Of a stretch of DNA of 64,000 bases, positions 1-64,000 are shown piece by piece (the first letter of the stretch is position 1; the number at the start of each line of letters is the position of its first letter). Where the stretch lies: the NCBI RefSeq assembly GCF_030389965.1, contig NZ_CP128399.1, forward strand, positions 186,001 to 250,000, in the 5' to 3' direction. This stretch comes from Candidatus Chlorohelix allophototropha (GTDB lineage Bacteria > Chloroflexota > Chloroflexia > Chloroheliales > Chloroheliaceae). A program made the translations under genes and the position numbers. The notes below the pieces were generated by a model. The model did not search any database. It saw only the letters and a list, made by a program, of their open reading frames with translations, and was not told where the DNA came from.

Positions 1-58
1 CCATTTTATCTTGGCTATTACGGGTCGCGCCTTTTACCCAAACTGCTCCTCCAGCCAT
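1..58 (-). CDS. N-terminal fragment of an unidentified protein (runs off the window)
   Basis: An ATG at 58 on the minus strand is preceded by a good ribosome binding site (AAAGGAAG, about 7 bases upstream) and opens a frame that stays open to the window edge. It begins MAGGAVWVKGATRNSQDKM. Only 19 residues are visible, too few to name a family. It lies downstream of dnaX on the same strand and may be co-transcribed with it, since I see no terminator between them. Confidence 0.5.
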   Translation of the reverse strand, partial: MAGGAVWVKGATRNSQDKM

Positions 59-193
59 ATTATTTCTTCCTTTCCCAAAGTACGCAGAAAATGCCCGCGT
101 TTAATTGCTTTTTTTACGCTAGACTCTACTTAAATTATAGCCTAAAGGCTTTGAAATAACAGAGAAAGGTATGTTAATAATTCGGGAATGAAA

Positions 194-2020
194 CTAATCA
201 AAATCCTGTACAGTAGCGTTAAAGATTCGCGCTGCTGCACGTGAACGTTCGTCCAGCGGTGAGCTACCTTTCCCGGAATTTTTAGAATCTGTACGCGCAG
301 AACCACCCGCACTATTCGGGTTGGTACTTTCATCAGATACGCACTGGATATAAATTGTCTGACCCAATAGCTGACTATACTGCTCTTCTACAAAAATTCT
401 GGTCTTTTCCTGAGAAATTTTCTCACGATGGAACTGGTATTTGAAAGCTAGCATAATTTGCTTGCCTTGTACTCCTATTGGTTGCGCTTCGGTAAGTAAC
501 GCTTTTACGGTGACTTGTGCGCTACCGATTTTATCCAGCAATTGTCCCCATACTTGTGTTACTTCAGCAAGAGTCAGGTTTGCGCCATCTGTTGCTGCTG
601 GCGTAGAGGGCGTTTCTTGCTGGTTTACAGGCGCTAAGGGGCGTAGTGGGTTTATTACAGGCGGCTGTTTTTTCACCTGCGCTACTTCTGCTGGGTTTGC
701 TGCTTTGGCAATTGGTGGCTCATCCTCATCAATAGGGGACACTATGGCTGGTTCTTTTTGCACCGCGGCAATGGCAGGACGGTGCTGATTAATGACAGGC
801 GGTTCTCTATGCGCTACCGTCGGGGTAGGGGCAGCACGGTTAGGGACTTGGCGGGTTGTCGCTTGAGGTTGCACAACCGTTTCAGCCAACACTGCTTCCA
901 TAAGCGCAATTTCAAGCGGCAATTGGGTATAAGGTGATACCTTCAGGTTATAATCAACTCCGCTGAAAATTTTGAGTAAGGTAATTAATTCAGATAAATT
1001 TATCCGCTTTGCCTGTTCTTGCATCCGATCCAGTAGCTCGTGCGGTAAATCGAGTAATTCGCGCGCCGATGGGTTTGCCTTGAGTAGCATCATGCCGCGC
1101 AGGTGTTCTACCAATTCACGATTGAAACGCTTCAAATCAACACCACTTTGCACCAGATTGCTGATTTGCTCAAGCCCTGATGCAAGCCCACGTTCAAGCA
1201 ATGCCTCTACGAAATCGGGGACAGCCTCACTATTCATTACACCAAGCATTTGCTTGACAGTTTCGAGGGTGATATTCCCATCGCTGAAAACAATTAGCTG
1301 ATCAAGCAGGCTAAGAGCATCGCGCAGACTTCCGGTTGCCTGCCGCGCTACCAATTCGAGAGAAGCTTTTTCAGCCTGCACTTTTTCTTCGCTGCATACA
1401 AACCGAAGCCGTGCCACTATTTGTTCAAGGCTGATACGCTGGAAATCAAAGCGTTGACAGCGCGATAATACTGTTGTCGGGATATCTTGCGGGTCGGTAG
1501 TAGCAAGCACAAAGATGGCGTGCGGAGGCGGTTCTTCCAGAGTTTTGAGCAGCGCATTAAAAGCAGGTTCGGTCAACATATGTACTTCGTCAATTATATA
1601 GAATTTCTTGCGTAATGCGCTGGGTTGGAAATTTATTTTATCGCGTAAGTCGCGGATATCTTCAATACCCCGGTTACTGGCAGCATCAATCTCGATTAAA
1701 TCCATCGCTCGCCCCTCGCTGATGCTGCGGCAAGCTTCACATTTGTTACAAGGGCGTGCGTTGATTTCAGTTTCGAGGCAATTTATTGCTTTGGCTAATA
1801 GGCGTGCGGTGGAAGTTTTTCCGGTGCCTCTGGGACCACAGAAAAGATAGGCATGCCCGACTCTTCCGGTGGTAATGGCATTTTTCAGGGTGCGCGTAAC
1901 TGCATCTTGACCGACCAGTTCGCCAAAGGTTTGTGAGCGCCACTTGCGGTAGAGTGATTGGGAGCGACTTAGCTTGTCGGGAGTATCGTCACTCTCCATT
2001 GATTTCTTCACTATTGCCAT
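194..2020 (-). CDS. dnaX: DNA polymerase III subunit gamma/tau
   Basis: This is the ATPase of the replicative clamp loader. The 608 residues contain, in order, a Walker A motif (GPRGTGKT, 62-69), the clamp-loader zinc module (C81, C91, C94, C97), a Walker B region (IIDEVHML, 142-149) and the sensor-1 region with SRCQRF. A Pro/Ala-rich linker (about 385-480) leads to a C-terminal tau-like domain. Length and order are typical of bacterial DnaX. The ATG at 2020 has only a weak GGGG upstream; an alternative ATG at 1999 would remove seven residues. I see no obvious slippery heptamer that would force a separate gamma form. In many bacteria dnaX lies beside ybaB and recR, but here recR is about 53 kb away. 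Confidence 0.97.
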   Translation of the reverse strand: MAIVKKSMESDDTPDKLSRSQSLYRKWRSQTFGELVGQDAVTRTLKNAITTGRVGHAYLFCGPRGTGKTSTARLLAKAINCLETEINARPCNKCEACRSISEGRAMDLIEIDAASNRGIEDIRDLRDKINFQPSALRKKFYIIDEVHMLTEPAFNALLKTLEEPPPHAIFVLATTDPQDIPTTVLSRCQRFDFQRISLEQIVARLRFVCSEEKVQAEKASLELVARQATGSLRDALSLLDQLIVFSDGNITLETVKQMLGVMNSEAVPDFVEALLERGLASGLEQISNLVQSGVDLKRFNRELVEHLRGMMLLKANPSARELLDLPHELLDRMQEQAKRINLSELITLLKIFSGVDYNLKVSPYTQLPLEIALMEAVLAETVVQPQATTRQVPNRAAPTPTVAHREPPVINQHRPAIAAVQKEPAIVSPIDEDEPPIAKAANPAEVAQVKKQPPVINPLRPLAPVNQQETPSTPAATDGANLTLAEVTQVWGQLLDKIGSAQVTVKALLTEAQPIGVQGKQIMLAFKYQFHREKISQEKTRIFVEEQYSQLLGQTIYIQCVSDESTNPNSAGGSARTDSKNSGKGSSPLDERSRAAARIFNATVQDFD

Positions 2021-2113
2021 TTTAAAGTCTAATCCCCACTGTATGTTGGCATTTGGAAATTTCAGATGGGCATATTATAGACCATCAGGGGGATTCTGCA
2101 AAGCTGAACAGGC

Positions 2114-2470
2114 TCAGTGATAGCGTTTTAGTAAGTCCAATAACTCGCGTACCAGAAAAGGTTTGAGTAGAAAACCATCGGCTAAACCGGGATTTTTGAT
2201 AAGCTCAAGCTCAACTTCAGAGTAGGCAGACATTATTAATGCGACAATTTTCTGATTCTTGTTTTTTTCGCGATAACGTTTGATAAGCTCAATTCCATTG
2301 CCTTCGGGCATATCAAAGTCGGTAAGCAATATTTCAAATTTCTGAAAAGTAGCTTTATCTAAAGCATCACGAAAACCAGTAGCCTGTATCACCTCATAGC
2401 CGGCTTTTACTAGCACCTTTTCCATAGTTCTAACTAAGCCAGAATTATCATCCACAACCAGTATCTTCAT
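2114..2470 (-). CDS. Single-domain response regulator (CheY-like receiver)
   Basis: The 118 residues are one receiver domain and nothing else. The acidic pair is D7/D8 (VVDDN), the probable phospho-acceptor is D51 (TDFDMP), and the conserved switch residues S81 and K103 (LLKPF) are present. All catalytic positions of the family are therefore intact. There is no output domain, so it should act by protein-protein contact or as a phosphate shuttle. No histidine kinase is nearby, so the partner is unknown. It lies about 90 bases upstream of dnaX on the same strand but is probably functionally unrelated. Confidence 0.93.
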   Translation of the reverse strand: MKILVVDDNSGLVRTMEKVLVKAGYEVIQATGFRDALDKATFQKFEILLTDFDMPEGNGIELIKRYREKNKNQKIVALIMSAYSEVELELIKNPGLADGFLLKPFLVRELLDLLKRYH

Positions 2471-2712
2471 CAGATTTAAGGCTAGAGCGCTCCCAGACTT
2501 TTGAATTTTTAATGAATTACCTTTGTCACTTTTATATTTTAAATCAGTTGTACTTATTGTACTAATTAAATGGCTAATTTACCAATAAATAACAACTATA
2601 TTTACTTATTGTAATACTCAAAAATAGATTTGTCATGTTTAGGTAGCCCAAAGAGATTACTAATTCTACTATATATTGAGGATATTTTAATATAAACAGT
2701 CGCATTCAAAAT

Positions 2713-3246
2713 TTATTCATGGCAGATTTGATAATAACCGCAATTAAAACAGCGCTTTGTCATATCGTGACCAGGCTCAGGCAATTTACAACCGGGCGTT
2801 GCTGCGTATTTTTCTAATTCTCTCATTTCTGAAATGATTTCTAGCAATTCGGTTTGTAAGACGCTGTCCCACTCTATTCTGAAAGTTTGCTGGGCATAGC
2901 GTAAAATGCCGTAAGCTGGTTTTTTGTGCCAGTCTTCTTCCAATAATAGACAATATGCTGCCAGTTGGAGAATATCGCTGTAGTAAGGTTGGGGCGCAGT
3001 ACGTTTGGGTTTGACTTCGATCGGAATGAACCCCGTTCGGGTTTTGACGATGTAATCCGGTTTACCGGTAAGGTTGTGACGCGCACTATATAGGCTCTTT
3101 TCAACCCGTTCCCAGCCCTCGGTATCACTATAAACAATCCGATATTGAAATGGCAAACCGGTAGAATTTGCTGCATTCCTCGACCAACGCACAAATAACA
3201 AGCCCACTACAAGTAAAATAAGAGCAGTCGCAATAAGCCAAAGCAT
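2713..3246 (-). CDS. Membrane-anchored Cas4/RecB-like PD-(D/E)XK nuclease
   Basis: I place the start at the ATG at 3246, two bases after the upstream protease stop, giving 177 residues; a longer frame from 3384 would overlap the protease by 136 bases. Residues 2-20 form one hydrophobic helix. The rest has the Cas4/RecB-type nuclease pattern: D64 (KPDYI), E77-x-K79 (IEVK), the Q94-xxx-Y98 helix (QLAAY), and a C-terminal cluster C153, C166, C169, C175 suited to an iron-sulfur cluster. These residues predict a nuclease of the Cas4/Dna2/AddB type tethered to the inner membrane. No CRISPR array or cas gene is in the window, so a CRISPR role is not supported. The tight spacing suggests translational coupling to the Ste24-like protease. 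The nuclease fold assignment is fairly secure; the role is unknown. Confidence 0.8.
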   Translation of the reverse strand: MLWLIATALILLVVGLLFVRWSRNAANSTGLPFQYRIVYSDTEGWERVEKSLYSARHNLTGKPDYIVKTRTGFIPIEVKPKRTAPQPYYSDILQLAAYCLLLEEDWHKKPAYGILRYAQQTFRIEWDSVLQTELLEIISEMRELEKYAATPGCKLPEPGHDMTKRCFNCGYYQICHE

Positions 3247-3248
3247 AA

Positions 3249-4436
3249 TTAATTTGAACCTGATTCGCCTTGAGGATATCCTGAGTCGGGGTAAGGATTC
3301 AAGCCTTGCTTCCGGGCGTAATTTTCTCCTAGCCGCACTCTTTCCGAAATCGGTGGGTGGGTGTAAAAGAGCCAAATTGCCCAACCGGGTGGATTTACTT
3401 CCGCCAGATTCTGGTTAGCCAGTTTTTTCATGCATGTAATAAATGAGGCTACATTTTCAGTTATATCCAGTGCATAATAATCCGCTGCCTTTTCGCGGCT
3501 ACGGCTGTAGGCGTTAGTTATCGGATTTGTAAACAGACCAAACCCTGTCAGAACCAATGCCAGCAATGGGAAGGCTGCCACATCGCCAATCTCTCGGAAA
3601 CCAAAAGCGCCAAGCGTATTTTGTAGCAGCAAGTTTGCTATAAACAAACCTACCATGGTTATTATCGCATCGAAGAAAATTCCACGCCATATATCGCCAT
3701 GCACATGGTGTCCTAGCTCGTGCGCCATAACCACTTCGATTTCATCGGGGGTAAAATGTTGAGTGAGGGTATCACCAAGCACAATTCGGCGGGTATTGCC
3801 CACTCCGGTTACAAAAGCATTGGAGGCGCTGGTACGACGGCTAAAATCCATCGTATAAATGCCCTTGACTCTTGCCCCGGTTTTATCGGCGAGTCGCAGC
3901 ATACGTTCGCGCAATTCATCGTTTTCTAGCGGAATAAATTTATTAAATAAGGGCATTATAATTACAGGAGCAAGGTTTGACATTATTATCACAAAGAACA
4001 GGTAAAATATACCCCCTGCCAACCACCACCACTCCGGTAAGCTTCTCAAGCCCAGATACAGCAGCGAAATCAAAAATAACCCGATTATCCCTCCTATTAC
4101 TGCGCCCTTGAAAACATCAATGAGCCAACCCCCTAACGTTTGGTGGGAAAGCCCGTACTTTCGAGGTAAATATAAGCTGCTGTAAAGATTCAAGGGAAAA
4201 GTCAGGATGGCGTAAGCTCCGCCCATCAAAATCATATATAACAGAACAACCAACCACTGGTTATTATTCCAGCTTTCAATCAGCTTCCGTATTTCCAGCG
4301 AAAATCCGCTGAAAAGTACCAGTAACAACGCTGCCAGTCCTAACCCGCTATTAACAAAAAAGAGCGTTCGTCGCGTTGCGGCATACTTGCTTGCCTTGCG
4401 CTGACGATTCTCGCTCATTTCAGTAGATATGGTCAT
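3249..4436 (-). CDS. M48 family membrane metalloprotease, Ste24/CAAX-protease type
   Basis: A 395-residue integral membrane zinc protease. Hydrophobic segments lie near residues 25-45, 60-90, 110-130, 138-162 and 252-305. The zinc motif is H239-E240-L241-G242-H243, and the third ligand is E315 in the conserved NAYSRSREKAADYYA stretch that marks the Ste24 branch of M48. A C-terminal THPP (359-362) is also typical. Bacterial members act in membrane-protein quality control; no CAAX substrate pathway is implied. The gene is followed directly by the Cas4-like gene. The start ATG at 4436 is 19 bases downstream of the next gene upstream, so a three-gene minus-strand operon is possible. Confidence 0.93.
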   Translation of the reverse strand: MTISTEMSENRQRKASKYAATRRTLFFVNSGLGLAALLLVLFSGFSLEIRKLIESWNNNQWLVVLLYMILMGGAYAILTFPLNLYSSLYLPRKYGLSHQTLGGWLIDVFKGAVIGGIIGLFLISLLYLGLRSLPEWWWLAGGIFYLFFVIIMSNLAPVIIMPLFNKFIPLENDELRERMLRLADKTGARVKGIYTMDFSRRTSASNAFVTGVGNTRRIVLGDTLTQHFTPDEIEVVMAHELGHHVHGDIWRGIFFDAIITMVGLFIANLLLQNTLGAFGFREIGDVAAFPLLALVLTGFGLFTNPITNAYSRSREKAADYYALDITENVASFITCMKKLANQNLAEVNPPGWAIWLFYTHPPISERVRLGENYARKQGLNPYPDSGYPQGESGSN

Positions 4437-4455
4437 TTTGCAACCTGACTTTTAT

Positions 4456-5178
4456 CTAAAGTTTGGACACTTTTGAACTTTGATCACCCGCTTTGAGGGT
4501 ATTTGTCTGATTACCCGTGACTTTTGAATATAATTGTACCGCACTTGGTGGCGCTTTGTACCATTCTCCAGAACTGGTAACACCACCCTGCGGTGGCATA
4601 CCTTTGCCATCCCAATATACCCGCTCTTGTGGCTGGGGCGCTTTGCTTTTGTTGGGGTTTTTCTTTACATTTGTCGTGTAAATGAAATATCCGATGGTAA
4701 GAAAAGCGGTTACTACCAGAAAACAAATGCTCCATACTGTCGCCCAATCAAGATCATCCTGCTCCTGCGAGTGGTTTGCAATTCGCGCTAGGATTGTCCC
4801 TCCTTGAGAATCGTAGAGACTTAGTTTGAGAAGCCCATCATTGCTTTCAAACTCAGCTTCCGCGTAACAAGTCAGGCTTTTGCAATAGGCGTTAGCCACA
4901 TCGTATATTGGGGTTTGTACAATTGCTTTGACCGGATTGCTGTTGCTTGCGTCGGTAATGGTAAGTACATTAAAAGTGTCGGAGCCGAAATTCTCCTGAG
5001 ATATCAGAGTTACAGTACCTTTGACAAGGGTGTTTGCGGTGTTTTTAGCGTCAAGCGCATCAAAGAAAGTAAATGGGCCGATAATCAACAGCGCTACCCA
5101 CGCAATTAACCCTATTATGAGGAATATACAACCGGTGGAACTGCTTGTTTTGGGCTTGGTTTTTTTTGTGTTTGCCAT
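4456..5178 (-). CDS. Uncharacterised membrane protein with two transmembrane helices
   Basis: The chosen start is the ATG at 5178, which has AGGAAAG about 6 bases upstream; the open frame continues further 5' but that part has no ribosome site and looks non-coding. The 240 residues have a lysine-rich N-terminus, a helix at about 16-40, an extracytoplasmic domain of roughly 110 residues with two cysteines (near residues 104 and 109) that could form a disulfide, a second helix at about 157-176, and a Pro/Gly-rich cytoplasmic tail. I do not recognise a family. Probable first gene of the minus-strand unit with the M48 protease and the Cas4-like nuclease. Confidence 0.8.
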   Translation of the reverse strand: MANTKKTKPKTSSSTGCIFLIIGLIAWVALLIIGPFTFFDALDAKNTANTLVKGTVTLISQENFGSDTFNVLTITDASNSNPVKAIVQTPIYDVANAYCKSLTCYAEAEFESNDGLLKLSLYDSQGGTILARIANHSQEQDDLDWATVWSICFLVVTAFLTIGYFIYTTNVKKNPNKSKAPQPQERVYWDGKGMPPQGGVTSSGEWYKAPPSAVQLYSKVTGNQTNTLKAGDQSSKVSKL

Positions 5179-5286
5179 TTTTGCTTTCCTATCAGGTAAG
5201 GGTGCACTAACACTATTATAGCCTGTAAAAAGTAATACGCAACAAAAATTATAATGTAACAGAAAAAAATAAGAAGAAATTTGCGA

Positions 5287-5315
5287 TTGACAAGGTTCTA
5301 CGGCTAGCATATCAT
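5287..5315 (+). promoter_or_regulatory. Sigma-70-type promoter for the stress-protein fusion gene
   Basis: A perfect -35 hexamer TTGACA (5287-5292), a 17-base spacer and TATCAT (5310-5315, one mismatch) predict transcription starting near 5322, about 35 bases before the ATG at 5357. Confidence 0.75.
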
Positions 5316-5356
5316 TCAGACATGCGCCACTATAATTTCTACCATCAGGCTCACGG

Positions 5357-7249
5357 ATGTATAAGGTAATTGTACCGATTCTAAATCCAAATACGGCTGA
5401 GGATATGGTACATTTGGCTACCACACTTTCGGGTGTTTCTTCCGAGAAAACCGACCGTTTAAAAGTAACGGTACTTGGTGTGGTGGTTGTTCCGTCCGAT
5501 ACCCCTTTGAGTCAAGGTGCAAGCCTAGTCAAAGCTTACCGTACAATGCTGCGCTACATTCCCCCTGAAAATAATAATAAAGTGGAAGTGCGTACCGAGG
5601 TACGAGTCGCGCGTGAAGTTTGGCAAGGGATTGTGGAACAGGTACGCGAGGAAGGTGCGAACCTGTTGTTGTTGCACTGGAAAGGCGCTACCCAAACTCC
5701 GGGAGCAATCTACGGTTCTACCATCGATATGCTGATGCGCGACACACCCTGCGATATGGTGTTAGCACGCTTTAATGGCTTCAAGCCCGCTAAAAATATT
5801 TTGATACCTGTTCGGGGCAGTGGTTATAGCAGCCTAGCTTTAAAGTTAGCTTCCAACATTTCCGAAGTTTGGGGAACTAAGCTTACGGTTTTGCATAGCT
5901 TCTCACAACTTGTCCCCGGTACTGTCGAATCTGCGTCTGATTTGAGCGATTATTCTCCTGCTTATACTGATTCGTTTGGTTCGGAAAACACCTTTAATGC
6001 CTCTGAAATTTTAAGCGAATTGCCTCCCGGCGCGGGTTTATTAACCGTTCAGGGTGATCCTACTACCAGCATTTTACGTGAAGTTCCACATTATGACATG
6101 GTGGTGGTAGGGGCAAGCGGCGTAGAGGGAAAGCCTTCAGGTGAGAACGAGTCAATGGCTATCCGGTTATCCCGACGACTTGAAACTCCTTTACTGGTGG
6201 TTAAGGCTAACCGCCCGTTGACTGCAACTAAACCGGGTGCGCCGCATCGCGATGATGAGCGGTTGGCTGAAATCATTGACCAGTGGTTTGCTCAGAATAC
6301 CTTCCGCTATCGTGAGTTCCGCAGCATGAGCAGTCTTACTCTACTCAAAGCCAGTAATAATTTGAGTATTAGTCTCGTTTTCCCGGTCTATGGTAAAGTG
6401 CAACCGATGAATTTGGCGGAGAATATCCGGCGCGCTCGTTTTGCCTTGATGCGTGATTGTGCTTTGGTAGATGAAATTATTATTTCTGCTCCCGGCGCTT
6501 TGTTTGACCCTGATGAGCTTACTCTATTGGGTGCAGGCGAGGGCGAGGAAGTGATATATGTTCATTCCGATAGCCCCCACTCTCCAGAGCAGAGTAACGG
6601 ACCGGGGGAGGCGCTGTGGCACGCTATGCGTAAGGCGCGTGGTGATATTGTAGTATGGGCAGATCCAAGCGTAAGTGGGTTTGAGCCACGCCACATTTAT
6701 GGGCTGGTCGGTCCTTTGCTCACCTATACCAAATTTGTAATGTCCTGCGGTTTTTTCTCCGAAGAAGACGAAAACGATTTTCACCCGGTAATGGATGAAC
6801 TGGCAGAACTGAGTATCCGACCTTTACTGAGTGGCTTCTTTCCGCGCTTGTCCGGGGTGATAAATCCGCTCTGTTTGGTGGGTGCGGCACGCCGCGATAG
6901 TATTGAACGTTTGCCTTTCTTTACCGAGTCAGGCTTTATGCCGGGTCTGCTGATAGATGCTACGGCGCGAAATGGCTTAATGTCGTTGGTACAAGTAGAT
7001 TTAGGTGCGCCTGCCGCCAGTGTCTGTGCTGTAGCTCCACAGCGTACCAGTGCTGAAGTAATGGAAGTGTTATTGCGGCGAATAGAGGATCGCGCTCAGG
7101 TGCATTTATCCCAATATTTCAATTCTTCTTTAAAGGCGATACACCGGGAAAACGGGGCTTTTTTCCTGAAGGTAGTGCCTCAAAACTCCCCTGTACGAGA
7201 GTTGCCGCCTCCAATTTTCGCCCCCGGTTACTATCGCAACCAATTCTAA
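5357..7249 (+). CDS. Tandem universal stress protein fused to a degenerate GT81-like (GpgS-type) domain
   Basis: Residues 1-138 and 145-285 are two Usp-type Rossmann domains; the second keeps the VVVGASG-type nucleotide loop (249-255). Residues about 320-570 resemble glucosyl-3-phosphoglycerate synthase (family GT81): SLVFPVYG near the start, VDEIIIS, a GPGEALWHAM helix (415-424), ARGDIVVW, GLVGPLL, IRPLLSGFFPRLSG, the INPL stretch and the GLLIDATARNGL-QVDLG ending. In active GT81 enzymes the strand after GDIVV carries a metal-binding DxD; here it reads ADPS (435-438), so metal-dependent transfer is doubtful. I infer a stress sensor or regulator with a pseudo-glycosyltransferase module rather than an active synthase. 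Fold assignment is from motif reading only. It has its own promoter. Confidence 0.8.
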   Translation: MYKVIVPILNPNTAEDMVHLATTLSGVSSEKTDRLKVTVLGVVVVPSDTPLSQGASLVKAYRTMLRYIPPENNNKVEVRTEVRVAREVWQGIVEQVREEGANLLLLHWKGATQTPGAIYGSTIDMLMRDTPCDMVLARFNGFKPAKNILIPVRGSGYSSLALKLASNISEVWGTKLTVLHSFSQLVPGTVESASDLSDYSPAYTDSFGSENTFNASEILSELPPGAGLLTVQGDPTTSILREVPHYDMVVVGASGVEGKPSGENESMAIRLSRRLETPLLVVKANRPLTATKPGAPHRDDERLAEIIDQWFAQNTFRYREFRSMSSLTLLKASNNLSISLVFPVYGKVQPMNLAENIRRARFALMRDCALVDEIIISAPGALFDPDELTLLGAGEGEEVIYVHSDSPHSPEQSNGPGEALWHAMRKARGDIVVWADPSVSGFEPRHIYGLVGPLLTYTKFVMSCGFFSEEDENDFHPVMDELAELSIRPLLSGFFPRLSGVINPLCLVGAARRDSIERLPFFTESGFMPGLLIDATARNGLMSLVQVDLGAPAASVCAVAPQRTSAEVMEVLLRRIEDRAQVHLSQYFNSSLKAIHRENGAFFLKVVPQNSPVRELPPPIFAPGYYRNQF

Positions 7250-7263
7250 GCCCCTTTGGCGGG

Positions 7264-8601
7264 CTACTTTGTAAAACTTAAATAGGCGCTACGATATACT
7301 TCGAAAGCTTCTTGCAATTTGTATTTGCCTTTTAGTGCATCAGCATAGCGTTTAAGCACCCGGTGGTAAATTTCTATCTCACCACTTTCTTTAAGGACAT
7401 TAATTGCTTCTCTGTATTTTGCAAAGCCTTCTTCTTCTCGTCCAAGCGCTAAATATTCGTCCGCCAATTGTGCCAGAATTTGCCCAAAAATATGGTTTCT
7501 GGTAGTGTTTTGAACGCTTTGAATCGCCAGTTCCGCCTGCTCCAACGCTTTTTCATATTCCCTATTCAGGTGATAACAATAGGCTAGGTTTAATCTAGCG
7601 TTTATCATTGAGTCAGTATCTCTACAATATTTTGCTAACCCTATTGCTTTTAGTAGCGTTTCCAGAGCCTCTTCAATTTCGCCATCTTCCGCCTGCGCTC
7701 GTCCTACCATTGAACGCAAGATTACTACTGAATTCCATTCTTGGATTTGTTCGAATAGTTCTGCACTTCTCAGCAAATACAGTTTGGATAAAGCTGGATT
7801 ATTCAAACCCCGATAAGCCAACCCCAAGCCCCAGTAAATACCGGCGAGAGATTGATTATCCTCGTTTCGTTCTGCAAGGCTGGCTGCTTCTCGGTAATAT
7901 GTTACCGCCTGTTCGTTTTCGCTGAGTATATAGTTCTCGTTGCCAAGGTTGGCGTATATATACATTGTAAAACGGCGGTCGGTAATTTTGCCTTTGGAAA
8001 TCGCATCCAAACACTTAAGATGCTCTTCTCTCGCGCGCGGAAAATTCCCGGTTAAATAATAAACCTGCCCGATGTGATTGCGTACTCGCTCAAGCTCAAG
8101 TATTTGGTCTGCCTCATTAATAATCGGTTCTGCGCTACGTAGTTCGATTGCAATATTCAGATGTTCAAGCGCCGCCTGATAATTCTTGAGTTTTAGTTCT
8201 GTTTCGCCAAAAATTGAATGATAACGCGCCAGTAAATCAAGCGGGATTTGGTTGTTTTCAAGCTCTTTCAGAAAGGCAAGCGCGTTTTCAGGCTGGTTCA
8301 TTTGCAATACAATATGGGCGTTCATCAAGTGCATCTCGATTTTTTCACGAGATTTTCTACCGCTGAAATATTTGATTGTTTTCAGTTGTTTGTGCAGTTG
8401 CTCAAGATTAAGGTTCAGTTGCTCTGCTAAGAAATCTAGAAATTCCATTGAAGGCAGAACTCGCCCCTGTTCTACCTGGCTGAGATATGCTACTGAATAA
8501 TGCGGCGCTACCAGTTGATGTTGGGTTAATCCTCTATGTAACCGCGCCTCTCGAATTAATTGATGAATGCTTTCCCCACCGGGGTTTGCAGAATTAACCA
8601 T
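7264..8601 (-). CDS. XRE-family helix-turn-helix regulator with TPR repeats
   Basis: Residues about 12-66 form an XRE helix-turn-helix (RGLTQHQLV...YLSQVEQGR...PSMEFLDFLAEQL). The remaining roughly 370 residues are TPR-like helical pairs (for example LGNENYILSENEQAVTYYREA and LGLAYRGLNNPALSKLYLL). This architecture is common in Chloroflexota and resembles quorum-peptide or signal-binding regulators of the Rgg/PlcR style, where the TPR part binds a ligand. No candidate peptide gene is apparent next to it. It is convergent with the stress-protein fusion and divergent from the alpha-mannosidase, which it could regulate. Confidence 0.9.
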   Translation of the reverse strand: MVNSANPGGESIHQLIREARLHRGLTQHQLVAPHYSVAYLSQVEQGRVLPSMEFLDFLAEQLNLNLEQLHKQLKTIKYFSGRKSREKIEMHLMNAHIVLQMNQPENALAFLKELENNQIPLDLLARYHSIFGETELKLKNYQAALEHLNIAIELRSAEPIINEADQILELERVRNHIGQVYYLTGNFPRAREEHLKCLDAISKGKITDRRFTMYIYANLGNENYILSENEQAVTYYREAASLAERNEDNQSLAGIYWGLGLAYRGLNNPALSKLYLLRSAELFEQIQEWNSVVILRSMVGRAQAEDGEIEEALETLLKAIGLAKYCRDTDSMINARLNLAYCYHLNREYEKALEQAELAIQSVQNTTRNHIFGQILAQLADEYLALGREEEGFAKYREAINVLKESGEIEIYHRVLKRYADALKGKYKLQEAFEVYRSAYLSFTK

Positions 8602-8820
8602 TTAAAATCCGTAATGAGTATAATGATACAACTAACAATAATCACCCTATGTCTAGACTTATAAAGAATTATATGTAAATCTACACAATCTGCAAATACT
8701 GTATAACGCCTTTCCAAGTTTGGCTGTAGCTTGAGCTATGACAAAACGGTCAAATTGTATTAAGTGAAAGCGCGCGCCTTTTTTCCAATCCGGTTTAATG
8801 CAAACCTTTCGCTCATCCCT

Positions 8821-8826
8821 TATAAT
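8821..8826 (+). promoter_or_regulatory. Consensus -10 hexamer ahead of the alpha-mannosidase gene
   Basis: A perfect TATAAT lies at 8821-8826. No good -35 is found at the matching distance (ATGCAA at 8798-8803), so an activator may be needed. Transcription from here would begin near 8833, which supports the downstream ATG (8877) as start. Confidence 0.4.
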
Positions 8827-8876
8827 GAATCTTAATTATGATCTTTTTTGTTAATGCTAGAAAAGAGAAAACAGTT

Positions 8877-11843
8877 ATGTCCATTGTGGAAATAGGGGAT
8901 ACAAAATCGCAGCCGGGAAACCCGCAGCAAGAACACGTTCTGGTGGTCGTAACCCATACTCACTGGGATAGAGAATGGTATCTGCCCTTTCAGAATTACC
9001 GTTTCAAATTGGTACGCTTGATAGATAAACTTCTGAATATTCTTGATACCAGCCCTGACTTCAAATATTTTATGCTTGACGGTCAAACCATTGTGCTGGA
9101 CGATTATCTTGAAGTGTGCCCTGAGCGCGAAGCCGATTTGAAGCGGCATATTGAAAGCGGACGTTTGCTGATAGGTCCTTGGTATATCCTACCTGACCAG
9201 TTTTTAATAAGCGGCGAAGCCCACATACAAAATATGCTGCGCGGTTTGAAAGCCTGCCGGAAGTATGGCGCATCTATGCAGGTGGGCTATATACCCGATT
9301 CTTTCGGGCAAATCAGCCAGATGCCCCAAATCTTGCGCGGTTTTGGCATTGATACCGCTGTTTTCTGGCGAGGGGTTGGTCCTGAAATTACCCAAATAGA
9401 ATTTCTATGGGAAGCACCCGATGGTAGTATTGTAAATTCGGCTCATTTGCCCGGTAGCGCCAATATCGGCGGCTATAGCACCGCTCTAGCTTTTAATACC
9501 GGGGTTGCATCGGCGGTTGCGCAGTTGGGAGCGGTTGAGAATTTTTTGATAAAACGTTCTACCAGTGGTGTTACTCTTTTAATGAACGGCGATGACCACG
9601 CAGAGCCTACGGCTGATCTGCCCGAAATTCTTAAAAAAGTAGCGGAAATAATGCGAGAAAAGGGTAAAAATTACCGCTTTGTACACGGCACACTGCCCCA
9701 ATTTCTGGAAATGGTGCGACAGAGCGGCGCGTGGGAAAATCCCAATGTTCCGCGACATCGTGGCGAGTTCCGCAACCCCAAATTAGCGCACCTGTTACCG
9801 GGAGTTACTTCGGCGCGTATGTGGATAAAACAGTGGAATCATCGGGTCGAGGGCTTGCTAGAACGCGAAGCGGGTTTGGCGTTAGCGTGGTTCAGAGCTT
9901 TGCCAAATGCTAAATCTACTTATGACCCTGCTTCCTTGCAAGGGCTTTATGATACTGCTTGGAAATACCTGTTGCAAAATGACCCGCACGATAGCATCTG
10001 TGGTTGCAGTGTCGATCAGGTTCATGAAGAAATGAAGACCCGCTATGCTTGGGCGGAGCAAATTTCTATCGATTTGCGCGATGAGGGTTTCCGTTCTATC
10101 GCAAATCTGGTCGATACTGCGGCGATTTCAAACGAGGAGAAAATCCAACCGATAGTGGTATTCAATCCCATTCCCTTGAAACGCACCGATACTACCACGC
10201 TTACCGTTTCGGTAAATCCCGATTTCGATGATTTTGTAATCACCGATGCTGAAGGGGCTATCTACCCGCACCTAATTACCCGCCGCGAACGTGAAGTCTT
10301 ATTCAGTATGGATATCCCGGCATTTGCGCTGATGGGCATGAAGAGCCATGCAGATGATGACGGTCGGGTGATGGGTTATAGCATGGTCGATATCAAATTT
10401 GATCGGCAGCTATCTAACAAAGAGATTGTGACGGTAGAGGTTACGGCAGTATATAACAGCGCTGCGCCTACCAATCCTGCTTTGATGAGTTATGCTCTTA
10501 GCGAAGCTCAGAAGTATATGGATGATGGGGTTCAAACCTTTAAGATGACCGCTTATCGGCAAAGTTCGCTCGCCTTGCAGTTTTTGTCGCGTGATGTGCC
10601 GCCTACTGGTTACAAAACTTTTGCCTTACGCGCCAGACACGAAAATGAGCCTGTTTTCAAGCAAGAAGTAAAGAATGCACCGGAGACAATCGAAAACGAG
10701 TTTTATACTATAGATGTTGAGGCTAAGACCGGGCTTCTCACTATAGTAGATAAAGAAACCGGGGCTGTTTACTCGCAAATAAATCGTTTCAGGGATGTGG
10801 CAGATGCGGGGGATGAGTATAATTTTTCACCCATACCGCAGGATAAAGGAATCGAGAGCTACTTTGACGCTCCCCAGATTTTCGTGCGTCTTTCCGAACT
10901 GGAGCAATCCATCGAGGTGAATACTGCGCTGGAGTTGCCTTATAGCCTCAAAGCAGATCGGCAATCTCGTAGCGAAGAGATGACTCTGTGTTCCCTTACC
11001 ACCGTTGTGACGCTTACTCCCGGTTCGCGCCGAATTGATTTCGAAACCGCTTTCCACAACAAGGTGGAAGACCACCGTTTACAGGTGCTTTTCCCTGCGC
11101 CTTTTGCAGCAACCGAAAGCAAAGCGGAAGGTATTTTTGATGTTATTACCCGCCCGGTGGGTGTGCCTCGTTTCGATAGCAAGTGGCTTGAAGACCCTAT
11201 GCCACAAGCGCCTCAGAAAACCTTTGTGTCAATAAATGATGCAGAGTCTAAGCTAGGCTTAACTGTTATTAACCGAGGTTTGCCGGAACACGAAATAGTG
11301 AAATTACCTGATGGCAACAGCGCCATTGCGATTACACTTTTGCGTTCGGTGGGTTGGCTCAGTCGTGACGACCTCAAAACTCGGCGCGGTCATGCCGGAC
11401 CCGGTATGCCAACACCCGGCGCACAATGTCAGGGACGGCACTATTTCCACTATGCTCTTATGCCTCATAAGGGCGAATGGCTGGTTTCAGGCGCACAGCA
11501 GCAAGCACACGCCTTTAACCATCCTATGATTGGCGTGATGGCAGCGAAACAAGTGGGAGAGTTGCCAATTTCCCAGAGTTTCGTGGAAATTCAGCCGCGC
11601 GTGATGGCTCTCAGCACTATTAAAGGCAGTGATGACGGGGCAGCAGTTATTGTACGGCTCTGGAATCCGAGCGATAGAGATATTCCGATTTGCAAGGTAC
11701 GTTTCTTCCGGCAATTCTCTAGTGTCAGTCTGGTCAATTTAGAGGAAAACGAAACGGTGGAGGTCTTGCAGCAGGAAACAGACGGCAGTTACAATTTCTC
11801 GGCTTACGCCCACAAGATTCTAACCTTGCGCCTCGACTTCTAA
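8877..11843 (+). CDS. Glycoside hydrolase family 38 alpha-mannosidase
   Basis: A 988-residue retaining alpha-mannosidase of family GH38. By alignment of motifs to the family, the zinc and catalytic residues are H29 and D31 (HTHWDREW), the nucleophile D141 (GYIPDSFG) and H371 (NDPHDSICGC), all present. A central three-helix region and long C-terminal beta domains follow, and the length is typical. There is no signal peptide, so it is probably cytoplasmic and acts on imported or turned-over mannosides. The ATG at 8877 is preferred because the alternative at 8838 sits almost on the predicted transcription start and adds 13 atypical residues. It ends before a strong convergent hairpin. Confidence 0.95.
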   Translation: MSIVEIGDTKSQPGNPQQEHVLVVVTHTHWDREWYLPFQNYRFKLVRLIDKLLNILDTSPDFKYFMLDGQTIVLDDYLEVCPEREADLKRHIESGRLLIGPWYILPDQFLISGEAHIQNMLRGLKACRKYGASMQVGYIPDSFGQISQMPQILRGFGIDTAVFWRGVGPEITQIEFLWEAPDGSIVNSAHLPGSANIGGYSTALAFNTGVASAVAQLGAVENFLIKRSTSGVTLLMNGDDHAEPTADLPEILKKVAEIMREKGKNYRFVHGTLPQFLEMVRQSGAWENPNVPRHRGEFRNPKLAHLLPGVTSARMWIKQWNHRVEGLLEREAGLALAWFRALPNAKSTYDPASLQGLYDTAWKYLLQNDPHDSICGCSVDQVHEEMKTRYAWAEQISIDLRDEGFRSIANLVDTAAISNEEKIQPIVVFNPIPLKRTDTTTLTVSVNPDFDDFVITDAEGAIYPHLITRREREVLFSMDIPAFALMGMKSHADDDGRVMGYSMVDIKFDRQLSNKEIVTVEVTAVYNSAAPTNPALMSYALSEAQKYMDDGVQTFKMTAYRQSSLALQFLSRDVPPTGYKTFALRARHENEPVFKQEVKNAPETIENEFYTIDVEAKTGLLTIVDKETGAVYSQINRFRDVADAGDEYNFSPIPQDKGIESYFDAPQIFVRLSELEQSIEVNTALELPYSLKADRQSRSEEMTLCSLTTVVTLTPGSRRIDFETAFHNKVEDHRLQVLFPAPFAATESKAEGIFDVITRPVGVPRFDSKWLEDPMPQAPQKTFVSINDAESKLGLTVINRGLPEHEIVKLPDGNSAIAITLLRSVGWLSRDDLKTRRGHAGPGMPTPGAQCQGRHYFHYALMPHKGEWLVSGAQQQAHAFNHPMIGVMAAKQVGELPISQSFVEIQPRVMALSTIKGSDDGAAVIVRLWNPSDRDIPICKVRFFRQFSSVSLVNLEENETVEVLQQETDGSYNFSAYAHKILTLRLDF

Positions 11844-11850
11844 ATCTTCT

Positions 11851-11883
11851 GGCTCTCTTCTTTCTTTGTGAAAGGAGAGAGCC
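11851..11883. terminator. Bidirectional hairpin between convergent genes
   Basis: A 14-bp stem (11851-11864 with 11870-11883, one G-T pair) closes a 5-base loop. It lies between the alpha-mannosidase stop and the stop of the minus-strand GT39-like gene. There is no long T-run on either side. Confidence 0.6.
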
Positions 11884-11889
11884 ATTCAC

Positions 11890-14094
11890 TTATTTAAGGG
11901 TGGCAGATTCGACCATCACGCCTAGTTCGCGGCGGCTGTTCGAGCCGGGTACGAAGGTATCCGCCCCTAACCCGATGATAATGTCCCCGCTCAAGTTTGA
12001 GGGTAGTTTCAGGTTGTAGGTTTCCCAATTGCGGGAAGTTTGCACCTTGCCTAGCAATTGCCCGTTAGCATAAACTTCAACCAGCGGTGGCGTAAGGCTG
12101 TCAGGACGGAAACCGCGCAGTCGCAAATTCACCTCAGCGAGGTGTTGCGTACCAGCGTTGGGGAATTTGAGCCGCGCAAGCTCTTGCCCGCTATCCCCAC
12201 GCCCTGAAGTCCAGCGATACAATTTGCCCGTTTGGGCATCTTTTTCGTAGGTTTGGAAGCCGTAAGTGTAACCCCAATCAAACTCACCGATAGCAAGCGT
12301 GTTGTCGGGTAGTGGGGCAGTCGGCAATTTTTCCCATGCCCACTCGTCTGCCTGTTGGTCAAGTCCCACTTGACGGGTATTAAACTCGCCGCGCGCGTAA
12401 GCTTTATTGCCCTGTAGCAGATATATATAGCCCAGTGCGATATGGCTTTGCGAAATATCCTGCGAAGTACGCCCTATTCGCCCTATAGCGTCATCAAACC
12501 GCCCTAATGCCGCCTCGGTCAATCCGATACCGATTTGTGTGGCTGGTACGCTCTGGTCGGCTTTGGCATAAGCGTCAAGCGCTTCCTGATATTTACCTTC
12601 AAGTCGCAAGCGGTCGCCTTCCTGCGCGTTTTGCTGCTCATTCCACCGTTCTATCCCTCTGGCAGTACCCCATTGGTTATCAAGTCCGGTGAGGTAGGCG
12701 ATAGGCCCGTAAGAAGGCAACACCGCCGCTAGAAAGAGTACAGGTAAAACCAATCCCGCCGCATAGCGCAAAAACTGGCTGTTTCGCAAAGGACGTTTGA
12801 ACCACGCCAACACTTCGCGCCAGTTTGCCAGCGTATAGGCAGCATACAGCAACAGGAAGAAGTAAACCGACACCCGGAAGCGCGTTACTGCGAAAAAGGC
12901 GAAAGCCAGAATCATGTTCTGCGCCGTCCAGATTACCACGAAACTACGGACTGCTCGGCTAGAGGAAGGCGCAGTCACCAATCCTAGCATCGCCAGCGCC
13001 CCTGCCACCACATATAGCAGGTCGTTAAGGGTTGCATCCAGCAGCAGCCATGGCGGGTTTATCTGACCTAGCGAATACCCGGCAGACAGTCGTTCATCTG
13101 CACCAAAGTTAATTTGCCAGAAATCCAGCGCTTCTTTGAAACCCTTATCAAAAATGAAGGAGGCGGGGTCTTTGAAAAAGATTTCCAGCCCTTTTTGGTA
13201 ACCAACCGAATCGCGCTCAGCCATATTCTTGACCGCTTCGAGGGTTTGAGAAACCAGCGCCCCATTCCTGCCCTTCATTGCTCCGAGGAAGAAATTATAA
13301 CCCCCAGTATTGTCAATGAAAGGACGACCGTAAACGCTTGCATTGCGCAATGCCCAGGGTGATACGGTAATGGCAAAGATTATCAGCATTACCACAAACG
13401 CGCCTATAGCGGGCTTCCACTTGCGTCCTGTGCCAATCCAAAACCATATCGCCAGAAAAGGCACGAAGCTTAGCACTTGCCCGCGTGTTAGGGCGGAAAG
13501 ACCTAGAAAGAAACTGCCCCCAACCAGCGTTAGCCACTCTTTGCGGTTTTCCGGTAGCCATTTATTGCGGGAATCGGTTTTTGAGGAGGCGAAGAACTCG
13601 GCAAAAAAGCAAACAGTCAACAGAAATAGCAGTATAAAGAGCGTTTCGGATAGCAGCAGATAGGGAAAAACCACAAAGGGCCACGCAACTGAAGCCAGCA
13701 GCGCTGCCACTAACCCGGTGCGCCTTCCATAAAGCCGCTTACCCAGCCAATACAGCAGATAGACCGAAGCAAGGCTCAGACAAATTTGGACTAGCCGGAT
13801 GATTATCAGGTCATGACCGAAGAATTTGAAAAAACCCGCCAGCATGAGAATAAAAAGCGGCGGGCGTACCCATGTTGCGCCATCGTAAAACTGCCATCCG
13901 CGCCCATCCGCCAGTATTGAGCTAATCTGGTAATATTCAGCTTCATCAATAACAAAATAGCGGTGCGTTGCAATCAGCCAGACCAGCAACCTCAGCGCCA
14001 AACCTGCGCCGAGAATTGCCAGCAACACCCAATCAGGGCGGAATCTTGACTGCTTTTTAAGGGCGGTAGTTAGCCCTTGTTGGGAGGTTCTCAC
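11890..14094 (-). CDS. GT39/ArnT-like membrane glycosyltransferase with C-terminal TPR and beta domain
   Basis: A 734-residue GT-C protein. About ten hydrophobic helices occupy residues 22-465, and the first extracytoplasmic loop carries the acidic motif DEAEYY (about 51-56) expected of polyprenyl-phosphate-sugar-dependent GT39/GT83 enzymes. After the membrane part come two or three TPR-like repeats (about 490-590), then a beta-rich segment (about 600-730) ending in LPSNLSGDIIIGLG that looks like a jelly-roll carbohydrate-binding domain. It probably transfers a sugar from a lipid carrier to a protein or glycan outside the cell. The GTG start at 14094 overlaps the dehydrogenase stop by four bases (GTGA), implying translational coupling. 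Confidence 0.85.
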   Translation of the reverse strand: MRTSQQGLTTALKKQSRFRPDWVLLAILGAGLALRLLVWLIATHRYFVIDEAEYYQISSILADGRGWQFYDGATWVRPPLFILMLAGFFKFFGHDLIIIRLVQICLSLASVYLLYWLGKRLYGRRTGLVAALLASVAWPFVVFPYLLLSETLFILLFLLTVCFFAEFFASSKTDSRNKWLPENRKEWLTLVGGSFFLGLSALTRGQVLSFVPFLAIWFWIGTGRKWKPAIGAFVVMLIIFAITVSPWALRNASVYGRPFIDNTGGYNFFLGAMKGRNGALVSQTLEAVKNMAERDSVGYQKGLEIFFKDPASFIFDKGFKEALDFWQINFGADERLSAGYSLGQINPPWLLLDATLNDLLYVVAGALAMLGLVTAPSSSRAVRSFVVIWTAQNMILAFAFFAVTRFRVSVYFFLLLYAAYTLANWREVLAWFKRPLRNSQFLRYAAGLVLPVLFLAAVLPSYGPIAYLTGLDNQWGTARGIERWNEQQNAQEGDRLRLEGKYQEALDAYAKADQSVPATQIGIGLTEAALGRFDDAIGRIGRTSQDISQSHIALGYIYLLQGNKAYARGEFNTRQVGLDQQADEWAWEKLPTAPLPDNTLAIGEFDWGYTYGFQTYEKDAQTGKLYRWTSGRGDSGQELARLKFPNAGTQHLAEVNLRLRGFRPDSLTPPLVEVYANGQLLGKVQTSRNWETYNLKLPSNLSGDIIIGLGADTFVPGSNSRRELGVMVESATLK

Positions 14095-15398
14095 AATAAA
14101 ACTATCTTATCCCGATTCTCGCCCACTTTCGCGGTGGCGTTGCGTGTATCTACCACTACTTTGGCTTCGCGTACAATCGCTTCGTAATCAAAGGCGCTAT
14201 GATCGGTGATAATCAATACACAATCTGCTTCATTCAGCGTTTGTTGCTCAAGCTTGACCGATTGATAGGTGACATGCCCTTCCTGCAACTCCGGCACATG
14301 CGGGTCGTGATAGGTTATGTGCGCCCCATCTTTCTCCAATAAGGAAATAATCTTAATGGCAGGAGACTCGCGGAAATCGCTTACGTCCTTCTTGTAGGCT
14401 ACACCCAACACCAGAATTTTTGCGCCATGCAAACCCTTGTCGCTGCGATTCAGGGCGCGTATCGTCAGTTCACGCACATGATAGGGCATTTGCAGGTTGA
14501 TTTCGCCTGCCAACTCGATAAAGCGAGTGTGGAAATCATACTCACGCGCTTTCCAAGTGAGGTAGAAAGGGTCAATCGGGATACAATGTCCACCCACGCC
14601 CGGTCCCGGCGCAAATTGCATGATACCGTAAGGCTTGGTGTTGGCAGCGCGTACCACTTCCCACACGTCCAGACCCATTCGATCGCAGAGCAGCGCCATT
14701 TCGTTTACCAGCGCCACGTTTACCACTCGGAAGACGTTCTCGAATATCTTGGTCATTTCGGCAATGCTAGGCGAGGATACAGGCACAACTTTTTCCACTA
14801 CATTAGCGTAAAGCGCAACTGCCAGTTCGCGGCATTGTGGGGTAACCCCGCCTACCACTTTGGGAGTATTTTCAAAACGCCAGCCCTTGCTCCCAACCGC
14901 TCCGGGGTCGATGCGTTCCGGTGAAAATGCGAGATAAAAATCCTCGCCTACCTTCATGCCTCTGGATTCCAGTACAGGTTGGATAATTTCCTGAGTAGTG
15001 CCGGGATAGGTGGTGCTTTCTAGCACAATCAGTTGTCCACGTTGCAGGTTAGCTGCTATGTCTTTGGTGGCGGCTTTGATGGCAGTTAGGTCAGGGTCTT
15101 GCGTTTTATTAAGAGGGGTAGGCACACAAATGATAATCGCGTCTTGTGCTGCCAACACGCTGGGGTCAAAGCTGGCTTTGAAACTGCCGTTAGCCAAAAT
15201 CGGCAAGAGCCTCTCACTCTGGATGTCATCTATATAGCTTTCGCCCCGGTTGAGCATTTTAACCCTCGCCTGAGTAACATCCAGCCCGGTCACCCGAAAT
15301 CCGGCTTCGGCATAAGCTACACCTACCGGCAAGCCCACATATCCCAAACCAACTATTCCAACCTTAGCCTGTTTATTGTTGATTTTGTCAATTAGCAT
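14091..15398 (-). CDS. Nucleotide-sugar dehydrogenase, UDP-N-acetylhexosamine 6-dehydrogenase type
   Basis: The 435-residue enzyme converts a UDP-HexNAc to the uronic acid by two NAD-dependent oxidations. The NAD-binding motif is VGIVGLGYVGLPVG (13-26), and the catalytic cysteine is C272 in GPGVGGHCIPIDP. The RGESYIDDI segment (51-59) and the PYGIMQF stretch point to the WbpA/WecC branch rather than UDP-glucose dehydrogenase; the exact substrate cannot be told apart from sequence alone. The start at 15398 has GAGGA 11 bases upstream; a longer frame from 15440 would overlap the upstream gene by 53 bases. It overlaps both neighbours by a few bases, so the GT4-dehydrogenase-GT39 genes form one surface-polysaccharide operon. 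Confidence 0.92.
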   Translation of the reverse strand: MLIDKINNKQAKVGIVGLGYVGLPVGVAYAEAGFRVTGLDVTQARVKMLNRGESYIDDIQSERLLPILANGSFKASFDPSVLAAQDAIIICVPTPLNKTQDPDLTAIKAATKDIAANLQRGQLIVLESTTYPGTTQEIIQPVLESRGMKVGEDFYLAFSPERIDPGAVGSKGWRFENTPKVVGGVTPQCRELAVALYANVVEKVVPVSSPSIAEMTKIFENVFRVVNVALVNEMALLCDRMGLDVWEVVRAANTKPYGIMQFAPGPGVGGHCIPIDPFYLTWKAREYDFHTRFIELAGEINLQMPYHVRELTIRALNRSDKGLHGAKILVLGVAYKKDVSDFRESPAIKIISLLEKDGAHITYHDPHVPELQEGHVTYQSVKLEQQTLNEADCVLIITDHSAFDYEAIVREAKVVVDTRNATAKVGENRDKIVLL

Positions 15399-16626
15399 TT
15401 GATTTTGCGTCCTCAAAAACTTTCTGATAACGGCGTGCAATTTCAGTCCAGTTCAATTCGCGCTCAACTCGCGCTCGCCCCGCCGCAGCAAATTTTTTTC
15501 GTTTCTCACTATCCGAAAGAAGCAGACAGATTGCTTCTGCCAGCGCGGCTGAGTCACGCTGTGCTACCAATAATCCGTTTACCTCATCCTCAACTGCCAG
15601 CGATACTCCCCCAATATTTGAGGCGATTACCGGCACTCCTGTTGCCAGCGCCTCCATTAATGTATTGGGCAAGCCGTCCACATTGCCACTCTTATCCACA
15701 ATACTTGGCAATAAAAAGAGGTCACACCCTGCCAGATACTCCGGTACTTTATCGTGTTGGATCGCTCCTGTGAAAGTCACTTGGTTTTTTACGCATGCTG
15801 CCCGCGCTTGTTCTTCCAGTTCAGCGTGCAAATCACCTTGTCCGGCAATTATCAGCCGTGCTCTGGGAAATTTTAGTAAAACCTGCGGTAATGCTTTGAT
15901 GGCGTATTCAAAGCCTTTTTTGTAAACTAATCGCCCGATACAAAACAAGATTTGCTCATCTTCACCGAAACCCAATTTCCGGCGCAATTCAGGGCGTGGC
16001 ATTGCAGGCGCACGAAATACCGAAGGGTCTGCTCCGTAGGGTATTACTACCGCTCTGTGCGGTTGCAGAGGTGCGCCTAGCTTTTGCGCTCTTTGCATAA
16101 GGTCGGGGCTAGAGGCAGTGACCGCTGCCGCCCGTTTAAAAGCCCAACGCGCTACCCATCCTACCGGCTTAAGTCGTTCCGCTACATATACATCCGAACC
16201 GTGCATGCTGATTACCACCGGGATTTTACGGAGCATGCCGATTAATACGGCAACCGGGGCGTTTGGTATAACCCAATGAGCTTGAATCATAGCAAAGCGT
16301 TCACAGCGTGTCAATTTCCACATATGCCAGAAACTACTCAACAGCACAAATGGTAAGAGCAGATAAATCAGCGGTCGAATCCTGACATCACCCTCAAGTG
16401 AGGCGGCATAGCCCCATATATTCCATTTTTTGAAGGGGCTATAGTGAAAATTAAATAGTTTTACACCATTTTCGACAGGCTGACGGTGCAAGTCGGGATG
16501 ATAGGGCATCAGCACAGTCACTTTGTGTCCCAGTTTTTGTGTGTTCTGGGCTATTTCCTCGATAAATGGCGCAGTGACATCCCCCGGATATTTAGGGTAG
16601 GAGGAGGTCAGCATCAGAATTTTCAA
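15388..16626 (-). CDS. GT4-family glycosyltransferase
   Basis: A 412-residue GT-B fold retaining glycosyltransferase. The N-terminal acceptor domain begins ILMLTSSYPKYPGDVTAPF. The C-terminal donor domain has IGRLVYKKGFEYAIKAL, a P-EYLAGCDLFLLPSI loop and the EX7E-type region (NTLMEALATGVPVIAS-IGG), all characteristic of GT4. The start is a TTG at 16626 behind AAAGGAG, with a somewhat long 12-base spacing; an ATG four codons later has no such site. It is the first gene of the minus-strand polysaccharide operon and is probably cytoplasmic, adding a sugar to a lipid-linked intermediate. Confidence 0.93.
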   Translation of the reverse strand: MKILMLTSSYPKYPGDVTAPFIEEIAQNTQKLGHKVTVLMPYHPDLHRQPVENGVKLFNFHYSPFKKWNIWGYAASLEGDVRIRPLIYLLLPFVLLSSFWHMWKLTRCERFAMIQAHWVIPNAPVAVLIGMLRKIPVVISMHGSDVYVAERLKPVGWVARWAFKRAAAVTASSPDLMQRAQKLGAPLQPHRAVVIPYGADPSVFRAPAMPRPELRRKLGFGEDEQILFCIGRLVYKKGFEYAIKALPQVLLKFPRARLIIAGQGDLHAELEEQARAACVKNQVTFTGAIQHDKVPEYLAGCDLFLLPSIVDKSGNVDGLPNTLMEALATGVPVIASNIGGVSLAVEDEVNGLLVAQRDSAALAEAICLLLSDSEKRKKFAAAGRARVERELNWTEIARRYQKVFEDAKSNAN

Positions 16627-16885
16627 GTCCGCAAATGGCTCCTTTGTTACAAAATTCTCAAGTATCGGGAATTATAACCCTTACGGCGAGATTTTGCATG
16701 CGGGTAAAATCCAATTCTTTTTGCTAAGCGCAACTTCTAATTAATTGCTTAACTTCACACTAAAGTTGTGACGCATTTTATAATTATTCAGCTACTCGGA
16801 CTGGTATAGTCATAGCAGTTAACTAATACTTATTACTCTCTATTTTTATTTATTTTCCTCGTTAGTACCCAGAGGAGCGTACAAC

Positions 16886-17623
16886 ATGACTAACCAAACC
16901 GGACAAATCACCAAGCCGCAAATCATCCAATCTATAAATAATACACGGCAACTGCCGAGCTATAATTACCCACAGCTAAACCAGCCTAATTATTATTATG
17001 CGCAGCAATATCATCGACATCCACAGGCATATAATTACCTACCTTACCAATCTGTACACTCGATGCTGGTACGACGTATGAAAAAGCCTTCGATTAATTA
17101 CTTTTACCTTGCGGTCGCGGTTGGCGGTAGCTTGGTTACAATTTGCCCGTTCCTGCCCTGGATTGATTTCTTCATGTCTAAAGGGGTTTCAAGCGCAAAT
17201 GGGTTAGGTATGTTCAGCAATATGAGCGGTACTGCCCCGGACTTTGGCGCAATTCACGGCATACCTGTTTTAATTGCCGGGTTGGTAGTAATGTCTTTGG
17301 GTTTTGGTGGGTTGATGGTTAGTAAGAAAGGCTATTCTGGACTGCTTATCGGTGCAAGTGTTTTCAATACCAGTACGATGCTTTACAAAATGGTTGATAT
17401 TACCGGATTGGTGGAAAAAGGTAGTTATCAGGGTATTCCGGTGAAGATGGATTTTGGGTTGTATATGGGCGTAGTTGGGTCGATGATAACGTTGGTGGCA
17501 AGCGTGTTGGCGATGGCTTACTGCATCTCTCGCTCTAAAAAGAGCATTGGCGAGGATATGAAGGAAGTAGCTGAGGGAATCGGTGAAGGCTTCAAACTTA
17601 TGGGCGGGCTTGGCGGTAAATAA
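16886..17623 (+). CDS. Uncharacterised membrane protein with Gln/Tyr/Pro-rich N-terminus
   Basis: The 245 residues start at an ATG with GAGGAG about 8 bases upstream. Residues 1-70 are rich in Asn, Gln, Tyr and Pro and look disordered. Four hydrophobic helices follow (about 73-95, 113-140, 147-165 and 190-215), then a short charged tail with a Lys/Arg patch and a Gly-rich end. The pattern resembles small bacterial membrane proteins with a disordered cytoplasmic head; I do not recognise a family. A TATAAT lies at 16779-16784 about 100 bases upstream. It stands alone and ends at a strong bidirectional terminator. Confidence 0.8.
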   Translation: MTNQTGQITKPQIIQSINNTRQLPSYNYPQLNQPNYYYAQQYHRHPQAYNYLPYQSVHSMLVRRMKKPSINYFYLAVAVGGSLVTICPFLPWIDFFMSKGVSSANGLGMFSNMSGTAPDFGAIHGIPVLIAGLVVMSLGFGGLMVSKKGYSGLLIGASVFNTSTMLYKMVDITGLVEKGSYQGIPVKMDFGLYMGVVGSMITLVASVLAMAYCISRSKKSIGEDMKEVAEGIGEGFKLMGGLGGK

Positions 17624-17653
17624 AAACTCTTGGGGGTAGTAAGTAGGGTGTAA

Positions 17654-17685
17654 AAAAAGGGCGAGGAAAAACCCCCGCTCTTTTT
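17654..17685. terminator. Bidirectional intrinsic terminator
   Basis: A stem pairs 17654-17666 with 17672-17685 (one mismatch, one G-T) around a loop of As. T-runs follow on both strands, so it can serve both the membrane-protein gene and the minus-strand EF-G-like gene. Confidence 0.85.
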
Positions 17686-17709
17686 CTTTACTCTTAAAAG
17701 GGTTTATAA

Positions 17710-19764
17710 CTAATGCGCAGCGGCGGCTTCTATTTCCTTCTTGTGTTTCTCGATTATGTGATCCGCAATATTTTGCGGTACAGGCTCATAATGTGAAAAA
17801 GACATTGTGAAGATACCGCGACCCTGAGTCATACTACGTAAGTCGGTAGCATAGCGCTGCACTTCGGCGAGAGGCGCTTGTGACTCAACAACGGTGTAAC
17901 CATTGCCAATCTGCTCCATACCCAATACCCGCCCACGTTTCTGGCTGTTGATGTCGCCCATCACATCACCCATAAAGTGATCCGGCACGGTGATTTTCAG
18001 GTCGTAAATCGGCTCTAGCAAGACGGGCTTTGCTTGCAAAGTGCCCTTCTTGAAAGCTTGCGAAGCGGCAATTTTGAACGCCATTTCACTACTATCCACC
18101 GGATGATAGCTACCGTCGTACAGATTTACTTTGATGTTTACCACCGGGAAACCCGCTACGATGCCTTCTAATAGTGCCTCGCGCACTCCCTTTTCTACCG
18201 CCGGGATGTAATTGCGTGGCACTACACCACCCACAATTGATTCGGTAAACTGAAAGTCGGCATCCTCAGAGTGAGATACTTCAATCAGCACGTGACCGTA
18301 CTGACCATGACCACCGGTTTGCTTCTTGTGCTTGTACTCGGCTTTGCTACTGCCCAGAATAGTTTCGCGGTAAGGCACTTTGGGTAGCTCTATGGTTACG
18401 TTCACGCCGAATTTGCGCTGTAACCGCTCGGCAGCCACATGCACATGGCTCTCGCCCATTCCGCTGATGATTGTCTCTCCGGTAAAGGAGTCGCGCTCAA
18501 CATGTAAAGTCAGGTCTTCCTCTACCAAACGACCAATACTGGCGCTCATCTTATCAAGGTCGGCTTTGGTCTTAGGTAGAATGGCGGCGCGATAGAGTGG
18601 CGCAGGGAAGTTAATCTTCGCCAGTTCCACTGATTTGTCAGGGGCGCTGATGGTATCGTTAGTGTTGGTTTCCTGCAATTTGACCACCACCCCAATATCT
18701 CCAGCTACTACTTCCGGAACAGGAATTTGCTCTTTTCCCCGCACCATTAAAGCAGTGCCCACGCGCTCGGATTTGCCTTTGCTGGCGTTGTATAGCTGCC
18801 CTTCACCTTTGAACACGCCGTTGATTACCTTAAAGTAGGTAATACGCCCAAACGGGTCTGCGACGGTTTTGAAGACAATAGCTGCCAGAGAAGCATTCGA
18901 GTCGCATGCTTTCCCTTCCTCGCTTGGCGTAGGCGCAGCCAATGCCAAGAAATCAAGCAATTGGGCTGTACCGATATTGCCAGTTGCGCTTCCACACAGC
19001 ACTGCATAGAGTTGTTGAGAGGCGACCGCTTTTGGCAAAGCCTTGCCCAACTCTTCTTCGCCTATTTCCTCCCCATCCAGATAACGCAACATCAATTCTT
19101 CGTCTGCCTCGACAATGCGCTCCACCAATTTTTCGCGCAGGCTGGCAGCCTGTTCTTTCAGGTCGGCGGGAATTTCCGCCACTTCAAACTTGCCATCGCG
19201 GCTGTTACTATACAGGTAAGCTTTGCGGGAAATGAGGTCAACTATTCCTCTAAAACCGCTTTCTTTGCCTACCGGAATTTGCAGCGCGGCTACATTTGAT
19301 CCGAAGGAATGTTGGGCTGCTTCAAGTGCATTGAAGAAATTGGAATTTTCGCGATCGAGTTTGTTTACAAAGAGGATGCGTGGTAAATTTCGCTCGGCGG
19401 CAAAGCCCCATACCTGTTCAGTGCCTACTTCAACCCCACCGGTGGCATCAAGCAGGATAAGCGCCGAATCGGCGACACGCGCCGCAGATTTAATTTCACC
19501 TATAAAATCAGCGTAGCCGGGAGCGTCAATCAAGTTAATCTTGGTATCGTTCCACTCGCACGGCACAACGGAGGTGCTAACGCTAATATGGCGTTTCACC
19601 TCATCCGGGTCAAAATCGCTAACGGTGTTGCCATCGTCCACGCGACCCAGACGGTTAATAGTCTTGCTATCGAAGAGTAACGCTTCGACTAAAGACGTTT
19701 TACCCGCTCCGCCGTGCGAAAATAGGCCTACGTTTCGAATCTGTTCCGTTCTGTAGCTTTTCAT
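17710..19764 (-). CDS. Elongation factor G-like translational GTPase (EF-G paralogue)
   Basis: The 684-residue protein has the full five-domain EF-G layout. GTPase motifs are G1 SHGGAGKT (16-23), G3 DAPG (80-83) and G4 NKLD (134-137). The G3 element reads DAPGYADF instead of the DTPGHVDF of standard EF-G, placing it with the EF-G-like paralogues (sometimes annotated FusA2) whose role is uncertain and which often replace the catalytic-loop histidine, here by tyrosine at 84. Domain IV and V motifs (GGHGQYGHV, DINSQKRGRV) are kept. The start at 19764 has AAGGAGA; an upstream extension to 19824 is unlikely. It is not next to rpsL, rpsG or tuf, which also argues against the housekeeping gene. Confidence 0.9.
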   Translation of the reverse strand: MKSYRTEQIRNVGLFSHGGAGKTSLVEALLFDSKTINRLGRVDDGNTVSDFDPDEVKRHISVSTSVVPCEWNDTKINLIDAPGYADFIGEIKSAARVADSALILLDATGGVEVGTEQVWGFAAERNLPRILFVNKLDRENSNFFNALEAAQHSFGSNVAALQIPVGKESGFRGIVDLISRKAYLYSNSRDGKFEVAEIPADLKEQAASLREKLVERIVEADEELMLRYLDGEEIGEEELGKALPKAVASQQLYAVLCGSATGNIGTAQLLDFLALAAPTPSEEGKACDSNASLAAIVFKTVADPFGRITYFKVINGVFKGEGQLYNASKGKSERVGTALMVRGKEQIPVPEVVAGDIGVVVKLQETNTNDTISAPDKSVELAKINFPAPLYRAAILPKTKADLDKMSASIGRLVEEDLTLHVERDSFTGETIISGMGESHVHVAAERLQRKFGVNVTIELPKVPYRETILGSSKAEYKHKKQTGGHGQYGHVLIEVSHSEDADFQFTESIVGGVVPRNYIPAVEKGVREALLEGIVAGFPVVNIKVNLYDGSYHPVDSSEMAFKIAASQAFKKGTLQAKPVLLEPIYDLKITVPDHFMGDVMGDINSQKRGRVLGMEQIGNGYTVVESQAPLAEVQRYATDLRSMTQGRGIFTMSFSHYEPVPQNIADHIIEKHKKEIEAAAAH

Positions 19765-19943
19765 AGGCTCTTCTCCTTTCCGGAACAACCTGGTACCGAA
19801 ATGAGTCAGGTTTTGTAATTGCAATGATTGGAGGGAGATAACTGGCGGGGGTACCGCTGAAGATATACCGGCGCTGAGCTTTCTACCCTTCCCCTCTGTT
19901 TGTTCGCTTTAGCAAAGGCTAACGAAATCTTTACAGTATGGAT

Positions 19944-19971
19944 ATTATAGCTTAATCGTATAAAAGTTCAA
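19944..19971 (-). promoter_or_regulatory. Probable promoter for the EF-G-like gene
   Basis: On the minus strand TTGAAC (19966-19971), a 16-base spacer and a perfect TATAAT (19944-19949) precede the gene. The leader would be about 170 bases long, which leaves room for post-transcriptional control, although I recognise no riboswitch. Confidence 0.45.
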
Positions 19972-20021
19972 CATGGCGCATTTTGAATATGAGGCTATCA
20001 GGCTAGAATAAGGGTTAAAAT

Positions 20022-21113
20022 ATGGCAAATAATTTTACTTTTAACGGGCTTGGCATGAGCTTAGGAAACTTGGCGCGCCTTTCCAATGCGAAATCTCGCT
20101 CCATCAGTGCCGAGAATTTCAGCGGTGAGAAAGGGCGCGGCGGTAGGGCAACCATCGGAACAGGCGCAGGGTATGCCCGTGAGCTTGGTCAGGGTTGGAA
20201 AATTTCCCCTTCCGTTATGCTCAAGCCTCGCGCTACTTTTACGCTTGCGGAAATAGATGGTTCAGGCGCAATTCAGCACCTCTGGATGACCACTTCCCCT
20301 AATAATTGGCGTAGGCTGGTTTTACGCTTTTATTGGGACGGTGAAGAAAAACCCTCGGTTGAATGTCCCTATGGCGATTTTTTTGCCAATGGCTGGTGTG
20401 AACCGTGTAAGGTTAATTCATTACCTATTTCGGTAAATCCGAATGGTGGTATGAACAGTTACTGGGAAATGCCTTTTCGCCATAGTGCTCGCCTAACTAT
20501 CGAGAATCTGGCGGAGGAAGAGGTGCAATTGTACTACCAGATAGACTACACTCTTACCGAAGTGCCGGAAGATTTGGCATATTTTCATGCCCAATGGCGG
20601 CGCAGTAATCCACTACGTTACGGGGAAGTGCATAAAATTCTGGATGGGGTGCAGGGCATCGGGCAATATGTAGGTACATATCTAGCGTGGCAGACGAATA
20701 ATAACGGGTGGTGGGGCGAGGGTGAGGTCAAGTTTTATCTGGATGGAGACCACGATTTCCCCACCATCTGCGGAACAGGCACCGAGGATTATTTTGGAGG
20801 AGCATGGAACTGGGAGTATCCCAAAGGCGAATATGGCATTTATTCAACTCCATTTCTGGGTTTGCCGCAGGTTATAAAGCCGGATGGGCTTTATCGCAGC
20901 CAGATGCGTTTTGGAATGTATCGCTGGCATATTATGGATCCGGTGCGCTTTAAGCAAGATTTGCGGGTGACGGTGCAAGCGTTAGGTTGGCGCAGCGATG
21001 CGCGTTACCTACCCTTGCAAGACAATATTGCCTCAACCGCATTCTGGTATCAGACCGAACCACACCAACCATATCCGACCTTGCCAGACGCTAACGGCTT
21101 AGAGGTTATTTAG
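20022..21113 (+). CDS. DUF2961 / glycoside hydrolase family 172-like protein
   Basis: A 363-residue beta-rich protein of the DUF2961 family, which includes GH172 enzymes acting on difructose dianhydrides and on D-arabinofuranosides. Hallmarks are AIQHLWMTT, RFYWDGEEKPSVECPYGDFF, MPF and CGTGTEDYFGGAW. Candidate catalytic acids are E233 or E235 (WGEGEV) and E255 (GTGTEDYF), spaced close to the two glutamates of characterised GH172 enzymes. There is no signal peptide, so it is likely cytoplasmic. It overlaps the stop of the convergent glpP-like gene by four bases. The substrate is unknown; the family call is confident. Confidence 0.88.
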   Translation: MANNFTFNGLGMSLGNLARLSNAKSRSISAENFSGEKGRGGRATIGTGAGYARELGQGWKISPSVMLKPRATFTLAEIDGSGAIQHLWMTTSPNNWRRLVLRFYWDGEEKPSVECPYGDFFANGWCEPCKVNSLPISVNPNGGMNSYWEMPFRHSARLTIENLAEEEVQLYYQIDYTLTEVPEDLAYFHAQWRRSNPLRYGEVHKILDGVQGIGQYVGTYLAWQTNNNGWWGEGEVKFYLDGDHDFPTICGTGTEDYFGGAWNWEYPKGEYGIYSTPFLGLPQVIKPDGLYRSQMRFGMYRWHIMDPVRFKQDLRVTVQALGWRSDARYLPLQDNIASTAFWYQTEPHQPYPTLPDANGLEVI

Positions 21114-21679
21114 AAGCGTAAGCCCCAAAGTGCGCTTTTGCTGGTTGAAACGGCGCTTGCCCCTGCTTCAAGTGCCTCTCGAATGTCCGTTTCATTGCGC
21201 AAGATGCCGCTGGCAATCAGCGGTTTTGTGACATCGCGCCGGAAATCTTCGGACAAGTGCGGTACGACTACGCCGGGTAATACTTCTACCGCATCTGGGG
21301 AGAGGCTGTGTAATAAACCAATGCCGGTATGATAAGCCGCGCTGTCCAGCAGAAACAGGCGCAAGATGGTAACCAAACCTAGCCCTTGTGCCTCTTTTAA
21401 TAACTGGCTACGCGTGCTTACCACCCCTTCCAGCCCAAGATTGTCTCTCAGATAGCGCAATCCGGCTTTATCGCGCCCGATTCCTTCCACTAGATCAATA
21501 TGCACCAATGCCAGCGTTTGTTGCTTGCGGGTGCGCTCTATTACCTTCTCCATTTCGAAGATGTCACCTTTGAGAAACATTAGGGTAGGCGGGTGGTGTT
21601 GGAGCGCTGCCTCAAGGCTGGCGTGATCGCGCACTGCCGGGATTATGGGGTGGGCTTTCAATTTTTCAGAAAGTTCCAT
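21110..21679 (-). CDS. glpP: GlpP-family glycerol-3-phosphate-responsive antiterminator-like protein
   Basis: The 189 residues follow the GlpP pattern throughout: PIIPAVRD at the start, FLKGDIFEME, ALVHIDLVEGIGRDKAGLRYL, GVVSTRSQLLKEA, a VEVLPGVVVPHL strand and the ending AGASAVSTSKSALWG. In Bacillus this TIM-barrel protein binds glycerol 3-phosphate and the leader of glpD mRNA to prevent termination. No glpFKD genes are in the window, so the target is unknown and could lie elsewhere. It starts five bases after the cytochrome c gene stop and is presumably co-transcribed with it. Confidence 0.88.
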   Translation of the reverse strand: MELSEKLKAHPIIPAVRDHASLEAALQHHPPTLMFLKGDIFEMEKVIERTRKQQTLALVHIDLVEGIGRDKAGLRYLRDNLGLEGVVSTRSQLLKEAQGLGLVTILRLFLLDSAAYHTGIGLLHSLSPDAVEVLPGVVVPHLSEDFRRDVTKPLIASGILRNETDIREALEAGASAVSTSKSALWGLRF

Positions 21680-21684
21680 AAAGC

Positions 21685-22080
21685 CTACTTCCCGCTAAGT
21701 TCGGTAGAAAGATAAAGATAAATCGAGGCAAGGTCTGCATCGCTCAAATTAGCAGATGAAAAGGAGCGCATTTGCCCTTTGCCATTGCGTACTTGCCAAA
21801 TAAGGAAGGTGTAATCTCTTGTTGCACGTGAGCCTGTAAGCGCTGGTCCCTTCGCCGGTGTTTTACCATCATTCGGGTGGCATATTGTGCAGTTATTGCG
21901 AAATAACTTCAAGCCTTGTTCTGCACTTGAGCCTACCCCAATAGTCGGAGTCGGTTCATTTTGGGTTACACCCACAGTATTGTTCTGCAAAAGCAAGGCA
22001 ATTCCACCCAATAACAAAACAGCCCCTACTATAAGTAGTAGCCGTAAACCGTTAAGTTTTGCCTTTTTTTCATTTCTCAT
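21685..22080 (-). CDS. Membrane-anchored mono-heme cytochrome c
   Basis: The 131 residues begin with a basic N-terminus and one hydrophobic helix (about 11-31), which acts as an uncleaved anchor or signal. The exported part carries the heme-attachment motif C64-x-x-C67-H68 (CTICH), and M104 (GQMRSF) is the probable sixth ligand. This is a class I small cytochrome c acting in electron transfer outside the membrane. No oxidase or bc complex gene is adjacent, so its partner is unknown. Confidence 0.92.
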   Translation of the reverse strand: MRNEKKAKLNGLRLLLIVGAVLLLGGIALLLQNNTVGVTQNEPTPTIGVGSSAEQGLKLFRNNCTICHPNDGKTPAKGPALTGSRATRDYTFLIWQVRNGKGQMRSFSSANLSDADLASIYLYLSTELSGK

Positions 22081-22109
22081 AGCCTTTAGTTTAGAGGATT
22101 AACAGGTGG

Positions 22110-22138
22110 TTGACAAGGTGAACTAGTTAACCTACCAT
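22110..22138 (+). promoter_or_regulatory. Promoter with embedded operator for the GH42 gene
   Basis: TTGACA (22110-22115), a 17-base spacer and TACCAT (22133-22138, four of six) precede the gene by about 45 bases. The spacer is almost entirely a 16-base palindrome, GGTGAACTAGTTAACC (22117-22132), with one mismatched pair. A repressor bound there would block RNA polymerase directly. Confidence 0.5.
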
Positions 22139-22181
22139 TTAGAGGAAAAATTAAAAGCTTATTTTTATAGAGGTCTTAAAA

Positions 22182-24257
22182 ATGTCGAATTACCTGCCCC
22201 GCCCCGTTTTGGGTGTGGCTTATTATCCTGAACATTGGCCTGAAGAACGTTGGCAATTAGATGCCGAGCAAATGCGTACAATTGGCTTAAAAGTCGTGCG
22301 CCTCGCTGAGTTTTCGTGGGGGAAAATCGAATCTAGCCCCGAAGAATATGATTTTGAATGGCTGGATCGCGCTATTAATGTGTTAAATTCACAGGGGTTG
22401 CGGGTAATTCTCGGCACTCCTACCGCTGCCCCCCCTCCATGGATGGCAGAACATCGCGGCGATATACTAGCACATACCCGCGATGGGCATGTTCTTACGG
22501 TTGGGGGACGACGTTTCTATTGTCCTAGCAATGCCTATTATCGCACTCAAGTTAACCGAATTGCGCGGACAATGGCGCATCACTATTTGAATAATTATTC
22601 CGTCATCGGTTGGCAAATTGATAATGAAATGGGCAATCATGGCAATTGCCGCTGTTATTGCCAACGTTGTGCTACCAACTGGTATGCTTGGTTGCAAAAT
22701 CGTTATCAAACAATCGAGGTACTAAACCGCGAATGGGGCACTATTTTCTGGGGTCAGATTTATAAAGAATGGTCGCAAATTCCTTTGCCCACCCAAACCG
22801 GCGCAGGCTATAGCCCTAGCTTAGAATTGGATTATCGCCGCTTTGCCAGCGATAATGCGCTGGAATATTTCAATTTACAGGTAGATGCGATTCGTGAACA
22901 CTGGGCACCCAAACGAGGTTTTATTACCCATAATGTATTTTATGGGGATGATAACGTCAATTTTCAAGATTTAAGCGCCCCGCTTGATTTTATTTCTTGG
23001 GATAATTATCCGCATGGTATGAAGGCAGCATCAGAAATAGCTTTCTATCACGATTTTATGTTTGGTTTGAAACAAGAGCCTCATTGGGTGATGGAACAGG
23101 GGGTTGGGCCGGTTAACTGGACTAAATATAACCCTCCGGTATATCCGGGGCAAGTGCGCCTTTGGACGCTCCAGAACTTTTTGAGAGGCGGGCAGGGCGC
23201 GGTATATTTTAGCTGGCGGCAATCACGTTTTGGGGGCGAGCAATATCATAGTTCTATCATATCTCACGAGGGCAATCAAACCCGCGCTTATTATGAGATT
23301 ATGGATTTGAGCAAAGAACTGGACGCTTTGCCGCCCAACTTTTTCAGACGACAAAAAGCGCGGGTGGCTATCCTTTTTAGCTATGATGATTTATGGGCTT
23401 TGCAACTGGAACCCCACAACGCGGCTTTCGATTACCTTCAAATTGTAAAGGATTTACACAATAGTCTTTGCAAGCGGTATATTCCGGTTGATATTTTACC
23501 GCGTGATTACCCGGCAGTAAAATTGAAAGAATACTCCTTAGTGATTGCGCCTGCACCAATTATTGGAGATTATTATACCTCTGATATGTGGCGTGTCTAT
23601 GTGGAGGAGGGTGGCAAGCTATTGCTAATGACTAGAGCGGGGGCGAAAGAGCCAAGCAATGTTTGGTCTGACGAGGGGCAACCCTACGCTCTGAAGGATT
23701 GGCTGCATATAGGGGTGGAGGAATATATTTCTTTCCCACCTTTCATACCGGGCAATTTTAACACCGAAATTCTAGGAAATCAGCCTGCTCGCGGTGATAT
23801 ATCGGTGCTTTTGTGCGATGAGGTAACAGGTAGGCAAGTGAATGCCCGTCGATTATGGATAGAACGATTAGAGACGGGCGAAGATGTAGAGATTATTCTA
23901 CGCTATGGTAAGTCGCTTGAGCTTGATTTCTTTGCCGATTCAGTAGCGTTAGCATGCCGAAAGCTCAATTCTGGAGAAGCCTATTATCTAGGAGTATTGC
24001 CCAATGAGCAGACTTATCGCTACCTATGGGAAGAGTTATTTCAACTAGAATGTGCTTCTGCTATCCCTAATTTGCCACTGGTCGAGGGTTTGGAAGTGGT
24101 ACGAGCCGGGGATTTAAACCAATATTTCGCTTTGATTAACCATAACAGCCATTCGGTTCAGGTTCCGCTCAATCGAATTTATCGAAAAATAAAGGGCGAG
24201 GAAGTTTCAGAAATAAACTTACCGCCCTTTGGAGTAGAATTATTTTATTTATCTTGA
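22182..24257 (+). CDS. Glycoside hydrolase family 42 beta-galactosidase
   Basis: The 691-residue retaining enzyme has the three-domain GH42 layout: a TIM barrel, a trimerisation domain (about 395-600) and a C-terminal beta domain ending PPFGVELFYL. The acid/base is E149 (WQIDNEMG) and the nucleophile is E305 (HWVMEQ). A cysteine group (C114, C156, C158, C163) matches the zinc site of several GH42 enzymes. There is no signal peptide, so it cleaves imported beta-galactosides in the cytoplasm. AGAGG precedes the ATG. The promoter carries a palindrome, pointing to repression by an unidentified regulator. Confidence 0.95.
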   Translation: MSNYLPRPVLGVAYYPEHWPEERWQLDAEQMRTIGLKVVRLAEFSWGKIESSPEEYDFEWLDRAINVLNSQGLRVILGTPTAAPPPWMAEHRGDILAHTRDGHVLTVGGRRFYCPSNAYYRTQVNRIARTMAHHYLNNYSVIGWQIDNEMGNHGNCRCYCQRCATNWYAWLQNRYQTIEVLNREWGTIFWGQIYKEWSQIPLPTQTGAGYSPSLELDYRRFASDNALEYFNLQVDAIREHWAPKRGFITHNVFYGDDNVNFQDLSAPLDFISWDNYPHGMKAASEIAFYHDFMFGLKQEPHWVMEQGVGPVNWTKYNPPVYPGQVRLWTLQNFLRGGQGAVYFSWRQSRFGGEQYHSSIISHEGNQTRAYYEIMDLSKELDALPPNFFRRQKARVAILFSYDDLWALQLEPHNAAFDYLQIVKDLHNSLCKRYIPVDILPRDYPAVKLKEYSLVIAPAPIIGDYYTSDMWRVYVEEGGKLLLMTRAGAKEPSNVWSDEGQPYALKDWLHIGVEEYISFPPFIPGNFNTEILGNQPARGDISVLLCDEVTGRQVNARRLWIERLETGEDVEIILRYGKSLELDFFADSVALACRKLNSGEAYYLGVLPNEQTYRYLWEELFQLECASAIPNLPLVEGLEVVRAGDLNQYFALINHNSHSVQVPLNRIYRKIKGEEVSEINLPPFGVELFYLS

Positions 24258-24328
24258 GCGAGTAAAGCTCAAAATATGACACAGCGAATCGTGTCTATTT
24301 TCTAAAGCTTTAGCTTTAATACAATTTC

Positions 24329-24354
24329 AGGCAAGTGGCTTAAACCCCTTGCCT
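24329..24354 (+). terminator. Terminator hairpin after the GH42 gene
   Basis: AGGCAAGTGG (24329-24338) pairs with CCCCTTGCCT (24345-24354) with one mismatch, followed by an AT-rich ATTATTTATT run on the plus strand. Confidence 0.65.
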
Positions 24355-24362
24355 ATTATTTA

Positions 24363-25541
24363 TTATAACTGTTCCAAGCGCTGTGCGAGTTGGTCACACA
24401 GGTGGTTGGTAACGTCTCCGCGAGAATCGCTAAAAGTCCCGGTGAGAATAACCCACGTGCCAGAATCATTGTCACGTCCAAGCATCAGAGTAGAATCTGG
24501 GCCGCCTTTTCGCATTTCGAGCGTAACTTCTACATAACTGAGCGGGAAAATTTTCCGATAGTGAGTCCAATGCTTGCGACCACCGTAACAGAAAATGTAA
24601 CGTGGCGCTTCATTTTTAGCCTTGAGAGATTCGTACATATCTTGGAAAAGGCTGATTCGTTCCGGCAAAAACATTTGGGTATAGAGCTTGCGGTCGCGCA
24701 AATGATATTGCAACATTGAGTTGTCGCTGATTCTGATATTGCTATAAAGCCACTCGTTACCAACTGGTAAAGGCAAAAGGTCAGCGATCAGCACATTGCC
24801 AGCGGTAGTACCAAAGCTGGCTGCAAAATATTCTTCCAGCTTTTCCGCGCTTGGATAAATCCCTTCGCCATTGAAGCGAACCCCCATAAACGCCATTATT
24901 TTGTGTTCGGGTGTAGCAAAGTGGTAAGAGACCGGAATTTTCTCCAAGCGATAGCACGCTTGCAAATCTGCAAAACGTTCTTCGTAAATTTCCATCGCAA
25001 GGCGGTGTTTTAATTCCAGAGTGCCAAATTCACTTTGTTCTTCCATCCCCAAAAACCAAATGGGGGCGTTTTGATTACCATAGCCGCGAAATTGGGAAAA
25101 GATACGGATTTCGTCTGCTCTGAAAAGCTGGTCATTAGGATCATTTGCCAGCAAAGTACGGTGTAAGGGTGGTACTTCTGAAGCTAGCACCTGCCGCCGA
25201 GTAGCTATATTTTCCCGTTGCGGTTTAGGCTCTTTCTCCGGCTTTGGAGTTTGAGATTTGGTGGTAGCGGAAGATTTGGCTTTCGAATCAGTTTTTGGCA
25301 CACGGGTAGGGCGTGCTTTAGCAGCTTTAAGTAACTCTGCCTGTTCCTGAGTCTGTCGTGCCCAATCTTCATTCAGCATATTACGTACAATATTCGCCTG
25401 TTGCTCTATAGTAAGCTCGGCGGTTGTACCATCCTCATAGGAAACCAGCATTTTTGGTTGGTTTATGCTGATTACAGTATAAATTCCGCGACGATTGCGG
25501 TACTGTTTACCAATTTCGAATTCGAAGTCTTGCATTGTCAT
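24363..25541 (-). CDS. Uncharacterised protein with SH3-like N-terminus and possible uracil-DNA-glycosylase-like fold
   Basis: The 392 residues divide into three parts. Residues about 5-50 look like a small beta barrel (IGKQYRNRRGIYTVISI...YEDGTTAEL). Residues about 70-115 are a Lys/Pro/Ser-rich linker. The globular part (about 130-392) has APIWFLGMEEQ, then LIADLLPLPVGNEW and FCYGGRKHW. The order of a hydrophobic strand ending in G-E, a helical core and a late loop with Gly and His resembles the uracil-DNA-glycosylase superfamily, but the standard active-site motifs are not clearly there. I call the fold only as a suggestion. AGAGGATG precedes the ATG. Confidence 0.6.
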   Translation of the reverse strand: MTMQDFEFEIGKQYRNRRGIYTVISINQPKMLVSYEDGTTAELTIEQQANIVRNMLNEDWARQTQEQAELLKAAKARPTRVPKTDSKAKSSATTKSQTPKPEKEPKPQRENIATRRQVLASEVPPLHRTLLANDPNDQLFRADEIRIFSQFRGYGNQNAPIWFLGMEEQSEFGTLELKHRLAMEIYEERFADLQACYRLEKIPVSYHFATPEHKIMAFMGVRFNGEGIYPSAEKLEEYFAASFGTTAGNVLIADLLPLPVGNEWLYSNIRISDNSMLQYHLRDRKLYTQMFLPERISLFQDMYESLKAKNEAPRYIFCYGGRKHWTHYRKIFPLSYVEVTLEMRKGGPDSTLMLGRDNDSGTWVILTGTFSDSRGDVTNHLCDQLAQRLEQL

Positions 25542-25562
25542 TTCTCATCCTCTTGTACTTAA

Positions 25563-25593
25563 ATCATAGCACACCGATAGATTTGTGTCTATC
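25563..25593 (-). promoter_or_regulatory. Promoter with an overlapping inverted repeat
   Basis: On the minus strand TAGACA (25586-25591), a 17-base spacer and TATGAT (25563-25568) form a good promoter for the gene starting at 25541. The inverted repeat GATAGA/TCTATC (25576-25581 and 25588-25593, 6-base gap) overlaps the -35, as expected of an operator. Confidence 0.55.
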
Positions 25594-25804
25594 AAGTTAA
25601 AAGGATGCTTACTACGTCAACTAGGCTCAACTTTTGGTATTTTCAAAGCTTTTGTGCAAATTTGAACCTAAATCCCAAAAATTGGGTGAGTAGCTATAAA
25701 GACTGTGTTATGAATTACACGAAAATATATTAAATGTGGTAATATTCGAGTCGCGGGTATTATATTTGTAAGTCGTTTATTCTCATAGAGTGAGGTAATG
25801 AGGC

Positions 25805-27451
25805 ATGTCTGACGCAGACGCGAAAGCCAAGCTTGAAGCCAGCGCTGGCGGTAATACCACTCAGCAGCCCGCTTCCTCGGCAAACGGCGTGGTTAAAGTA
25901 AAATCTAATCTTGAAAAAGTGGAAGAGTTGCGCCGCTTACGCAAAGAGGCAATGCTAGGCGGTGGTCAAAAAAGAATTGATGCGCAACATGCAAAAGGAA
26001 AGTTAACCGCACGTGAGCGCATTGATCTTCTGTTGGATGAGGGTACTTTTGAAGAGCTAGATGCTTTTGTAACCCACCGTTCCACAGATTTTGGACTGGA
26101 AAACCAGAAATATATGGGTGATGGCGTGGTCACCGGCTATGGAAAAATTGATGGCCGTTTGGTTTTTGTCTTTTCCCAAGATTTCACCGTATTTGGTGGT
26201 TCGCTGTCCGAAACACATGCAGAAAAAATCTGCAAAATAATGGATCTAGCGATGAAAAATGGCGCTCCGGTTATCGGCTTGAACGATAGTGGTGGTGCGC
26301 GTATTCAGGAAGGCGTTGTATCATTAGGCGCTTATGCTGATATTTTCTTACGCAATGTGTTGGCAAGTGGTGTTGTTCCCCAAATTTCCGCAATTCTTGG
26401 GCCTTGTGCTGGTGGCGCGGTTTACAGCCCTGCTATGACCGATTTTATTGCGATGGTGCAGGATACCAGTTACATGTTTGTGACCGGACCAAACGTGGTC
26501 AAGGCGGTTACCCATGAGGAAGTTGATTTCGAGTCGCTTGGTGGCGCTGCTACACACAACTCGGTTAGTGGTGTGGCTCATTTTGCGGCAAAAGATGAAG
26601 TGCAATGCCTTGCGCTTCTGCGTGAATTGATCAGCTTCATGCCAAGTAATAACGTGGAAGACCCACCCTTCGTTCCTACCAATGATCCATCCACTCGCCG
26701 AGACGAGATATTAAATACTATTGTCCCTGACTCGCCGAACAAGCCTTACGATATGCGTGACCTTATCAGACATGTGGTGGACGACGGGAAATTCCTCGAA
26801 GTTCAGGAATTCTACGCCCAGAACATTGTCATAGGATTTGCTCATATGGGCGGGCGCAGCGTTGGAATAGTAGCACAGAATCCGGCAGTATTGGCAGGGG
26901 TACTAGACATCAATTCCGCTGATAAAGGTTCTCGCTTTGTACGATTCTGCGACTGCTTTAATATCCCAATTGTCACCTTAGTAGATGTACCGGGCTTTTT
27001 ACCGGGTGTTGGACAGGAATACGGCGGTATTATACGGCATGGTGCGAAACTGCTTTATGCTTATTGCGAAGCTACCGTTCCAAAGGTAACAGTTATAGTG
27101 CGTAAAGCTTATGGTGGCGCTTACGACGTTATGAGTTCTAAGCACGTGCGTGGCGATATTAACTACGCTTGGCCTAGCGCTGAAATTGCAGTTATGGGCG
27201 TAGATGGTGCGGTTAATATTATTTTCAAAGACCAGATAGAGAAGAGCGAAAACCCCGATAAGACTCGCAAGCAACTCGAAGCCGAATATACCGAGAAGTT
27301 TGCCAGTCCCTATGTTGCGGCAGGGCGCGGTTATATCGATGATATTATCGAGCCAAAAGATACCCGTTTCAAGATTATTACCGCGTTGGAGATGCTCAAA
27401 AACAAACGCGATACTAATCCTCCGAAGAAACACGGTAACATACCGCTCTAG
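25805..27451 (+). CDS. pccB: Acyl-CoA carboxylase carboxyltransferase (beta) subunit, propionyl-CoA type
   Basis: The 548-residue carboxyltransferase moves CO2 from carboxybiotin to an acyl-CoA. Both crotonase-fold halves are complete, with the oxyanion-forming loops [10 protein letters not shown] (161-170), [12 protein letters not shown] (199-210) and YGGAYDVM (436-443). The aspartate at D441 occupies the position that, in characterised actinobacterial enzymes, favours propionyl-CoA over acetyl-CoA; this is inference from family knowledge. A 30-residue Ala/Ser-rich N-terminal extension is unusual. No biotin carboxylase or biotin-carrier gene is adjacent. In Chloroflexota such enzymes serve propionate assimilation and, in some, the 3-hydroxypropionate bicycle. 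Methylmalonyl-CoA decarboxylase alpha is an alternative annotation. Confidence 0.93.
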
Positions 27452-27477
27452 TTTAGTCGTGCCTTATAAATTTTTTT

Positions 27478-27510
27478 AAACCCCTTGCCAATTATTGGAA
27501 GGGGTTTTTT
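27478..27510 (+). terminator. Intrinsic terminator after pccB
   Basis: AAACCCCTT (27478-27486) pairs with AAGGGGTTT (27499-27507), extended inside by CC/GG, and the stem runs into a stretch of Ts ending at 27510. Confidence 0.9.
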
Positions 27511-27635
27511 ATACTGTAGCCACTACTACTGCGCTCAAGGTTTTTTGATTCTATTCTGACAACAAAAATATAGCACCTCAGTGCTATTGCGCTCACCTTG
27601 CCACTTGATGCCGGTGGCAGAAAGGATTGCGGAAT

Positions 27636-28871
27636 ATGGTTAGCAAACTACCTCAATTACCTGAAAAGGATTTGTGTATCCTTACTGGCGCAACTGGCGC
27701 TTTAGGTCAGGAATTATTATGCCAAATGCTGGAGAGGCAGCCTAATTTTCACATAGTAGTGGTTTCGCGTGCCAATAAAGAAACTACTGCTGAGCGGCGT
27801 ATCACTTCAATTGTGCGTCGCCATTTTACCGGGGAGGATTTGGAAAAGAAATTAAGCCGCTTGAGCGTGCTTGATGGTGATGTTACTTTCCCGCGCTTGG
27901 GCTTGTCCTCAGAAGATTGGTATGATCTGGCTTCTCGTACTAAGCAGGTTTTGCATTGCGCCGCTGGTGTAAGGTTTGATCAGCCTCTTAGCGATGCACG
28001 TCGGATAAATCTGGAAGGTACTTCTCATGTCCTTGATTTGTCACGCGCTGCTAGAAAAGCAGGTAATGAAGGTCGGTTTAACTACATTAGCACTTCTTAT
28101 GTTGCCGGAAAACGTAGCGGCGTGGCATACGAAGATGAGCTTCAACATAAAGCCGGTTTTCATAATACTTATGAGCAGACGAAATATGAAGCCGAGTTGC
28201 TGGTACGGGCGGCAATGAATGACTTGCCCGCTTCCATAATGCGCCCTAGCATTATAGTAGGGGACTCTCGAACCGGCGAAACGATCAATTACAAGGCTTT
28301 CTACTGGCCCTTACGCGCTTATGCCAATAATCAAATGCGGGTGATGCCTGCCAATAAACATTGTCGGGTTGACCTTGTACCGGTGGATTACGTAGCTTCC
28401 GGCGCTGCTTACATGTGCAACTTACCTCAAACGATTGGAAATACTTACCATCTTACTGCCGGGCGGGCTAACCTTGTAACAGTACGGGAAGTTGCTAAAG
28501 CCGCACTTTCTTACTTCAATGTCAAAAAACCTATTGTGGTTGATCCTCGCTTGGTAAATTTGTTGAGTGGACCTGCTGGTAAATTCCTGCTTGATGAGCG
28601 CACTTATAAGACCATAAAATTAGGTTCACCCTATTATCCGTATCTGGGTATGCGGCTCGAATTTGATAATACTAAAACTGCTACGTTGTTGAAAGAAGCT
28701 GGAATCGAAGCTCCAAGTGTGCGCGATTACTTTACCACTTTGTTCCAATATTGTGCGGAAACGGATTGGGGTAAGAAGCCACGTCAAGTACAAGCTGCCA
28801 AGAACAGGTCTGAAAAAGCTTCGGCTGAACTATCCGCTACTACCGATCCTGTGGTTACCATCAAGGCTTGA
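27636..28871 (+). CDS. Extended SDR / acyl-thioester reductase-like protein (NAD_binding_4 type)
   Basis: The 411-residue protein has an NAD(P) fingerprint TGATGALG near residue 18 and the catalytic YxxxK in NTYEQTKYEAELL. The pattern LHCAAGVRFDQPL-ARRINLEGT-VLDLSR followed by ISTSYVAG, and the RPSIIVGDSRTGE block, match the male-sterility/thioester-reductase branch that includes fatty acyl-CoA reductases. It may reduce an acyl-CoA or acyl-ACP to aldehyde or alcohol, for example for wax esters, but the substrate is not certain. The ATG at 27636 is chosen because AAAGGA lies nine bases upstream; the in-frame TTG at 27627 would touch that site. Confidence 0.85.
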   Translation: MVSKLPQLPEKDLCILTGATGALGQELLCQMLERQPNFHIVVVSRANKETTAERRITSIVRRHFTGEDLEKKLSRLSVLDGDVTFPRLGLSSEDWYDLASRTKQVLHCAAGVRFDQPLSDARRINLEGTSHVLDLSRAARKAGNEGRFNYISTSYVAGKRSGVAYEDELQHKAGFHNTYEQTKYEAELLVRAAMNDLPASIMRPSIIVGDSRTGETINYKAFYWPLRAYANNQMRVMPANKHCRVDLVPVDYVASGAAYMCNLPQTIGNTYHLTAGRANLVTVREVAKAALSYFNVKKPIVVDPRLVNLLSGPAGKFLLDERTYKTIKLGSPYYPYLGMRLEFDNTKTATLLKEAGIEAPSVRDYFTTLFQYCAETDWGKKPRQVQAAKNRSEKASAELSATTDPVVTIKA

Positions 28872-28898
28872 TAAGTCTGAATAAGGGTAATAGCTATT

Positions 28899-28924
28899 GG
28901 GGAAGGGTTGCATAAACCCTCCCC
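28899..28924 (+). terminator. Terminator hairpin after the reductase gene
   Basis: GGGG plus AGGGTT (28899-28909, one bulged A) pairs with AACCCT plus CCCC (28915-28924), followed by AGTTTATTTG. Confidence 0.75.
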
Positions 28925-28962
28925 AGTTTATTTGCTTTAAAATTGCTGTAATTGCGGTTGCA

Positions 28963-28993
28963 ATAAAAAAAGAGGGCAAAATAACCCCTCTTT
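28963..28993 (-). terminator. Intrinsic terminator of the small zinc-protein gene
   Basis: AAAGAGGG (28969-28976) pairs with CCCTCTTT (28986-28993). On the minus strand the stem is followed by a run of seven Ts, so it serves the gene at 29016-29201. Confidence 0.85.
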
Positions 28994-29015
28994 CATCATT
29001 TTAAAACTCAGGCGA

Positions 29016-29201
29016 CTAGTATTTAGTGCAGTCGCGATGGTAGAAGTTAGTCTGTCTACTGCCATCCGGCTTGAGCGTCTTTACTACTTGCAGCGTGCGT
29101 TCGGTGGTCATATTCCCGCACTTTTCGCAGTTGTGTCCGGTAGGCAGGTTTACGTTCTGACCGGTAGGCACTGTTTTTGAAAGCTTTACGTCTTTTGCCA
29201 T
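29016..29201 (-). CDS. Small cysteine-rich (probable zinc-binding) protein
   Basis: Sixty-one residues, basic N-terminus. C25-x2-C28 (CEKCG) and a late H55/C58 pair (HRDC) could bind one zinc in a ribbon-like fold, with an intervening hairpin ending FYHRDC. The size and charge recall a ribosome- or RNA-associated zinc protein, but it does not match L28, L33 or L36 motifs as I know them, so I leave it unnamed. The ATG has AGGGAA about 6 bases and AGGAG about 13 bases upstream, and the gene has its own terminator, making it a compact single-gene unit. Confidence 0.82.
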   Translation of the reverse strand: MAKDVKLSKTVPTGQNVNLPTGHNCEKCGNMTTERTLQVVKTLKPDGSRQTNFYHRDCTKY

Positions 29202-29311
29202 TTTAGTTCCCTACTCCTGATTGAGATTAAGCGCAAACAAAGCCCGATAACCACTTTGGCGTTATCGGGGCAAAGAATATTATAGCTCTCCGATTGATTA
29301 ATAGCAAGTAG

Positions 29312-30994
29312 TTATAAACCCGGTTGCCAGACGGGCGGAACCTTGCTTTCAGCAATTATTCGTGGGTTAGAAGGTCTATCTCCAAACAGAGCAGTATAAA
29401 TCTGCCCGGTTTGGGGGTTAAAATCGGCATAGGCTGAAGCATCGAAGGAAAAGCCGGGATTAATAACGTTTCTAAGGCACTGCGATTGCTCTGAAACAGG
29501 ATTAGCCCAGCAAGTTCGAGGCAAGCCTCCTTCTGTCATATAAAAGTAGAAACCAGAACTATCGGAAGTCCAAGCAATTCTGCTTGCGCCGCAATCAGTT
29601 CCCCTACCCAAGTTTCCTGTGAAAATTGTTTTGAATGTGACAGTCGGTTTTAACATCCCTGTTATACCTTGATTTAGATCGTACAAAACTGGGCGAAATC
29701 CTGAACCTGTATATTCCAGTACCACCAATTTATTGCCTTTGGGCGAGATACTGGCAGCGGCACACAGATTATCGAAAATATTAAACGAGCCAATTTCAGA
29801 GCCATCAAGGTTTACTACTCGGTTTTGTCCTACTAGCACCCGCTTTTCATCGTCAAACCATTGTGGTGTCAGACCGGTATAGTCGTTGTTCAAAATCAAA
29901 GTGGTGCGGTTTTTCATGTCCAATATCGCCGGTTGCCCATCGAGTACGCCGTTTCCTGAGTCTCTTATTGGACCAGCTAGAAAGGTCATTTTTGAATCGC
30001 CCGGTGACCATATGGGTGCTACTCCCTCACCTACATAATTATCCGGCGCTGCTTGTGCTATAGGCGGATTGTCAACGCGGAACTGGTAAATGCCGTATTT
30101 GTGGTTATTAGTCTGGTAACCGACTGCTGCAAGCCCTTTCGCGTTGTTAGACCACACAAGCTGTCGCCACTGCACTTTACTTTCGGCGCTTTTCAGGCTC
30201 AATTGCATTTTAGTAGAACCATCGCTGTGCGTCAGGTATATTTCCCCATCCTCTTTTCCGATGTAAGCGATCCAGCCAGCCGCAACTGTTTTATCAGGCG
30301 CACTTACCGGAGCCGCACTAGCAGCAGGAGTTTCCGTTGGGCTGGCAGTTACCGCTATCATCGGTGTATCGGTTGCTTTAAGCGCAATGGCAGGGGTAGC
30401 AGTAGGCCCAGATGGTTTTGGATTGATCAAAGCTATTTCGCTAGTTGGTATAGGTACAACCGGAACATTGAGCGGTGCAACGGATGGAAAAGGTATAAGC
30501 GGTTTATCTAAAACCGGAGAAATATCCGCAGCGGTGGGTGAAGAGGTCGGTTGCGTATTTGCTATAAGGGTAGGAATAGGGGTTACAGTTGGTATAATTT
30601 GCTCGGATGGTTTTTGTGTCTGGTAAATTAACAGGAAAAAGCCGATCAAGGTAACCAGTAATAGTGCCGAATATGCTACTACCTGCCTGAACCCAGTACC
30701 GTATGCTAACCCTAGCCGCGTAGGTTGTGCTACTTTAGAAGGGATTCGGTGCTTTTCCAGATTTTTTAAAAGATTTGTGACAGGTGGTACGGCTACATTA
30801 CCCAGATATTCACCGAGGCGGGCGTTTAAGAAGCGGTAATCGGTGAGTGTATTGCGACAATCCGAACAAGCTAGTATAAATTCTTCAACTTGTTGTTTTT
30901 GTGCCGGGTTTGCTTCGCCATCTTGGTATAACGAAATCAATTGCTCAGCTTCGCGGCGGTGTATCTTGTGAGGAGTCTGGGTTAGCTGACTCAT
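29312..30994 (-). CDS. Anti-sigma-factor-like membrane protein with C-terminal beta-propeller
   Basis: The 560 residues start with a helical cytoplasmic domain that resembles zinc-containing anti-sigma factors: C43-x2-C46 (ACSDC) is present, but the family histidine four residues before the first cysteine is F39, so the usual HxxxCxxC zinc motif is incomplete. A single transmembrane helix follows (about 107-127), then a Pro/Thr/Ser-rich extracytoplasmic linker (about 130-240) and a TolB/WD40-like beta-propeller (GWIAYIGKEDGEIYL, KLVVLEY, IAWTSDSSGFYFY). The ATG overlaps the sigma-factor stop by four bases (ATGA), the classic arrangement of a sigma/anti-sigma pair. It probably senses an extracellular signal and releases the sigma factor. 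Confidence 0.85.
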   Translation of the reverse strand: MSQLTQTPHKIHRREAEQLISLYQDGEANPAQKQQVEEFILACSDCRNTLTDYRFLNARLGEYLGNVAVPPVTNLLKNLEKHRIPSKVAQPTRLGLAYGTGFRQVVAYSALLLVTLIGFFLLIYQTQKPSEQIIPTVTPIPTLIANTQPTSSPTAADISPVLDKPLIPFPSVAPLNVPVVPIPTSEIALINPKPSGPTATPAIALKATDTPMIAVTASPTETPAASAAPVSAPDKTVAAGWIAYIGKEDGEIYLTHSDGSTKMQLSLKSAESKVQWRQLVWSNNAKGLAAVGYQTNNHKYGIYQFRVDNPPIAQAAPDNYVGEGVAPIWSPGDSKMTFLAGPIRDSGNGVLDGQPAILDMKNRTTLILNNDYTGLTPQWFDDEKRVLVGQNRVVNLDGSEIGSFNIFDNLCAAASISPKGNKLVVLEYTGSGFRPVLYDLNQGITGMLKPTVTFKTIFTGNLGRGTDCGASRIAWTSDSSGFYFYMTEGGLPRTCWANPVSEQSQCLRNVINPGFSFDASAYADFNPQTGQIYTALFGDRPSNPRIIAESKVPPVWQPGL

Positions 30995-31644
30995 AGCTGT
31001 TCCTCTGCTTCATTTCCGAACAATTTATTGGATGTACTCTGTAATATCAGGGCTTTACGCAGGCTTTCTTTGGCACGGAAGATTTGTGATTTAACACTAG
31101 ATAAGGAGTCTCCGGTAATTTCACAAATTTCCCGGTAACTGAAGCCATCAACATGTAACAATAAGGCGGTCAGCTTTTGCCGCCCAACCAACTTGATGGC
31201 TCTTTCCAGTTCGTCGGTTAGAACTGAGCGATTCTCAAGACTACCGCCAGGCTCAAGTGCAGGTGTATCTGCTAAGCTATCAAAATCGTTTTCCGGTTGA
31301 TTTACATCAGACTTTTGCCGAAATGAAAAAAACCGGACAACTTTATGCCGTCTGATTTCGCTAAGTGCAATATTGCGAGCAATAGCATATAGCCATGCAG
31401 ACATGTTATCCGTAGGACTTTGTATTGGCAAACCACTATTTTGGTTTATCTCGCGTCGGCGTATCAGATGGCGATATGCACTCAGGAAGGTATCCTGAGT
31501 TAGGTCGCTGGCTAGTTCGGCTTCACCGACAAGCGAGTAAATAAACCGAAATATTCGAGGTTGAAACTGATTAATAATCCCATCAAAGTTAGCAGGATCC
31601 CAATCATTCCCAACCTCACCTTTAAAGATTTCAGTATCCGACAT
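30991..31644 (-). CDS. ECF-type RNA polymerase sigma factor
   Basis: The 217 residues contain a region 2 helix (LASDLTQDTFLSAYRHL, with the IARNIALSEIRRH segment) and a region 4 helix-turn-helix (LLLHVDGFSYREICEITGDSLSSVKSQIFRAKESLRKAL). There is no region 1 or 3, as expected for ECF factors. The ATG at 31644 has AAGG about 10 bases upstream and leaves a normal short N-terminus; a frame extending to 31746 would add 34 atypical residues. It is co-transcribed with its presumed membrane anti-sigma factor. Confidence 0.93.
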   Translation of the reverse strand: MSDTEIFKGEVGNDWDPANFDGIINQFQPRIFRFIYSLVGEAELASDLTQDTFLSAYRHLIRRREINQNSGLPIQSPTDNMSAWLYAIARNIALSEIRRHKVVRFFSFRQKSDVNQPENDFDSLADTPALEPGGSLENRSVLTDELERAIKLVGRQKLTALLLHVDGFSYREICEITGDSLSSVKSQIFRAKESLRKALILQSTSNKLFGNEAEEQL

Positions 31645-31934
31645 TGCGCCAACCTTATGTTCGCCTGCGGTGCAACTATCCGGGTTGGTTCGGTTTAGAA
31701 TTGTAGAAGAGTAGTAAAAGTCCAGCTTTATTTTTGTATCGCGCATTACCTGAGTAACACAACCACTAAATTTGAATAAATATTAGGAAGGTCTGTTAAA
31801 AAATATAATGCACAAATACGGCTAAAAGTTGCACCACAAACATGAATAAAAGAATTAGAATATAAAGGCTATATCTATATTAACACATTACGGAAATACT
31901 TGACAGGGGAAATGAGGAAAACTAAACCGAGGAA

Positions 31935-31949
31935 ACCTCAACTTGAGGT
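31935..31949. repeat. Perfect 15-base palindrome
   Basis: ACCTCAA-C-TTGAGGT lies between the zinc-ribbon gene terminator (31956-31987) and the sigma-factor gene. It could be an operator for the sigma operon, which is read away from it, about 290 bases downstream on the minus strand. Chance occurrence is possible. Confidence 0.3.
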
Positions 31950-31955
31950 AAAGAG

Positions 31956-31987
31956 AGGCGGGTATATAATTTGGATTTAGCCCGCCT
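31956..31987 (-). terminator. Hairpin after the zinc-ribbon gene
   Basis: AGGCGGG (31956-31962) pairs with CCCGCCT (31981-31987) across an 18-base AT-rich loop, just downstream of the stop at 32004 on the minus strand. The following CTCTTTACC is only weakly T-rich. Confidence 0.5.
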
Positions 31988-32003
31988 AATAAATGCTAGT
32001 TGT

Positions 32004-32462
32004 TTAAAGAACCTGTTCAGACTCCTTATTTGATTCTTCGTGTTTTTCGTCCTGATTTTTTTCTGCTGGTGCTAATTCAGACGGCGGTATGGTAGTATTA
32101 GCCCGCATTTCGTTATAACATTTGTAACAGTAAACGGGTCGAGAAAGCCTTGGACGAAATGGAACAGTAGTATCTTTACCACAGGCAGCGCAGTTTATCT
32201 TGGTAGTTTCTTTTACAGTACTGGTAATTACGGCTGGTGTAGTAGACTCTGTCGGCTGCTCCTGAGCTATTTCCGGTTGTGTTGGTACTGGAACTTGGAT
32301 ACTATTTAGCGCTGCTGCTGTTCTTCTATTTGTGCGACATTCATGGCAACGACCGGGCTGGTTTACTAAACCCTTTTGTTGGTAGAAATCTTGTTCACCT
32401 GCGGTAAATAAAAAATTAGTGCCACAATCCTTACAAATCAAGCTTATATCTTCAAATTCCAT
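32004..32462 (-). CDS. Zinc-ribbon domain protein
   Basis: The 152 residues begin with a probable zinc-ribbon of the type CKDCGTNFLFTAGEQDFY...GRCHEC, with C10/C13 and C39/C42 as four cysteine ligands. A Pro/Thr-rich linker follows, then a second CxxC pair (CAACGKDT...YCYKC) forming another ribbon, and an acidic, Glu-rich tail. Such proteins are seen in Chloroflexota and other phyla without a defined role; nucleic-acid binding is a guess. It stands as a single gene with an AT-rich upstream region. Confidence 0.8.
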   Translation of the reverse strand: MEFEDISLICKDCGTNFLFTAGEQDFYQQKGLVNQPGRCHECRTNRRTAAALNSIQVPVPTQPEIAQEQPTESTTPAVITSTVKETTKINCAACGKDTTVPFRPRLSRPVYCYKCYNEMRANTTIPPSELAPAEKNQDEKHEESNKESEQVL

Positions 32463-32907
32463 CTGAAACCCTTCCCCGTTATTTAGTTCAGTTATACCCC
32501 AAAGAACGCTAGTATAACCTCACCACTGTGAGCTTAACCTTTTACCCTATAACTTTAAATTTGGTAGCTTCCCCTAATTTGTAAAAGTATCTGCGAGTTC
32601 TAAGTCTCTCTCCGTAACTTTCAAAAGTATAATTCATATTTATGAAAAACGCAATAGTTTAACAGATTAAAGTCTAATAAAAACCCCTTGAAAAAATATT
32701 TCGCCTAGTGGTAAAGAAGATAAAATTCAGCCACTGTTAAATATTAATTCGAGTTTTTGTATATATATTATTTACACGTTTGAGCTTAGATTTTAAAAAT
32801 AGGCTGTTCCGACTTATTTTTAACCTATTAAAAAAATATGAAGAAGTATATAAATGCTAAATTTTAAAATGCGCCCAACCAGAGTTAGTGGTTGAGCGCT
32901 TCGGATT
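32463..32907. other. AT-rich intergenic region without a gene
   Basis: About 445 bases between the zinc-ribbon start and pyrG. No open frame with a ribosome site is convincing. A small inverted repeat CTCAC/GTGAG (32519-32532) lies about 60 bases upstream of the zinc-ribbon gene. The pyrG terminator occupies the right end. Confidence 0.7.
32871..32899 (-). terminator. Terminator after pyrG
   Basis: An 11-bp stem (32871-32881 with 32889-32899, one G-T pair) around a 7-base loop is followed on the minus strand by ATTTTAAAATTT. It begins eight bases past the pyrG stop. Confidence 0.75.
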
Positions 32908-34716
<1,809 letters not shown>

Positions 34717-34723
34717 TTGCTGC

Positions 34724-35374
34724 TCATTTGTAACTGTTTCGATGGTCTAGAACTATGACCTTCGTGCCTTCCGGCAAATCCGAGGGCTTTACAGTTAATT
34801 TTTCCTGTGGTGAGATATCTTGTATCCCCATTTCCTTACTGAACTTACTGATGTCGTCCAGTTCCGCGTCTAGCCCTTCCACCCGGTAATGCATTGGGAT
34901 TACGATGTGTGGCTCAATTTCACTGATTATTTCAGAAGCTTGATTTACAGTGATAGTTCCTTGATTGCCGACCGGCACCATTAGTATATCAATCCGACTC
35001 ATCAACTCAAGGTGTTCCGCTGTTAGCGGATGTCCAAGCGTGCCGAGGTGACAAATCGACATGCCTTCTAGTTCGAAGACATAAATAGTATTTTTGCCGC
35101 GCAACTTGCCTTTTTCCATATCGGCGTAAGAGCCAATTCCGGTGATGAATACTTCGTTTATTTCATATTCACCCGGACCTAGAATAACTTTAGGTTCGCC
35201 CTTAACCGCTTCAATAAAACCGTAGGAATCCCCGTGACGGCTTATAGTAACAATATCTGCACGTGGTCTTCCAAAATCATATCCAAGCCGTTTACTATAC
35301 GGGTCTGCAACAATTGTAGCTTCACGGCTGCGAAGACGAAAGCAATTGTGACCGAGCCAGGTTATTTCTGCCAT
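34724..35374 (-). CDS. Metallo-beta-lactamase-fold protein, UlaG/UPF0173-like, with altered metal motif
   Basis: The 216 residues start with the ITWLGHNCFRL strand typical of UlaG-like lactamase-fold proteins and continue with VDP-like (VADPYS), a GPGEYEINEVFITGIG region, CHLGTLGHPLT, DILMVPVG and IPMHYRVEG. The usual HxHxDH metal motif after the first strands is replaced by SRHGDSYG (about residues 45-52), so the canonical dinuclear site is not intact although H and D remain. It may bind one metal or have another function. The -10/-35 region was not clear, but an inverted repeat (35413-35434) lies about 40 bases upstream. Confidence 0.82.
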   Translation of the reverse strand: MAEITWLGHNCFRLRSREATIVADPYSKRLGYDFGRPRADIVTISRHGDSYGFIEAVKGEPKVILGPGEYEINEVFITGIGSYADMEKGKLRGKNTIYVFELEGMSICHLGTLGHPLTAEHLELMSRIDILMVPVGNQGTITVNQASEIISEIEPHIVIPMHYRVEGLDAELDDISKFSKEMGIQDISPQEKLTVKPSDLPEGTKVIVLDHRNSYK

Positions 35375-35412
35375 TTTAGATTATGCCACTGCGCCTTTTT
35401 CTAGATTTTTTT

Positions 35413-35434
35413 GCTCGTACAAATATATACGAGC
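35413..35434. repeat. Inverted repeat upstream of the MBL-like gene
   Basis: GCTCGTA and TACGAGC (perfect 7-base arms, 8-base AT-rich gap) lie about 40 bases before the minus-strand ATG. A T-run precedes rather than follows it on the plus strand, so it is not a terminator. An operator or leader hairpin is more likely. Confidence 0.45.
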
Positions 35435-35606
35435 TTAGACAAGCATTAGAATTTATAGCCTAAATGATACCACATTTTTCAATTCCATTAAAGTGACAAG
35501 ATTCTTTTTCCCTAAATCTGGTAAGCTACTAGAATTATCCACAATATATTATGATACTACAATAAATAGGCGAATGTTTCTCGTTTGCGCTAGCGTTTTG
35601 GTTGGC

Positions 35607-35635
35607 TTGCCCGCATCATACCTAACGGTTATAAT
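35607..35635 (+). promoter_or_regulatory. Promoter of the spermidine-synthase-like operon
   Basis: TTGCCC (35607-35612), a 17-base spacer and a perfect TATAAT (35630-35635) place the transcription start about 40 bases before the ATG at 35682. Confidence 0.6.
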
Positions 35636-35681
35636 GACCTGAAGTAGTGTTGGTTTTTTACTCTTGGAGATTTATAAAATA

Positions 35682-37379
35682 ATGGCAATAGAACCAAAGA
35701 ATGCTGGAACTGGGTCTTCCGAATCCAGCGGTTTTGGGGGCGCATTGGGGATGAACGGGGCTGAGCAAGTTCTAGTTGAAGAATCATCCGGCTCTGCCCT
35801 AGCAAAACCTCCTTTTTTGCTCACGATTGTATTTGTGGGCGGAATGTCGGTAATGGCAACTGAGATGTGCGCCAGTCGTTTACTTGCTCCCTATTTTGGC
35901 ACTTCACTGCTTATCTGGGCAAATATCATTGGCTTTGTCATTGTTTATCTCGCCATTGGTTATTATCTGGGTGGGCGTTTAGCAGACCGCTTCCCGCGCC
36001 CAGAAGTGCTTTACCAGCTAACTGCTTTTGCGGGTCTAGCAATGGGTTTAATCCCTTTCCTGACGCGCCCCATTCTTGATATTGCTTACGACGCTTTCAG
36101 AAATGTAAACGGTGGGATTTTTTACGGTTCGCTAGTTGGTATCCTGTTGCTGTTTTCTGCTCCGGTGATACTGTTAGGCTGTGTTACCCCTTTTGCAGTT
36201 CATCTGCGCGCCCGAAGTGTGAAAAATACCGGTAAGGCTGCCGGTGGAATCTCTTCATTAAGCACTATTGGAAGTATTCTTGGCACGTTCATTCCGGTAC
36301 TGATAATGATCCCGTTGGTGGGAACTCGCACTACCACGTATACCTTTTCGCTGGTATTGCTGGCTTTCTCAACGGTTGGGTTGTTTTTGCTGCGCTCGCG
36401 CCGAGTGCCTATTTATGCCGGGTTTATGGCGATAATACTGGCGTTAGCGGTTCTGACCATACAGGGTGTTACTCGTCCGGCGGTAAACGGCGAGTTGGTA
36501 TTCGAGAAAGAGTCTGCCGACAATTACATTCAAGTGGTAAAACGCCCGGTTGGCGACGGTACTTACCGCTTTGATTTGGTTCTGAACGAGGGCAGGGCGG
36601 TTCACAGCATATATTATCAAGACCCTAACCGTATTCTTACGGGCGGTCCTTGGGATTACTACATGATTTCGCCTTTCTTTAATAAAGATATTAAAGAAGC
36701 GGATATCAAAAGGTCTATGCTCATTGGTCTTGGCGCGGGTACCGTTTCAAAGCAGTTAACTCGTGCCTATGGCTCAAATATCCAAATTGAGGGAATTGAG
36801 GTTGACCCTGAGATTATTGAGGTAGGGCGCAAGTATTTTGATATGAATGAGCCTAACCTCAAAGCTATTGCCGATGATGGGCGCTATTACCTGATTACCA
36901 GCAAAGAAAAATATGACATTATCGGAATGGATGCCTACAAGCAGCCTTATATTCCCTTCCATCTGACTACTCAGGAATTTTTCAAGCAGGTGCGCGACCA
37001 CCTTACTCCCACGGGAGTAGCAGTGGTAAACGCTGGAGCGCCTGAATACGCAGATGGCAAACGCGATTACCGTTTGGTTGAGGCGCTGGCAAGTACCATG
37101 AAAACGGTCTATCCGAATGTATATCTGGTGAATGTGGATGGTTACTTTAACACTATGGTAATCGGCACTAACCAACCCACTTCTATTGATAATTTCAGAG
37201 AAAATATTACCAAGTATGTTTCTAACGACCTTATCAAAACGGTAGGCACTACTGCGTTGGAAAAAGGTAATATCCGCGAGTGGAATAAAGCAGATGCTTT
37301 TTTCACGGATGACCTTGCGCCGGTTGAGCGCGTGATTGATACGATTATCCTAGATTATGCGCTGGGCGGAGGTAAGTAA
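35682..37379 (+). CDS. Fused multi-helix membrane protein / spermidine-synthase-like aminopropyltransferase domain
   Basis: The 565 residues have seven to eight hydrophobic helices (about 45-265) followed by a Rossmann-type spermidine-synthase-like domain (about 270-560). That domain has LIGLGAGTV (347-355), GIEVDPEIIEVG (371-382), ADDGRYYL (397-404) and MDAYKQPYIPFHLTT (416-430), where D417 is at the expected catalytic position. This fused form is widespread, but polyamine synthesis by it is not established for most members. The ATG at 35682 has GGAGA 11 bases upstream; a TTG at 35664 lacks a ribosome site. It heads a three-gene operon. Confidence 0.9.
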   Translation: MAIEPKNAGTGSSESSGFGGALGMNGAEQVLVEESSGSALAKPPFLLTIVFVGGMSVMATEMCASRLLAPYFGTSLLIWANIIGFVIVYLAIGYYLGGRLADRFPRPEVLYQLTAFAGLAMGLIPFLTRPILDIAYDAFRNVNGGIFYGSLVGILLLFSAPVILLGCVTPFAVHLRARSVKNTGKAAGGISSLSTIGSILGTFIPVLIMIPLVGTRTTTYTFSLVLLAFSTVGLFLLRSRRVPIYAGFMAIILALAVLTIQGVTRPAVNGELVFEKESADNYIQVVKRPVGDGTYRFDLVLNEGRAVHSIYYQDPNRILTGGPWDYYMISPFFNKDIKEADIKRSMLIGLGAGTVSKQLTRAYGSNIQIEGIEVDPEIIEVGRKYFDMNEPNLKAIADDGRYYLITSKEKYDIIGMDAYKQPYIPFHLTTQEFFKQVRDHLTPTGVAVVNAGAPEYADGKRDYRLVEALASTMKTVYPNVYLVNVDGYFNTMVIGTNQPTSIDNFRENITKYVSNDLIKTVGTTALEKGNIREWNKADAFFTDDLAPVERVIDTIILDYALGGGK

Positions 37380-37384
37380 GCAGT

Positions 37385-38038
37385 ATGAGTGCAGTTAGCC
37401 TTGAAAGAGAACCCGCTAAAGTTCCAGCAATGCGCGTCCCGTTGCTGCTTACAATTGTATTTGTATGTGGCATGTCGGTAATGGCGATACAGATGTGCGC
37501 CAGCCGATTAATTGCCCCTTTCTTCGGCACTTCCTTGATTATTTGGGCAAATTTAATCGGTTTTACCATGATATTTCTGGCAGCAGGCTATTATCTGGGT
37601 GGTCGCATTGCCGACAAATACCCTCAACCTGCGGTATTGTATCGGCTTATTGCGATAGCCGCTGTTTTTACCGCCTTAATACCTGCCCTTTCTTCACCGC
37701 TTATGGATGTGGTGGGTAGCACATTTAAAAGCGCAAACGGTGGAATGTTCTTCGGGTCGCTTTTCAGCATATTGCTCTTGTTTGCAATACCATTGGTGTT
37801 GTTAGGTTGTGTATCACCCTTTGCGGTAAGATTACGGGTAGCGCAGATCGGCTCTGCCGGTAAAACCGCCGGAGGGATTTCTTCATTAAACACGCTGGGG
37901 AGTATCATCGGCACATTTATACCGGTGCTGTTACTGATTCCCTCTATCGGTACACGCCTTACCCTGTATATTTTCGCCTTTGCCTTGCTGGCTTTCTCGC
38001 TGGTGGGGTTGTATTTAGCGCAAAAGAACTGGAAGTAA
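37385..38038 (+). CDS. Membrane-domain paralogue of the upstream gene lacking the synthase domain
   Basis: The 217 residues align end-to-end with residues about 40-240 of the preceding protein (LLTIVFVCGMSVMA, MCASRLIAPFFGTSL, IWANLIGF, GYYLGGRIADKYP, LLGCVSPFAVRLR, GKTAGGISSLNTLGSIIGTFIPVL). It stops right after the membrane part, and no synthase-like sequence follows in any frame, so the C-terminal domain was lost or never present. The start ATG is six bases after the neighbour's stop behind GGAGG. It is a tandem duplication; the products could form a heteromeric membrane complex. Confidence 0.88.
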   Translation: MSAVSLEREPAKVPAMRVPLLLTIVFVCGMSVMAIQMCASRLIAPFFGTSLIIWANLIGFTMIFLAAGYYLGGRIADKYPQPAVLYRLIAIAAVFTALIPALSSPLMDVVGSTFKSANGGMFFGSLFSILLLFAIPLVLLGCVSPFAVRLRVAQIGSAGKTAGGISSLNTLGSIIGTFIPVLLLIPSIGTRLTLYIFAFALLAFSLVGLYLAQKNWK

Positions 38039-38099
38039 AGCTTATTTGAATGCGGTAGCGGCAAAGTAAACTGGAACTATCTCAATAAGGAGAAAATTC

Positions 38100-38498
38100 G
38101 TGAGAATCAAAATTAAACGGCGTGTACGTACCAGTAGCTCAGAGCAATGGGCGCTGTTCGATGCCGATGTGATGGATGAGAATGAGCAACCCACTAATAT
38201 CGGTAAAGCGGACGTTCACTATGACCCGGAAATGGTATTCGTAACCATGTTGCTGTGGTCAGAGTTTACCGAAACTTTGGACGAAACTACTGTGCAGCAG
38301 GTTATTGATGAGATTATGGATGAAATAACCGAGCCGGTGGGAGCCGCAGCCGATTTTAGCCTTGACTTTTTCACTCCTAGCCTCAAAGATTACAAATTCC
38401 AGACCAGCCTTGAAGATGAGGAAGAATGGGATGAGGCTGAAGAAGAGGAAGAAGACGAAGAACCGCATGAGCGGAATGGCAAGAATCCCTGGAATTAG
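38100..38498 (+). CDS. Hypothetical protein with highly acidic C-terminal tail
   Basis: The 132 residues begin at a GTG with AAGGAG eight bases upstream. The N-terminus is basic (RIKIKRRVR). A central mixed alpha/beta region includes WALFDADV and a TLDETTVQQVIDEIMDEI helix. The last 35 residues are mostly Glu and Asp. I do not recognise a family. Spacing of 61 bases to the preceding gene suggests it is part of the same operon. Confidence 0.78.
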   Translation: MRIKIKRRVRTSSSEQWALFDADVMDENEQPTNIGKADVHYDPEMVFVTMLLWSEFTETLDETTVQQVIDEIMDEITEPVGAAADFSLDFFTPSLKDYKFQTSLEDEEEWDEAEEEEEDEEPHERNGKNPWN

Positions 38499-38606
38499 TA
38501 AAATTTAACAGAATCCGCTCTAACATTTCACCTGCAGGGTTAGCATCTTTGGGCTTCTCAAGGGTATAATTATATTTCTAATTAATACTGTTGATAGGCA
38601 AAAAAA

Positions 38607-40409
38607 ATGCTAACCTCTAAAATCGCATACTCGGATAACCATGACGATCCAGCGACTGCTGCTTGCGCACCTTGCGTGGCAGAAGCAGTTTTACCTGAAA
38701 TAAGGTCATCCGAATCTGAAACCCTCGCGGATAGTCTTTCTCAAAAGTATCCTCGAACTGTAGCCGCCCTTCGCCAAATTGAGGGCGGTCTTCAGCACCT
38801 TACATATATCACTGCTATTGAAGAACGCTGGAAAAAAATAGCCAGAGGCGAAATGCCCCAAGAAGGGGAGGTGCTGCATTACGTACCTTCTGAAGCCGAC
38901 CTACCACCTTCAACTGAACAATATGATTTGGTATATTGCGGTGGTGTGCTAGGTTTGTTTAGCGCTGCGGTAATGGCACGTAAAGGCTTTCGTGTACTGG
39001 TTTTTGATCAGCGGCGCGTAGGTACTAGCCATCGCGAGTGGAATATCAGCGATGAAGAACTGGAGAAATTTGTTGAAGCCGGGTTGTTTACCCGTGAAGA
39101 ACTTGAGCAAGCGGTATCTTCTCGCTACAAACGCGGGGTTATACGCTTTTATAACAAGGATATCGGCGTAAAACCGGCAGAATTGTGGCTTGATCGGGTT
39201 TTGGAAGTTGCTATAGACCTTGGCACTTTGTTGGAAATGGCAAGGCGCAAATTTGAAGAGGCGGGCGGAGTCATTCGTGATTTTCGTTCCTTTAAAAAGG
39301 TCTATGTTACTGAGCAGGGTAAAGTGCGCTCGGTGGTGGAGGTACAAAACCAAGCGGGGGAACTTGAATACTATAAAGCACGTCTGACGGTTAATGCGCT
39401 CGGTTCGATTTCACCTCTTTCGCTTGTACTTCAAAACGGAAAACCTTTTCAGGGGATTTGCCCTACTGTTGGTTCAACCGCTATTAACTTTAAAACTGGC
39501 AAAGGTGAAAAAGAAGTTGACCCTGAAATTGGCGATGTGCTTCTGACGGTGGCGCATGCCCAATCCGGGCGACAATTGATATGGGAAGGTTTTCCCGGCA
39601 GAAATGGCGAAATGACGGTCTATGTTTTTTACTATGATACCGTTTCGCCCGATAAAGCCGCAGCACAAAGCCTGCTCGACCTTTTCGAGCGTTATTTTGA
39701 GCTTCTAAGCACTTACAAAGAACCGGGCGAAGGATTCGCGCATATAAAGCCGGTTTATGGTTTTATTCCGGCGCGACACTTTCAGCATAAGGTGGAAAGC
39801 GCTAGCAAACGCGGGATAATCTCGGTGGGGGATGCTACTTCGCCACAATCCGCTCTTACTTTTTGTGGCTTTGGTTCGCAGGTCAGAAATTTACCGCGTC
39901 TAACTCGCTTGCTCGAACGTGCGTTGCAAGAGGAACTGCTTGAGGAAAAGGACTTGCGCAGAATTGGCGCACATCAGACTAATATCAGCGAACTCTGGGT
40001 ATTTAGCCGTTTTATGCAGCCCTACAAGGCTGATGAACGTCCTGAAGATGTAAACCGGATTATGAATGTTTTTTGCGACAACTTGAACCGTCTTGGTCCT
40101 GCCTTGACCAGACGCTTTTTTCAGGATAAAGTTCTATGGAGCGATTATAACCGGATTACTTTTGGTACTGCGATTCGCTACCCTAAAGTTTACCCGCTTA
40201 CCTTTGAAAACATCGGGATGCAGGGGGTATGGTATTGGGTAGTGGATTATATACGATTGAGCAGAGAAGCCATTTTGTGCGGGCTTTACCGCAAAGTGGG
40301 GCAGAAACGACAGGCTAAATTGCTCAACTGGTTGGAAAACCGCAATAAGTCGTTGGCGTTGGCGCTTTCGGCACGGCATGAAGAATGGCAAGCCAGTGGC
40401 TGGTTATAG
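38607..40409 (+). CDS. cruA: CruA-type lycopene cyclase (FAD-dependent)
   Basis: A 600-residue protein matching the CruA family, which cyclises lycopene to gamma- or beta-carotene in green sulfur bacteria and cyanobacteria. It has a dinucleotide-binding fold at 106-135 (YDLVYCGGVLGLFSAAVMARKG), the family-typical HREWNIS (142-148), and the later LTVNALGSISPLS and ISVGDATSPQSALTFCGFGSQ blocks. The length is normal for CruA. The cyclase should work at the membrane with FAD as a redox-neutral cofactor. No other carotenoid gene is in the window. The next gene begins 38 bases downstream and may form an operon. CruP-like paralogues are an alternative, but the HREWNIS block favours CruA. Confidence 0.85.
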   Translation: MLTSKIAYSDNHDDPATAACAPCVAEAVLPEIRSSESETLADSLSQKYPRTVAALRQIEGGLQHLTYITAIEERWKKIARGEMPQEGEVLHYVPSEADLPPSTEQYDLVYCGGVLGLFSAAVMARKGFRVLVFDQRRVGTSHREWNISDEELEKFVEAGLFTREELEQAVSSRYKRGVIRFYNKDIGVKPAELWLDRVLEVAIDLGTLLEMARRKFEEAGGVIRDFRSFKKVYVTEQGKVRSVVEVQNQAGELEYYKARLTVNALGSISPLSLVLQNGKPFQGICPTVGSTAINFKTGKGEKEVDPEIGDVLLTVAHAQSGRQLIWEGFPGRNGEMTVYVFYYDTVSPDKAAAQSLLDLFERYFELLSTYKEPGEGFAHIKPVYGFIPARHFQHKVESASKRGIISVGDATSPQSALTFCGFGSQVRNLPRLTRLLERALQEELLEEKDLRRIGAHQTNISELWVFSRFMQPYKADERPEDVNRIMNVFCDNLNRLGPALTRRFFQDKVLWSDYNRITFGTAIRYPKVYPLTFENIGMQGVWYWVVDYIRLSREAILCGLYRKVGQKRQAKLLNWLENRNKSLALALSARHEEWQASGWL

Positions 40410-40447
40410 CAGTTCTGGTGGTTTTTAATTAGGAGATAACTGGTTAA

Positions 40448-41008
40448 ATGCAGAAAATTGATTTATCAAAACTGGTCTTAAAGGGCGAGGTTAAAAAGAA
40501 TTATTCGATTAATGCCAACGCCGATTTGATATACGAATACCTCAGCGATATTCGTATTCTATTGAAACATGTACCCAATGTTACCAAGGTTCAGCTTCGC
40601 CCGAACAGCGGGAGAGCACGGCTCTACTTCAACTTTAACATACTGGCAGTTTCAATTGATGCGGTGGTAGATATTGACCCTGTGTTTAATCAGGAAACTC
40701 GCAATATCCAGTTTACCAATCCAGAAACCCCTTTTGCGCCCATACCCAGTGGTTTTGTAACAGGTACTTTTGTGGCTGATATGAGCGTTACCGCGAAGGA
40801 TGAGGGCAATTCTCGCATTACCAGTCAGTTAACGCTTGGCTTCGATTCGAAGCAAGTGGATATGATTTCGATGTTCTCGAAAAGCTTTATTCAGTCTCAA
40901 GGTCCCGGTCTGCTTAAGGATTATATGGAACGGCTAAGCCTTGAGTATGTTAACCGTCTAGCTGACCATTTTTCGGTGTGGCAGCGCGAACGCAAAAAGG
41001 CGGTCTAA
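40448..41008 (+). CDS. SRPBCC/DUF1997-like protein
   Basis: The 186 residues have the alternating strand and C-terminal-helix pattern of the START/SRPBCC lipid-binding fold: an N-terminal KNYSINANADLIYEYLSDIRILLKHVPNV stretch, four or five beta strands (RARLYFNFNILAVSIDAVVDID, ITSQLTLGF) and a long final helix (LLKDYMERLSLEYVNRLADHFS). It could bind a hydrophobic ligand such as a carotenoid or fatty acid, but that rests on fold and on the position after cruA. DUF1997 proteins of cyanobacteria and plants are the closest family I can suggest; this is tentative. AGGAGATAAC precedes the ATG. Confidence 0.7.
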   Translation: MQKIDLSKLVLKGEVKKNYSINANADLIYEYLSDIRILLKHVPNVTKVQLRPNSGRARLYFNFNILAVSIDAVVDIDPVFNQETRNIQFTNPETPFAPIPSGFVTGTFVADMSVTAKDEGNSRITSQLTLGFDSKQVDMISMFSKSFIQSQGPGLLKDYMERLSLEYVNRLADHFSVWQRERKKAV

Positions 41009-41029
41009 AAACCTACTTTCGAAGTCATT

Positions 41030-41059
41030 ACCCTTATCCGTTATGGATAAGGGTTTTTT
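41030..41059 (+). terminator. Intrinsic terminator after the cruA region
   Basis: A perfect 10-bp stem ACCCTTATCC/GGATAAGGGT (41030-41039 and 41045-41054) with a 5-base loop is followed by six Ts. Confidence 0.95.
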
Positions 41060-41093
41060 ATTTACCCCTTATTTACTTTATCGGCAAAACCCA

Positions 41094-41122
41094 TTGACTG
41101 CCTGTTTATTACGTGCTATTAT
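41094..41122 (+). promoter_or_regulatory. Promoter of the gntR gene
   Basis: TTGACT (41094-41099), an exact 17-base spacer and TATTAT (41117-41122) form a near-consensus sigma-70 promoter. Transcription would start near 41129, just before the operator. Confidence 0.8.
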
Positions 41123-41133
41123 CTATTCATATG

Positions 41134-41148
41134 ATTTGTCTGACAAAT
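41134..41148. promoter_or_regulatory. Probable GntR/FadR-type operator (autoregulation)
   Basis: ATTTGTC-T-GACAAAT is a perfect 15-base palindrome whose core TTGTCTGACAA fits the FadR-subfamily consensus TNGTNNNACNA exactly. It begins about five bases after the predicted transcription start, so binding should repress. Confidence 0.75.
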
Positions 41149-41263
41149 ACCCATTTTGCATCAATCACTAATAATTCAAACATCGCGCTACTGGTTTTAC
41201 TTTTATGTTCTTTAACAAAGGGGCTTATACCCCTCTAGTTGTACCGGAAAGGGCGATACCCGA

Positions 41264-42049
41264 TTGAGTAACGATTTTGCTTTGCCCAATTATTACACCA
41301 TGCAAGTAAATGGTTCTACACCGAAAGAAGAACACAAGAAGCGTACTAAGTTACAATTTGAGACCCTTAAAGTGCCGCGTGCCAGCGAACTGGTAGCAGA
41401 AAAATTGCGTTCAATCATTCTATCTGGGGTTGTCGTTGAAGGTCAGAATTTGCCGCCGGAAAAAGACCTAGTTTCCCAATTAGGGGTAAGCCGTGCCACT
41501 CTACGCGAAGCTTTGCGGATGCTAGAAACCGAAGGGTTAATCAGCACCAAAACCGGTCCCAAAGGTGGTGCAACGGTGCGTAGACCCGGTTCGGCAAATC
41601 TCACCCGTTCGTTGGCATTGCTATTACAATTGGAAGAAACTCCCTTCCAAATGTTACTTGAAACACGCCGAATGCTGCAACCGATTTGCGCCGAATTGGC
41701 AGCGCAGAGAATCTCCTCTGATGAATTGCAAGGCTTGCAAATGGCTCTGGAGATGATGCGGCACAATCTTGATGACATCCCGAATTACCTTGAAGCCCAG
41801 TTACGCTTTCATCTTGGTATAATCTCAGCCGCCCATAATGATGTACTCAGGCTTTACACCACTTCAGTTGGTGAAATAATTACCGCTCAAACTGCCCGGA
41901 TTGGTTTGAGTGAGGCAGAACGCCGTACCGGTTTGAAAGCTGCGGAAAGTATTCTGGCAGCAATTGAGGCACATGACGGCGCACTTGCGGCACGGCGGGT
42001 TGAAGCCCATCTGCGGGCTTTTGAAACAATTCTACATAGGGAAAAATAA
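41264..42049 (+). CDS. FadR-subfamily GntR transcriptional regulator
   Basis: The 261 residues comprise a winged-helix DNA-binding domain (about 38-108, with LPPEKDLVSQLGVSRATLREALRMLETEGLI) and an all-helical FCD ligand domain (about 125-255). The DNA-recognition residues are intact, and the operator upstream fits the subfamily. FCD proteins bind acyl-CoA or small organic acids, and the following genes are for fatty-acid metabolism, so a fatty-acid regulator is a reasonable inference. The start is a TTG at 41264 behind GGAAAGGG; the later ATG at 41300 has no ribosome site. A long 5' leader (about 135 bases) precedes it. Confidence 0.9.
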   Translation: MSNDFALPNYYTMQVNGSTPKEEHKKRTKLQFETLKVPRASELVAEKLRSIILSGVVVEGQNLPPEKDLVSQLGVSRATLREALRMLETEGLISTKTGPKGGATVRRPGSANLTRSLALLLQLEETPFQMLLETRRMLQPICAELAAQRISSDELQGLQMALEMMRHNLDDIPNYLEAQLRFHLGIISAAHNDVLRLYTTSVGEIITAQTARIGLSEAERRTGLKAAESILAAIEAHDGALAARRVEAHLRAFETILHREK

Positions 42050-42098
42050 GTATGCTCGTATTGAAAGCTTGCAAAATTTTAACCCTAGTTTTGTATTA

Positions 42099-42113
42099 GT
42101 AGTTGTGAACTAC
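42099..42113. promoter_or_regulatory. Palindrome upstream of the desaturase gene
   Basis: GTAGTT-GTG-AACTAC is a perfect inverted repeat (6-base arms) about 34 bases before the GTG start. It does not fit the GntR consensus, so another regulator could bind. No clear promoter was found between gntR and this gene. Confidence 0.4.
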
Positions 42114-42146
42114 CAACAGGGTAGTAAGTAGTAAGGAGACCTTGAA

Positions 42147-42971
42147 GTGGTTTTTTCAGGTTTGTATGATAAGTTAGAACGCGCCCGGTGGAATATGAAT
42201 GATATTCCACTTGACCAGATAGATAAAAGTAAAGTTGACGCTGAAATGCTGCATGATGTCAAGCACGTTTGCCTGACTGAACTCGGCTCAATTCCCGCCA
42301 CTCGCATGTTTATGCGTGATTTTGCCGATGATATGGATTTTCAGCGTTTCATTAATGTATGGAGTTTTGAAGAAGGTAAACACAGCCTTATTCTGGAACG
42401 CTGGTTGAATGCGAACGGGGTTGAGCTTGAACCTGAGCAAGTGCAAAAGATTAACCTTGAATTTGAGCCTGCTCCGTGGATTGAGACTTTGACGATGCAC
42501 TTTTTGGGCGAACAGCGTTTAGGTATGTGGTATTCCTCTTTTGCGGGGATTGGCAAGAACGCTGCCGAAAAGTTTTTGCAAGAGCCGGTATTGCGCAAAA
42601 TTTTTACCCAGTTGTCGGCGGACGAATGGCGACATGCCGGTTGCTATTTTGTTTATCTCAAGAATACCGTTGCAAAAACTCCTGAATATCTGCAAAACAT
42701 CGCCCGCATGATGCTGTGGATGTTGCGTAGCAAATATCGCCATCCCACCAATATCACCGATCCTTCAGTGGTTGACCAGTTGGAAGACCCTAACTATTTC
42801 AGACATATGGTTGATCGCTACACTACTTCAGTGGGAGAGAAGGCGATGGAAAAGCGCGTTTTGAGCAGCTTTTCAATACTTACCGGAATACAAATTGAAA
42901 CACAGAAGGATGTTATAAAATTTCTGCGCAATAAATTTGGTCAGAAATCCTTGGAGGAAGTACCTTCCTAA
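42147..42971 (+). CDS. Acyl-ACP desaturase-like diiron protein
   Basis: The 274-residue ferritin-like helical protein carries the diiron ligands of the soluble acyl-[acyl-carrier-protein] desaturases: E45, E76-x-x-H79 (FEEGKH), E122 and E160-x-x-H163 (DEWRH). It should introduce a double bond into an acyl-ACP or acyl-CoA using O2 and reduced ferredoxin. The protein is shorter than plant stearoyl-ACP desaturases (about 360 residues) and lacks an obvious transit region, as in bacterial relatives. The GTG start at 42147 has AAGGAG eight bases upstream. It follows the GntR regulator by 97 bases and precedes an acyl-CoA dehydrogenase, which supports a lipid role. Confidence 0.88.
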   Translation: MVFSGLYDKLERARWNMNDIPLDQIDKSKVDAEMLHDVKHVCLTELGSIPATRMFMRDFADDMDFQRFINVWSFEEGKHSLILERWLNANGVELEPEQVQKINLEFEPAPWIETLTMHFLGEQRLGMWYSSFAGIGKNAAEKFLQEPVLRKIFTQLSADEWRHAGCYFVYLKNTVAKTPEYLQNIARMMLWMLRSKYRHPTNITDPSVVDQLEDPNYFRHMVDRYTTSVGEKAMEKRVLSSFSILTGIQIETQKDVIKFLRNKFGQKSLEEVPS

Positions 42972-43127
42972 CAAGCTAACCGGGGTAATGGCTGACATAG
43001 GTTTGCGGCTTCGCTTGTAAATAAAGCGTAAACTTGTGTATTTACCGAGTCTCAAAGCCTCGACTTTTTCTCAGCGATGAAAAATGTAGGTAGCAACGGC
43101 GCTACAAATGTTGAAAGGTGGTAATAA

Positions 43128-44282
43128 ATGGATTTTAATTTGCCAGAAGAACTGATTGAATTAAAGAAAAGCGTGCGGGAGTTCGTAGGAAACGAACTTT
43201 TACCGATCCAGCAACAGGTTGAGAAAGAAGATAAAATTCCAGATGAGGTGCTAAAGAAAATGGCATCCCTGGGATATTTCGGCTTTCCTTTCCCAGAAAA
43301 ATACGGTGGCGTAGAGATTGGCTATTTGGGCTATTGCCTTGCATTGGAAGAACTAGGGCGTGCTAATGCTGCTTATAGCAATATAATCGGCGCACATACC
43401 AGCATAGGTTCTAGCAGCATTTATTACGGTGGGAATGAAGCTCAAAAACAAAAATATCTGATACCACTGGCGGAAGGCAAAAAGTTGGCAGCCTTCGGTT
43501 TGACCGAACCCGGCGCTGGCAGCGATGCCGCCGGTATTCGCACTACCGCCTACAAGAAGGGCGACCATTATTATATAAACGGTCAGAAAATCTGGATTAC
43601 CAACGGACCTTATGCCGATGTAGTGGTGGTATATGCCTCAACTGATAAGACCCTTGGTCCCAAAGGTGTCAGCGCCTTTATCGTAGAGAAAAACTTCCCC
43701 GGCTTTGTGGTGGGCAAAACCGACGAAAAGATGGGCTTGAAGGGTAGTCATACCTGTACCCTTTATTTTGAGGATTGCGAAGTGCCGGAGGAAAACCGCA
43801 TAGGTCCTGAAGGTACAGGCTTTTACACCGCCATGAAAACTCTGGACGGTGGGCGCATTACTCTGGCGGCTGGTGCAGTAGGGGCGGCACAGGCGTTGCT
43901 CGATTTGTCGGTTAAACATGCAACCGAGCGTGTCCAATTTGGCAAACCTATCGGTGCAAATCAGGCAATTCAATGGATGCTGGCAGATATGGAAGTAGAA
44001 ATACATGCAGCACGACTTATGACTTACCATGCGGCGTGGAAACTGGATAACGGGCAGCGGGTGAGCCATGAGGCGGCAATGGTCAAGGTGTATGCCAGTG
44101 AAATGGCAAATCGTGTAGCAGACAAAGCCTTGCAAATTCATGGCGGTTTGGGCTACATGCAAGAATATTCGATTGAGCGTGCCTATCGCGATGCTCGTAT
44201 TTTGCGCATCTATGAAGGCACCAGCGAAGTGCAGCGTATGATTATCGCGGAGGACTTGCTAAAAGCAGTTCGGAAGGATTAA
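43128..44282 (+). CDS. Acyl-CoA dehydrogenase
   Basis: The 384 residues have the complete acyl-CoA dehydrogenase fold: an N-terminal helical domain, the FAD-contact segment FGLTEPGAGSDAAGIRTTA and IWITNGPYADVVVVYA, the GADE-like DGGRITLAAGAVG helix, and the catalytic glutamate E363 in RIYEGTSEVQRM. The residue is at the position used by short-chain and medium-chain enzymes. It oxidises an acyl-CoA with electron transfer flavoprotein as acceptor, in beta-oxidation or branched-chain amino-acid breakdown. Electron-transfer flavoprotein genes are not in the window. A strong terminator follows. Confidence 0.95.
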   Translation: MDFNLPEELIELKKSVREFVGNELLPIQQQVEKEDKIPDEVLKKMASLGYFGFPFPEKYGGVEIGYLGYCLALEELGRANAAYSNIIGAHTSIGSSSIYYGGNEAQKQKYLIPLAEGKKLAAFGLTEPGAGSDAAGIRTTAYKKGDHYYINGQKIWITNGPYADVVVVYASTDKTLGPKGVSAFIVEKNFPGFVVGKTDEKMGLKGSHTCTLYFEDCEVPEENRIGPEGTGFYTAMKTLDGGRITLAAGAVGAAQALLDLSVKHATERVQFGKPIGANQAIQWMLADMEVEIHAARLMTYHAAWKLDNGQRVSHEAAMVKVYASEMANRVADKALQIHGGLGYMQEYSIERAYRDARILRIYEGTSEVQRMIIAEDLLKAVRKD

Positions 44283-44297
44283 ACTCTAGTATAGCTG

Positions 44298-44330
44298 AAA
44301 AGGGCAGGATAGTTGCTTGCCTGCCCTTTT
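44298..44330 (+). terminator. Intrinsic terminator after the acyl-CoA dehydrogenase gene
   Basis: AAAAGGGCAGG (44298-44308) pairs perfectly with CCTGCCCTTTT (44320-44330), with a T-rich tail. Confidence 0.93.
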
Positions 44331-44381
44331 TATGTGCTAGCCTATCAGCCATAGTCTGCCGTTACACAGAAAGACCGGAAA

Positions 44382-45725
44382 ATGTCTTCCAAAGCAGCCG
44401 CAGAAACAACTCCATTTGCACGAAATCGGATTAATATCGGTGAAGGTAAAATTTGGCCTGTTGCTATTTGGTTTGTAGGTCCGGTTCTACTGCGGTTGAT
44501 ATTTATGCCAGTCAGCCATACTTGGGATACCCAGATTTGGTATTCTTTCCTCGCCGATATAAAATTCGATCATTCTCCCTATGATACCCTGCAAACACTC
44601 TCTTATGAAACCCGTTCCGAGCGAATTTACCCCTACTACGAGTATTTCGCTTACCCTCCCGGAATCTTGTATCTGTATTATCCTATCGGTAAATTCTACG
44701 CTCTACTCGACCCAAATTTAAACTATGTACTGGGTCGTGGTTTTATCCCATTGATAACCCAGATTCCTTGGTTTTTTTACTTTATTTTCAAAATCCCGGT
44801 GATGCTGGCGGACATGGGTATAATGGCGCTTCTTTGGAAAATGGGTGGTAAGGCTGTGGCACGGCGCTATGCCTATAGCCCTTACGTTATTGTGGTGGTG
44901 ATATGGACTTTTGACCCAATCATGATTTTTTTTATGTTATTGGGTGTTTACGCGCTAGAGCGTAAAAATTACGATCTGTCAGCAATCTCTTTTGCTATGG
45001 GTACTGTCATTAAATTTGTACCTGTATTCATAATACCAGCGATTCTACTTTATCTGGTGCGGAAAAATGTAACCTTCCTAGGTTTATTACGTTACATCGC
45101 GGTATTTGGAATTACAGTCGGTGTTCTTATATTTCCTTATTTAAAAGGCACCCTTTTCACGCTTGAATTTCACGGGGCACGTATCGGGGGTGGTTTGAGT
45201 TGGCAATCCATTTTCAACCTAGTGCTGGCATGGCTCCCTCAATCTATGTCCGTAAGTAATGCAACTGCGCTTTCCGCTGCGCTTGGAAGCCTATTCTTGC
45301 TGGTGGGAATGATGGTAATTTATGCCTACACCTACCGCATGAATCTGACTCTTAACTCTACTATTGTGGTGACAATACTGGGCTATTTGGCTTTCACCAA
45401 AATTGTAAACGAAGTTTACGCTCTAGCGGTAATCCCTTTTATTTTGCTGGATTTAAAAACACACAGCTCCGCTAAAAAGGAGCGTTTTTACAAATTATTT
45501 TGGTCAATACCTTTAGGTTGGTCTATCATAAATGTGCCAGCCTATCTGGGGTTTGCTTGGATAAGCGCTACCTTTGATGCTTATAACTATCCCTCATTGC
45601 TAGGCTTGTCAATTTTGAGCGATCAAAAGAGTCCTATGCTGGTTTACTTTGTGGTTGGTTCGTTTTATACCCTCTTATGTTTGTCCGGGATTTCACTTTT
45701 CAGTATTAAGGAAACCAAAACCTAG
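44382..45725 (+). CDS. GT-C-like multi-pass membrane glycosyltransferase
   Basis: A 447-residue protein with about ten hydrophobic helices. Its first extracytoplasmic loop carries HTWDTQIWYSFLADI and YFAYPPGILYLYYP, like the acidic/aromatic loop of PIG-M or DUF2029-type mannosyltransferases that use polyprenyl-phosphate sugars. Substrate unknown. The ATG has CCGGAAA just upstream. The next gene starts 34 bases later, and both may act in surface-glycan assembly. It is separated from the fatty-acid genes by a terminator. Confidence 0.75.
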   Translation: MSSKAAAETTPFARNRINIGEGKIWPVAIWFVGPVLLRLIFMPVSHTWDTQIWYSFLADIKFDHSPYDTLQTLSYETRSERIYPYYEYFAYPPGILYLYYPIGKFYALLDPNLNYVLGRGFIPLITQIPWFFYFIFKIPVMLADMGIMALLWKMGGKAVARRYAYSPYVIVVVIWTFDPIMIFFMLLGVYALERKNYDLSAISFAMGTVIKFVPVFIIPAILLYLVRKNVTFLGLLRYIAVFGITVGVLIFPYLKGTLFTLEFHGARIGGGLSWQSIFNLVLAWLPQSMSVSNATALSAALGSLFLLVGMMVIYAYTYRMNLTLNSTIVVTILGYLAFTKIVNEVYALAVIPFILLDLKTHSSAKKERFYKLFWSIPLGWSIINVPAYLGFAWISATFDAYNYPSLLGLSILSDQKSPMLVYFVVGSFYTLLCLSGISLFSIKETKT

Positions 45726-45759
45726 TCTTGTTAGACCAACCCAGAAAGGAGTTGCCTGC

Positions 45760-46632
45760 TTGAGTGTGACGGAAACGGAAGAAAAAACTTCTGCAAAAAG
45801 CCCGGTGATGCGTTTTATCACATACCTGCTGGATAAGCAGATTCACTTTATTGTACTAGGACTGGCAATTGCATATCTGGCTTACTCGTGGTTTTCGATT
45901 CAAGTGAAGTACACCCAGATTCAATCCTATGATTTCATGGGTGCCATTTCTATCTCTTATCGTGATACAAATCTGTATTTTTTCCGGGATACTGGTGATA
46001 GCCGTCCGGTTATTGCCAGCCAAACCAGTGATCGGTTGCTGGAGTATAGGGATTGGAATAGTAGTATTACAGTCAATGGGAACAGCCTTAAGTTATGGGA
46101 TACCTCAAATGGTTACAATGTGGATTCCCAGAACGCCAAATTGTACCAGTCAATGAGTCGCAATGATTGGGTAGTATTCAAAGAGGTTACGCTTGGACCT
46201 GACCCTAAAAGAGTGCTGGTGGAATATTATTATCGGAATGATAAGAGAGCTTCGGATGTGAGTCTGGAATTGGGACACTACGGCAACTTTGTTTCCACCA
46301 AAGTAAATAAAGATAATTTTGAGGCGGTAGTAGGCAGTGGTCTGTATGTGGTGACACCCAAAGCAGGGCAGGCAAGCGGGCAAACCGGATTAGAGCCTTC
46401 GGTTATTGGGTGGGGTACTACGCAATCGCAAACGCCCCGTTATTTGGTAAATCTCAAAATTAACACTGCTGCACTGAAAAACGTAGAGCTAGCCATTAAA
46501 AACGGTAGTGACGTGAGCGAGCAAGGCACCTTGCAAAATGTTGTTACTACCTATTCTCTGAAATCTATATCGCTTAATCAGCGTGTGTTATTGGCTTCGG
46601 AGGAGATTATCTGGCAAGACTTAAGTAACTAG
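45760..46632 (+). CDS. Uncharacterised single-pass membrane protein
   Basis: The 290 residues start at a TTG with AAAGGAG eight bases upstream; a longer frame to 45649 overlaps the preceding gene and is unlikely. A transmembrane helix at about 27-48 (IHFIVLGLAIAYLAYSWFSIQ) is followed by a beta-rich extracytoplasmic domain with many Asn, Ser and Tyr residues (for example DVSLELGHYGNFVSTKV). I do not recognise the family. Position after a GT-C protein suggests surface-glycan or envelope work. The frame ends before the acyl-CoA ligase leader. Confidence 0.75.
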   Translation: MSVTETEEKTSAKSPVMRFITYLLDKQIHFIVLGLAIAYLAYSWFSIQVKYTQIQSYDFMGAISISYRDTNLYFFRDTGDSRPVIASQTSDRLLEYRDWNSSITVNGNSLKLWDTSNGYNVDSQNAKLYQSMSRNDWVVFKEVTLGPDPKRVLVEYYYRNDKRASDVSLELGHYGNFVSTKVNKDNFEAVVGSGLYVVTPKAGQASGQTGLEPSVIGWGTTQSQTPRYLVNLKINTAALKNVELAIKNGSDVSEQGTLQNVVTTYSLKSISLNQRVLLASEEIIWQDLSN

Positions 46633-46766
46633 ATTACTAGGTTTAAAGCGGCAGGTTTGTCGATGTTCATTCGCTGTTAAGTTTGCCGCTATACCATTCA
46701 AAACACTCAGGCAGACAATGTCGTTTACCTGAACACGGCAATGAAGTCCGAAAAGGAGTATCCCAT

Positions 46767-48677
46767 ATGAGTTCCTCTGACAAATCTGGTTCCCAAAAAG
46801 GGAGTTCCCAGCTTAAATCCTCGCAACATCACTCCCGTACAAGTAGCACACTACGACAAGCGGCTGAACTGGTTGATCATGAAACGCTACTGCTGCGACC
46901 ATGGCTTAAAGCCTACGAACTAGGCGTACCGCCCGACTTACCTTTACCCAATCGAACCCTCGGCGAATTACTGCGAGATACTGCCGCCAAATTCCCTGAT
47001 AAAGCTGCCATCTACTTCTACGGTAACAGCCTGACCTATAGGGAAGTAGATATGCTGGCAAACCGTTTTGCGTCCGGTCTGGTGGATATTGGGGTTAAGC
47101 CGGGCGATAAAGTAGCGTTACATCTGCCTAATTGCCCTCAATTTGTAGTTGCCTATTACGGGGCGTTACGAGCAGGCGCAATAATAGTTCCCTGTAACCC
47201 GACCTACGTTGAGCGCGAGCTAGAGCAGCAATTAAACGATAGCGGCGCACAAGTAATAGTAACCTTAACCATGTTTTTTAACCGGATTAAGGCGATTCGC
47301 TCCCGCACCGCTCTTCAGCGGATTATCGTGGGCAATATCAAGGATTATTTTCCGCCACGTCTGAAAGCGCTTTTTACTTTATTAAAAGAGAAAAAGGGTG
47401 GTCATAGGGTTGCTTACAAGGGGCATGAGGTTTATGGCTGGCTGGATTTTCTTGAAGCTTACACCCCTGTTGCGCCTGAAATTAGCCTTGACCCCGATGA
47501 TGTAGCAGTTTTTGGTTATACCGGAGGTACTACGGGTGTTCCTAAAGCGGCGATGTTGACTCACCGCAACCTTATCACCAATGCCGAGATGTGCCATGTA
47601 TGGAGTGGTTCAAGACCGGAAGGCTCGGATGTTTGCCTGTCGGTAATCCCCTTTTTCCATTCATATGGCATGACAGTGGGGCTGAATAGTAGCGTAGCGC
47701 TTGGCACTGCGATGGTTTTGCTGCCTAAGTTTGAGCTTATCGAAGTTTTGAAAGCGATCGCACACTATCGCCCCACCCTATTTCCGGGCGTTCCGGCAAT
47801 GTATATCGCCCTGTTAAATGCTAAACACTTGATAGCCTACAACCTCAATTCCGTAGAAATTTGTTTGAGCGGCGCTTCTCCTCTCCACGCGGATGTTCAG
47901 AGTCGTTTTGAAGCGGTAACAGGCGCGAAATTGGTAGAAGGTTTTGGCATGACTGAATGTTCTCCGGTTAGCCACAGCATCCCAATTTTTGGCAAGCGTA
48001 TGGCGGGCAGTATTGGTGTGCCTCTGCCGGGTATGGATTCCAAAATTATGGATCTTGAAACGGGGGAAACTGAGTTAGCGCCCGGTGAAATCGGTGAATT
48101 GGTAATCAAGGGACCCACTGTGATGAAGGGCTATTACAACCGCCCAGATGAAACTGCTCGGACTTTGCGCAATGGCTGGCTTTATACCGGCGATATTGCC
48201 AAAATGGACGAAGACGGTTTCTTCTATATCGTGGATCGCAAGAAGGATATGATTTTAAGCAATGGTTTTAACGTGTATCCACGTGATGTTGAAGAGGTAT
48301 TGTTTACCCATCCTGCTGTCAAAGAAGCGGTGGTAATCGGCGCGCCCAATGAACGTGGCGACACTACCGTGAAAGCTTTCGTGATTTTACGGGACGGGAT
48401 GGTGGCTACTTCAGAAGAAATTATCGAGTTCTGCCGCTTGAATTTGGCGCGGTATAAAGCCCCACGTGTGGTTGAATTTCGCGATTCTTTGCCCAAAACC
48501 CTAATCGGCAAACCGCTACGGCGGGTGCTGGTAGAAGAGGAAAAGCAAAAACTGGCAGCGAAACATGCCTTGGAAGAAGCTCAACCGCATATTCCAATCC
48601 CTCATACAAAAAAGATTCGGCTACCGCTGCCAAAAATCGGCTTGCCGCTCAAGTTTGGTCGCGGCATTATACATTGA
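46767..48677 (+). CDS. Long-chain fatty acid--CoA ligase-like AMP-forming enzyme
   Basis: The 636-residue enzyme activates a carboxylic acid to acyl-CoA through an acyl-adenylate. The ATP/AMP loop is YTGGTTGVPK (251-260), followed by VEGFGMTECSP, the WLYTGDIAKMDEDGFFYIVDRKKDMI hinge region and the catalytic lysine K582 (TLIGKPLRR). This matches long-chain acyl-CoA ligases (FadD type); chain length is not decided by sequence. The ATG at 46767 has AAAAGGAG eight bases upstream. There are a Ser-rich 30-residue N-terminal extension and a basic C-terminal tail of about 40 residues, which may bind membrane. Terminated by a strong hairpin. Confidence 0.92.
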   Translation: MSSSDKSGSQKGSSQLKSSQHHSRTSSTLRQAAELVDHETLLLRPWLKAYELGVPPDLPLPNRTLGELLRDTAAKFPDKAAIYFYGNSLTYREVDMLANRFASGLVDIGVKPGDKVALHLPNCPQFVVAYYGALRAGAIIVPCNPTYVERELEQQLNDSGAQVIVTLTMFFNRIKAIRSRTALQRIIVGNIKDYFPPRLKALFTLLKEKKGGHRVAYKGHEVYGWLDFLEAYTPVAPEISLDPDDVAVFGYTGGTTGVPKAAMLTHRNLITNAEMCHVWSGSRPEGSDVCLSVIPFFHSYGMTVGLNSSVALGTAMVLLPKFELIEVLKAIAHYRPTLFPGVPAMYIALLNAKHLIAYNLNSVEICLSGASPLHADVQSRFEAVTGAKLVEGFGMTECSPVSHSIPIFGKRMAGSIGVPLPGMDSKIMDLETGETELAPGEIGELVIKGPTVMKGYYNRPDETARTLRNGWLYTGDIAKMDEDGFFYIVDRKKDMILSNGFNVYPRDVEEVLFTHPAVKEAVVIGAPNERGDTTVKAFVILRDGMVATSEEIIEFCRLNLARYKAPRVVEFRDSLPKTLIGKPLRRVLVEEEKQKLAAKHALEEAQPHIPIPHTKKIRLPLPKIGLPLKFGRGIIH

Positions 48678-48685
48678 TATTTTTC

Positions 48686-48714
48686 TCCCCCTTCGATACG
48701 TAAGGGGGATTTTT
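48686..48714 (+). terminator. Intrinsic terminator after the acyl-CoA ligase gene
   Basis: TCCCCCTT (48686-48693) pairs with AAGGGGGA (48702-48709), followed by five Ts. Confidence 0.93.
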
Positions 48715-48803
48715 AATCCGAGATTAATCTTTGCAACTTTTTCCGGTTTTTGCACGTATATTCGAGATGCATTTATTTAGAGAAAGTGAAAGGAACATTA
48801 TAA

Positions 48804-49763
48804 TTGTTTGACATAGACATAAAAACGCTGGAGGAAATTGAAAAAACCCTCGGCGAACAGGACATCCTTACCAAAGATGAGCCTGAAATGAAAGTAAGTT
48901 TGAAGGAAGAAGATCGTGAAGAGGCTATTCCCACTGAAATCCCAACCGCCGATGTGGAAGTTACGCCTGAAACTACCCATAAATCGCTGGCGCGAATCAC
49001 TGTACCGGTGCGGCACAATGATAAGTTGACGGCTATTCTTGAGCGGGTCAATCAGGATATTGAGCTACAGACGATGTGGCGGTGTGCCAATATCAATGCG
49101 GTTGATCGGCTTGGTATTAGTGATCATGGGCGTGTACATGTGCAGATAGTGGCGAATATTGGTCTTAAGATGTTGCGTTTGTTGCACGAAGCGGGGGTTG
49201 TACCTAGTATCGTTCAGCATCACAATCTGAGTTTTGAAGATGCGGAAGTGGTGGTGGTGCTAGGCGCTTTGCTACACGATATCGGTATCTGTGTGCATCG
49301 GGAAGAGCATGAGCATCATAGTTTGTGGCTTGCCGATCGCAAAATGATCGAATTGCTGGATGGAATTTACGATATTGAACAGCGTACCATCGTTAAATCG
49401 GAAGTACTACATGCCATAATTGCCCATGCGCGTAGCCAGAAATGCCTGACTATCGAAGCGGGAGTGGTGAAAGTAGCGGATGCACTGGATATGGCGAAAG
49501 GACGCTCACGGATACCCTTCGAGGCAGGACACATCAATATTCATTCCGCTTCGGCGTACGCTATCCAAAGCGTTGAGCTAAAAGCCGGTGTAGAAAAGCC
49601 GATTCACATTCAGGTGAACATGAGCAATTCCGCCGGTATTTTCCAGATTGACGAATTGCTCAAGAAAAAAATCCAGAATAGCAGCATCAAGGACTATCTG
49701 GAACTCGTTGCCAGTATCGGCGCTGAAACCGAAGAGAAGCTAATCCCGGTTTACCACATGTAA
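48804..49763 (+). CDS. HD-domain phosphohydrolase-like protein
   Basis: The 319 residues have an acidic N-terminal 65 residues that look unstructured, then a core HD domain: H108 (DHGRVH), H158-D159 (LLHDIG), H165, H171/H172, H203, H208 and D226 (ADALDMAKG). The metal-ligand pattern points to a metal-dependent phosphohydrolase. A C-terminal beta/helix extension follows. The substrate is unknown. The start is a TTG with AAGGAA about 9 bases upstream. It converges with the alpha/beta hydrolase gene; a 10-bp inverted repeat (49734-49743 with 49766-49775) spans the two ends. Confidence 0.88.
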   Translation: MFDIDIKTLEEIEKTLGEQDILTKDEPEMKVSLKEEDREEAIPTEIPTADVEVTPETTHKSLARITVPVRHNDKLTAILERVNQDIELQTMWRCANINAVDRLGISDHGRVHVQIVANIGLKMLRLLHEAGVVPSIVQHHNLSFEDAEVVVVLGALLHDIGICVHREEHEHHSLWLADRKMIELLDGIYDIEQRTIVKSEVLHAIIAHARSQKCLTIEAGVVKVADALDMAKGRSRIPFEAGHINIHSASAYAIQSVELKAGVEKPIHIQVNMSNSAGIFQIDELLKKKIQNSSIKDYLELVASIGAETEEKLIPVYHM

Positions 49764-49773
49764 GCTTAGCTTC

Positions 49774-50796
49774 TCATCCAGCCAACCACTTGAGGAAGAA
49801 TTCGCGGGCGGCGCGTCTGCCATCGCTCGTGAAGCCTGCGCTCATATGCCCAAGCGGTATGCGGGTAATCATTGCACTCCATTGTTGCGCCAGCTTTTCG
49901 GTTTCGGAAACCGGACAAGCTCGGTCGGCAATAGCCTCAATAATCAAGATGCGCTGTGAATCAATAGCAGGTTTATGATTGGCGGGGTTAATTGCTGCCA
50001 GCGCTTCTTCGGTTTGTGCTTCCGAAATACCCAACTTTTCTAGGTCTTTACGCACCAACCGGGTGTAGGTGCTGTGCCAGAGCGAGGCGCTGGCGCTAAC
50101 TGCCGGGATAATCAATACCCCACAACTAATGGACGGTTCTGCCACAAGTACCAAACCGCTCATTAACCCGCCCAGACTCTTGCCAAGCAAGCCAATCTGC
50201 TTAATTCCCCGCCCTCTTAGCCATTTGATGATAGCGCGAATGTCGGCAACTGCCTGTCGCGCCCCTTCAAACCCTGCCGTTAGGTCGGCGGTTATACTCA
50301 TTTCACCGCTTTGTGCGCCGGGTGGGGTGCGGCTCATATGGAAAGGCAGTTCCAGCATTAACACGTTATAGCCAAGCAGTTCGACCCATCCTATGGGTAG
50401 ACGCAACCATATATGGGGATCGTAAGCCATCCAGCCATGCGCGAAGACAATAGTGGGCGCTTTCTCTCTGCCGGGCTGATATAACCACCATGCCTTTACA
50501 ATATCATTTGATGGGTTTCCCGTAGGCATTGGGCTAGTGAAACTGAGTTGCTCTAACTGATATTCAACTCCTACCGCAAATAACTGGGGAGGGCGCTTGC
50601 TAATTTTTCGGCTAATAACCGGCATTTCCGGCTCAGGAAATAGAATTTCTTCTGAGACTCCGCTCCATGCGGCGAGCTTAGCCAATTCTTCGGGCTTACA
50701 ACTTTGATGGTGCAACTTGTGTCGTTGTACTTGCATCAGGGCTGTAAGGGTTACGAAACTAACTTCGTCAAAAACTGATCCTAGTTTTTCTATCAT
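49774..50796 (-). CDS. Alpha/beta hydrolase, ABHD18-like
   Basis: The 340 residues have the alpha/beta-hydrolase order: an HGWMAYDP oxyanion-side strand, LMLELPFH, the nucleophile elbow GKSLGG, an aspartate in ADRACP and a final histidine in LGHMSA. The LELPFHMSRTP and ARQAVADIRAIIKWL features recall the ABHD18/DUF2048 branch. The substrate is unknown. The N-terminal 60 residues are helical and not part of the core. It starts 11 bases after the GNAT gene stop, so the two are presumably co-transcribed. Confidence 0.85.
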   Translation of the reverse strand: MIEKLGSVFDEVSFVTLTALMQVQRHKLHHQSCKPEELAKLAAWSGVSEEILFPEPEMPVISRKISKRPPQLFAVGVEYQLEQLSFTSPMPTGNPSNDIVKAWWLYQPGREKAPTIVFAHGWMAYDPHIWLRLPIGWVELLGYNVLMLELPFHMSRTPPGAQSGEMSITADLTAGFEGARQAVADIRAIIKWLRGRGIKQIGLLGKSLGGLMSGLVLVAEPSISCGVLIIPAVSASASLWHSTYTRLVRKDLEKLGISEAQTEEALAAINPANHKPAIDSQRILIIEAIADRACPVSETEKLAQQWSAMITRIPLGHMSAGFTSDGRRAAREFFLKWLAG

Positions 50797-50807
50797 AATA
50801 AAAATCT

Positions 50808-51491
50808 CTAACGGGGTTTTTCAAGTCTTACTGCGAAGAATAAAGCAATTTCACGGTTAGCATAGTATGAGCTATTGTAACCGCAAAAGAAAAAGCCATG
50901 TTGTTGGCAAAAAGCAATTGCCGGGTAGTTTTTGGTTTGAAGCTCCACCATTATCGAACGCAAGCGATAACGATCAGCCCAACGGCGTGCTTCGGTGAAA
51001 AGGGCAGTTCCAATACCGCGGCGACGGTACTCCATTTGAATACTGGCGCTGGTAACCCACGCGATATGGCGTGGTCCATCCACCGTCAAACCTACATAGC
51101 CGATTAACTCTTTATGGGTTTGTTCTGTGCCTGTTTGGGGCGAATGTTCTGGGTCATAGGCTTCTGCCACCAGCAGAAAATCGGTGCGCTTCCACTCACT
51201 CAGCAGATATTGGTCGCTCCACGGAGAAGGCATTGCCAGCGGTCGCGGCAAGCGACTCGGCACAAACTCAACTTTGTAAGAAGGTAATTGACGCTTATCA
51301 GGTTTACCGACCAACTGGGAACGGGCTTTGGAGGGTTGTGACTCAGCTTCTTCCTGATAATCAGTATGGTCGTTAAAATTTTCCGTCATCTGCCAGACAT
51401 GGGTAGTAACGTAGCCGCTGTCAATTTCGAGGCATAAAGGTAGGTCATCCAGTTCGGCGGCGCGTAGCCGATAAGTTAGCGGTGTAGGCAT
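50808..51491 (-). CDS. GNAT-family N-acetyltransferase
   Basis: The 227 residues contain the acetyl-CoA-binding RRRGIGTALF (Q/RxxGxG/A-type) and the C-terminal NYPAIAFCQQHGFFFCGY signature of GNAT proteins. The middle (about 40-95) is a low-complexity insertion. The acceptor is unknown. The gene and the alpha/beta hydrolase form a two-gene minus-strand operon, divergent from the ArsR-like gene. Confidence 0.88.
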   Translation of the reverse strand: MPTPLTYRLRAAELDDLPLCLEIDSGYVTTHVWQMTENFNDHTDYQEEAESQPSKARSQLVGKPDKRQLPSYKVEFVPSRLPRPLAMPSPWSDQYLLSEWKRTDFLLVAEAYDPEHSPQTGTEQTHKELIGYVGLTVDGPRHIAWVTSASIQMEYRRRGIGTALFTEARRWADRYRLRSIMVELQTKNYPAIAFCQQHGFFFCGYNSSYYANREIALFFAVRLEKPR

Positions 51492-51593
51492 AATGTATTT
51501 CAGCAGCTAATCACTATTTCAACATGAGCCTTTTTCAGTTTAACACATGTTTTATCCGACTGCATATCTATGCGAAGTAGGTCTAAAGGCTTA

Positions 51594-51622
51594 TTGAATA
51601 TTACCAACAATGAGAATATAAT
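51594..51622 (+). promoter_or_regulatory. Promoter of the ArsR-like/ABC operon
   Basis: TTGAAT (51594-51599), a 17-base spacer and a perfect TATAAT (51617-51622) predict a start near 51629, about 40 bases before the TTG start codon. Confidence 0.75.
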
Positions 51623-51668
51623 CATTTGTGGGAACGGGAAATCTTGCATAGATTAAGAGGGGTTTCTT

Positions 51669-52250
51669 TTGAAAGAACTGAATAAAAAGCTTGAGTTAAT
51701 ACTGCATCCGGTGCGAATAAGGATTTTAACCGCGTTGCATAACCGCAATCTTACGCCACAGGAATTATCGGATGAGCTGGTTTCAGTGCCATCCGCCACT
51801 CTCTATCGCCAGCTTAATCGCATGCTAGAGGGTGGGCTGGTAAAAGTAGCGGAAGAGCGTCCGGTACGAGGTACGGTTGAAAAAGTCTATGCTCTTAATC
51901 TGGAAGCGCCCGGTCTTACGCAGGCGGATTTGGAAAAAGCTACCCGCGAAGATTTACTCCAGCTTTTTACCCTTTTCACTATTTCATCTATTGGCGATTT
52001 CTCGCGTTACTTGCAAGCGGTTGAAAAACCTGATTTCCTGAAGGATGGGGTGGCTTTTACCAAAGCGCCCTTATATCTAAGCGATGAAGAGTTAGCTCTT
52101 TTGAACAGGCAGATAGCCGAGCTTTTGTTAAAGGCGCTTGAGAACAAACCCTCACCGGAAAGACGTTACCGTTTCTGGAGTACGATTGTGATGCCATCGC
52201 TTGAGCAAACTGATGATTTACCGTTAAACGGAAAGGAGTTGGGCGACTGA
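51669..52250 (+). CDS. ArsR-like winged-helix transcriptional regulator
   Basis: The 193 residues begin with a winged helix (about 5-75; LHPVRIRILTALHNRNLTPQELSDEL...ATLYRQLNRMLEGGLVKV) of the ArsR/HTH_20 class, followed by a long helical part that probably dimerises or binds a ligand. No metal-binding cysteine pair is visible, so metal sensing is unlikely. The TTG start follows AGAGGGG by 7 bases. The ABC transporter follows directly, which it likely controls. Confidence 0.88.
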   Translation: MKELNKKLELILHPVRIRILTALHNRNLTPQELSDELVSVPSATLYRQLNRMLEGGLVKVAEERPVRGTVEKVYALNLEAPGLTQADLEKATREDLLQLFTLFTISSIGDFSRYLQAVEKPDFLKDGVAFTKAPLYLSDEELALLNRQIAELLLKALENKPSPERRYRFWSTIVMPSLEQTDDLPLNGKELGD

Positions 52251-52271
52251 GTTCACAGCCGCTCTCAAATT

Positions 52272-52490
52272 ATGGATACAGGCACAATTATAATGGCAGT
52301 TTTACCACTGGCGCTTATTTCGTTGGCTTTGGAGATTTTTGCTCTGGTAGATTTAATCCGCCGCGACCGCCGCGAAGTGCAGGGCGAAAATAAGTGGATT
52401 TGGGTGGCTATCATAGTGTTAGTCAGCACCATCGGCTCGCTTGTGTATCTGTTAGCCGGGCGCAAGCCACGCATAGAAGGTATGGAGTAG
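52272..52490 (+). CDS. Small PLDc_N-type membrane protein
   Basis: Seventy-two residues with two hydrophobic helices (about 6-28 and 42-62) separated by a basic loop (RRDRREVQGENKW). This is the phospholipase-D-nuclease N-terminal (PLDc_N) type seen next to ABC-2 transporters. It is presumably a transporter accessory subunit. It ends two bases before the ATPase gene. Confidence 0.85.
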   Translation: MDTGTIIMAVLPLALISLALEIFALVDLIRRDRREVQGENKWIWVAIIVLVSTIGSLVYLLAGRKPRIEGME

Positions 52491-52492
52491 CC

Positions 52493-53455
52493 ATGAGTGA
52501 TGCAATTGTATGCGAGGGGCTGACAAAGCAATATAACTCGCGGGTGGTTTTGAATAACCTTTTTCTAAAGGTTCCTGAAAATACCGTATTCGGTTTCCTA
52601 GGTCCGAACGGAGCAGGAAAAACCACTACGATGAAGATTTTAACCGGGCAAATCAAGCCTTCTGGTGGCAAAGCGCACGTGGCAGGGGTAGAAGTGAAAA
52701 TCGGTTCACCGGAGAGTCGGCGGTTTACCGGCTATTTGACCGAGACTCCCAACTATTACGGCTGGATGACCGGGCGAGAATTGTTGGAATGGGTGGGCGA
52801 GCTTTTTGGTATGACCACTTCAGATCGGAAGGCTCGTTCTAAAGAATTATTGCGGCTGGTAGGCATTGAAGAGGCGGGAAATCGCAAGGTTGTCACCTAT
52901 AGCGGCGGTATGCGCCAACGTCTTGGCATCGCTCAAGCCTTGGTGAATCGTCCTAAAGTAGTTTTTCTGGATGAGCCGGTGAGCGCACTTGACCCGGTTG
53001 GTCGGCGCGATGTGCTGTTATTGTTGGATCGCATCCGGCAGGATACCACCGTTTTTATGTCCAGCCATGTATTGGCGGATGTAGATAGGGTTTGCGACCA
53101 TGTTGCCATTCTAGATAAAGGCAATCTGGTAGTGTCGGGTTCTACGACTGAGCTTAAAGAGCGTTATTCCCATCCTGCTCTTTGGATAACCTTAGAAGGG
53201 GGCTACCCGGAAGCCGTGAAACTGGCAGAAAGCTTGAAAACCCTGCCGGAAGTCAAATATGCTATCCCTGACGAGTACGGGCGAGTTAACCTTGAATTGG
53301 TGAATGAGCAGGCAGTTCATAAAGCCGGGCAATATATCCCGCGAATGATTAGTGAAATGAACCTGAATCTAGCGGGCTATCAGGCTGCTATACCAAATTT
53401 GGAAGAAATATTTATTCAGGTGGTAAATCAAAGAGAAGGAGTGCAGCAGGCATGA
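52493..53455 (+). CDS. ABC transporter ATP-binding protein
   Basis: The 320-residue ATPase has Walker A GPNGAGKT (37-44), the ABC signature YSGGMRQRL (136-144), Walker B VVFLDE (156-161) and the switch histidine in SSH (about 194-196). The C-terminal DUF4162-like part is typical of ABC-2 exporters. It forms a transporter with the next gene, whose ATG overlaps its stop by four bases (ATGA). The substrate is unknown; drug or antibiotic export is common in this class. Confidence 0.95.
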   Translation: MSDAIVCEGLTKQYNSRVVLNNLFLKVPENTVFGFLGPNGAGKTTTMKILTGQIKPSGGKAHVAGVEVKIGSPESRRFTGYLTETPNYYGWMTGRELLEWVGELFGMTTSDRKARSKELLRLVGIEEAGNRKVVTYSGGMRQRLGIAQALVNRPKVVFLDEPVSALDPVGRRDVLLLLDRIRQDTTVFMSSHVLADVDRVCDHVAILDKGNLVVSGSTTELKERYSHPALWITLEGGYPEAVKLAESLKTLPEVKYAIPDEYGRVNLELVNEQAVHKAGQYIPRMISEMNLNLAGYQAAIPNLEEIFIQVVNQREGVQQA

Positions 53456-54234
53456 GCACTACAGTACCCCTATTAAAAAAAGAAATGCTAGAGCAATGGC
53501 GCACCAATAAACTGATAATTGCCTTTGTAGCTTTTGTAATAACGGGTTTGCAAGGTCCGGTAATTGCTAAAATTTTGCCCGATATAATAAAAAATGCCAG
53601 CGGTAGCATGAGCGGTATGCAGATTATTATTCCAAAACAAACTAGCCTAGATGCAATTTTATCATTTTTCAATAGTATGGCTACTATGCCTGCGCTGATA
53701 ATGATTTTGCTGGCGATGGGTTCAATTGCCGGAGAGCGCGAAAGAGGTACGCTGGTTTTTATGCTCACTAAACCGGTAAGTCGCACCAGTGTAATACTGG
53801 CAAAATATTTCACTTATCTGGCGGTGGTTATTGGCGCAACTCTGGTAAGCGCGCTGGTATCAGGTTATTACACAATATTACTGTTTGATAGCAATTTTGA
53901 ATTTGGCAATTATTTGCTGTTAAACCTGACAATGATAGTATTTGAGGCTTTTCTCCTTGCAATAATAATTCTAGCCAGTAGCCTTTTCAAAAGCGGGATT
54001 GCGGCAGGGGGCATCAGTTTGCTGACAGTGTTAGTTTTTACCACTGTTATACAATTTTTGCCGAGCTATCAAAAATATTCTCCACAAGCTGTATTTGACC
54101 CCACTTTTGGTAGAGAATTGATGACCGGAGTTGCGCCACTTTCAGATTTGTTGTTGCCAAATCTGGTCGGGATAGCTCTATCGGCGCTGGTATTGGCAGT
54201 TGCTTGCTTTGCTTCAGAACGTCGCGAAATATAA
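53452..54234 (+). CDS. ABC-2 type transporter permease
   Basis: The 260-residue protein has six hydrophobic segments (about 20-40, 60-90, 110-130, 150-175, 180-205 and 230-255) and the loop GERERGTLVFMLTKPVSRTS, the family signature that links it to NosY-like permeases. It would form the export channel with the ATPase encoded just before it. Terminated by a hairpin. Confidence 0.9.
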   Translation: MSTTVPLLKKEMLEQWRTNKLIIAFVAFVITGLQGPVIAKILPDIIKNASGSMSGMQIIIPKQTSLDAILSFFNSMATMPALIMILLAMGSIAGERERGTLVFMLTKPVSRTSVILAKYFTYLAVVIGATLVSALVSGYYTILLFDSNFEFGNYLLLNLTMIVFEAFLLAIIILASSLFKSGIAAGGISLLTVLVFTTVIQFLPSYQKYSPQAVFDPTFGRELMTGVAPLSDLLLPNLVGIALSALVLAVACFASERREI

Positions 54235-54258
54235 AAAAGGTCATTTTGATAGTTACCT

Positions 54259-54296
54259 ACCTCAGCCAGGTGCAATACTTGGCTGAGGTTTTATTT
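54259..54296 (+). terminator. Intrinsic terminator of the ABC operon
   Basis: ACCTCAGCCA (54259-54268) pairs perfectly with TGGCTGAGGT (54280-54289), followed by TTTATTT. Confidence 0.93.
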
Positions 54297-54573
54297 CAAA
54301 TGTGGAATCACCCCAAGCCTTAGTGCCGTTCCGGTTCGGTTTTCTCCTCTCCTTCGATTCTTAATATAGCGAAATTGCCTAGGTCGCTATAAACTGCCGC
54401 TCCACTGATTTAAATTATCTCCGCAAAATATTGTGAAAAATTAAACTTAATCATTATAATGCAAAAATACACATATCTTAATTAATTGCTAAACGGCTAT
54501 GTAGCCGTGAGAAACAGGCATGCAGCAAACGGCGCTATATATTTGCACTTTACCAAAGGGATAATCTATATTA

Positions 54574-54699
54574 TCACAATTACTTTGTGAAATAGCGTTC
54601 TAAATTTAGACAAAATGTGAAAATTCGCACTTTGTTGATTAATCACAATCATTTTGTATAATTATTTTACAAGTTCGCCGGATGCTGTGCAATTTCACA
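54574..54699. promoter_or_regulatory. Cluster of TCACAA/TTGTGA-like operator repeats
   Basis: Four related sites lie within 126 bases: TCACAA-N5-TTGTGA (54574-54590, perfect arms); TGTGAAAATTCGCAC (54616-54630); TCACAA-N5-TTGTAT (54643-54659), which lies in the promoter spacer and overlaps the -10; and TGTGCAATTTCACA (54686-54699). The same arms and 5-base gap recur, which suggests binding of one dimeric regulator several times. The regulator is not identified. Confidence 0.55.
54635..54662 (+). promoter_or_regulatory. Promoter ahead of the small membrane protein gene
   Basis: TTGATT (54635-54640), a 16-base spacer and a perfect TATAAT (54657-54662) place the start near 54669, giving a leader of about 175 bases before the ATG at 54845. 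An operator-like repeat sits across the spacer and -10. Confidence 0.6.
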
Positions 54700-54844
54700 C
54701 AAACTGCAAATCCCCGGAATTTTTCGGAAAAGCGAGCATTTATAGATACGGTTGGAGTAAAATACCCGGCGCTGCTCATTAAACCGTAACAGTTTTAACC
54801 TCTGCGATATTTCAAGGAAGAAACTAAGGAAAGGATTTGCCGAA

Positions 54845-54970
54845 ATGAATAAACTTCGCACTCGCCCGGATTTGGTCATCGCTCTGTGTATTACGATTCT
54901 TGCTATCATTTTCGCATTGATTATGCTTGTGACCTATATGCCCGGCTTGCCTTACATAAAGAACTACTAG
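54845..54970 (+). CDS. Small single-helix membrane protein (41 residues)
   Basis: The frame starts at an ATG with AAAGGA nine bases upstream and ends at TAG 54968-54970. It has a basic start (MNKLRTRPD), one hydrophobic helix (about 10-31, LVIALCITILAIIFALIMLVTY) and a short tail (MPGLPYIKNY). Its own promoter, long leader, ribosome site and terminator support a real gene. I do not recognise a family; the topology would put the tail outside the cell. It is short enough to be missed by standard gene callers. Confidence 0.7.
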   Translation: MNKLRTRPDLVIALCITILAIIFALIMLVTYMPGLPYIKNY

Positions 54971-54996
54971 ATTCACTGGTAGTAATAAGAAATTTG

Positions 54997-55030
54997 AGAG
55001 CGGTAGCCCGTTGGCTCCGCTCTTTTCTTT
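54997..55030 (+). terminator. Intrinsic terminator after the small membrane protein gene
   Basis: AGAGCGG (54997-55003) pairs with CCGCTCT (55017-55023), with an inner AGCC/GGCT stem, followed by TTTCTTTT. Confidence 0.85.
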
Positions 55031-55111
55031 TCCCTTTTTGGCGCTTGATGCTAAAATAGCAGATATGTGCCTGAGTTAATATTTATCCGGTTTCTTCAAA
55101 GGGATTTGTTG

Positions 55112-55717
55112 ATGAAAATTTTGCCTGAACCGATTACCCGGCTGATAGATGAATTGAACAAGCTACCCACTATTGGACCTAAAACCGCTTCTCGTCTCGC
55201 TTTTTATATCTTGCGCGAACCGAAAGACGATGCCGAAGCGTTGGCTCGCGCTATACGAGATGTCAAAGAGCATATAACCTATTGTTCAGTGTGTTACAAC
55301 CTCAGCGATGGCGAACTCTGCACCGTTTGTAGCAGCCGAGAGCGCGATCGGAGTGTGCTGTGTGTGGTGGAAGACCCGCTGGATGTGCTGGCTATCGAGA
55401 AAACGCATGAGTTTAACGGGATGTACCATATCCTGCACGGTCATATTGACCCGCTGAATAATGTAGGTCCTGAAGACTTGCGTATCCGAGAGCTAATCAA
55501 CCGGGTCAAATTGAACACTGGTGAAATCAAGGAAGTAATTCTGGCGCTGAACCCTAGCGTAGAAAGTCGTCCTACCGCCCATTACTTGCATCGCCAACTT
55601 GTACCAACCGGAGTTCATCTAACGCAACTGGCAACCGGCTTACCCGCAGGTGGCGATTTAGAATATGCCGATGAAATTACTCTTTCCAATGCGCTAAAAG
55701 GGCGTAGATCAATTTAG
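55112..55717 (+). CDS. recR: Recombination mediator RecR
   Basis: The 201 residues have all RecR features: the helix-hairpin-helix LPTIGPKTASRLAFY near residue 20, the C4 zinc finger (CSVCYNLSDGELCTVC, about 56-71), a Toprim domain (VLCVVEDPLDVLAIE...GMYHILHGHIDPLNNVGPEDL) and the final TQLATGLPAGGDLEYADE. It helps load RecA with RecF and RecO at gaps. The ATG at 55112 has AAAGGG upstream and gives the usual length; an ATG at 55067 lacks a ribosome site. It is nine bases ahead of the next gene, though the two look unrelated in function. Confidence 0.98.
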   Translation: MKILPEPITRLIDELNKLPTIGPKTASRLAFYILREPKDDAEALARAIRDVKEHITYCSVCYNLSDGELCTVCSSRERDRSVLCVVEDPLDVLAIEKTHEFNGMYHILHGHIDPLNNVGPEDLRIRELINRVKLNTGEIKEVILALNPSVESRPTAHYLHRQLVPTGVHLTQLATGLPAGGDLEYADEITLSNALKGRRSI

Positions 55718-55726
55718 GGAAAAATT

Positions 55727-58072
55727 ATGTTTCCACAAGATGAATACACACCACACGGTTATCTTGATAACCCCGCCCATGCTTGGAAAATACCGGGTCC
55801 GGGTGGGGTATTGCGTTCGCGTCCTGCTATCGGAATGGGCTGGCACTATCCAAGCTATGCCGCCGCTTACAATCGCAAATTTGTTTACACTTGCCATCTA
55901 CAAATCGGGCTGGCGCTGGAAGACGGTACGATTTTGCTGGATAGTTCCGATTTCAAGCGAGGTGGTGTTCGACTAAAGAGCAGCTATCATAGCAAGAATA
56001 TAATGCGCTTTGATTTTCAGGTAGGAGAAATCAGTGGTAGCGCCGGGTTTTATGTGGGCGACCCGGCAGGTGGTAACGCTTTGCTATGCGATTTTTCAAT
56101 CCGCAATCTGAGTTCAGTTCGGCGCAAAATCGGGGTGCTGGCATTGCTGGATTACGAGCGCAATTTGGGACAGGGCTTTACATGGGAAAGCGGTATATAT
56201 GCTCGCTCGTATGAGAATCCCGATTATGCCGGAGAAAATAGCCGGGTTCTTGCCGGGCATACACTAGGAGTTTATCAGGAAGGCACACAATTTCATCTAG
56301 CGGTAGCTTCTTTGGATTCTGAAAATGCGCTACCTGTCAGTAATTATACCAACTTGTCAGATTTTGAGGCAGTTCGGGAAGCGTTAAGTAAAGGCAAGTC
56401 TGCAACAGCAAGCAGCAACCCCCGTATTAGCTTTAGTCGAATAGAACTGGATTTACCACTCTCCGAGAATGGACACAGCCCGGCTAAGAGGCTATTGTTG
56501 GCGGTAGGGCGTGGCGAAAGCGAGAAACAGGCGATTGATATTATTTCGCCGCTGCTGGCAGATAATGGGCATGCCGCGCATGAAATTGCCGAGCATTATC
56601 GCAAGGAAGATGGTGACTTCTGGGGGAATGCCCCCAAACTGGGCGGAGATTGGTCTCCTTACCTGCGACGGGGCGTAATTTATGATGTTGAAACCTTGCG
56701 TTCGCTAGTGCGTCGTCCTGCCGGAATCTACCGTTATCGTTGGGATGCAATGCAACTGCAAGTCCCTCGCGTGGTATTGGCAGAAGCCGCTTTGGATATG
56801 CTCATTCTGAGCTATGCCGACCCCGAAACCGCTAAAGAAGTGTTGCTCGGCACTTTCGCCGACTCGCCCGAACCCAACATCCCGTGTAGCCGTGAAGATG
56901 GTTCGTACAACATGATTGCGGCAGATGGCACACCCTGCGGAACTGCCCCCGAATGGTGCTTTCCGTTTCACTGTATTGACCTCGTATATCTGAAAACGGG
57001 CGACCACAAATGGTTAGCACAGCTTTATCCCTATCTTGAGGATTATATCGGTTTTTGGATTACGCAACGTTTGGATACGCAAGGTCGCCCTTTTTACATG
57101 TGTAGTTGGGAAGCAGGGCAGGATAATTCCCCACGTTTCGGTATCAAGGATGATCCCAGCGGGGGTGGGGCGCTCACTCGGCACATCTACCCGGTTGATT
57201 TGCAGGCGGCGTTGGCACAAGCTTGCCGTTTGCTGGCACAATGGGGCGTAGAATTAGGGCAAGACTCTTCCCGTTGGCAAGCATTGGGCGACAGTTTTGC
57301 ACTTGCCACTCAGCGCATGTTCCATAACGGCTGGTTCCACGATTTCGATACTCGTCAGAACCGCTTTACCGAAGTGCTGGATACAATGCAGTTAGCGCCT
57401 TTGCTGTGCCGCGCTGCCACTGCCGAGCAAGTACAAGCTCTCTATCCTATGCTGGCGAATCCGCCTAAACATGGGCAGGTATTTCATCCTTTGATGTGGC
57501 CCAGTGTGGCATTTTGCCTGATTGAAGCCTGTCATCAGAGCGGTAGAGCGGACTTAGCCGCGCGTCATAGCTGGAATATCATCGCCCCGGTATATCGCTG
57601 GCTAGATTCTGACCCTACCAACGTAGATGTTGACAGTGGTGGGTTGCCGGGTAACGCTCGTGAATACTGGACACAAGTGGTAGCACCGAACGCAGAACCC
57701 CCCATAGGCGGTGGCGGCGCTGAGGTTTACGGTTGGGGTTGCCTGACTTCTATGCTATTGTTCCGTTATATCATCGGTTTTGTAGAAGAAGCGCATGGTT
57801 TCCGCCTGACACCCAATCTGCCTCCCGAACTATTGCAGGCTGGCAAAACCTATCGTGTTAGCCTGTTGCGCTGCCGCAATGCCAGAGTCGCTCTTAGCTA
57901 TACTGTGGCTGATAAGCTCGAAATCGCCTTTGAAATCTATTGTGAACGAGCAGCAGCAATAACAATAAAGGACGGAAGCGGCACTTTGCTTTACGATTCA
58001 CCTCAAGCGATTTATCATACTTTCCGGTTAATTCTTACCAATGCTAGCTCGCTTGATGTCTCAATAATTTAG
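55727..58072 (+). CDS. Large glycoside hydrolase-like protein, (alpha/alpha)6-barrel (GH63/trehalase-like)
   Basis: The 781 residues comprise an N-terminal beta-sandwich region (about 1-275) and a catalytic-like (alpha/alpha)6 toroid (about 300-700). The block FYMCSWEAGQDNSPRFG resembles the WExGxDNSPR motif of GH63 and related trehalase-fold enzymes, where the second carboxylate lies later in the sequence. I also see GGLPGNAREYW and GGGGAEVYGWG near the end. The family within this clan and the substrate are uncertain; glucosylglycerate or oligosaccharide cleavage are possible. There is no signal peptide. AGGGAAAAA precedes the ATG. Confidence 0.75.
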   Translation: MFPQDEYTPHGYLDNPAHAWKIPGPGGVLRSRPAIGMGWHYPSYAAAYNRKFVYTCHLQIGLALEDGTILLDSSDFKRGGVRLKSSYHSKNIMRFDFQVGEISGSAGFYVGDPAGGNALLCDFSIRNLSSVRRKIGVLALLDYERNLGQGFTWESGIYARSYENPDYAGENSRVLAGHTLGVYQEGTQFHLAVASLDSENALPVSNYTNLSDFEAVREALSKGKSATASSNPRISFSRIELDLPLSENGHSPAKRLLLAVGRGESEKQAIDIISPLLADNGHAAHEIAEHYRKEDGDFWGNAPKLGGDWSPYLRRGVIYDVETLRSLVRRPAGIYRYRWDAMQLQVPRVVLAEAALDMLILSYADPETAKEVLLGTFADSPEPNIPCSREDGSYNMIAADGTPCGTAPEWCFPFHCIDLVYLKTGDHKWLAQLYPYLEDYIGFWITQRLDTQGRPFYMCSWEAGQDNSPRFGIKDDPSGGGALTRHIYPVDLQAALAQACRLLAQWGVELGQDSSRWQALGDSFALATQRMFHNGWFHDFDTRQNRFTEVLDTMQLAPLLCRAATAEQVQALYPMLANPPKHGQVFHPLMWPSVAFCLIEACHQSGRADLAARHSWNIIAPVYRWLDSDPTNVDVDSGGLPGNAREYWTQVVAPNAEPPIGGGGAEVYGWGCLTSMLLFRYIIGFVEEAHGFRLTPNLPPELLQAGKTYRVSLLRCRNARVALSYTVADKLEIAFEIYCERAAAITIKDGSGTLLYDSPQAIYHTFRLILTNASSLDVSII

Positions 58073-58222
58073 CCTACAAAGAACCAAGCCCCAGATTTTG
58101 TAGCGGAAGTCACCCGGAAGGGTGGCTATCTTTGCTATACTTTTATACTAGAAAACTCGGTTTGATTCTAATGTATTTTCTGGCGTTATTACGCCAAGAT
58201 ATAAATGTGCTGGAGGTGTAGC

Positions 58223-58618
58223 ATGACCCGTTTTGAAGAAACCATCCTGATTGGTGACCCGGTTATGCGCGGGGAAACTCCCAAAGATATACGCGCACTT
58301 CAGATGTTTTATCGTCAGGAACAAGCTCAGCAATTAGTGGCACAAATCAAGGCGTGGGGTTTGAATCCTGATGAAATAGAGTATTATCAGGCGACTTTTG
58401 AGAAAAACCTATGCGCAGGCACCGGCTTTGAAAGCGAAGGTGGGATTCTCTACAATCGGCGTACAGGCGTTTCAGCGCCTGTTTTGCTGGAATGGGTTTG
58501 TCAGTGGAATTGTGGGCTACCTCAGTGGCGCGGGCAGTACAAACCGAAGGTGGAAACCTGCAAGCCTACCTACTTTTTCGCAGGCTATCTCGATGATGAC
58601 ATCGCTAAGTTAAGATAA
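58223..58618 (+). CDS. Hypothetical protein
   Basis: The 131 residues start at an ATG with GGAGGTG six bases upstream. It is predicted to be mixed alpha/beta with four cysteines in the second half (near residues 67, 93, 97 and 114). The sequence has AQQLVAQIKAWGLNPDEIEYYQ and VLLEWVCQWNCGLPQW. I do not recognise a domain. It is a single gene with its own terminator, between the glycosidase and ilvD. Confidence 0.75.
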   Translation: MTRFEETILIGDPVMRGETPKDIRALQMFYRQEQAQQLVAQIKAWGLNPDEIEYYQATFEKNLCAGTGFESEGGILYNRRTGVSAPVLLEWVCQWNCGLPQWRGQYKPKVETCKPTYFFAGYLDDDIAKLR

Positions 58619-58632
58619 CTTCTTTCGAATTC

Positions 58633-58666
58633 ACCCCTCTACTGACTAGGTAGAGGGGTTTTGTTT
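58633..58666 (+). terminator. Intrinsic terminator
   Basis: ACCCCTCTAC (58633-58642) pairs perfectly with GTAGAGGGGT (58650-58659), followed by TTTGTTTTT. Confidence 0.95.
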
Positions 58667-58746
58667 TTATGGGGGCGTTAGGTTTGTGGTAAAATTTGAG
58701 AGTTCGCAACCTGTAATTGCGCATTTTTGAGAAAGGTTGAGGAGTG

Positions 58747-60450
58747 ATGGAAGAAAATAAGACCAACGGAAATAATAAAAGAAGTCTAAAAATACGTAGT
58801 GGCATGACTACAGATGGGCTGGAACGTTCTCCGAATCGTTCGATGCTGCGGGCGGTTGGTTTTACCGATGAAGATTTTACCAAGCCAATGATTGGCGTTG
58901 CCAGCACGTGGGCGGAAATTACCCCATGCAACTATCACATCAACAAACTTGCCGAAAAGGTTAAAGAAGGTGTTCGCACTGGTGGCGGAGTACCCCAGAT
59001 ATACAATACGATTACCGTAAGCGATGGAATCTCAATGGGTCACGAAGGCATGAAATATTCCCTACCAAGTCGCGAGGTTATTGCCGATAGTATCGAATTG
59101 GTGGCTAACGCTATGCGCTATGATGGGGTGATTGCTATCGGTGGTTGCGATAAAAACATGCCGGGCTGTCTTATGGCGTTAGCGCGTTTGAATATTCCTA
59201 GCATTTTTGTGTACGGTGGCACTATTATGCCGGGTACTTGCGGTGGGCGCGATGTGGACATTGTGAGCGTTTTTGAAGCGGTAGGGCAATACGGCGCAGG
59301 TACAATCTCAGTTGAACAACTCAAGGACGTAGAAGATAGCGCGATTCCCGGTGCGGGCAGTTGTGGCGGTATGTACACCGCCAACACAATGGCGAGTGCA
59401 ATTGAGGCTTTGGGAATGGGCTTGCCGGGTAGTAGTTCTATGCCTGCCGTCAGTAGCCGCAAGGAGAGAGAGTGCTTTGAAGCGGGACAAACGCTAATCA
59501 AATTACTCGAATTGAACCTGCGACCAAAAGATATTTTGACCAAGGATGCCTTCGAGAACGCTATAACGCTGGTAATGGCGTTGGGCGGTTCCACCAATGC
59601 AGTGTTGCACCTCATCGCCATTGCTCGTCAAATTGACGTAGATTTGAGCATGGAAGATTTTGACCGTATCAGTCGCCGCGTACCACACCTCGCCGACCTC
59701 AAACCGGGCGGAAAGTATGTGATGGTTGACCTCGACCGGGTAGGTGGTGCGCAAGCGGTATTGAAAGTTCTGCTGAAAGCGGGCTTGCTACATGGGGATG
59801 CAATGACCGTATCGGGCAAAACTCTCGCCGAGAATCTCGAAAATGCGCCTGATTTGTCGCTCGACCAGACTATTGTGATGCCTTTGGCTAACCCGCTACG
59901 GGCGAGTGGTCCACTCGTTATTCTTAATGGCAACCTCTCACCGGAAGGGGCGGTTTGTAAGATTGCCGGGTTGAAAGATACCACCCACCGAGGACCTGCT
60001 ATTGTCTTTGACTGCGAAGAGGATTGCTTCAAAGCGATTATGGAAGATCAGGTTAAGGCTGGCGATGTGGTAGTGATTCGTTACGAAGGCCCAAAGGGCG
60101 GACCCGGTATGCGCGAAATGTTGGCAGTAACCAGCGCCATAATGGGTAAAGGTCTTGGCGACTCGGTGGGATTAATTACCGATGGGCGTTTCAGCGGCGG
60201 TACACACGGCATGGTAGTCGGTCATATTGCGCCGGAAGCCGCGCTAGGTGGCCCAATCGGACTGGTGCAAAACGGGGATATTATCGAAATTAATGCCGAA
60301 ACCTACTCCCTAAATCTGGAAGTTTCGGAAGAGGAACTGGCGAAACGCCGTGAGGGTTGGACAGCGCCAGAACCGCGCTACACTCGTGGCGTGCTGGCGA
60401 AATACGCCAAATTGGTGCGCTCGGCGGCGGAAGGCGCGATTACCGATTAG
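58747..60450 (+). CDS. ilvD: Dihydroxy-acid dehydratase
   Basis: The 567-residue iron-sulfur enzyme makes 2-oxo acids for isoleucine, valine and pantothenate synthesis. The cluster-binding and catalytic segments are TPCNYH near residue 60, [48 protein letters not shown], and [20 protein letters not shown] near the C-terminus. All cluster cysteines are present and length is standard. A GTG immediately before the ATG (58744) is an alternative start. The gene heads a co-directional run, but the following glycosyltransferase is unrelated in function. No other ilv gene is present. Confidence 0.98.
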
Positions 60451-60451
60451 G

Positions 60452-61198
60452 ATGCAATCGCGCAATATTTTGGGAGTACGGGTTGACGATGTGACGTTGG
60501 ACGAAGTGGTTGCGCTCATCGAAGAGTGGGCGCATGAAAAAGACTCGCTTAGTCGTCTAGTCGTTACCGCAAACCCAGAATATATTATGGCAGCCCGGAG
60601 CAACGCCTCTTTCCGAGAATTGGTTAACTCGGCAGCACTGGTAACACCAGATGGGGTTGGATTACTCTATGCCGGTAAATTGCTACGGCAGCCCTTCCGG
60701 AGTAGGGTTACAGGCGTGGCTTTGGTACATGCACTGGCAAAATGCAGCGCCGAAAGCGATTTAAGCTTGTTTTTGCTAGGTGCGGCTGAGGGAGTGGCGG
60801 AAGCGGCTGCTGAGTCGCTTCGAAAGCAATATCCGGGCGTGAAAATCGCCGGGTGTTTTGCCGGAAATGCTGCCTCTGATGGTGATTTCGAGACGCTGAC
60901 AAAAGTCCGTAGGGCGCAACCACACATTGTATTGGTTGCTTATGGAATGGTGAAACAAGATTACTGGGCTGCACGTAACTTAAGTAAGAGCGGTGCGGCG
61001 CTCTCAATTGGCGTAGGCGGCGTTTTTGACTATATTTCAGGACGCACCCGTCTTGCCCCATTATGGGTCAGGCGAGCTGGTTTGGAATGGCTTTATCGCT
61101 TAGGGCGAGAACCCAAGCGCTGGCGGCGCATTTTAGAGGCTGTGCCCTTTTTTGGGGCAGTGGTATTACTAGAAGCCGCCCGTCAGCGGTTACGTTAG
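60452..61198 (+). CDS. WecG/TagA/CpsF-family glycosyltransferase (GT26)
   Basis: The 248 residues match the family: NILGVRVDDVTLDEVVALI, VVTANPEYIMAARSNASFRE, LVTPDGVGLLYAGKLL, FLLGAAEGVAEAAAE, the PHIVLVAYG strand and SIGVGGVFDYISGRTRLAPLWVRRAGLEWLYRLGREPKRWRR. Family members transfer N-acetylmannosaminuronic acid or N-acetylmannosamine to lipid-linked acceptors. The C-terminal basic patch is membrane-associated. The ATG lies one base after the ilvD stop, and the next gene starts 11 bases downstream, so they may be co-transcribed. The nucleotide-sugar dehydrogenase near 15 kb could supply a suitable uronic-acid donor. Confidence 0.93.
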   Translation: MQSRNILGVRVDDVTLDEVVALIEEWAHEKDSLSRLVVTANPEYIMAARSNASFRELVNSAALVTPDGVGLLYAGKLLRQPFRSRVTGVALVHALAKCSAESDLSLFLLGAAEGVAEAAAESLRKQYPGVKIAGCFAGNAASDGDFETLTKVRRAQPHIVLVAYGMVKQDYWAARNLSKSGAALSIGVGGVFDYISGRTRLAPLWVRRAGLEWLYRLGREPKRWRRILEAVPFFGAVVLLEAARQRLR

Positions 61199-61208
61199 TC
61201 TGGAGTAA

Positions 61209-62228
61209 ATGGTGTCAACATCACATCGAAATGAAATAGATAGCAATCCGAACCCGGAAGATCGTCTTTATCTTAAATGTGGCGCGTGCGGGAAAGCAGT
61301 ATTAACCCGTGATATGACTTTAATTGCGGAAGGAGTGCGCTGCCGGGAGTGCATGGCAAAAATTGATTCGCAGTACGCTTCTTTCAAGGCAAAACTTAAT
61401 GGGGATGAACCCTCGCCCCAATTTACGGGAACTACCACCGAACCGCCGCCTCAAGCTACACGACCTGTAATTGAAATCAACGTAGATACTACTTTCTGCA
61501 AACGTCATCCTACAATTGAAACAGGCTTGAAGTGCGGGCGCTGTGGCACGCCCATTTGCCCACGCTGTATGGTTTATACCCCGGTTGGAGTGCGCTGTCC
61601 AGATTGCGCCCGGACACCTGTGCCCACAGTAGGTGTGTCTGGAAACACTCAGGCACAAGCCAAACCGCGTGATACCGGATTTCGCACCTATTGGAAGCGC
61701 GAAACACTGAGAGAACCTATCCGAACTCGCCACTATGTGTTGGCAGCATTGGCAGCAGTTGGCACGGCGTTTGTCGCTGCACTGGTCTGGGGCTTTCTAC
61801 TGGGCAACACCTTCAGAGGTATCCCTGTTTTTGTACCAGAGTCGACCTGGTTTTCAACCCCAACGAGTGATGAGCCGAACCTGCTGGCGCAATATGTCGC
61901 ACGTTCTTTTATTGGCTCAATCCATCTTTTCCCGGAAATATTTCTAGCGTTGCTTGTAAGCGAAGCAATTTCACGAGCTACCGGAGATAAGCGCACCCGC
62001 GGGTTGCAGTTTATTGCGGTTGGTGGTGTGCTGCTTGGTATTTTCCTTACTTTTGTAGTGTTGAGTGCGCGTATTTTCATCAATTACAGCAATGGGTTTC
62101 CACCGCTTATGGATTTGCTTAACTCGGCAATAGGGGCATTCGGTCAGATGTTTCAGGGCGATAATCTGGCAGTGCCTATTTTTTGGTTTGTGGCTTTGGC
62201 TTTGTCGTGGATGCGTCTTAGTCGATAA
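61209..62228 (+). CDS. Zinc-finger membrane protein (ribbon plus B-box type)
   Basis: The 339 residues start with a CxxC zinc ribbon (CGACGKA...GVRCREC), then a B-box-type finger FCKRHPTIETGLKCGRCGTPICPRCM followed by CPDC. After a linker, four or so hydrophobic helices span about 175-335. Such B-box membrane proteins are widespread in Chloroflexota and Actinobacteria, sometimes linked to rhomboid domains, but here no rhomboid catalytic Ser/His is visible. The role is unknown. Confidence 0.8.
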   Translation: MVSTSHRNEIDSNPNPEDRLYLKCGACGKAVLTRDMTLIAEGVRCRECMAKIDSQYASFKAKLNGDEPSPQFTGTTTEPPPQATRPVIEINVDTTFCKRHPTIETGLKCGRCGTPICPRCMVYTPVGVRCPDCARTPVPTVGVSGNTQAQAKPRDTGFRTYWKRETLREPIRTRHYVLAALAAVGTAFVAALVWGFLLGNTFRGIPVFVPESTWFSTPTSDEPNLLAQYVARSFIGSIHLFPEIFLALLVSEAISRATGDKRTRGLQFIAVGGVLLGIFLTFVVLSARIFINYSNGFPPLMDLLNSAIGAFGQMFQGDNLAVPIFWFVALALSWMRLSR

Positions 62229-62237
62229 AAATATAAT

Positions 62238-63242
62238 ATGCTAACTTCAGAACGTCTCAGGAATTACCTGCCTCTTTTCGAGGGTAAATGCGTGGTAGTG
62301 GTAGGTGATTTATACCACGATGAATATATCATGGGCAAACCCAGTCGGATTTCGCGGGAAGCGCCCATTGTGGTGCTGGAATACCGCAGCCGCCGTATTG
62401 TGCCGGGTGGGGCAACTGCCCCCGCTTGTAATGTGGTCGCGCTTGGCGGCAAAGCCTACCAATTAGGTGTAATCGGTAATGATGCGCCGGGAAGTGAGTT
62501 GCTAGAAGCTCTCAGTTCAAGGGGCGTTAATATCGATGGGTGTGTGGTTGACTATGCACGCCCTACTACCAATAAATTAAGAGTGGTTGCCGAAGGTGAT
62601 CATATCTTTCCACAGCAAGTTGCTCGTATAGATCATGCCGTTCGCACTCCAATTAACGGTGAGGTAGAACGGCAGTTGGTAGATTACTTGCGCCGTATTA
62701 CTCCACAGGTAGATGCAATTTTATTTTCAGATTATAAATGTGGGGTAGTACAGGAAAGGGTTATCGCCGCCGCGCTGGAGGTAGCAGCAGAGTATAACAC
62801 TCCCATCATCGTTGACTCTCAGGGAGACTTAAGCAATTTTCGGCGTTGCACCCTGATTAAATGTAATTTGCAGGAAGCAGAAACCTATCTTGGTTTTGCA
62901 CTGGAAAATGAAACTATATTTGCAGAGGCAATGAACCGTCTTTGCAGCGAATTACAGGCACAGGTGGTAGTAATCACTCGCGGCGCTGACGGTATATCGG
63001 TGGTAGATGCGAGCGGACAATATTTTCACACTCCTGTAGCTGCGCCCAGTGAAGTTTTCGATGTCACAGGCGCGGGTGATGCGGTTATCGCCGTGTTGGC
63101 GTTGGCGTGGGTAGCTAAAGTTCCGCTTCAAGATGCGACACACTTGGCAAATTCGGCTGGGCAGGTTGTAATTCAAAAACTCGGTAATGCTACAATCTAC
63201 CGTCGTGATTTGGATGAAGAATTAGGCAAATTGCGGGGTTAA
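62238..63242 (+). CDS. rfaE1: RfaE1-type sugar kinase (heptose 7-phosphate kinase domain)
   Basis: The 334-residue PfkB/ribokinase-family protein has the HldE kinase-domain pattern: VVVGDLYHDEYIMGKPSRISREAPIVVLEY, VPGGATAPACNVVALGG, and the C-terminal DVTGAGDAVIAVLALAW with the catalytic aspartate. It phosphorylates D-glycero-D-manno-heptose 7-phosphate at C1. The adenylyltransferase follows one base later, giving a split form of the E. coli fused HldE. A different sugar substrate cannot be excluded. Confidence 0.9.
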   Translation: MLTSERLRNYLPLFEGKCVVVVGDLYHDEYIMGKPSRISREAPIVVLEYRSRRIVPGGATAPACNVVALGGKAYQLGVIGNDAPGSELLEALSSRGVNIDGCVVDYARPTTNKLRVVAEGDHIFPQQVARIDHAVRTPINGEVERQLVDYLRRITPQVDAILFSDYKCGVVQERVIAAALEVAAEYNTPIIVDSQGDLSNFRRCTLIKCNLQEAETYLGFALENETIFAEAMNRLCSELQAQVVVITRGADGISVVDASGQYFHTPVAAPSEVFDVTGAGDAVIAVLALAWVAKVPLQDATHLANSAGQVVIQKLGNATIYRRDLDEELGKLRG

Positions 63243-63243
63243 G

Positions 63244-63762
63244 ATGAACGAGCGAATACTAGAACGTGATAATCTGGCAGAATTTGGCGAACTCTGCCGC
63301 AAACAAGGCAAGCGTCTGATTTTCACAAATGGCGTTTTTGATTTGATGCATATTGGACATGTCCGATGTTTGTGGGCTGCCCGGAATATGGGCGATTTAC
63401 TGATAGTGGGTGTAAACAGTGATAGCTCTACCCGCAAACTAAAAGGAAACCTTCGTCCGCTTATCCCAGAGCAAGACCGGGCTGAAATGTTACTCTCTCT
63501 GCGCTGCGTGGATTACGTAACCATTTTTGAAGAAATAAGCGCCGATGAGACTCTTATGTTGTTAAAGCCTGCGCTCTATGTAAAGGGTGGCGATTATACT
63601 CTCTCCGACCAATCAGAGTCTAAACCCGATGCCAAACCGTTGATGGAAGAAAAAACTGTTAAGTCCTATGGTGGCGAAGTAGCATTGATTCCCTATTTGA
63701 AAGGTTATTCTACCACCTCATTGATTGAGAAAATACTAACTGTCTTCAGGTTAAGTAATTGA
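63244..63762 (+). CDS. rfaE2: RfaE2-type nucleotidyltransferase (heptose 1-phosphate adenylyltransferase)
   Basis: The 172 residues have the nucleotidyltransferase signature TNGVFDLMHIGHV (HxGH, about 30-40), VGVNSDSSTRKLKG, PLIPEQDRAEMLLSLRCVDYV and YVKGGDYTL, characteristic of the HldE adenylyltransferase half. It activates heptose 1-phosphate to ADP-heptose. It is separated by one base from rfaE1, so the two are translationally coupled. There are 30 or so extra residues relative to the shortest members, including a SDQSESKPDAKPL insertion. Confidence 0.92.
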   Translation: MNERILERDNLAEFGELCRKQGKRLIFTNGVFDLMHIGHVRCLWAARNMGDLLIVGVNSDSSTRKLKGNLRPLIPEQDRAEMLLSLRCVDYVTIFEEISADETLMLLKPALYVKGGDYTLSDQSESKPDAKPLMEEKTVKSYGGEVALIPYLKGYSTTSLIEKILTVFRLSN

Positions 63763-63788
63763 TTGATAATAAAAGTATTTGTATAATG
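63759..63788 (+). promoter_or_regulatory. Possible promoter after rfaE2
   Basis: TTGATT (63759-63764), an 18-base spacer and a perfect TATAAT (63783-63788). The -10 overlaps the ATG of the small frame at 63786, so it would drive the FHA gene rather than that frame. Confidence 0.4.
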
Positions 63789-63929
63789 AATTCGCTGTAC
63801 TTTTCACTAAAGGGCATTATTATCATTTCAACCTGTATAATAATATTAATATCCAGCTTTATTCTGGCGGTTAGGTTCTTGGACAAGGGAATAACTTTCA
63901 CCCGCCAACGCGCCATAGTTAAGAACTAA
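63786..63929 (+). CDS. Possible 47-residue single-helix membrane protein
   Basis: The frame ATG 63786 to TAA 63929 encodes MNSLYFSLKG, a hydrophobic helix (about 10-32) and a basic tail ending RQRAIVKN. The sequence reads like a real type-II membrane peptide. Against it, the ribosome site is weak and the ATG overlaps a TATAAT. If transcribed from rfaE2 upstream it could still be expressed; the FHA gene follows 19 bases later. Confidence 0.4.
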   Translation: MNSLYFSLKGIIIISTCIIILISSFILAVRFLDKGITFTRQRAIVKN

Positions 63930-63948
63930 GAAAGGTAGGTTATTACCT

Positions 63949-64000
63949 ATGCAATTGGTAGTGCAGAGCGGTGCTGAGCCTGGACGCACATATGACCTGA
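63949..64000 (+). CDS. FHA-domain protein, N-terminal fragment (runs off the window)
   Basis: An ATG at 63949 with AAAGG upstream opens a frame to the window end: MQLVVQSGAEPGRTYDL. The strand followed by G-x-x-x-G-R-x-Y-x-L matches the start of forkhead-associated domains, which bind phosphothreonine. Only 17 residues are visible. Confidence 0.7.
   Translation, partial: MQLVVQSGAEPGRTYDL

Follow-up and report, generated by a model that had tools for sequence, protein, structure and literature searches.

The window, the whole stretch of 64,000 nucleotides analysed here, carries a gene for a protein of 630 residues, in which two universal stress protein (Usp) domains precede a domain related to glucosyl-3-phosphoglycerate synthase (GpgS, CAZy family GT81), the first enzyme of glucosylglycerate synthesis. 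Its features are listed below by window position and strand; residues of the GpgS of M. tuberculosis (MtGpgS) serve as the reference.

5287-5315 (+): promoter-like TTGACA-N17-TATCAT, 11 of 12 positions, a consensus match only
5357-7249 (+): whole gene, Usp-Usp-pseudo-GpgS, 630 aa, ATG start (Pfam, NCBIfam, orthologues)
5357-5779 (+): Usp domain 1 (Usp1), residues 1-141, the most constrained part (Pfam, dN/dS, invariance)
5789-6211 (+): Usp domain 2 (Usp2), residues 145-285, fast evolving, without the classical ATP motif (Pfam, dN/dS)
6263-7246 (+): GT81/GpgS-like domain, residues 303-630, catalytic residues lost (profile and structure-database matches, alignment)
6662-6670 (+): former DxD, D436-P437-S438, at D134-S135-D136 of MtGpgS (alignment)
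6809-6868 (+): retained helix α6 segment, residues 485-504, LSIRPLLSGFFPRLSGVINP (alignment; dimer interface in MtGpgS)

The Pfam model PF00582 recognizes two Usp stretches in the protein (61 bits, over the cut-off, E 2.2e-16). Residues 307-592 match the NCBIfam GpgS model NF010496 (E 2e-35), at 122 bits, under the 262-bit cut-off for GpgS. The best matches in the PDB are GT81 enzymes, namely 3f1y of Rubrobacter xylanophilus (E 1.7e-21), followed by mycobacterial GpgS. A first, sequence-only reading of this DNA had described a Usp pair joined to a GT81-like domain, and the three kinds of match bear it out. The motifs it named are all present in the order known from GpgS, and GDxxxW, GPLL and RPLL are shared with GT81 enzymes.

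Profile-profile comparison of the window-type proteins with intact fusions gives an E-value of 8e-54 over 322 columns, so the likeness to GpgS is not due to chance. The GT81 fold is hardly in doubt either, since the GT part is 33% identical to that of an intact paralogue in the same genome (E 4e-44). AlphaFold, run with an alignment of five sequences only, reached a mean pLDDT of 50 for the full protein, where the Usp part alone is usable, and of 42 for the GT domain alone. A Foldseek search with the full-length model (mean pLDDT 50) returned tandem Usp proteins at the top and 3f1y at E 4e-6. Tandem Usp proteins such as UspE, Rv2623 and TTHA0350 resemble the N-terminal 285 residues; the window protein differs from them in its fusion to a GT81 domain and in its altered ATP motif.

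The genome (6.09 Mb in five contigs, two of them of 2.96 and 2.45 Mb) also holds the second, intact gpgS that the sequence-only reading had proposed to look for. It lies at C1:2937101-2939173 (L004:5102-7174), about 2.7 Mb from the window gene by contig coordinate, and scores 378 bits, over the GpgS cut-off. It is itself a Usp-Usp-GpgS fusion, with the same domain order and overall length as the window protein, and all of its motifs are present: DTD, PALNEE, GKGEALWK, GGGRVTEL, GYGVETG and HRNQ. The fusion, real as it is, is not special in itself: Usp-Usp-GpgS is widespread in Chloroflexota, with a match in 117 of 400 sampled genomes, and what stands out is the second, dead copy. Among open-licence papers we found neither a GT81 pseudoenzyme nor a Usp-GpgS fusion.

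Orthologues of the window protein, full length and about 50-52% identical, occur in four other Chloroheliaceae genomes; a separate contig scan for window-type members returned the same four genomes and none further. Dead and intact copies are found together in all five Chloroheliaceae species examined, which belong to three genera. Only one other genome in the class, G008 of another family, has a second, degenerate Usp-GT copy (L051:4089-6125). The intact enzyme is present in 6/6 genomes with a degenerate copy, whereas 32 of 158 genomes of the class have any match, a contrast weakened by shared ancestry.

An alignment was made of the window-type proteins, five in all, and 62 Chloroflexota fusions of the intact type. 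At the DxD position, all 62 intact-type fusions have DxD and all five window-type proteins have DP(S/H/T). The sequence-only reading had taken ADPS in the window protein for a lost DxD. The metal-binding second aspartate, D136, is indeed replaced (S438), but the first is kept (D436, equivalent to D134). The loss of the DxD is also an incomplete account, as it is one among about 13 losses.

Fourteen side chains have nucleotide, metal, donor or acceptor roles in MtGpgS (PMC2581804, PMC7185993). Thirteen of them are lost (L52, E54, S81, K114, D136, G184, R185, T187, Y229, E232, H258, N260 and M269), and D134 is the only one that all five dead copies keep. In the window protein, P416, M528 and A554 stand in place of the K114/E232 ion-pair network and H258, and D480, E481 and A483 in place of G184, R185 and T187 of the 3-PGA site GGGRVTEL. 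E54, D136 and Y229, also present in GT81 GpgS, are likewise missing.

The domain nevertheless aligns with GpgS over its whole length. Of 112 GT-domain columns whose conservation across the 62 intact-type fusions reaches 93% or more, the window protein retains 57, and 44 are common to all five dead copies; ligand side chains are kept less often than the rest of the conserved columns (Fisher p 0.006 for the five copies together and 0.0004 for the window protein alone). In the dead clade, 43 GT-domain positions have newly become invariant. The pseudoenzyme reading of the GT domain is strengthened by the recurrence of the losses in each of the five orthologues; this cross-species comparison of sequences leaves it well supported, and we infer that the window protein is incapable of glucose transfer.

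Selection was estimated as dN/dS by Nei-Gojobori counts in three species of one genus; synonymous distances approach saturation in some pairs, and the values are approximate. The dead copy gives 0.06-0.10 for the GT domain, 0.02-0.07 for Usp1 and 0.15-0.23 for Usp2. In the same comparisons, the intact paralogue gives 0.03-0.04, 0.09-0.10 and 0.12-0.17, respectively. The strongest constraint has thus moved, from the GT domain in the intact copy to Usp1 in the dead one. Counts of invariant residues point the same way: in the dead clade of five orthologues, 57% of Usp1 and 39% of the GT domain are invariant, and in the intact clade the figures are 44% and 71%. Under such strong purifying selection, the dead copies do not behave as a decaying gene.

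The constrained Usp1 contains the motif H107-W-K-G-9x-G120-S, a variant of the ATP-type G-2x-G-9x-G(S/T) in which histidine replaces the first glycine, so its binding of ATP is uncertain. No such motif is found in Usp2, and most Usp-Usp-GpgS fusions are without the classical ATP motif. In the intact GpgS of Chloroheliaceae the glycine motif region of Usp1 is lost (GSSWFES...), and the dead copy retains most of it; a division of labour between the two copies is possible.

GpgS is dimeric, and helix α6 forms part of the dimer interface of MtGpgS (PMC2581804). The α6 segment of the dead copies retains L189, R192, P193, P200 and L202. From the other part, α9, L266 and its neighbours are replaced, so that only the α6 half of the interface is recognizable. 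Conserved residues in α6 are not significantly enriched over the rest of the GT domain (p 0.19), so we make no claim that the dimer interface is retained.

In a tree of the Usp domains, the five window-type proteins and the G008 copy cluster together (support 95/87). A recent duplication inside the family is rejected on this tree, where placing the window-type proteins with the intact copies of their own family has a p-AU of 0.008; the tree suggests a duplication predating the family. In the GT tree, the stem branch to the dead clade amounts to 4.4 changes per site, and a single clade of all six degenerate copies is disfavoured (p-AU 0.04). With branches of 4-6 changes per site this tree is unreliable, and the position of the G008 GT domain may reflect either a separate loss of catalysis or a long-branch effect.

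The surroundings of the gene vary. Comparison of the family orthologues revealed no neighbour of the window gene common to other genera and hence no functional link, nor is any neighbour common to the intact gpgS locus; in one genus, the window-type gene sits between genes for an MFS transporter and a Nudix CoA pyrophosphatase. In G008, the degenerate Usp-GT gene lies in a string with genes for a PP2C phosphatase and an RpoD-like sigma factor (L051:2690-8275, minus strand), overlapped by 4 bases by the PP2C gene upstream and with the sigma factor gene downstream of it. This is a signalling neighbourhood, seen in one genome only.

The near-consensus promoter of the sequence-only reading holds as a pattern, and sites matching 10-11 of 12 positions precede each of the four orthologues too, though not at the same distance. 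Promoter-like sites in the region overall show no excess over shuffled sequence, so the pattern alone is weak.

We now propose a role for the window protein. We regard it, with a confidence just short of even, as an old dead paralogue of Usp-Usp-GpgS which acts through Usp1 and whose GT fold serves for docking or for binding a ligand, with the intact GpgS as its likeliest partner. Usp1 would be the acting part, responsive to nucleotide or stress, and the GT-A fold would have been kept for docking or ligand binding. The dead copy would most likely pair with the intact Usp-Usp-GpgS, a partner suggested by the dimeric state of GpgS, and tune its activity in the manner of prozyme-type dead paralogues. 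Against such a pairing stand the distance of about 2.7 Mb between the two genes, the lack of a neighbour common to different genera and the replacement of α9. The stress-sensor or GpgS-regulator role offered by the sequence-only reading is plausible.

Dead paralogues that control an active partner are described for AdoMetDC of T. brucei, the prozyme (PMC5201418), and for trypanosomatid DHS (PMC3663545); COSMC, as cited in PMC7185993, is a GT31 pseudo-glycosyltransferase chaperone with a GT-A fold. The likeness to all three lies in a dead paralogue kept beside an active enzyme. The present case differs in being bacterial, in belonging to GT81 and in its Usp domains; what is seen here is the co-occurrence of the two copies and partial retention of the interface. 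Taken further, the analogy would give a bacterial prozyme-like system for a compatible-solute enzyme: a dead, Usp-bearing GpgS subunit would do most of the sensing and make glucosylglycerate synthesis depend on the nucleotide or stress state, and its intact partner would do the catalysis; we hold this full version to be somewhat unlikely.

The same strong constraint on Usp1 would also suit a protein that signals alone and is unrelated to GpgS, with Usp1 binding a nucleotide or a partner and the GT fold acting as a scaffold or sugar-nucleotide sensor in another pathway. The absence of neighbours in common with the intact gpgS locus fits such a protein, as does the PP2C-UspGT-RpoD string around the G008 relative, an arrangement typical of signalling. 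However, that context comes from one genome, and the intact enzyme accompanies the degenerate copy in every genome that has one, which counts against this reading even if shared ancestry weakens the point. We consider independent signalling possible, if on the doubtful side.

Purifying selection could instead maintain an active, re-specialised and metal-independent glycosyltransferase: GT-A enzymes without DxD exist, in GT14 and prokaryotic GT6 (PMC7185993), D436 is kept, and the 43 newly invariant residues include E443, R366, D367 and E398. Yet the losses go far beyond the DxD, ribose, uracil, phosphate-metal, donor-sugar and acceptor residues having gone together. The newly invariant residues are moreover mainly proline, glycine, aromatic or aliphatic, and no Arg/Lys pair obviously substitutes for the metal, as judged from sequence. 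A new activity is thus distinctly unlikely. That the gene is a pseudogene, or a relaxed copy on its way out, is scarcely credible: the long GT stem branch would fit, but the frame is open in five species of three genera, the dN/dS of the GT domain contradicts relaxation, and 39% of GT residues are invariant although overall identity between the orthologues and the window protein is only about 50%. As a whole family keeps the dead paralogue beside the working enzyme, a regulator without catalytic activity is the probable reading, not a broken gene.

Universal stress proteins are common, and for most of them no target is known. Here, one family has, in every species examined, a Usp fused to a disabled metabolic enzyme alongside the functional one, which makes GpgS a concrete candidate target, and the dead/intact pair offers a simple two-protein test of Usp control over metabolism. 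The family, Chloroheliaceae, includes a newly described phototroph lineage.

Several further genes lie close to one or the other copy. The window gene is followed, 1.6 kb downstream, by a GH38 α-mannosidase gene (window 8838-11843, plus strand), the sole such match in the genome, whose nearest family is mannosylglycerate hydrolase (545 bits against a cut-off of 1138). The linkage is not seen in the orthologues of the window gene, and the proximity is possibly a coincidence. On the upstream side, the window encodes at 3249-4436 (minus strand) an M48 peptidase of the CAAX prenyl protease type with an M48_N membrane domain. Beside the intact copy, a GT4 glycosyltransferase gene (L004:3864-5147) overlaps the start of the Usp-GpgS open reading frame as called (5102-7174), and in each of the five family genomes a GT4 homologue adjoins the intact copy. 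Its best match, a weak one, is mannosylglucosylglycerate synthase, hinting at a product of the mannosylglucosylglycerate type.

What the first reader, a model, noticed from the sequence alone, without database searches (positions are those of the whole stretch)
54574..54970. Repeat-controlled 41-residue membrane protein gene
Four TCACAA/TTGTGA-type inverted repeats lie within 126 bases, one across the promoter spacer and -10. They precede a 175-base leader and a 41-residue single-helix protein with its own ribosome site and terminator. This looks like a tightly controlled small regulator or toxin-like membrane peptide that standard gene calling would miss.
Basis: partly seen in the sequence, partly recalled or inferred. 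Interest (0 to 1): 0.55.

Follow-up and report, generated by a model that had tools for sequence, protein, structure and literature searches.

The report
Orphan 41-residue membrane protein gene
A short stretch of bacterial DNA very probably holds a small gene for a 41-residue one-helix membrane protein with an operator-like promoter, but no relative of it was found, so its function is open and the find is modest.

Summary
The anatomy is real. Window 54635-55031 holds a sigma-70-like promoter match, a leader of about 175 bases, an AAGGA ribosome site, a 41-codon ORF (54845-54970) and a strong terminator hairpin (z -3.66). The ORF shows the host's codon bias (synonymous null about 0.01). Of 1500 small-ORF starts in regions called intergenic in 444 kb of the same chromosome, only it combined ATG, SD, a strongly hydrophobic helix and a terminator. 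TGTGA/TCACA pentamers are denser here than in any of the other 185 intergenic regions. But only one of the 'four inverted repeats' is an exact dyad; the rest are degenerate and of mixed polarity, and over the whole window the motif is at chance, so no regulon is defined. A tidier description: -35 and -10 each sit inside a TTGT...ACAA dyad, and the -10 dyad recurs (26 of 27 bases) upstream of a cofD-like gene. No convincing relative of the peptide was found in 60 related genomes, 399 genomes sampled across the phylum (partly the same), or the phage, plasmid, viral and genome-contig collections. No antisense RNA signal supports a type I toxin. Best reading: an orphan, probably repressor-controlled single-pass membrane protein of what looks like 'Ca. 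Chlorohelix allophototropha'.

The parts
54574..54590 (.). exact everted dyad TCACAATTACTTTGTGA, candidate operator
   Evidence: only TCACAA-N5-TTGTGA in the genome; 54573-54593 is repeated at 54642-54662 with 81% identity
54616..54631 (.). degenerate TGTGA-N6-TCACA-like dyad (2 mismatches)
54632..54648 (.). dyad TTGTTGATTAATCACAA enclosing the -35 hexamer
   Evidence: with the next dyad the only pair of TTGT-N9..11-ACAA within 60 bases in 444 kb
54635..54662 (+). promoter-like TTGATT-16-TATAAT
   Evidence: 10 of 12 consensus matches
54654..54672 (.). dyad TTGTATAATTATTTTACAA enclosing the -10; 54646-54672 recurs with 26 of 27 bases upstream of a cofD-like gene at C1:1425877
54685..54702 (.). 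degenerate TTGTGA-N6-TCACAA-like dyad downstream of the inferred start of transcription (3 mismatches)
54669..54844 (+). leader (start inferred), not more structured than shuffles
   Evidence: z +0.52
54831..54835 (+). ribosome site AAGGA
   Evidence: spacing 9
54845..54970 (+). 41-aa single-helix membrane protein ORF
54996..55031 (+). intrinsic terminator: hairpin and U-rich tail
   Evidence: z -3.66
54431..54460 (+). possible upstream second promoter whose -35 is TTGTGA
   Evidence: consensus match only

Best explanation
A free-standing gene of about 360 transcribed bases makes a 41-residue single-pass membrane protein (N-terminus MNKLRTRPD probably cytoplasmic by the positive-inside rule, which I recall and did not test; hydrophobic core about residues 9-30). 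Dyads cover the -35, the -10 and their flanks, so a repressor probably keeps it off until a signal releases it; the mRNA is then translated from AAGGA and the peptide acts in the membrane, most likely as a stress-type small membrane protein that adjusts a membrane process or complex. Shown in sequence: promoter match, SD, ORF, codon bias, terminator hairpin, dyads. Inferred: expression, repression, topology, function.
For: Best coding score of the six frames of its stretch and ninth of 487 short intergenic ORFs per codon. Codon score near the 37th percentile of 1071 windows of 41 codons from called genes; 3% of 2530 intergenic windows reach it. Synonymous-codon null 0.0096 and 0.0117, while the antisense 80-aa ORF (0.50) and the leader ORF (0.65) show no bias. 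2 of 1500 small-ORF starts pass ATG+SD+helix and only this one also passes the script's terminator test. Terminator z -3.66. One helix, residues 7-38, mean pLDDT 79.3, folded without an alignment. Operator cluster and paired dyads. The -10 dyad shared with the cofD-like upstream region, E 8.1e-5.
Against: No convincing relative in any collection searched. No expression data. The promoter is only a consensus match, and such matches are near chance number here. The GGA of the SD is mostly paired in the predicted mRNA. The motif is not enriched over the window, and no regulator is identified. Cut-offs and motifs were chosen after seeing the locus.
Confidence: 0.55

Rival explanations
1. Type I toxin: a membrane-damaging peptide kept off by transcriptional repression and an antisense or divergent RNA, as in tisB-istR1 or timP-timR.
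For: Size, single helix, long leader and operator-like control resemble TisB/TimP (PMC7667032, abstract and passages). Weak match to Pfam Holin_9 (putative holin), E 0.011, under its cut-off.
Against: No minus-strand promoter-like site in 54692-55120 (the one at 54691-54664 overlaps the start of the leader but reads away from it; beyond 55120 was not scanned). Three hypothetical divergent RNAs of 150 bases pair with the leader no better than shuffles (fractions 0.30, 0.595, 0.515). Leader not specially folded; no match over a family cut-off and none significant in PHROGs; single copy in the genome.
Confidence: 0.12
2. Accessory single-helix subunit of a membrane energy complex (oxidase, b-c complex or the unusual type I reaction centre of this organism), controlled by a redox regulator.
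For: The genome's sizes match the phototroph 'Ca. Chlorohelix allophototropha'; it has a Rex homologue; the operators are TTGT..ACAA-like; a non-significant match to an aa3 oxidase subunit model, E 0.74.
Against: That match is 10.2 bits against a cut-off of 43; the two neighbours are an ABC permease and recR; no relative in the sampled genomes of the phylum; canonical Rex site not met.
Confidence: 0.13
3. The transcript is a small RNA and the ORF is accidental.
For: No protein conservation found; promoter and terminator alone would fit an sRNA.
Against: Codon bias, SD and helix together; no Rfam match at the gathering score in the window, best sub-threshold match in 54235-55111 24.4 bits against 58.7 needed; leader not structured.
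Confidence: 0.15
4. The repeats are chance in an AT-rich promoter region and bind nothing (compatible with a real gene).
For: Mixed polarity and spacing; window-wide counts at chance; few other copies; post hoc choice of motif.
Against: Local density reached by 0, 1 or 5 of 3000 shuffles, by count used, and top of 186 intergenic regions; paired dyads on -35 and -10 unique in 444 kb; 26/27 recurrence.
Confidence: 0.25

Closest known systems
YohP-type stress-induced small membrane proteins (E. coli, 27 aa; PMC12719787, passages read)
   Same: under 50 residues, one helix, presumably conditional expression
   Different: no sequence relation was tested or claimed; induction not shown here; operator-like promoter here
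tisB-istR1 / timP-timR type I modules (PMC7667032, abstract and passages read)
   Same: small membrane protein behind a long leader (timP ORF at +145 to +261)
   Different: no antisense or divergent RNA signal found here
Rex operator TTGTGAA-N4-TTCACAA (consensus recalled; PMC5355995 and PMC6018154 seen only in the search listing)
   Same: TTGT..ACAA dyads over promoter elements; the genome has a Rex homologue
   Different: dyads here are 17 and 19 bases instead of 18; best canonical site has 4 mismatches and six of 186 intergenic regions hold a better one
HcpR/CRP operator TTGTGA-N6-TCACAA (PMC545781, passages read)
   Same: same half-site; overlap with the -10 as described for repressed HcpR targets
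   Different: best match 3 mismatches; the exact dyad here is everted

Membership tests
Type I toxin-antitoxin | small hydrophobic membrane peptide | tested here: met
   (by sequence and prediction)
Type I toxin-antitoxin | antisense or divergent RNA antitoxin | tested here: inconclusive
   no minus-strand promoter-like site in 54692-55120 (sigma-70 consensus only); no pairing better than shuffles for three hypothetical divergent RNAs
Type I toxin-antitoxin | toxicity on expression | not testable with these tools
   needs expression in a laboratory strain
Type I toxin-antitoxin | match to a known toxin family | tested here: not met
   Pfam best Holin_9 E 0.011, 16.4 bits against cut-off 25.3; NCBIfam best E 0.74; PHROGs best E 0.015, unknown function; PADLOC not scanned
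Rex regulon | Rex regulator in the genome | tested here: met
   PF06971 at C2:1224879, 70.1 bits
Rex regulon | canonical 18-base Rex operator at the promoter | tested here: not met
   4 mismatches at best; none of the 4 window sites with up to 3 mismatches lies here, 3.9 expected by chance
CRP/HcpR regulon | TTGTGA-N6-TCACAA or TGTGA-N6-TCACA site | tested here: inconclusive
   best 3 and 2 mismatches; the exact short form has 5 places in the genome against 2 for the backward control, none here
Known small membrane protein family | sequence relatives | tested here: not met

The most novel reading that the evidence does not exclude
A lineage-specific single-helix subunit or regulator of the organism's energy-converting membrane machinery, possibly its unusual type I reaction centre, switched by a redox repressor that occludes both promoter hexamers.
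Probability: 0.06. Interest if true: 0.6.

Novelty: new member of a known kind. Interest (0 to 1): 0.22.

Why it matters
ORFs under 50 codons are generally omitted from annotation (PMC7667032, abstract) and some prove to be stress proteins or toxins. A well-delimited candidate in a phototroph with a novel reaction centre is easy to test by RNA-seq or tagging, but by itself it is one of many orphan small genes that any genome may hold.

Tried and rejected
Conservation by position: I looked by eye upstream of recR in 5 of the 38 other genomes in which one search found it (39 of 41 with the own): the four same-family genomes and one of the same class. The neighbours differ and no similar small ORF was seen among the printed ORFs. 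I first read the wrong side of recR for loci on the minus strand and repeated it. One search read some minus-strand loci of weak peptide hits on the wrong strand; nothing is drawn from it.

DNA conservation of 54400-55060 in the 5 genomes of the family: only short matches outside the own genome, best E 0.023. Of three looked at, two lie inside long ORFs and one (L068, resembling the ribosome-site stretch) in apparently non-coding sequence; all judged chance.

Shared elements with other upstream regions: ungapped matches of 54400-54700 to the 185 other intergenic regions have top scores (16.0, 15.5) like those of reversed-sequence controls (15.0, 15.5), though more pass the threshold (36 and 30 against 16 and 20). 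The 16755 region shares TAATTAATTGCTWAAC, a TCACA-N7-TGTGA dyad and a TATAATTATT -10, but at other spacings, so only a lead. Matches to the 19-base dyad at up to 3 mismatches number 13 against 7 for the control, four of the 13 being this site and the cofD-like site on both strands; several others lie just upstream of ORFs, so part of the 27-base match may be mere -10 likeness.

Weak peptide hits judged chance: G021 E 0.0105 (stop codon inside) and 18 others up to E 1; four E. coli/E. fergusonii plasmids at E 0.5.

Rex: 50 places at up to 2 mismatches genome-wide against 27 for the reversed control, so a Rex regulon may exist, but not by this test at this promoter.

Literature: no paper in the library holds 'chlorohelix' with 'small protein' and 'transcriptome'; the search for Chloroflexus small open reading frames gave one unrelated paper and that for Rex with Chloroflexi three, all seen only in the listing and not used.

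Full report
Where it is. The window is C1:186001-250000 of a 6,086,194-base genome in 5 contigs, C1 being 2,961,161 bases. This fits the closed genome of 'Ca. Chlorohelix allophototropha' L227-S17 (two chromosomes, the first of 2.96 Mb, one chromid, two plasmids; PMC10972752, passages read). That is an inference from sizes. The locus lies between an ABC permease gene ending at 54234, followed by a terminator-like hairpin at 54259-54289, and recR from 55112 (Pfam).

The gene. Promoter match TTGATT-16-TATAAT at 54635-54662 (6 promoter-like sites in 886 bases against 3.1, sd 2.0, in shuffles, so weak evidence alone), leader of about 175 bases with no special fold (z +0.52), AAGGA nine bases before ATG, 41 codons at 54845-54970, and a hairpin with a U-rich tail at 54996-55031 (z -3.66). 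With a codon model from the same chromosome the ORF scores like genes (37th percentile of 1071 windows of 41 codons; 3% of 2530 intergenic windows, not required to be open, reach it). With the protein held fixed, random synonymous codons reach the score in about 1% of draws. The antisense ORF 54667-54909 and the leader ORF 54682-54789 show no such bias. Of 1500 small-ORF starts in regions called intergenic in 444 kb, 2 pass ATG, SD of 4 or more and hydropathy of 2.0 or more, and only this one has a terminator by the script's test. The gene caller was crude, nested starts count apart, and the cut-offs were set with the locus known. AlphaFold without an alignment gives one helix, 7-38, mean pLDDT 79.3.

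The repeats. Three exact hexamers TTGTGA/TCACAA within 126 bases occur only here in 444 kb, but over the window such hexamers are at chance (degenerate dyads likewise). TCACAA-N5-TTGTGA occurs once in the genome; the looser TCACA-N7-TGTGA at 6 places, against 0 for the backward control. The 'four repeats' differ in polarity and spacing. A tidier reading is that the -35 lies in TTGTTGATTAATCACAA (54632-54648) and the -10 in TTGTATAATTATTTTACAA (54654-54672); this is the only pair of TTGT-N9..11-ACAA dyads starting within 60 bases of each other in 444 kb (chosen after seeing it). The second recurs upstream of a cofD-like gene (26 of 27 bases, E 8.1e-5; the name is my reading of its sequence, no family scan was run). 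Dyads across both promoter hexamers argue for repression. A Rex homologue is present but the canonical Rex site is not met.

Relatives. In 60 other related genomes 19 have a match at E up to 1, best 0.0105 with a stop inside; of the four same-family genomes one has E 0.66 and three none. None at E up to 0.01 in 399 other genomes sampled across the phylum (some are the same as). None by the scans of genome contigs and viral contigs, none in phages; four plasmids at E 0.5; no PDB chain at E up to 10. A 41-residue query has little power, the scans need an exact 8-residue stretch and may leave out the own genome, and no same-genus genome was listed among the relatives.

Toxin question. Pfam Holin_9 matches at E 0.011, below its cut-off. 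No minus-strand promoter-like site lies in 54692-55120, and three hypothetical divergent RNAs pair with the leader no better than shuffles. So a toxin is neither shown nor excluded.

Judgement. The gene is probably real, the operator plausible, the toxin or regulator label unsupported. It is a new orphan member of a known kind, small single-helix membrane proteins.

Noticed in passing
L052 1501-1533 (C1:1425877-1425909): 27-base stretch 26/27 identical to the peptide promoter, inside a longer imperfect palindrome upstream of a cofD-like gene (name by eye).
   Followed up: partly
window 16738-16790: TCACACTAAAGTTGTGA with a TATAATTATT -10 and TAATTAATTGCTTAAC, upstream of a 245-aa membrane-protein-like ORF (16886-17623).
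   Followed up: partly
L099 (C2:1262776-1262826): Two exact CRP-like sites TGTGA-N6-TCACA 23 bases apart, and a third degenerate one, beyond a chromate-transporter-like gene (name by eye).
   Followed up: no
L108 (C1:546709-546726) and L113 (C2:1224879): Rex-like operator (2 mismatches) beside what looks by eye like cydA, and a Rex homologue; Rex-operator-like sites number 50 against 27 in the control.
   Followed up: partly
window 54431-54460: A second promoter-like site whose -35 is TTGTGA itself, about 200 bases upstream of the main one.
   Followed up: no
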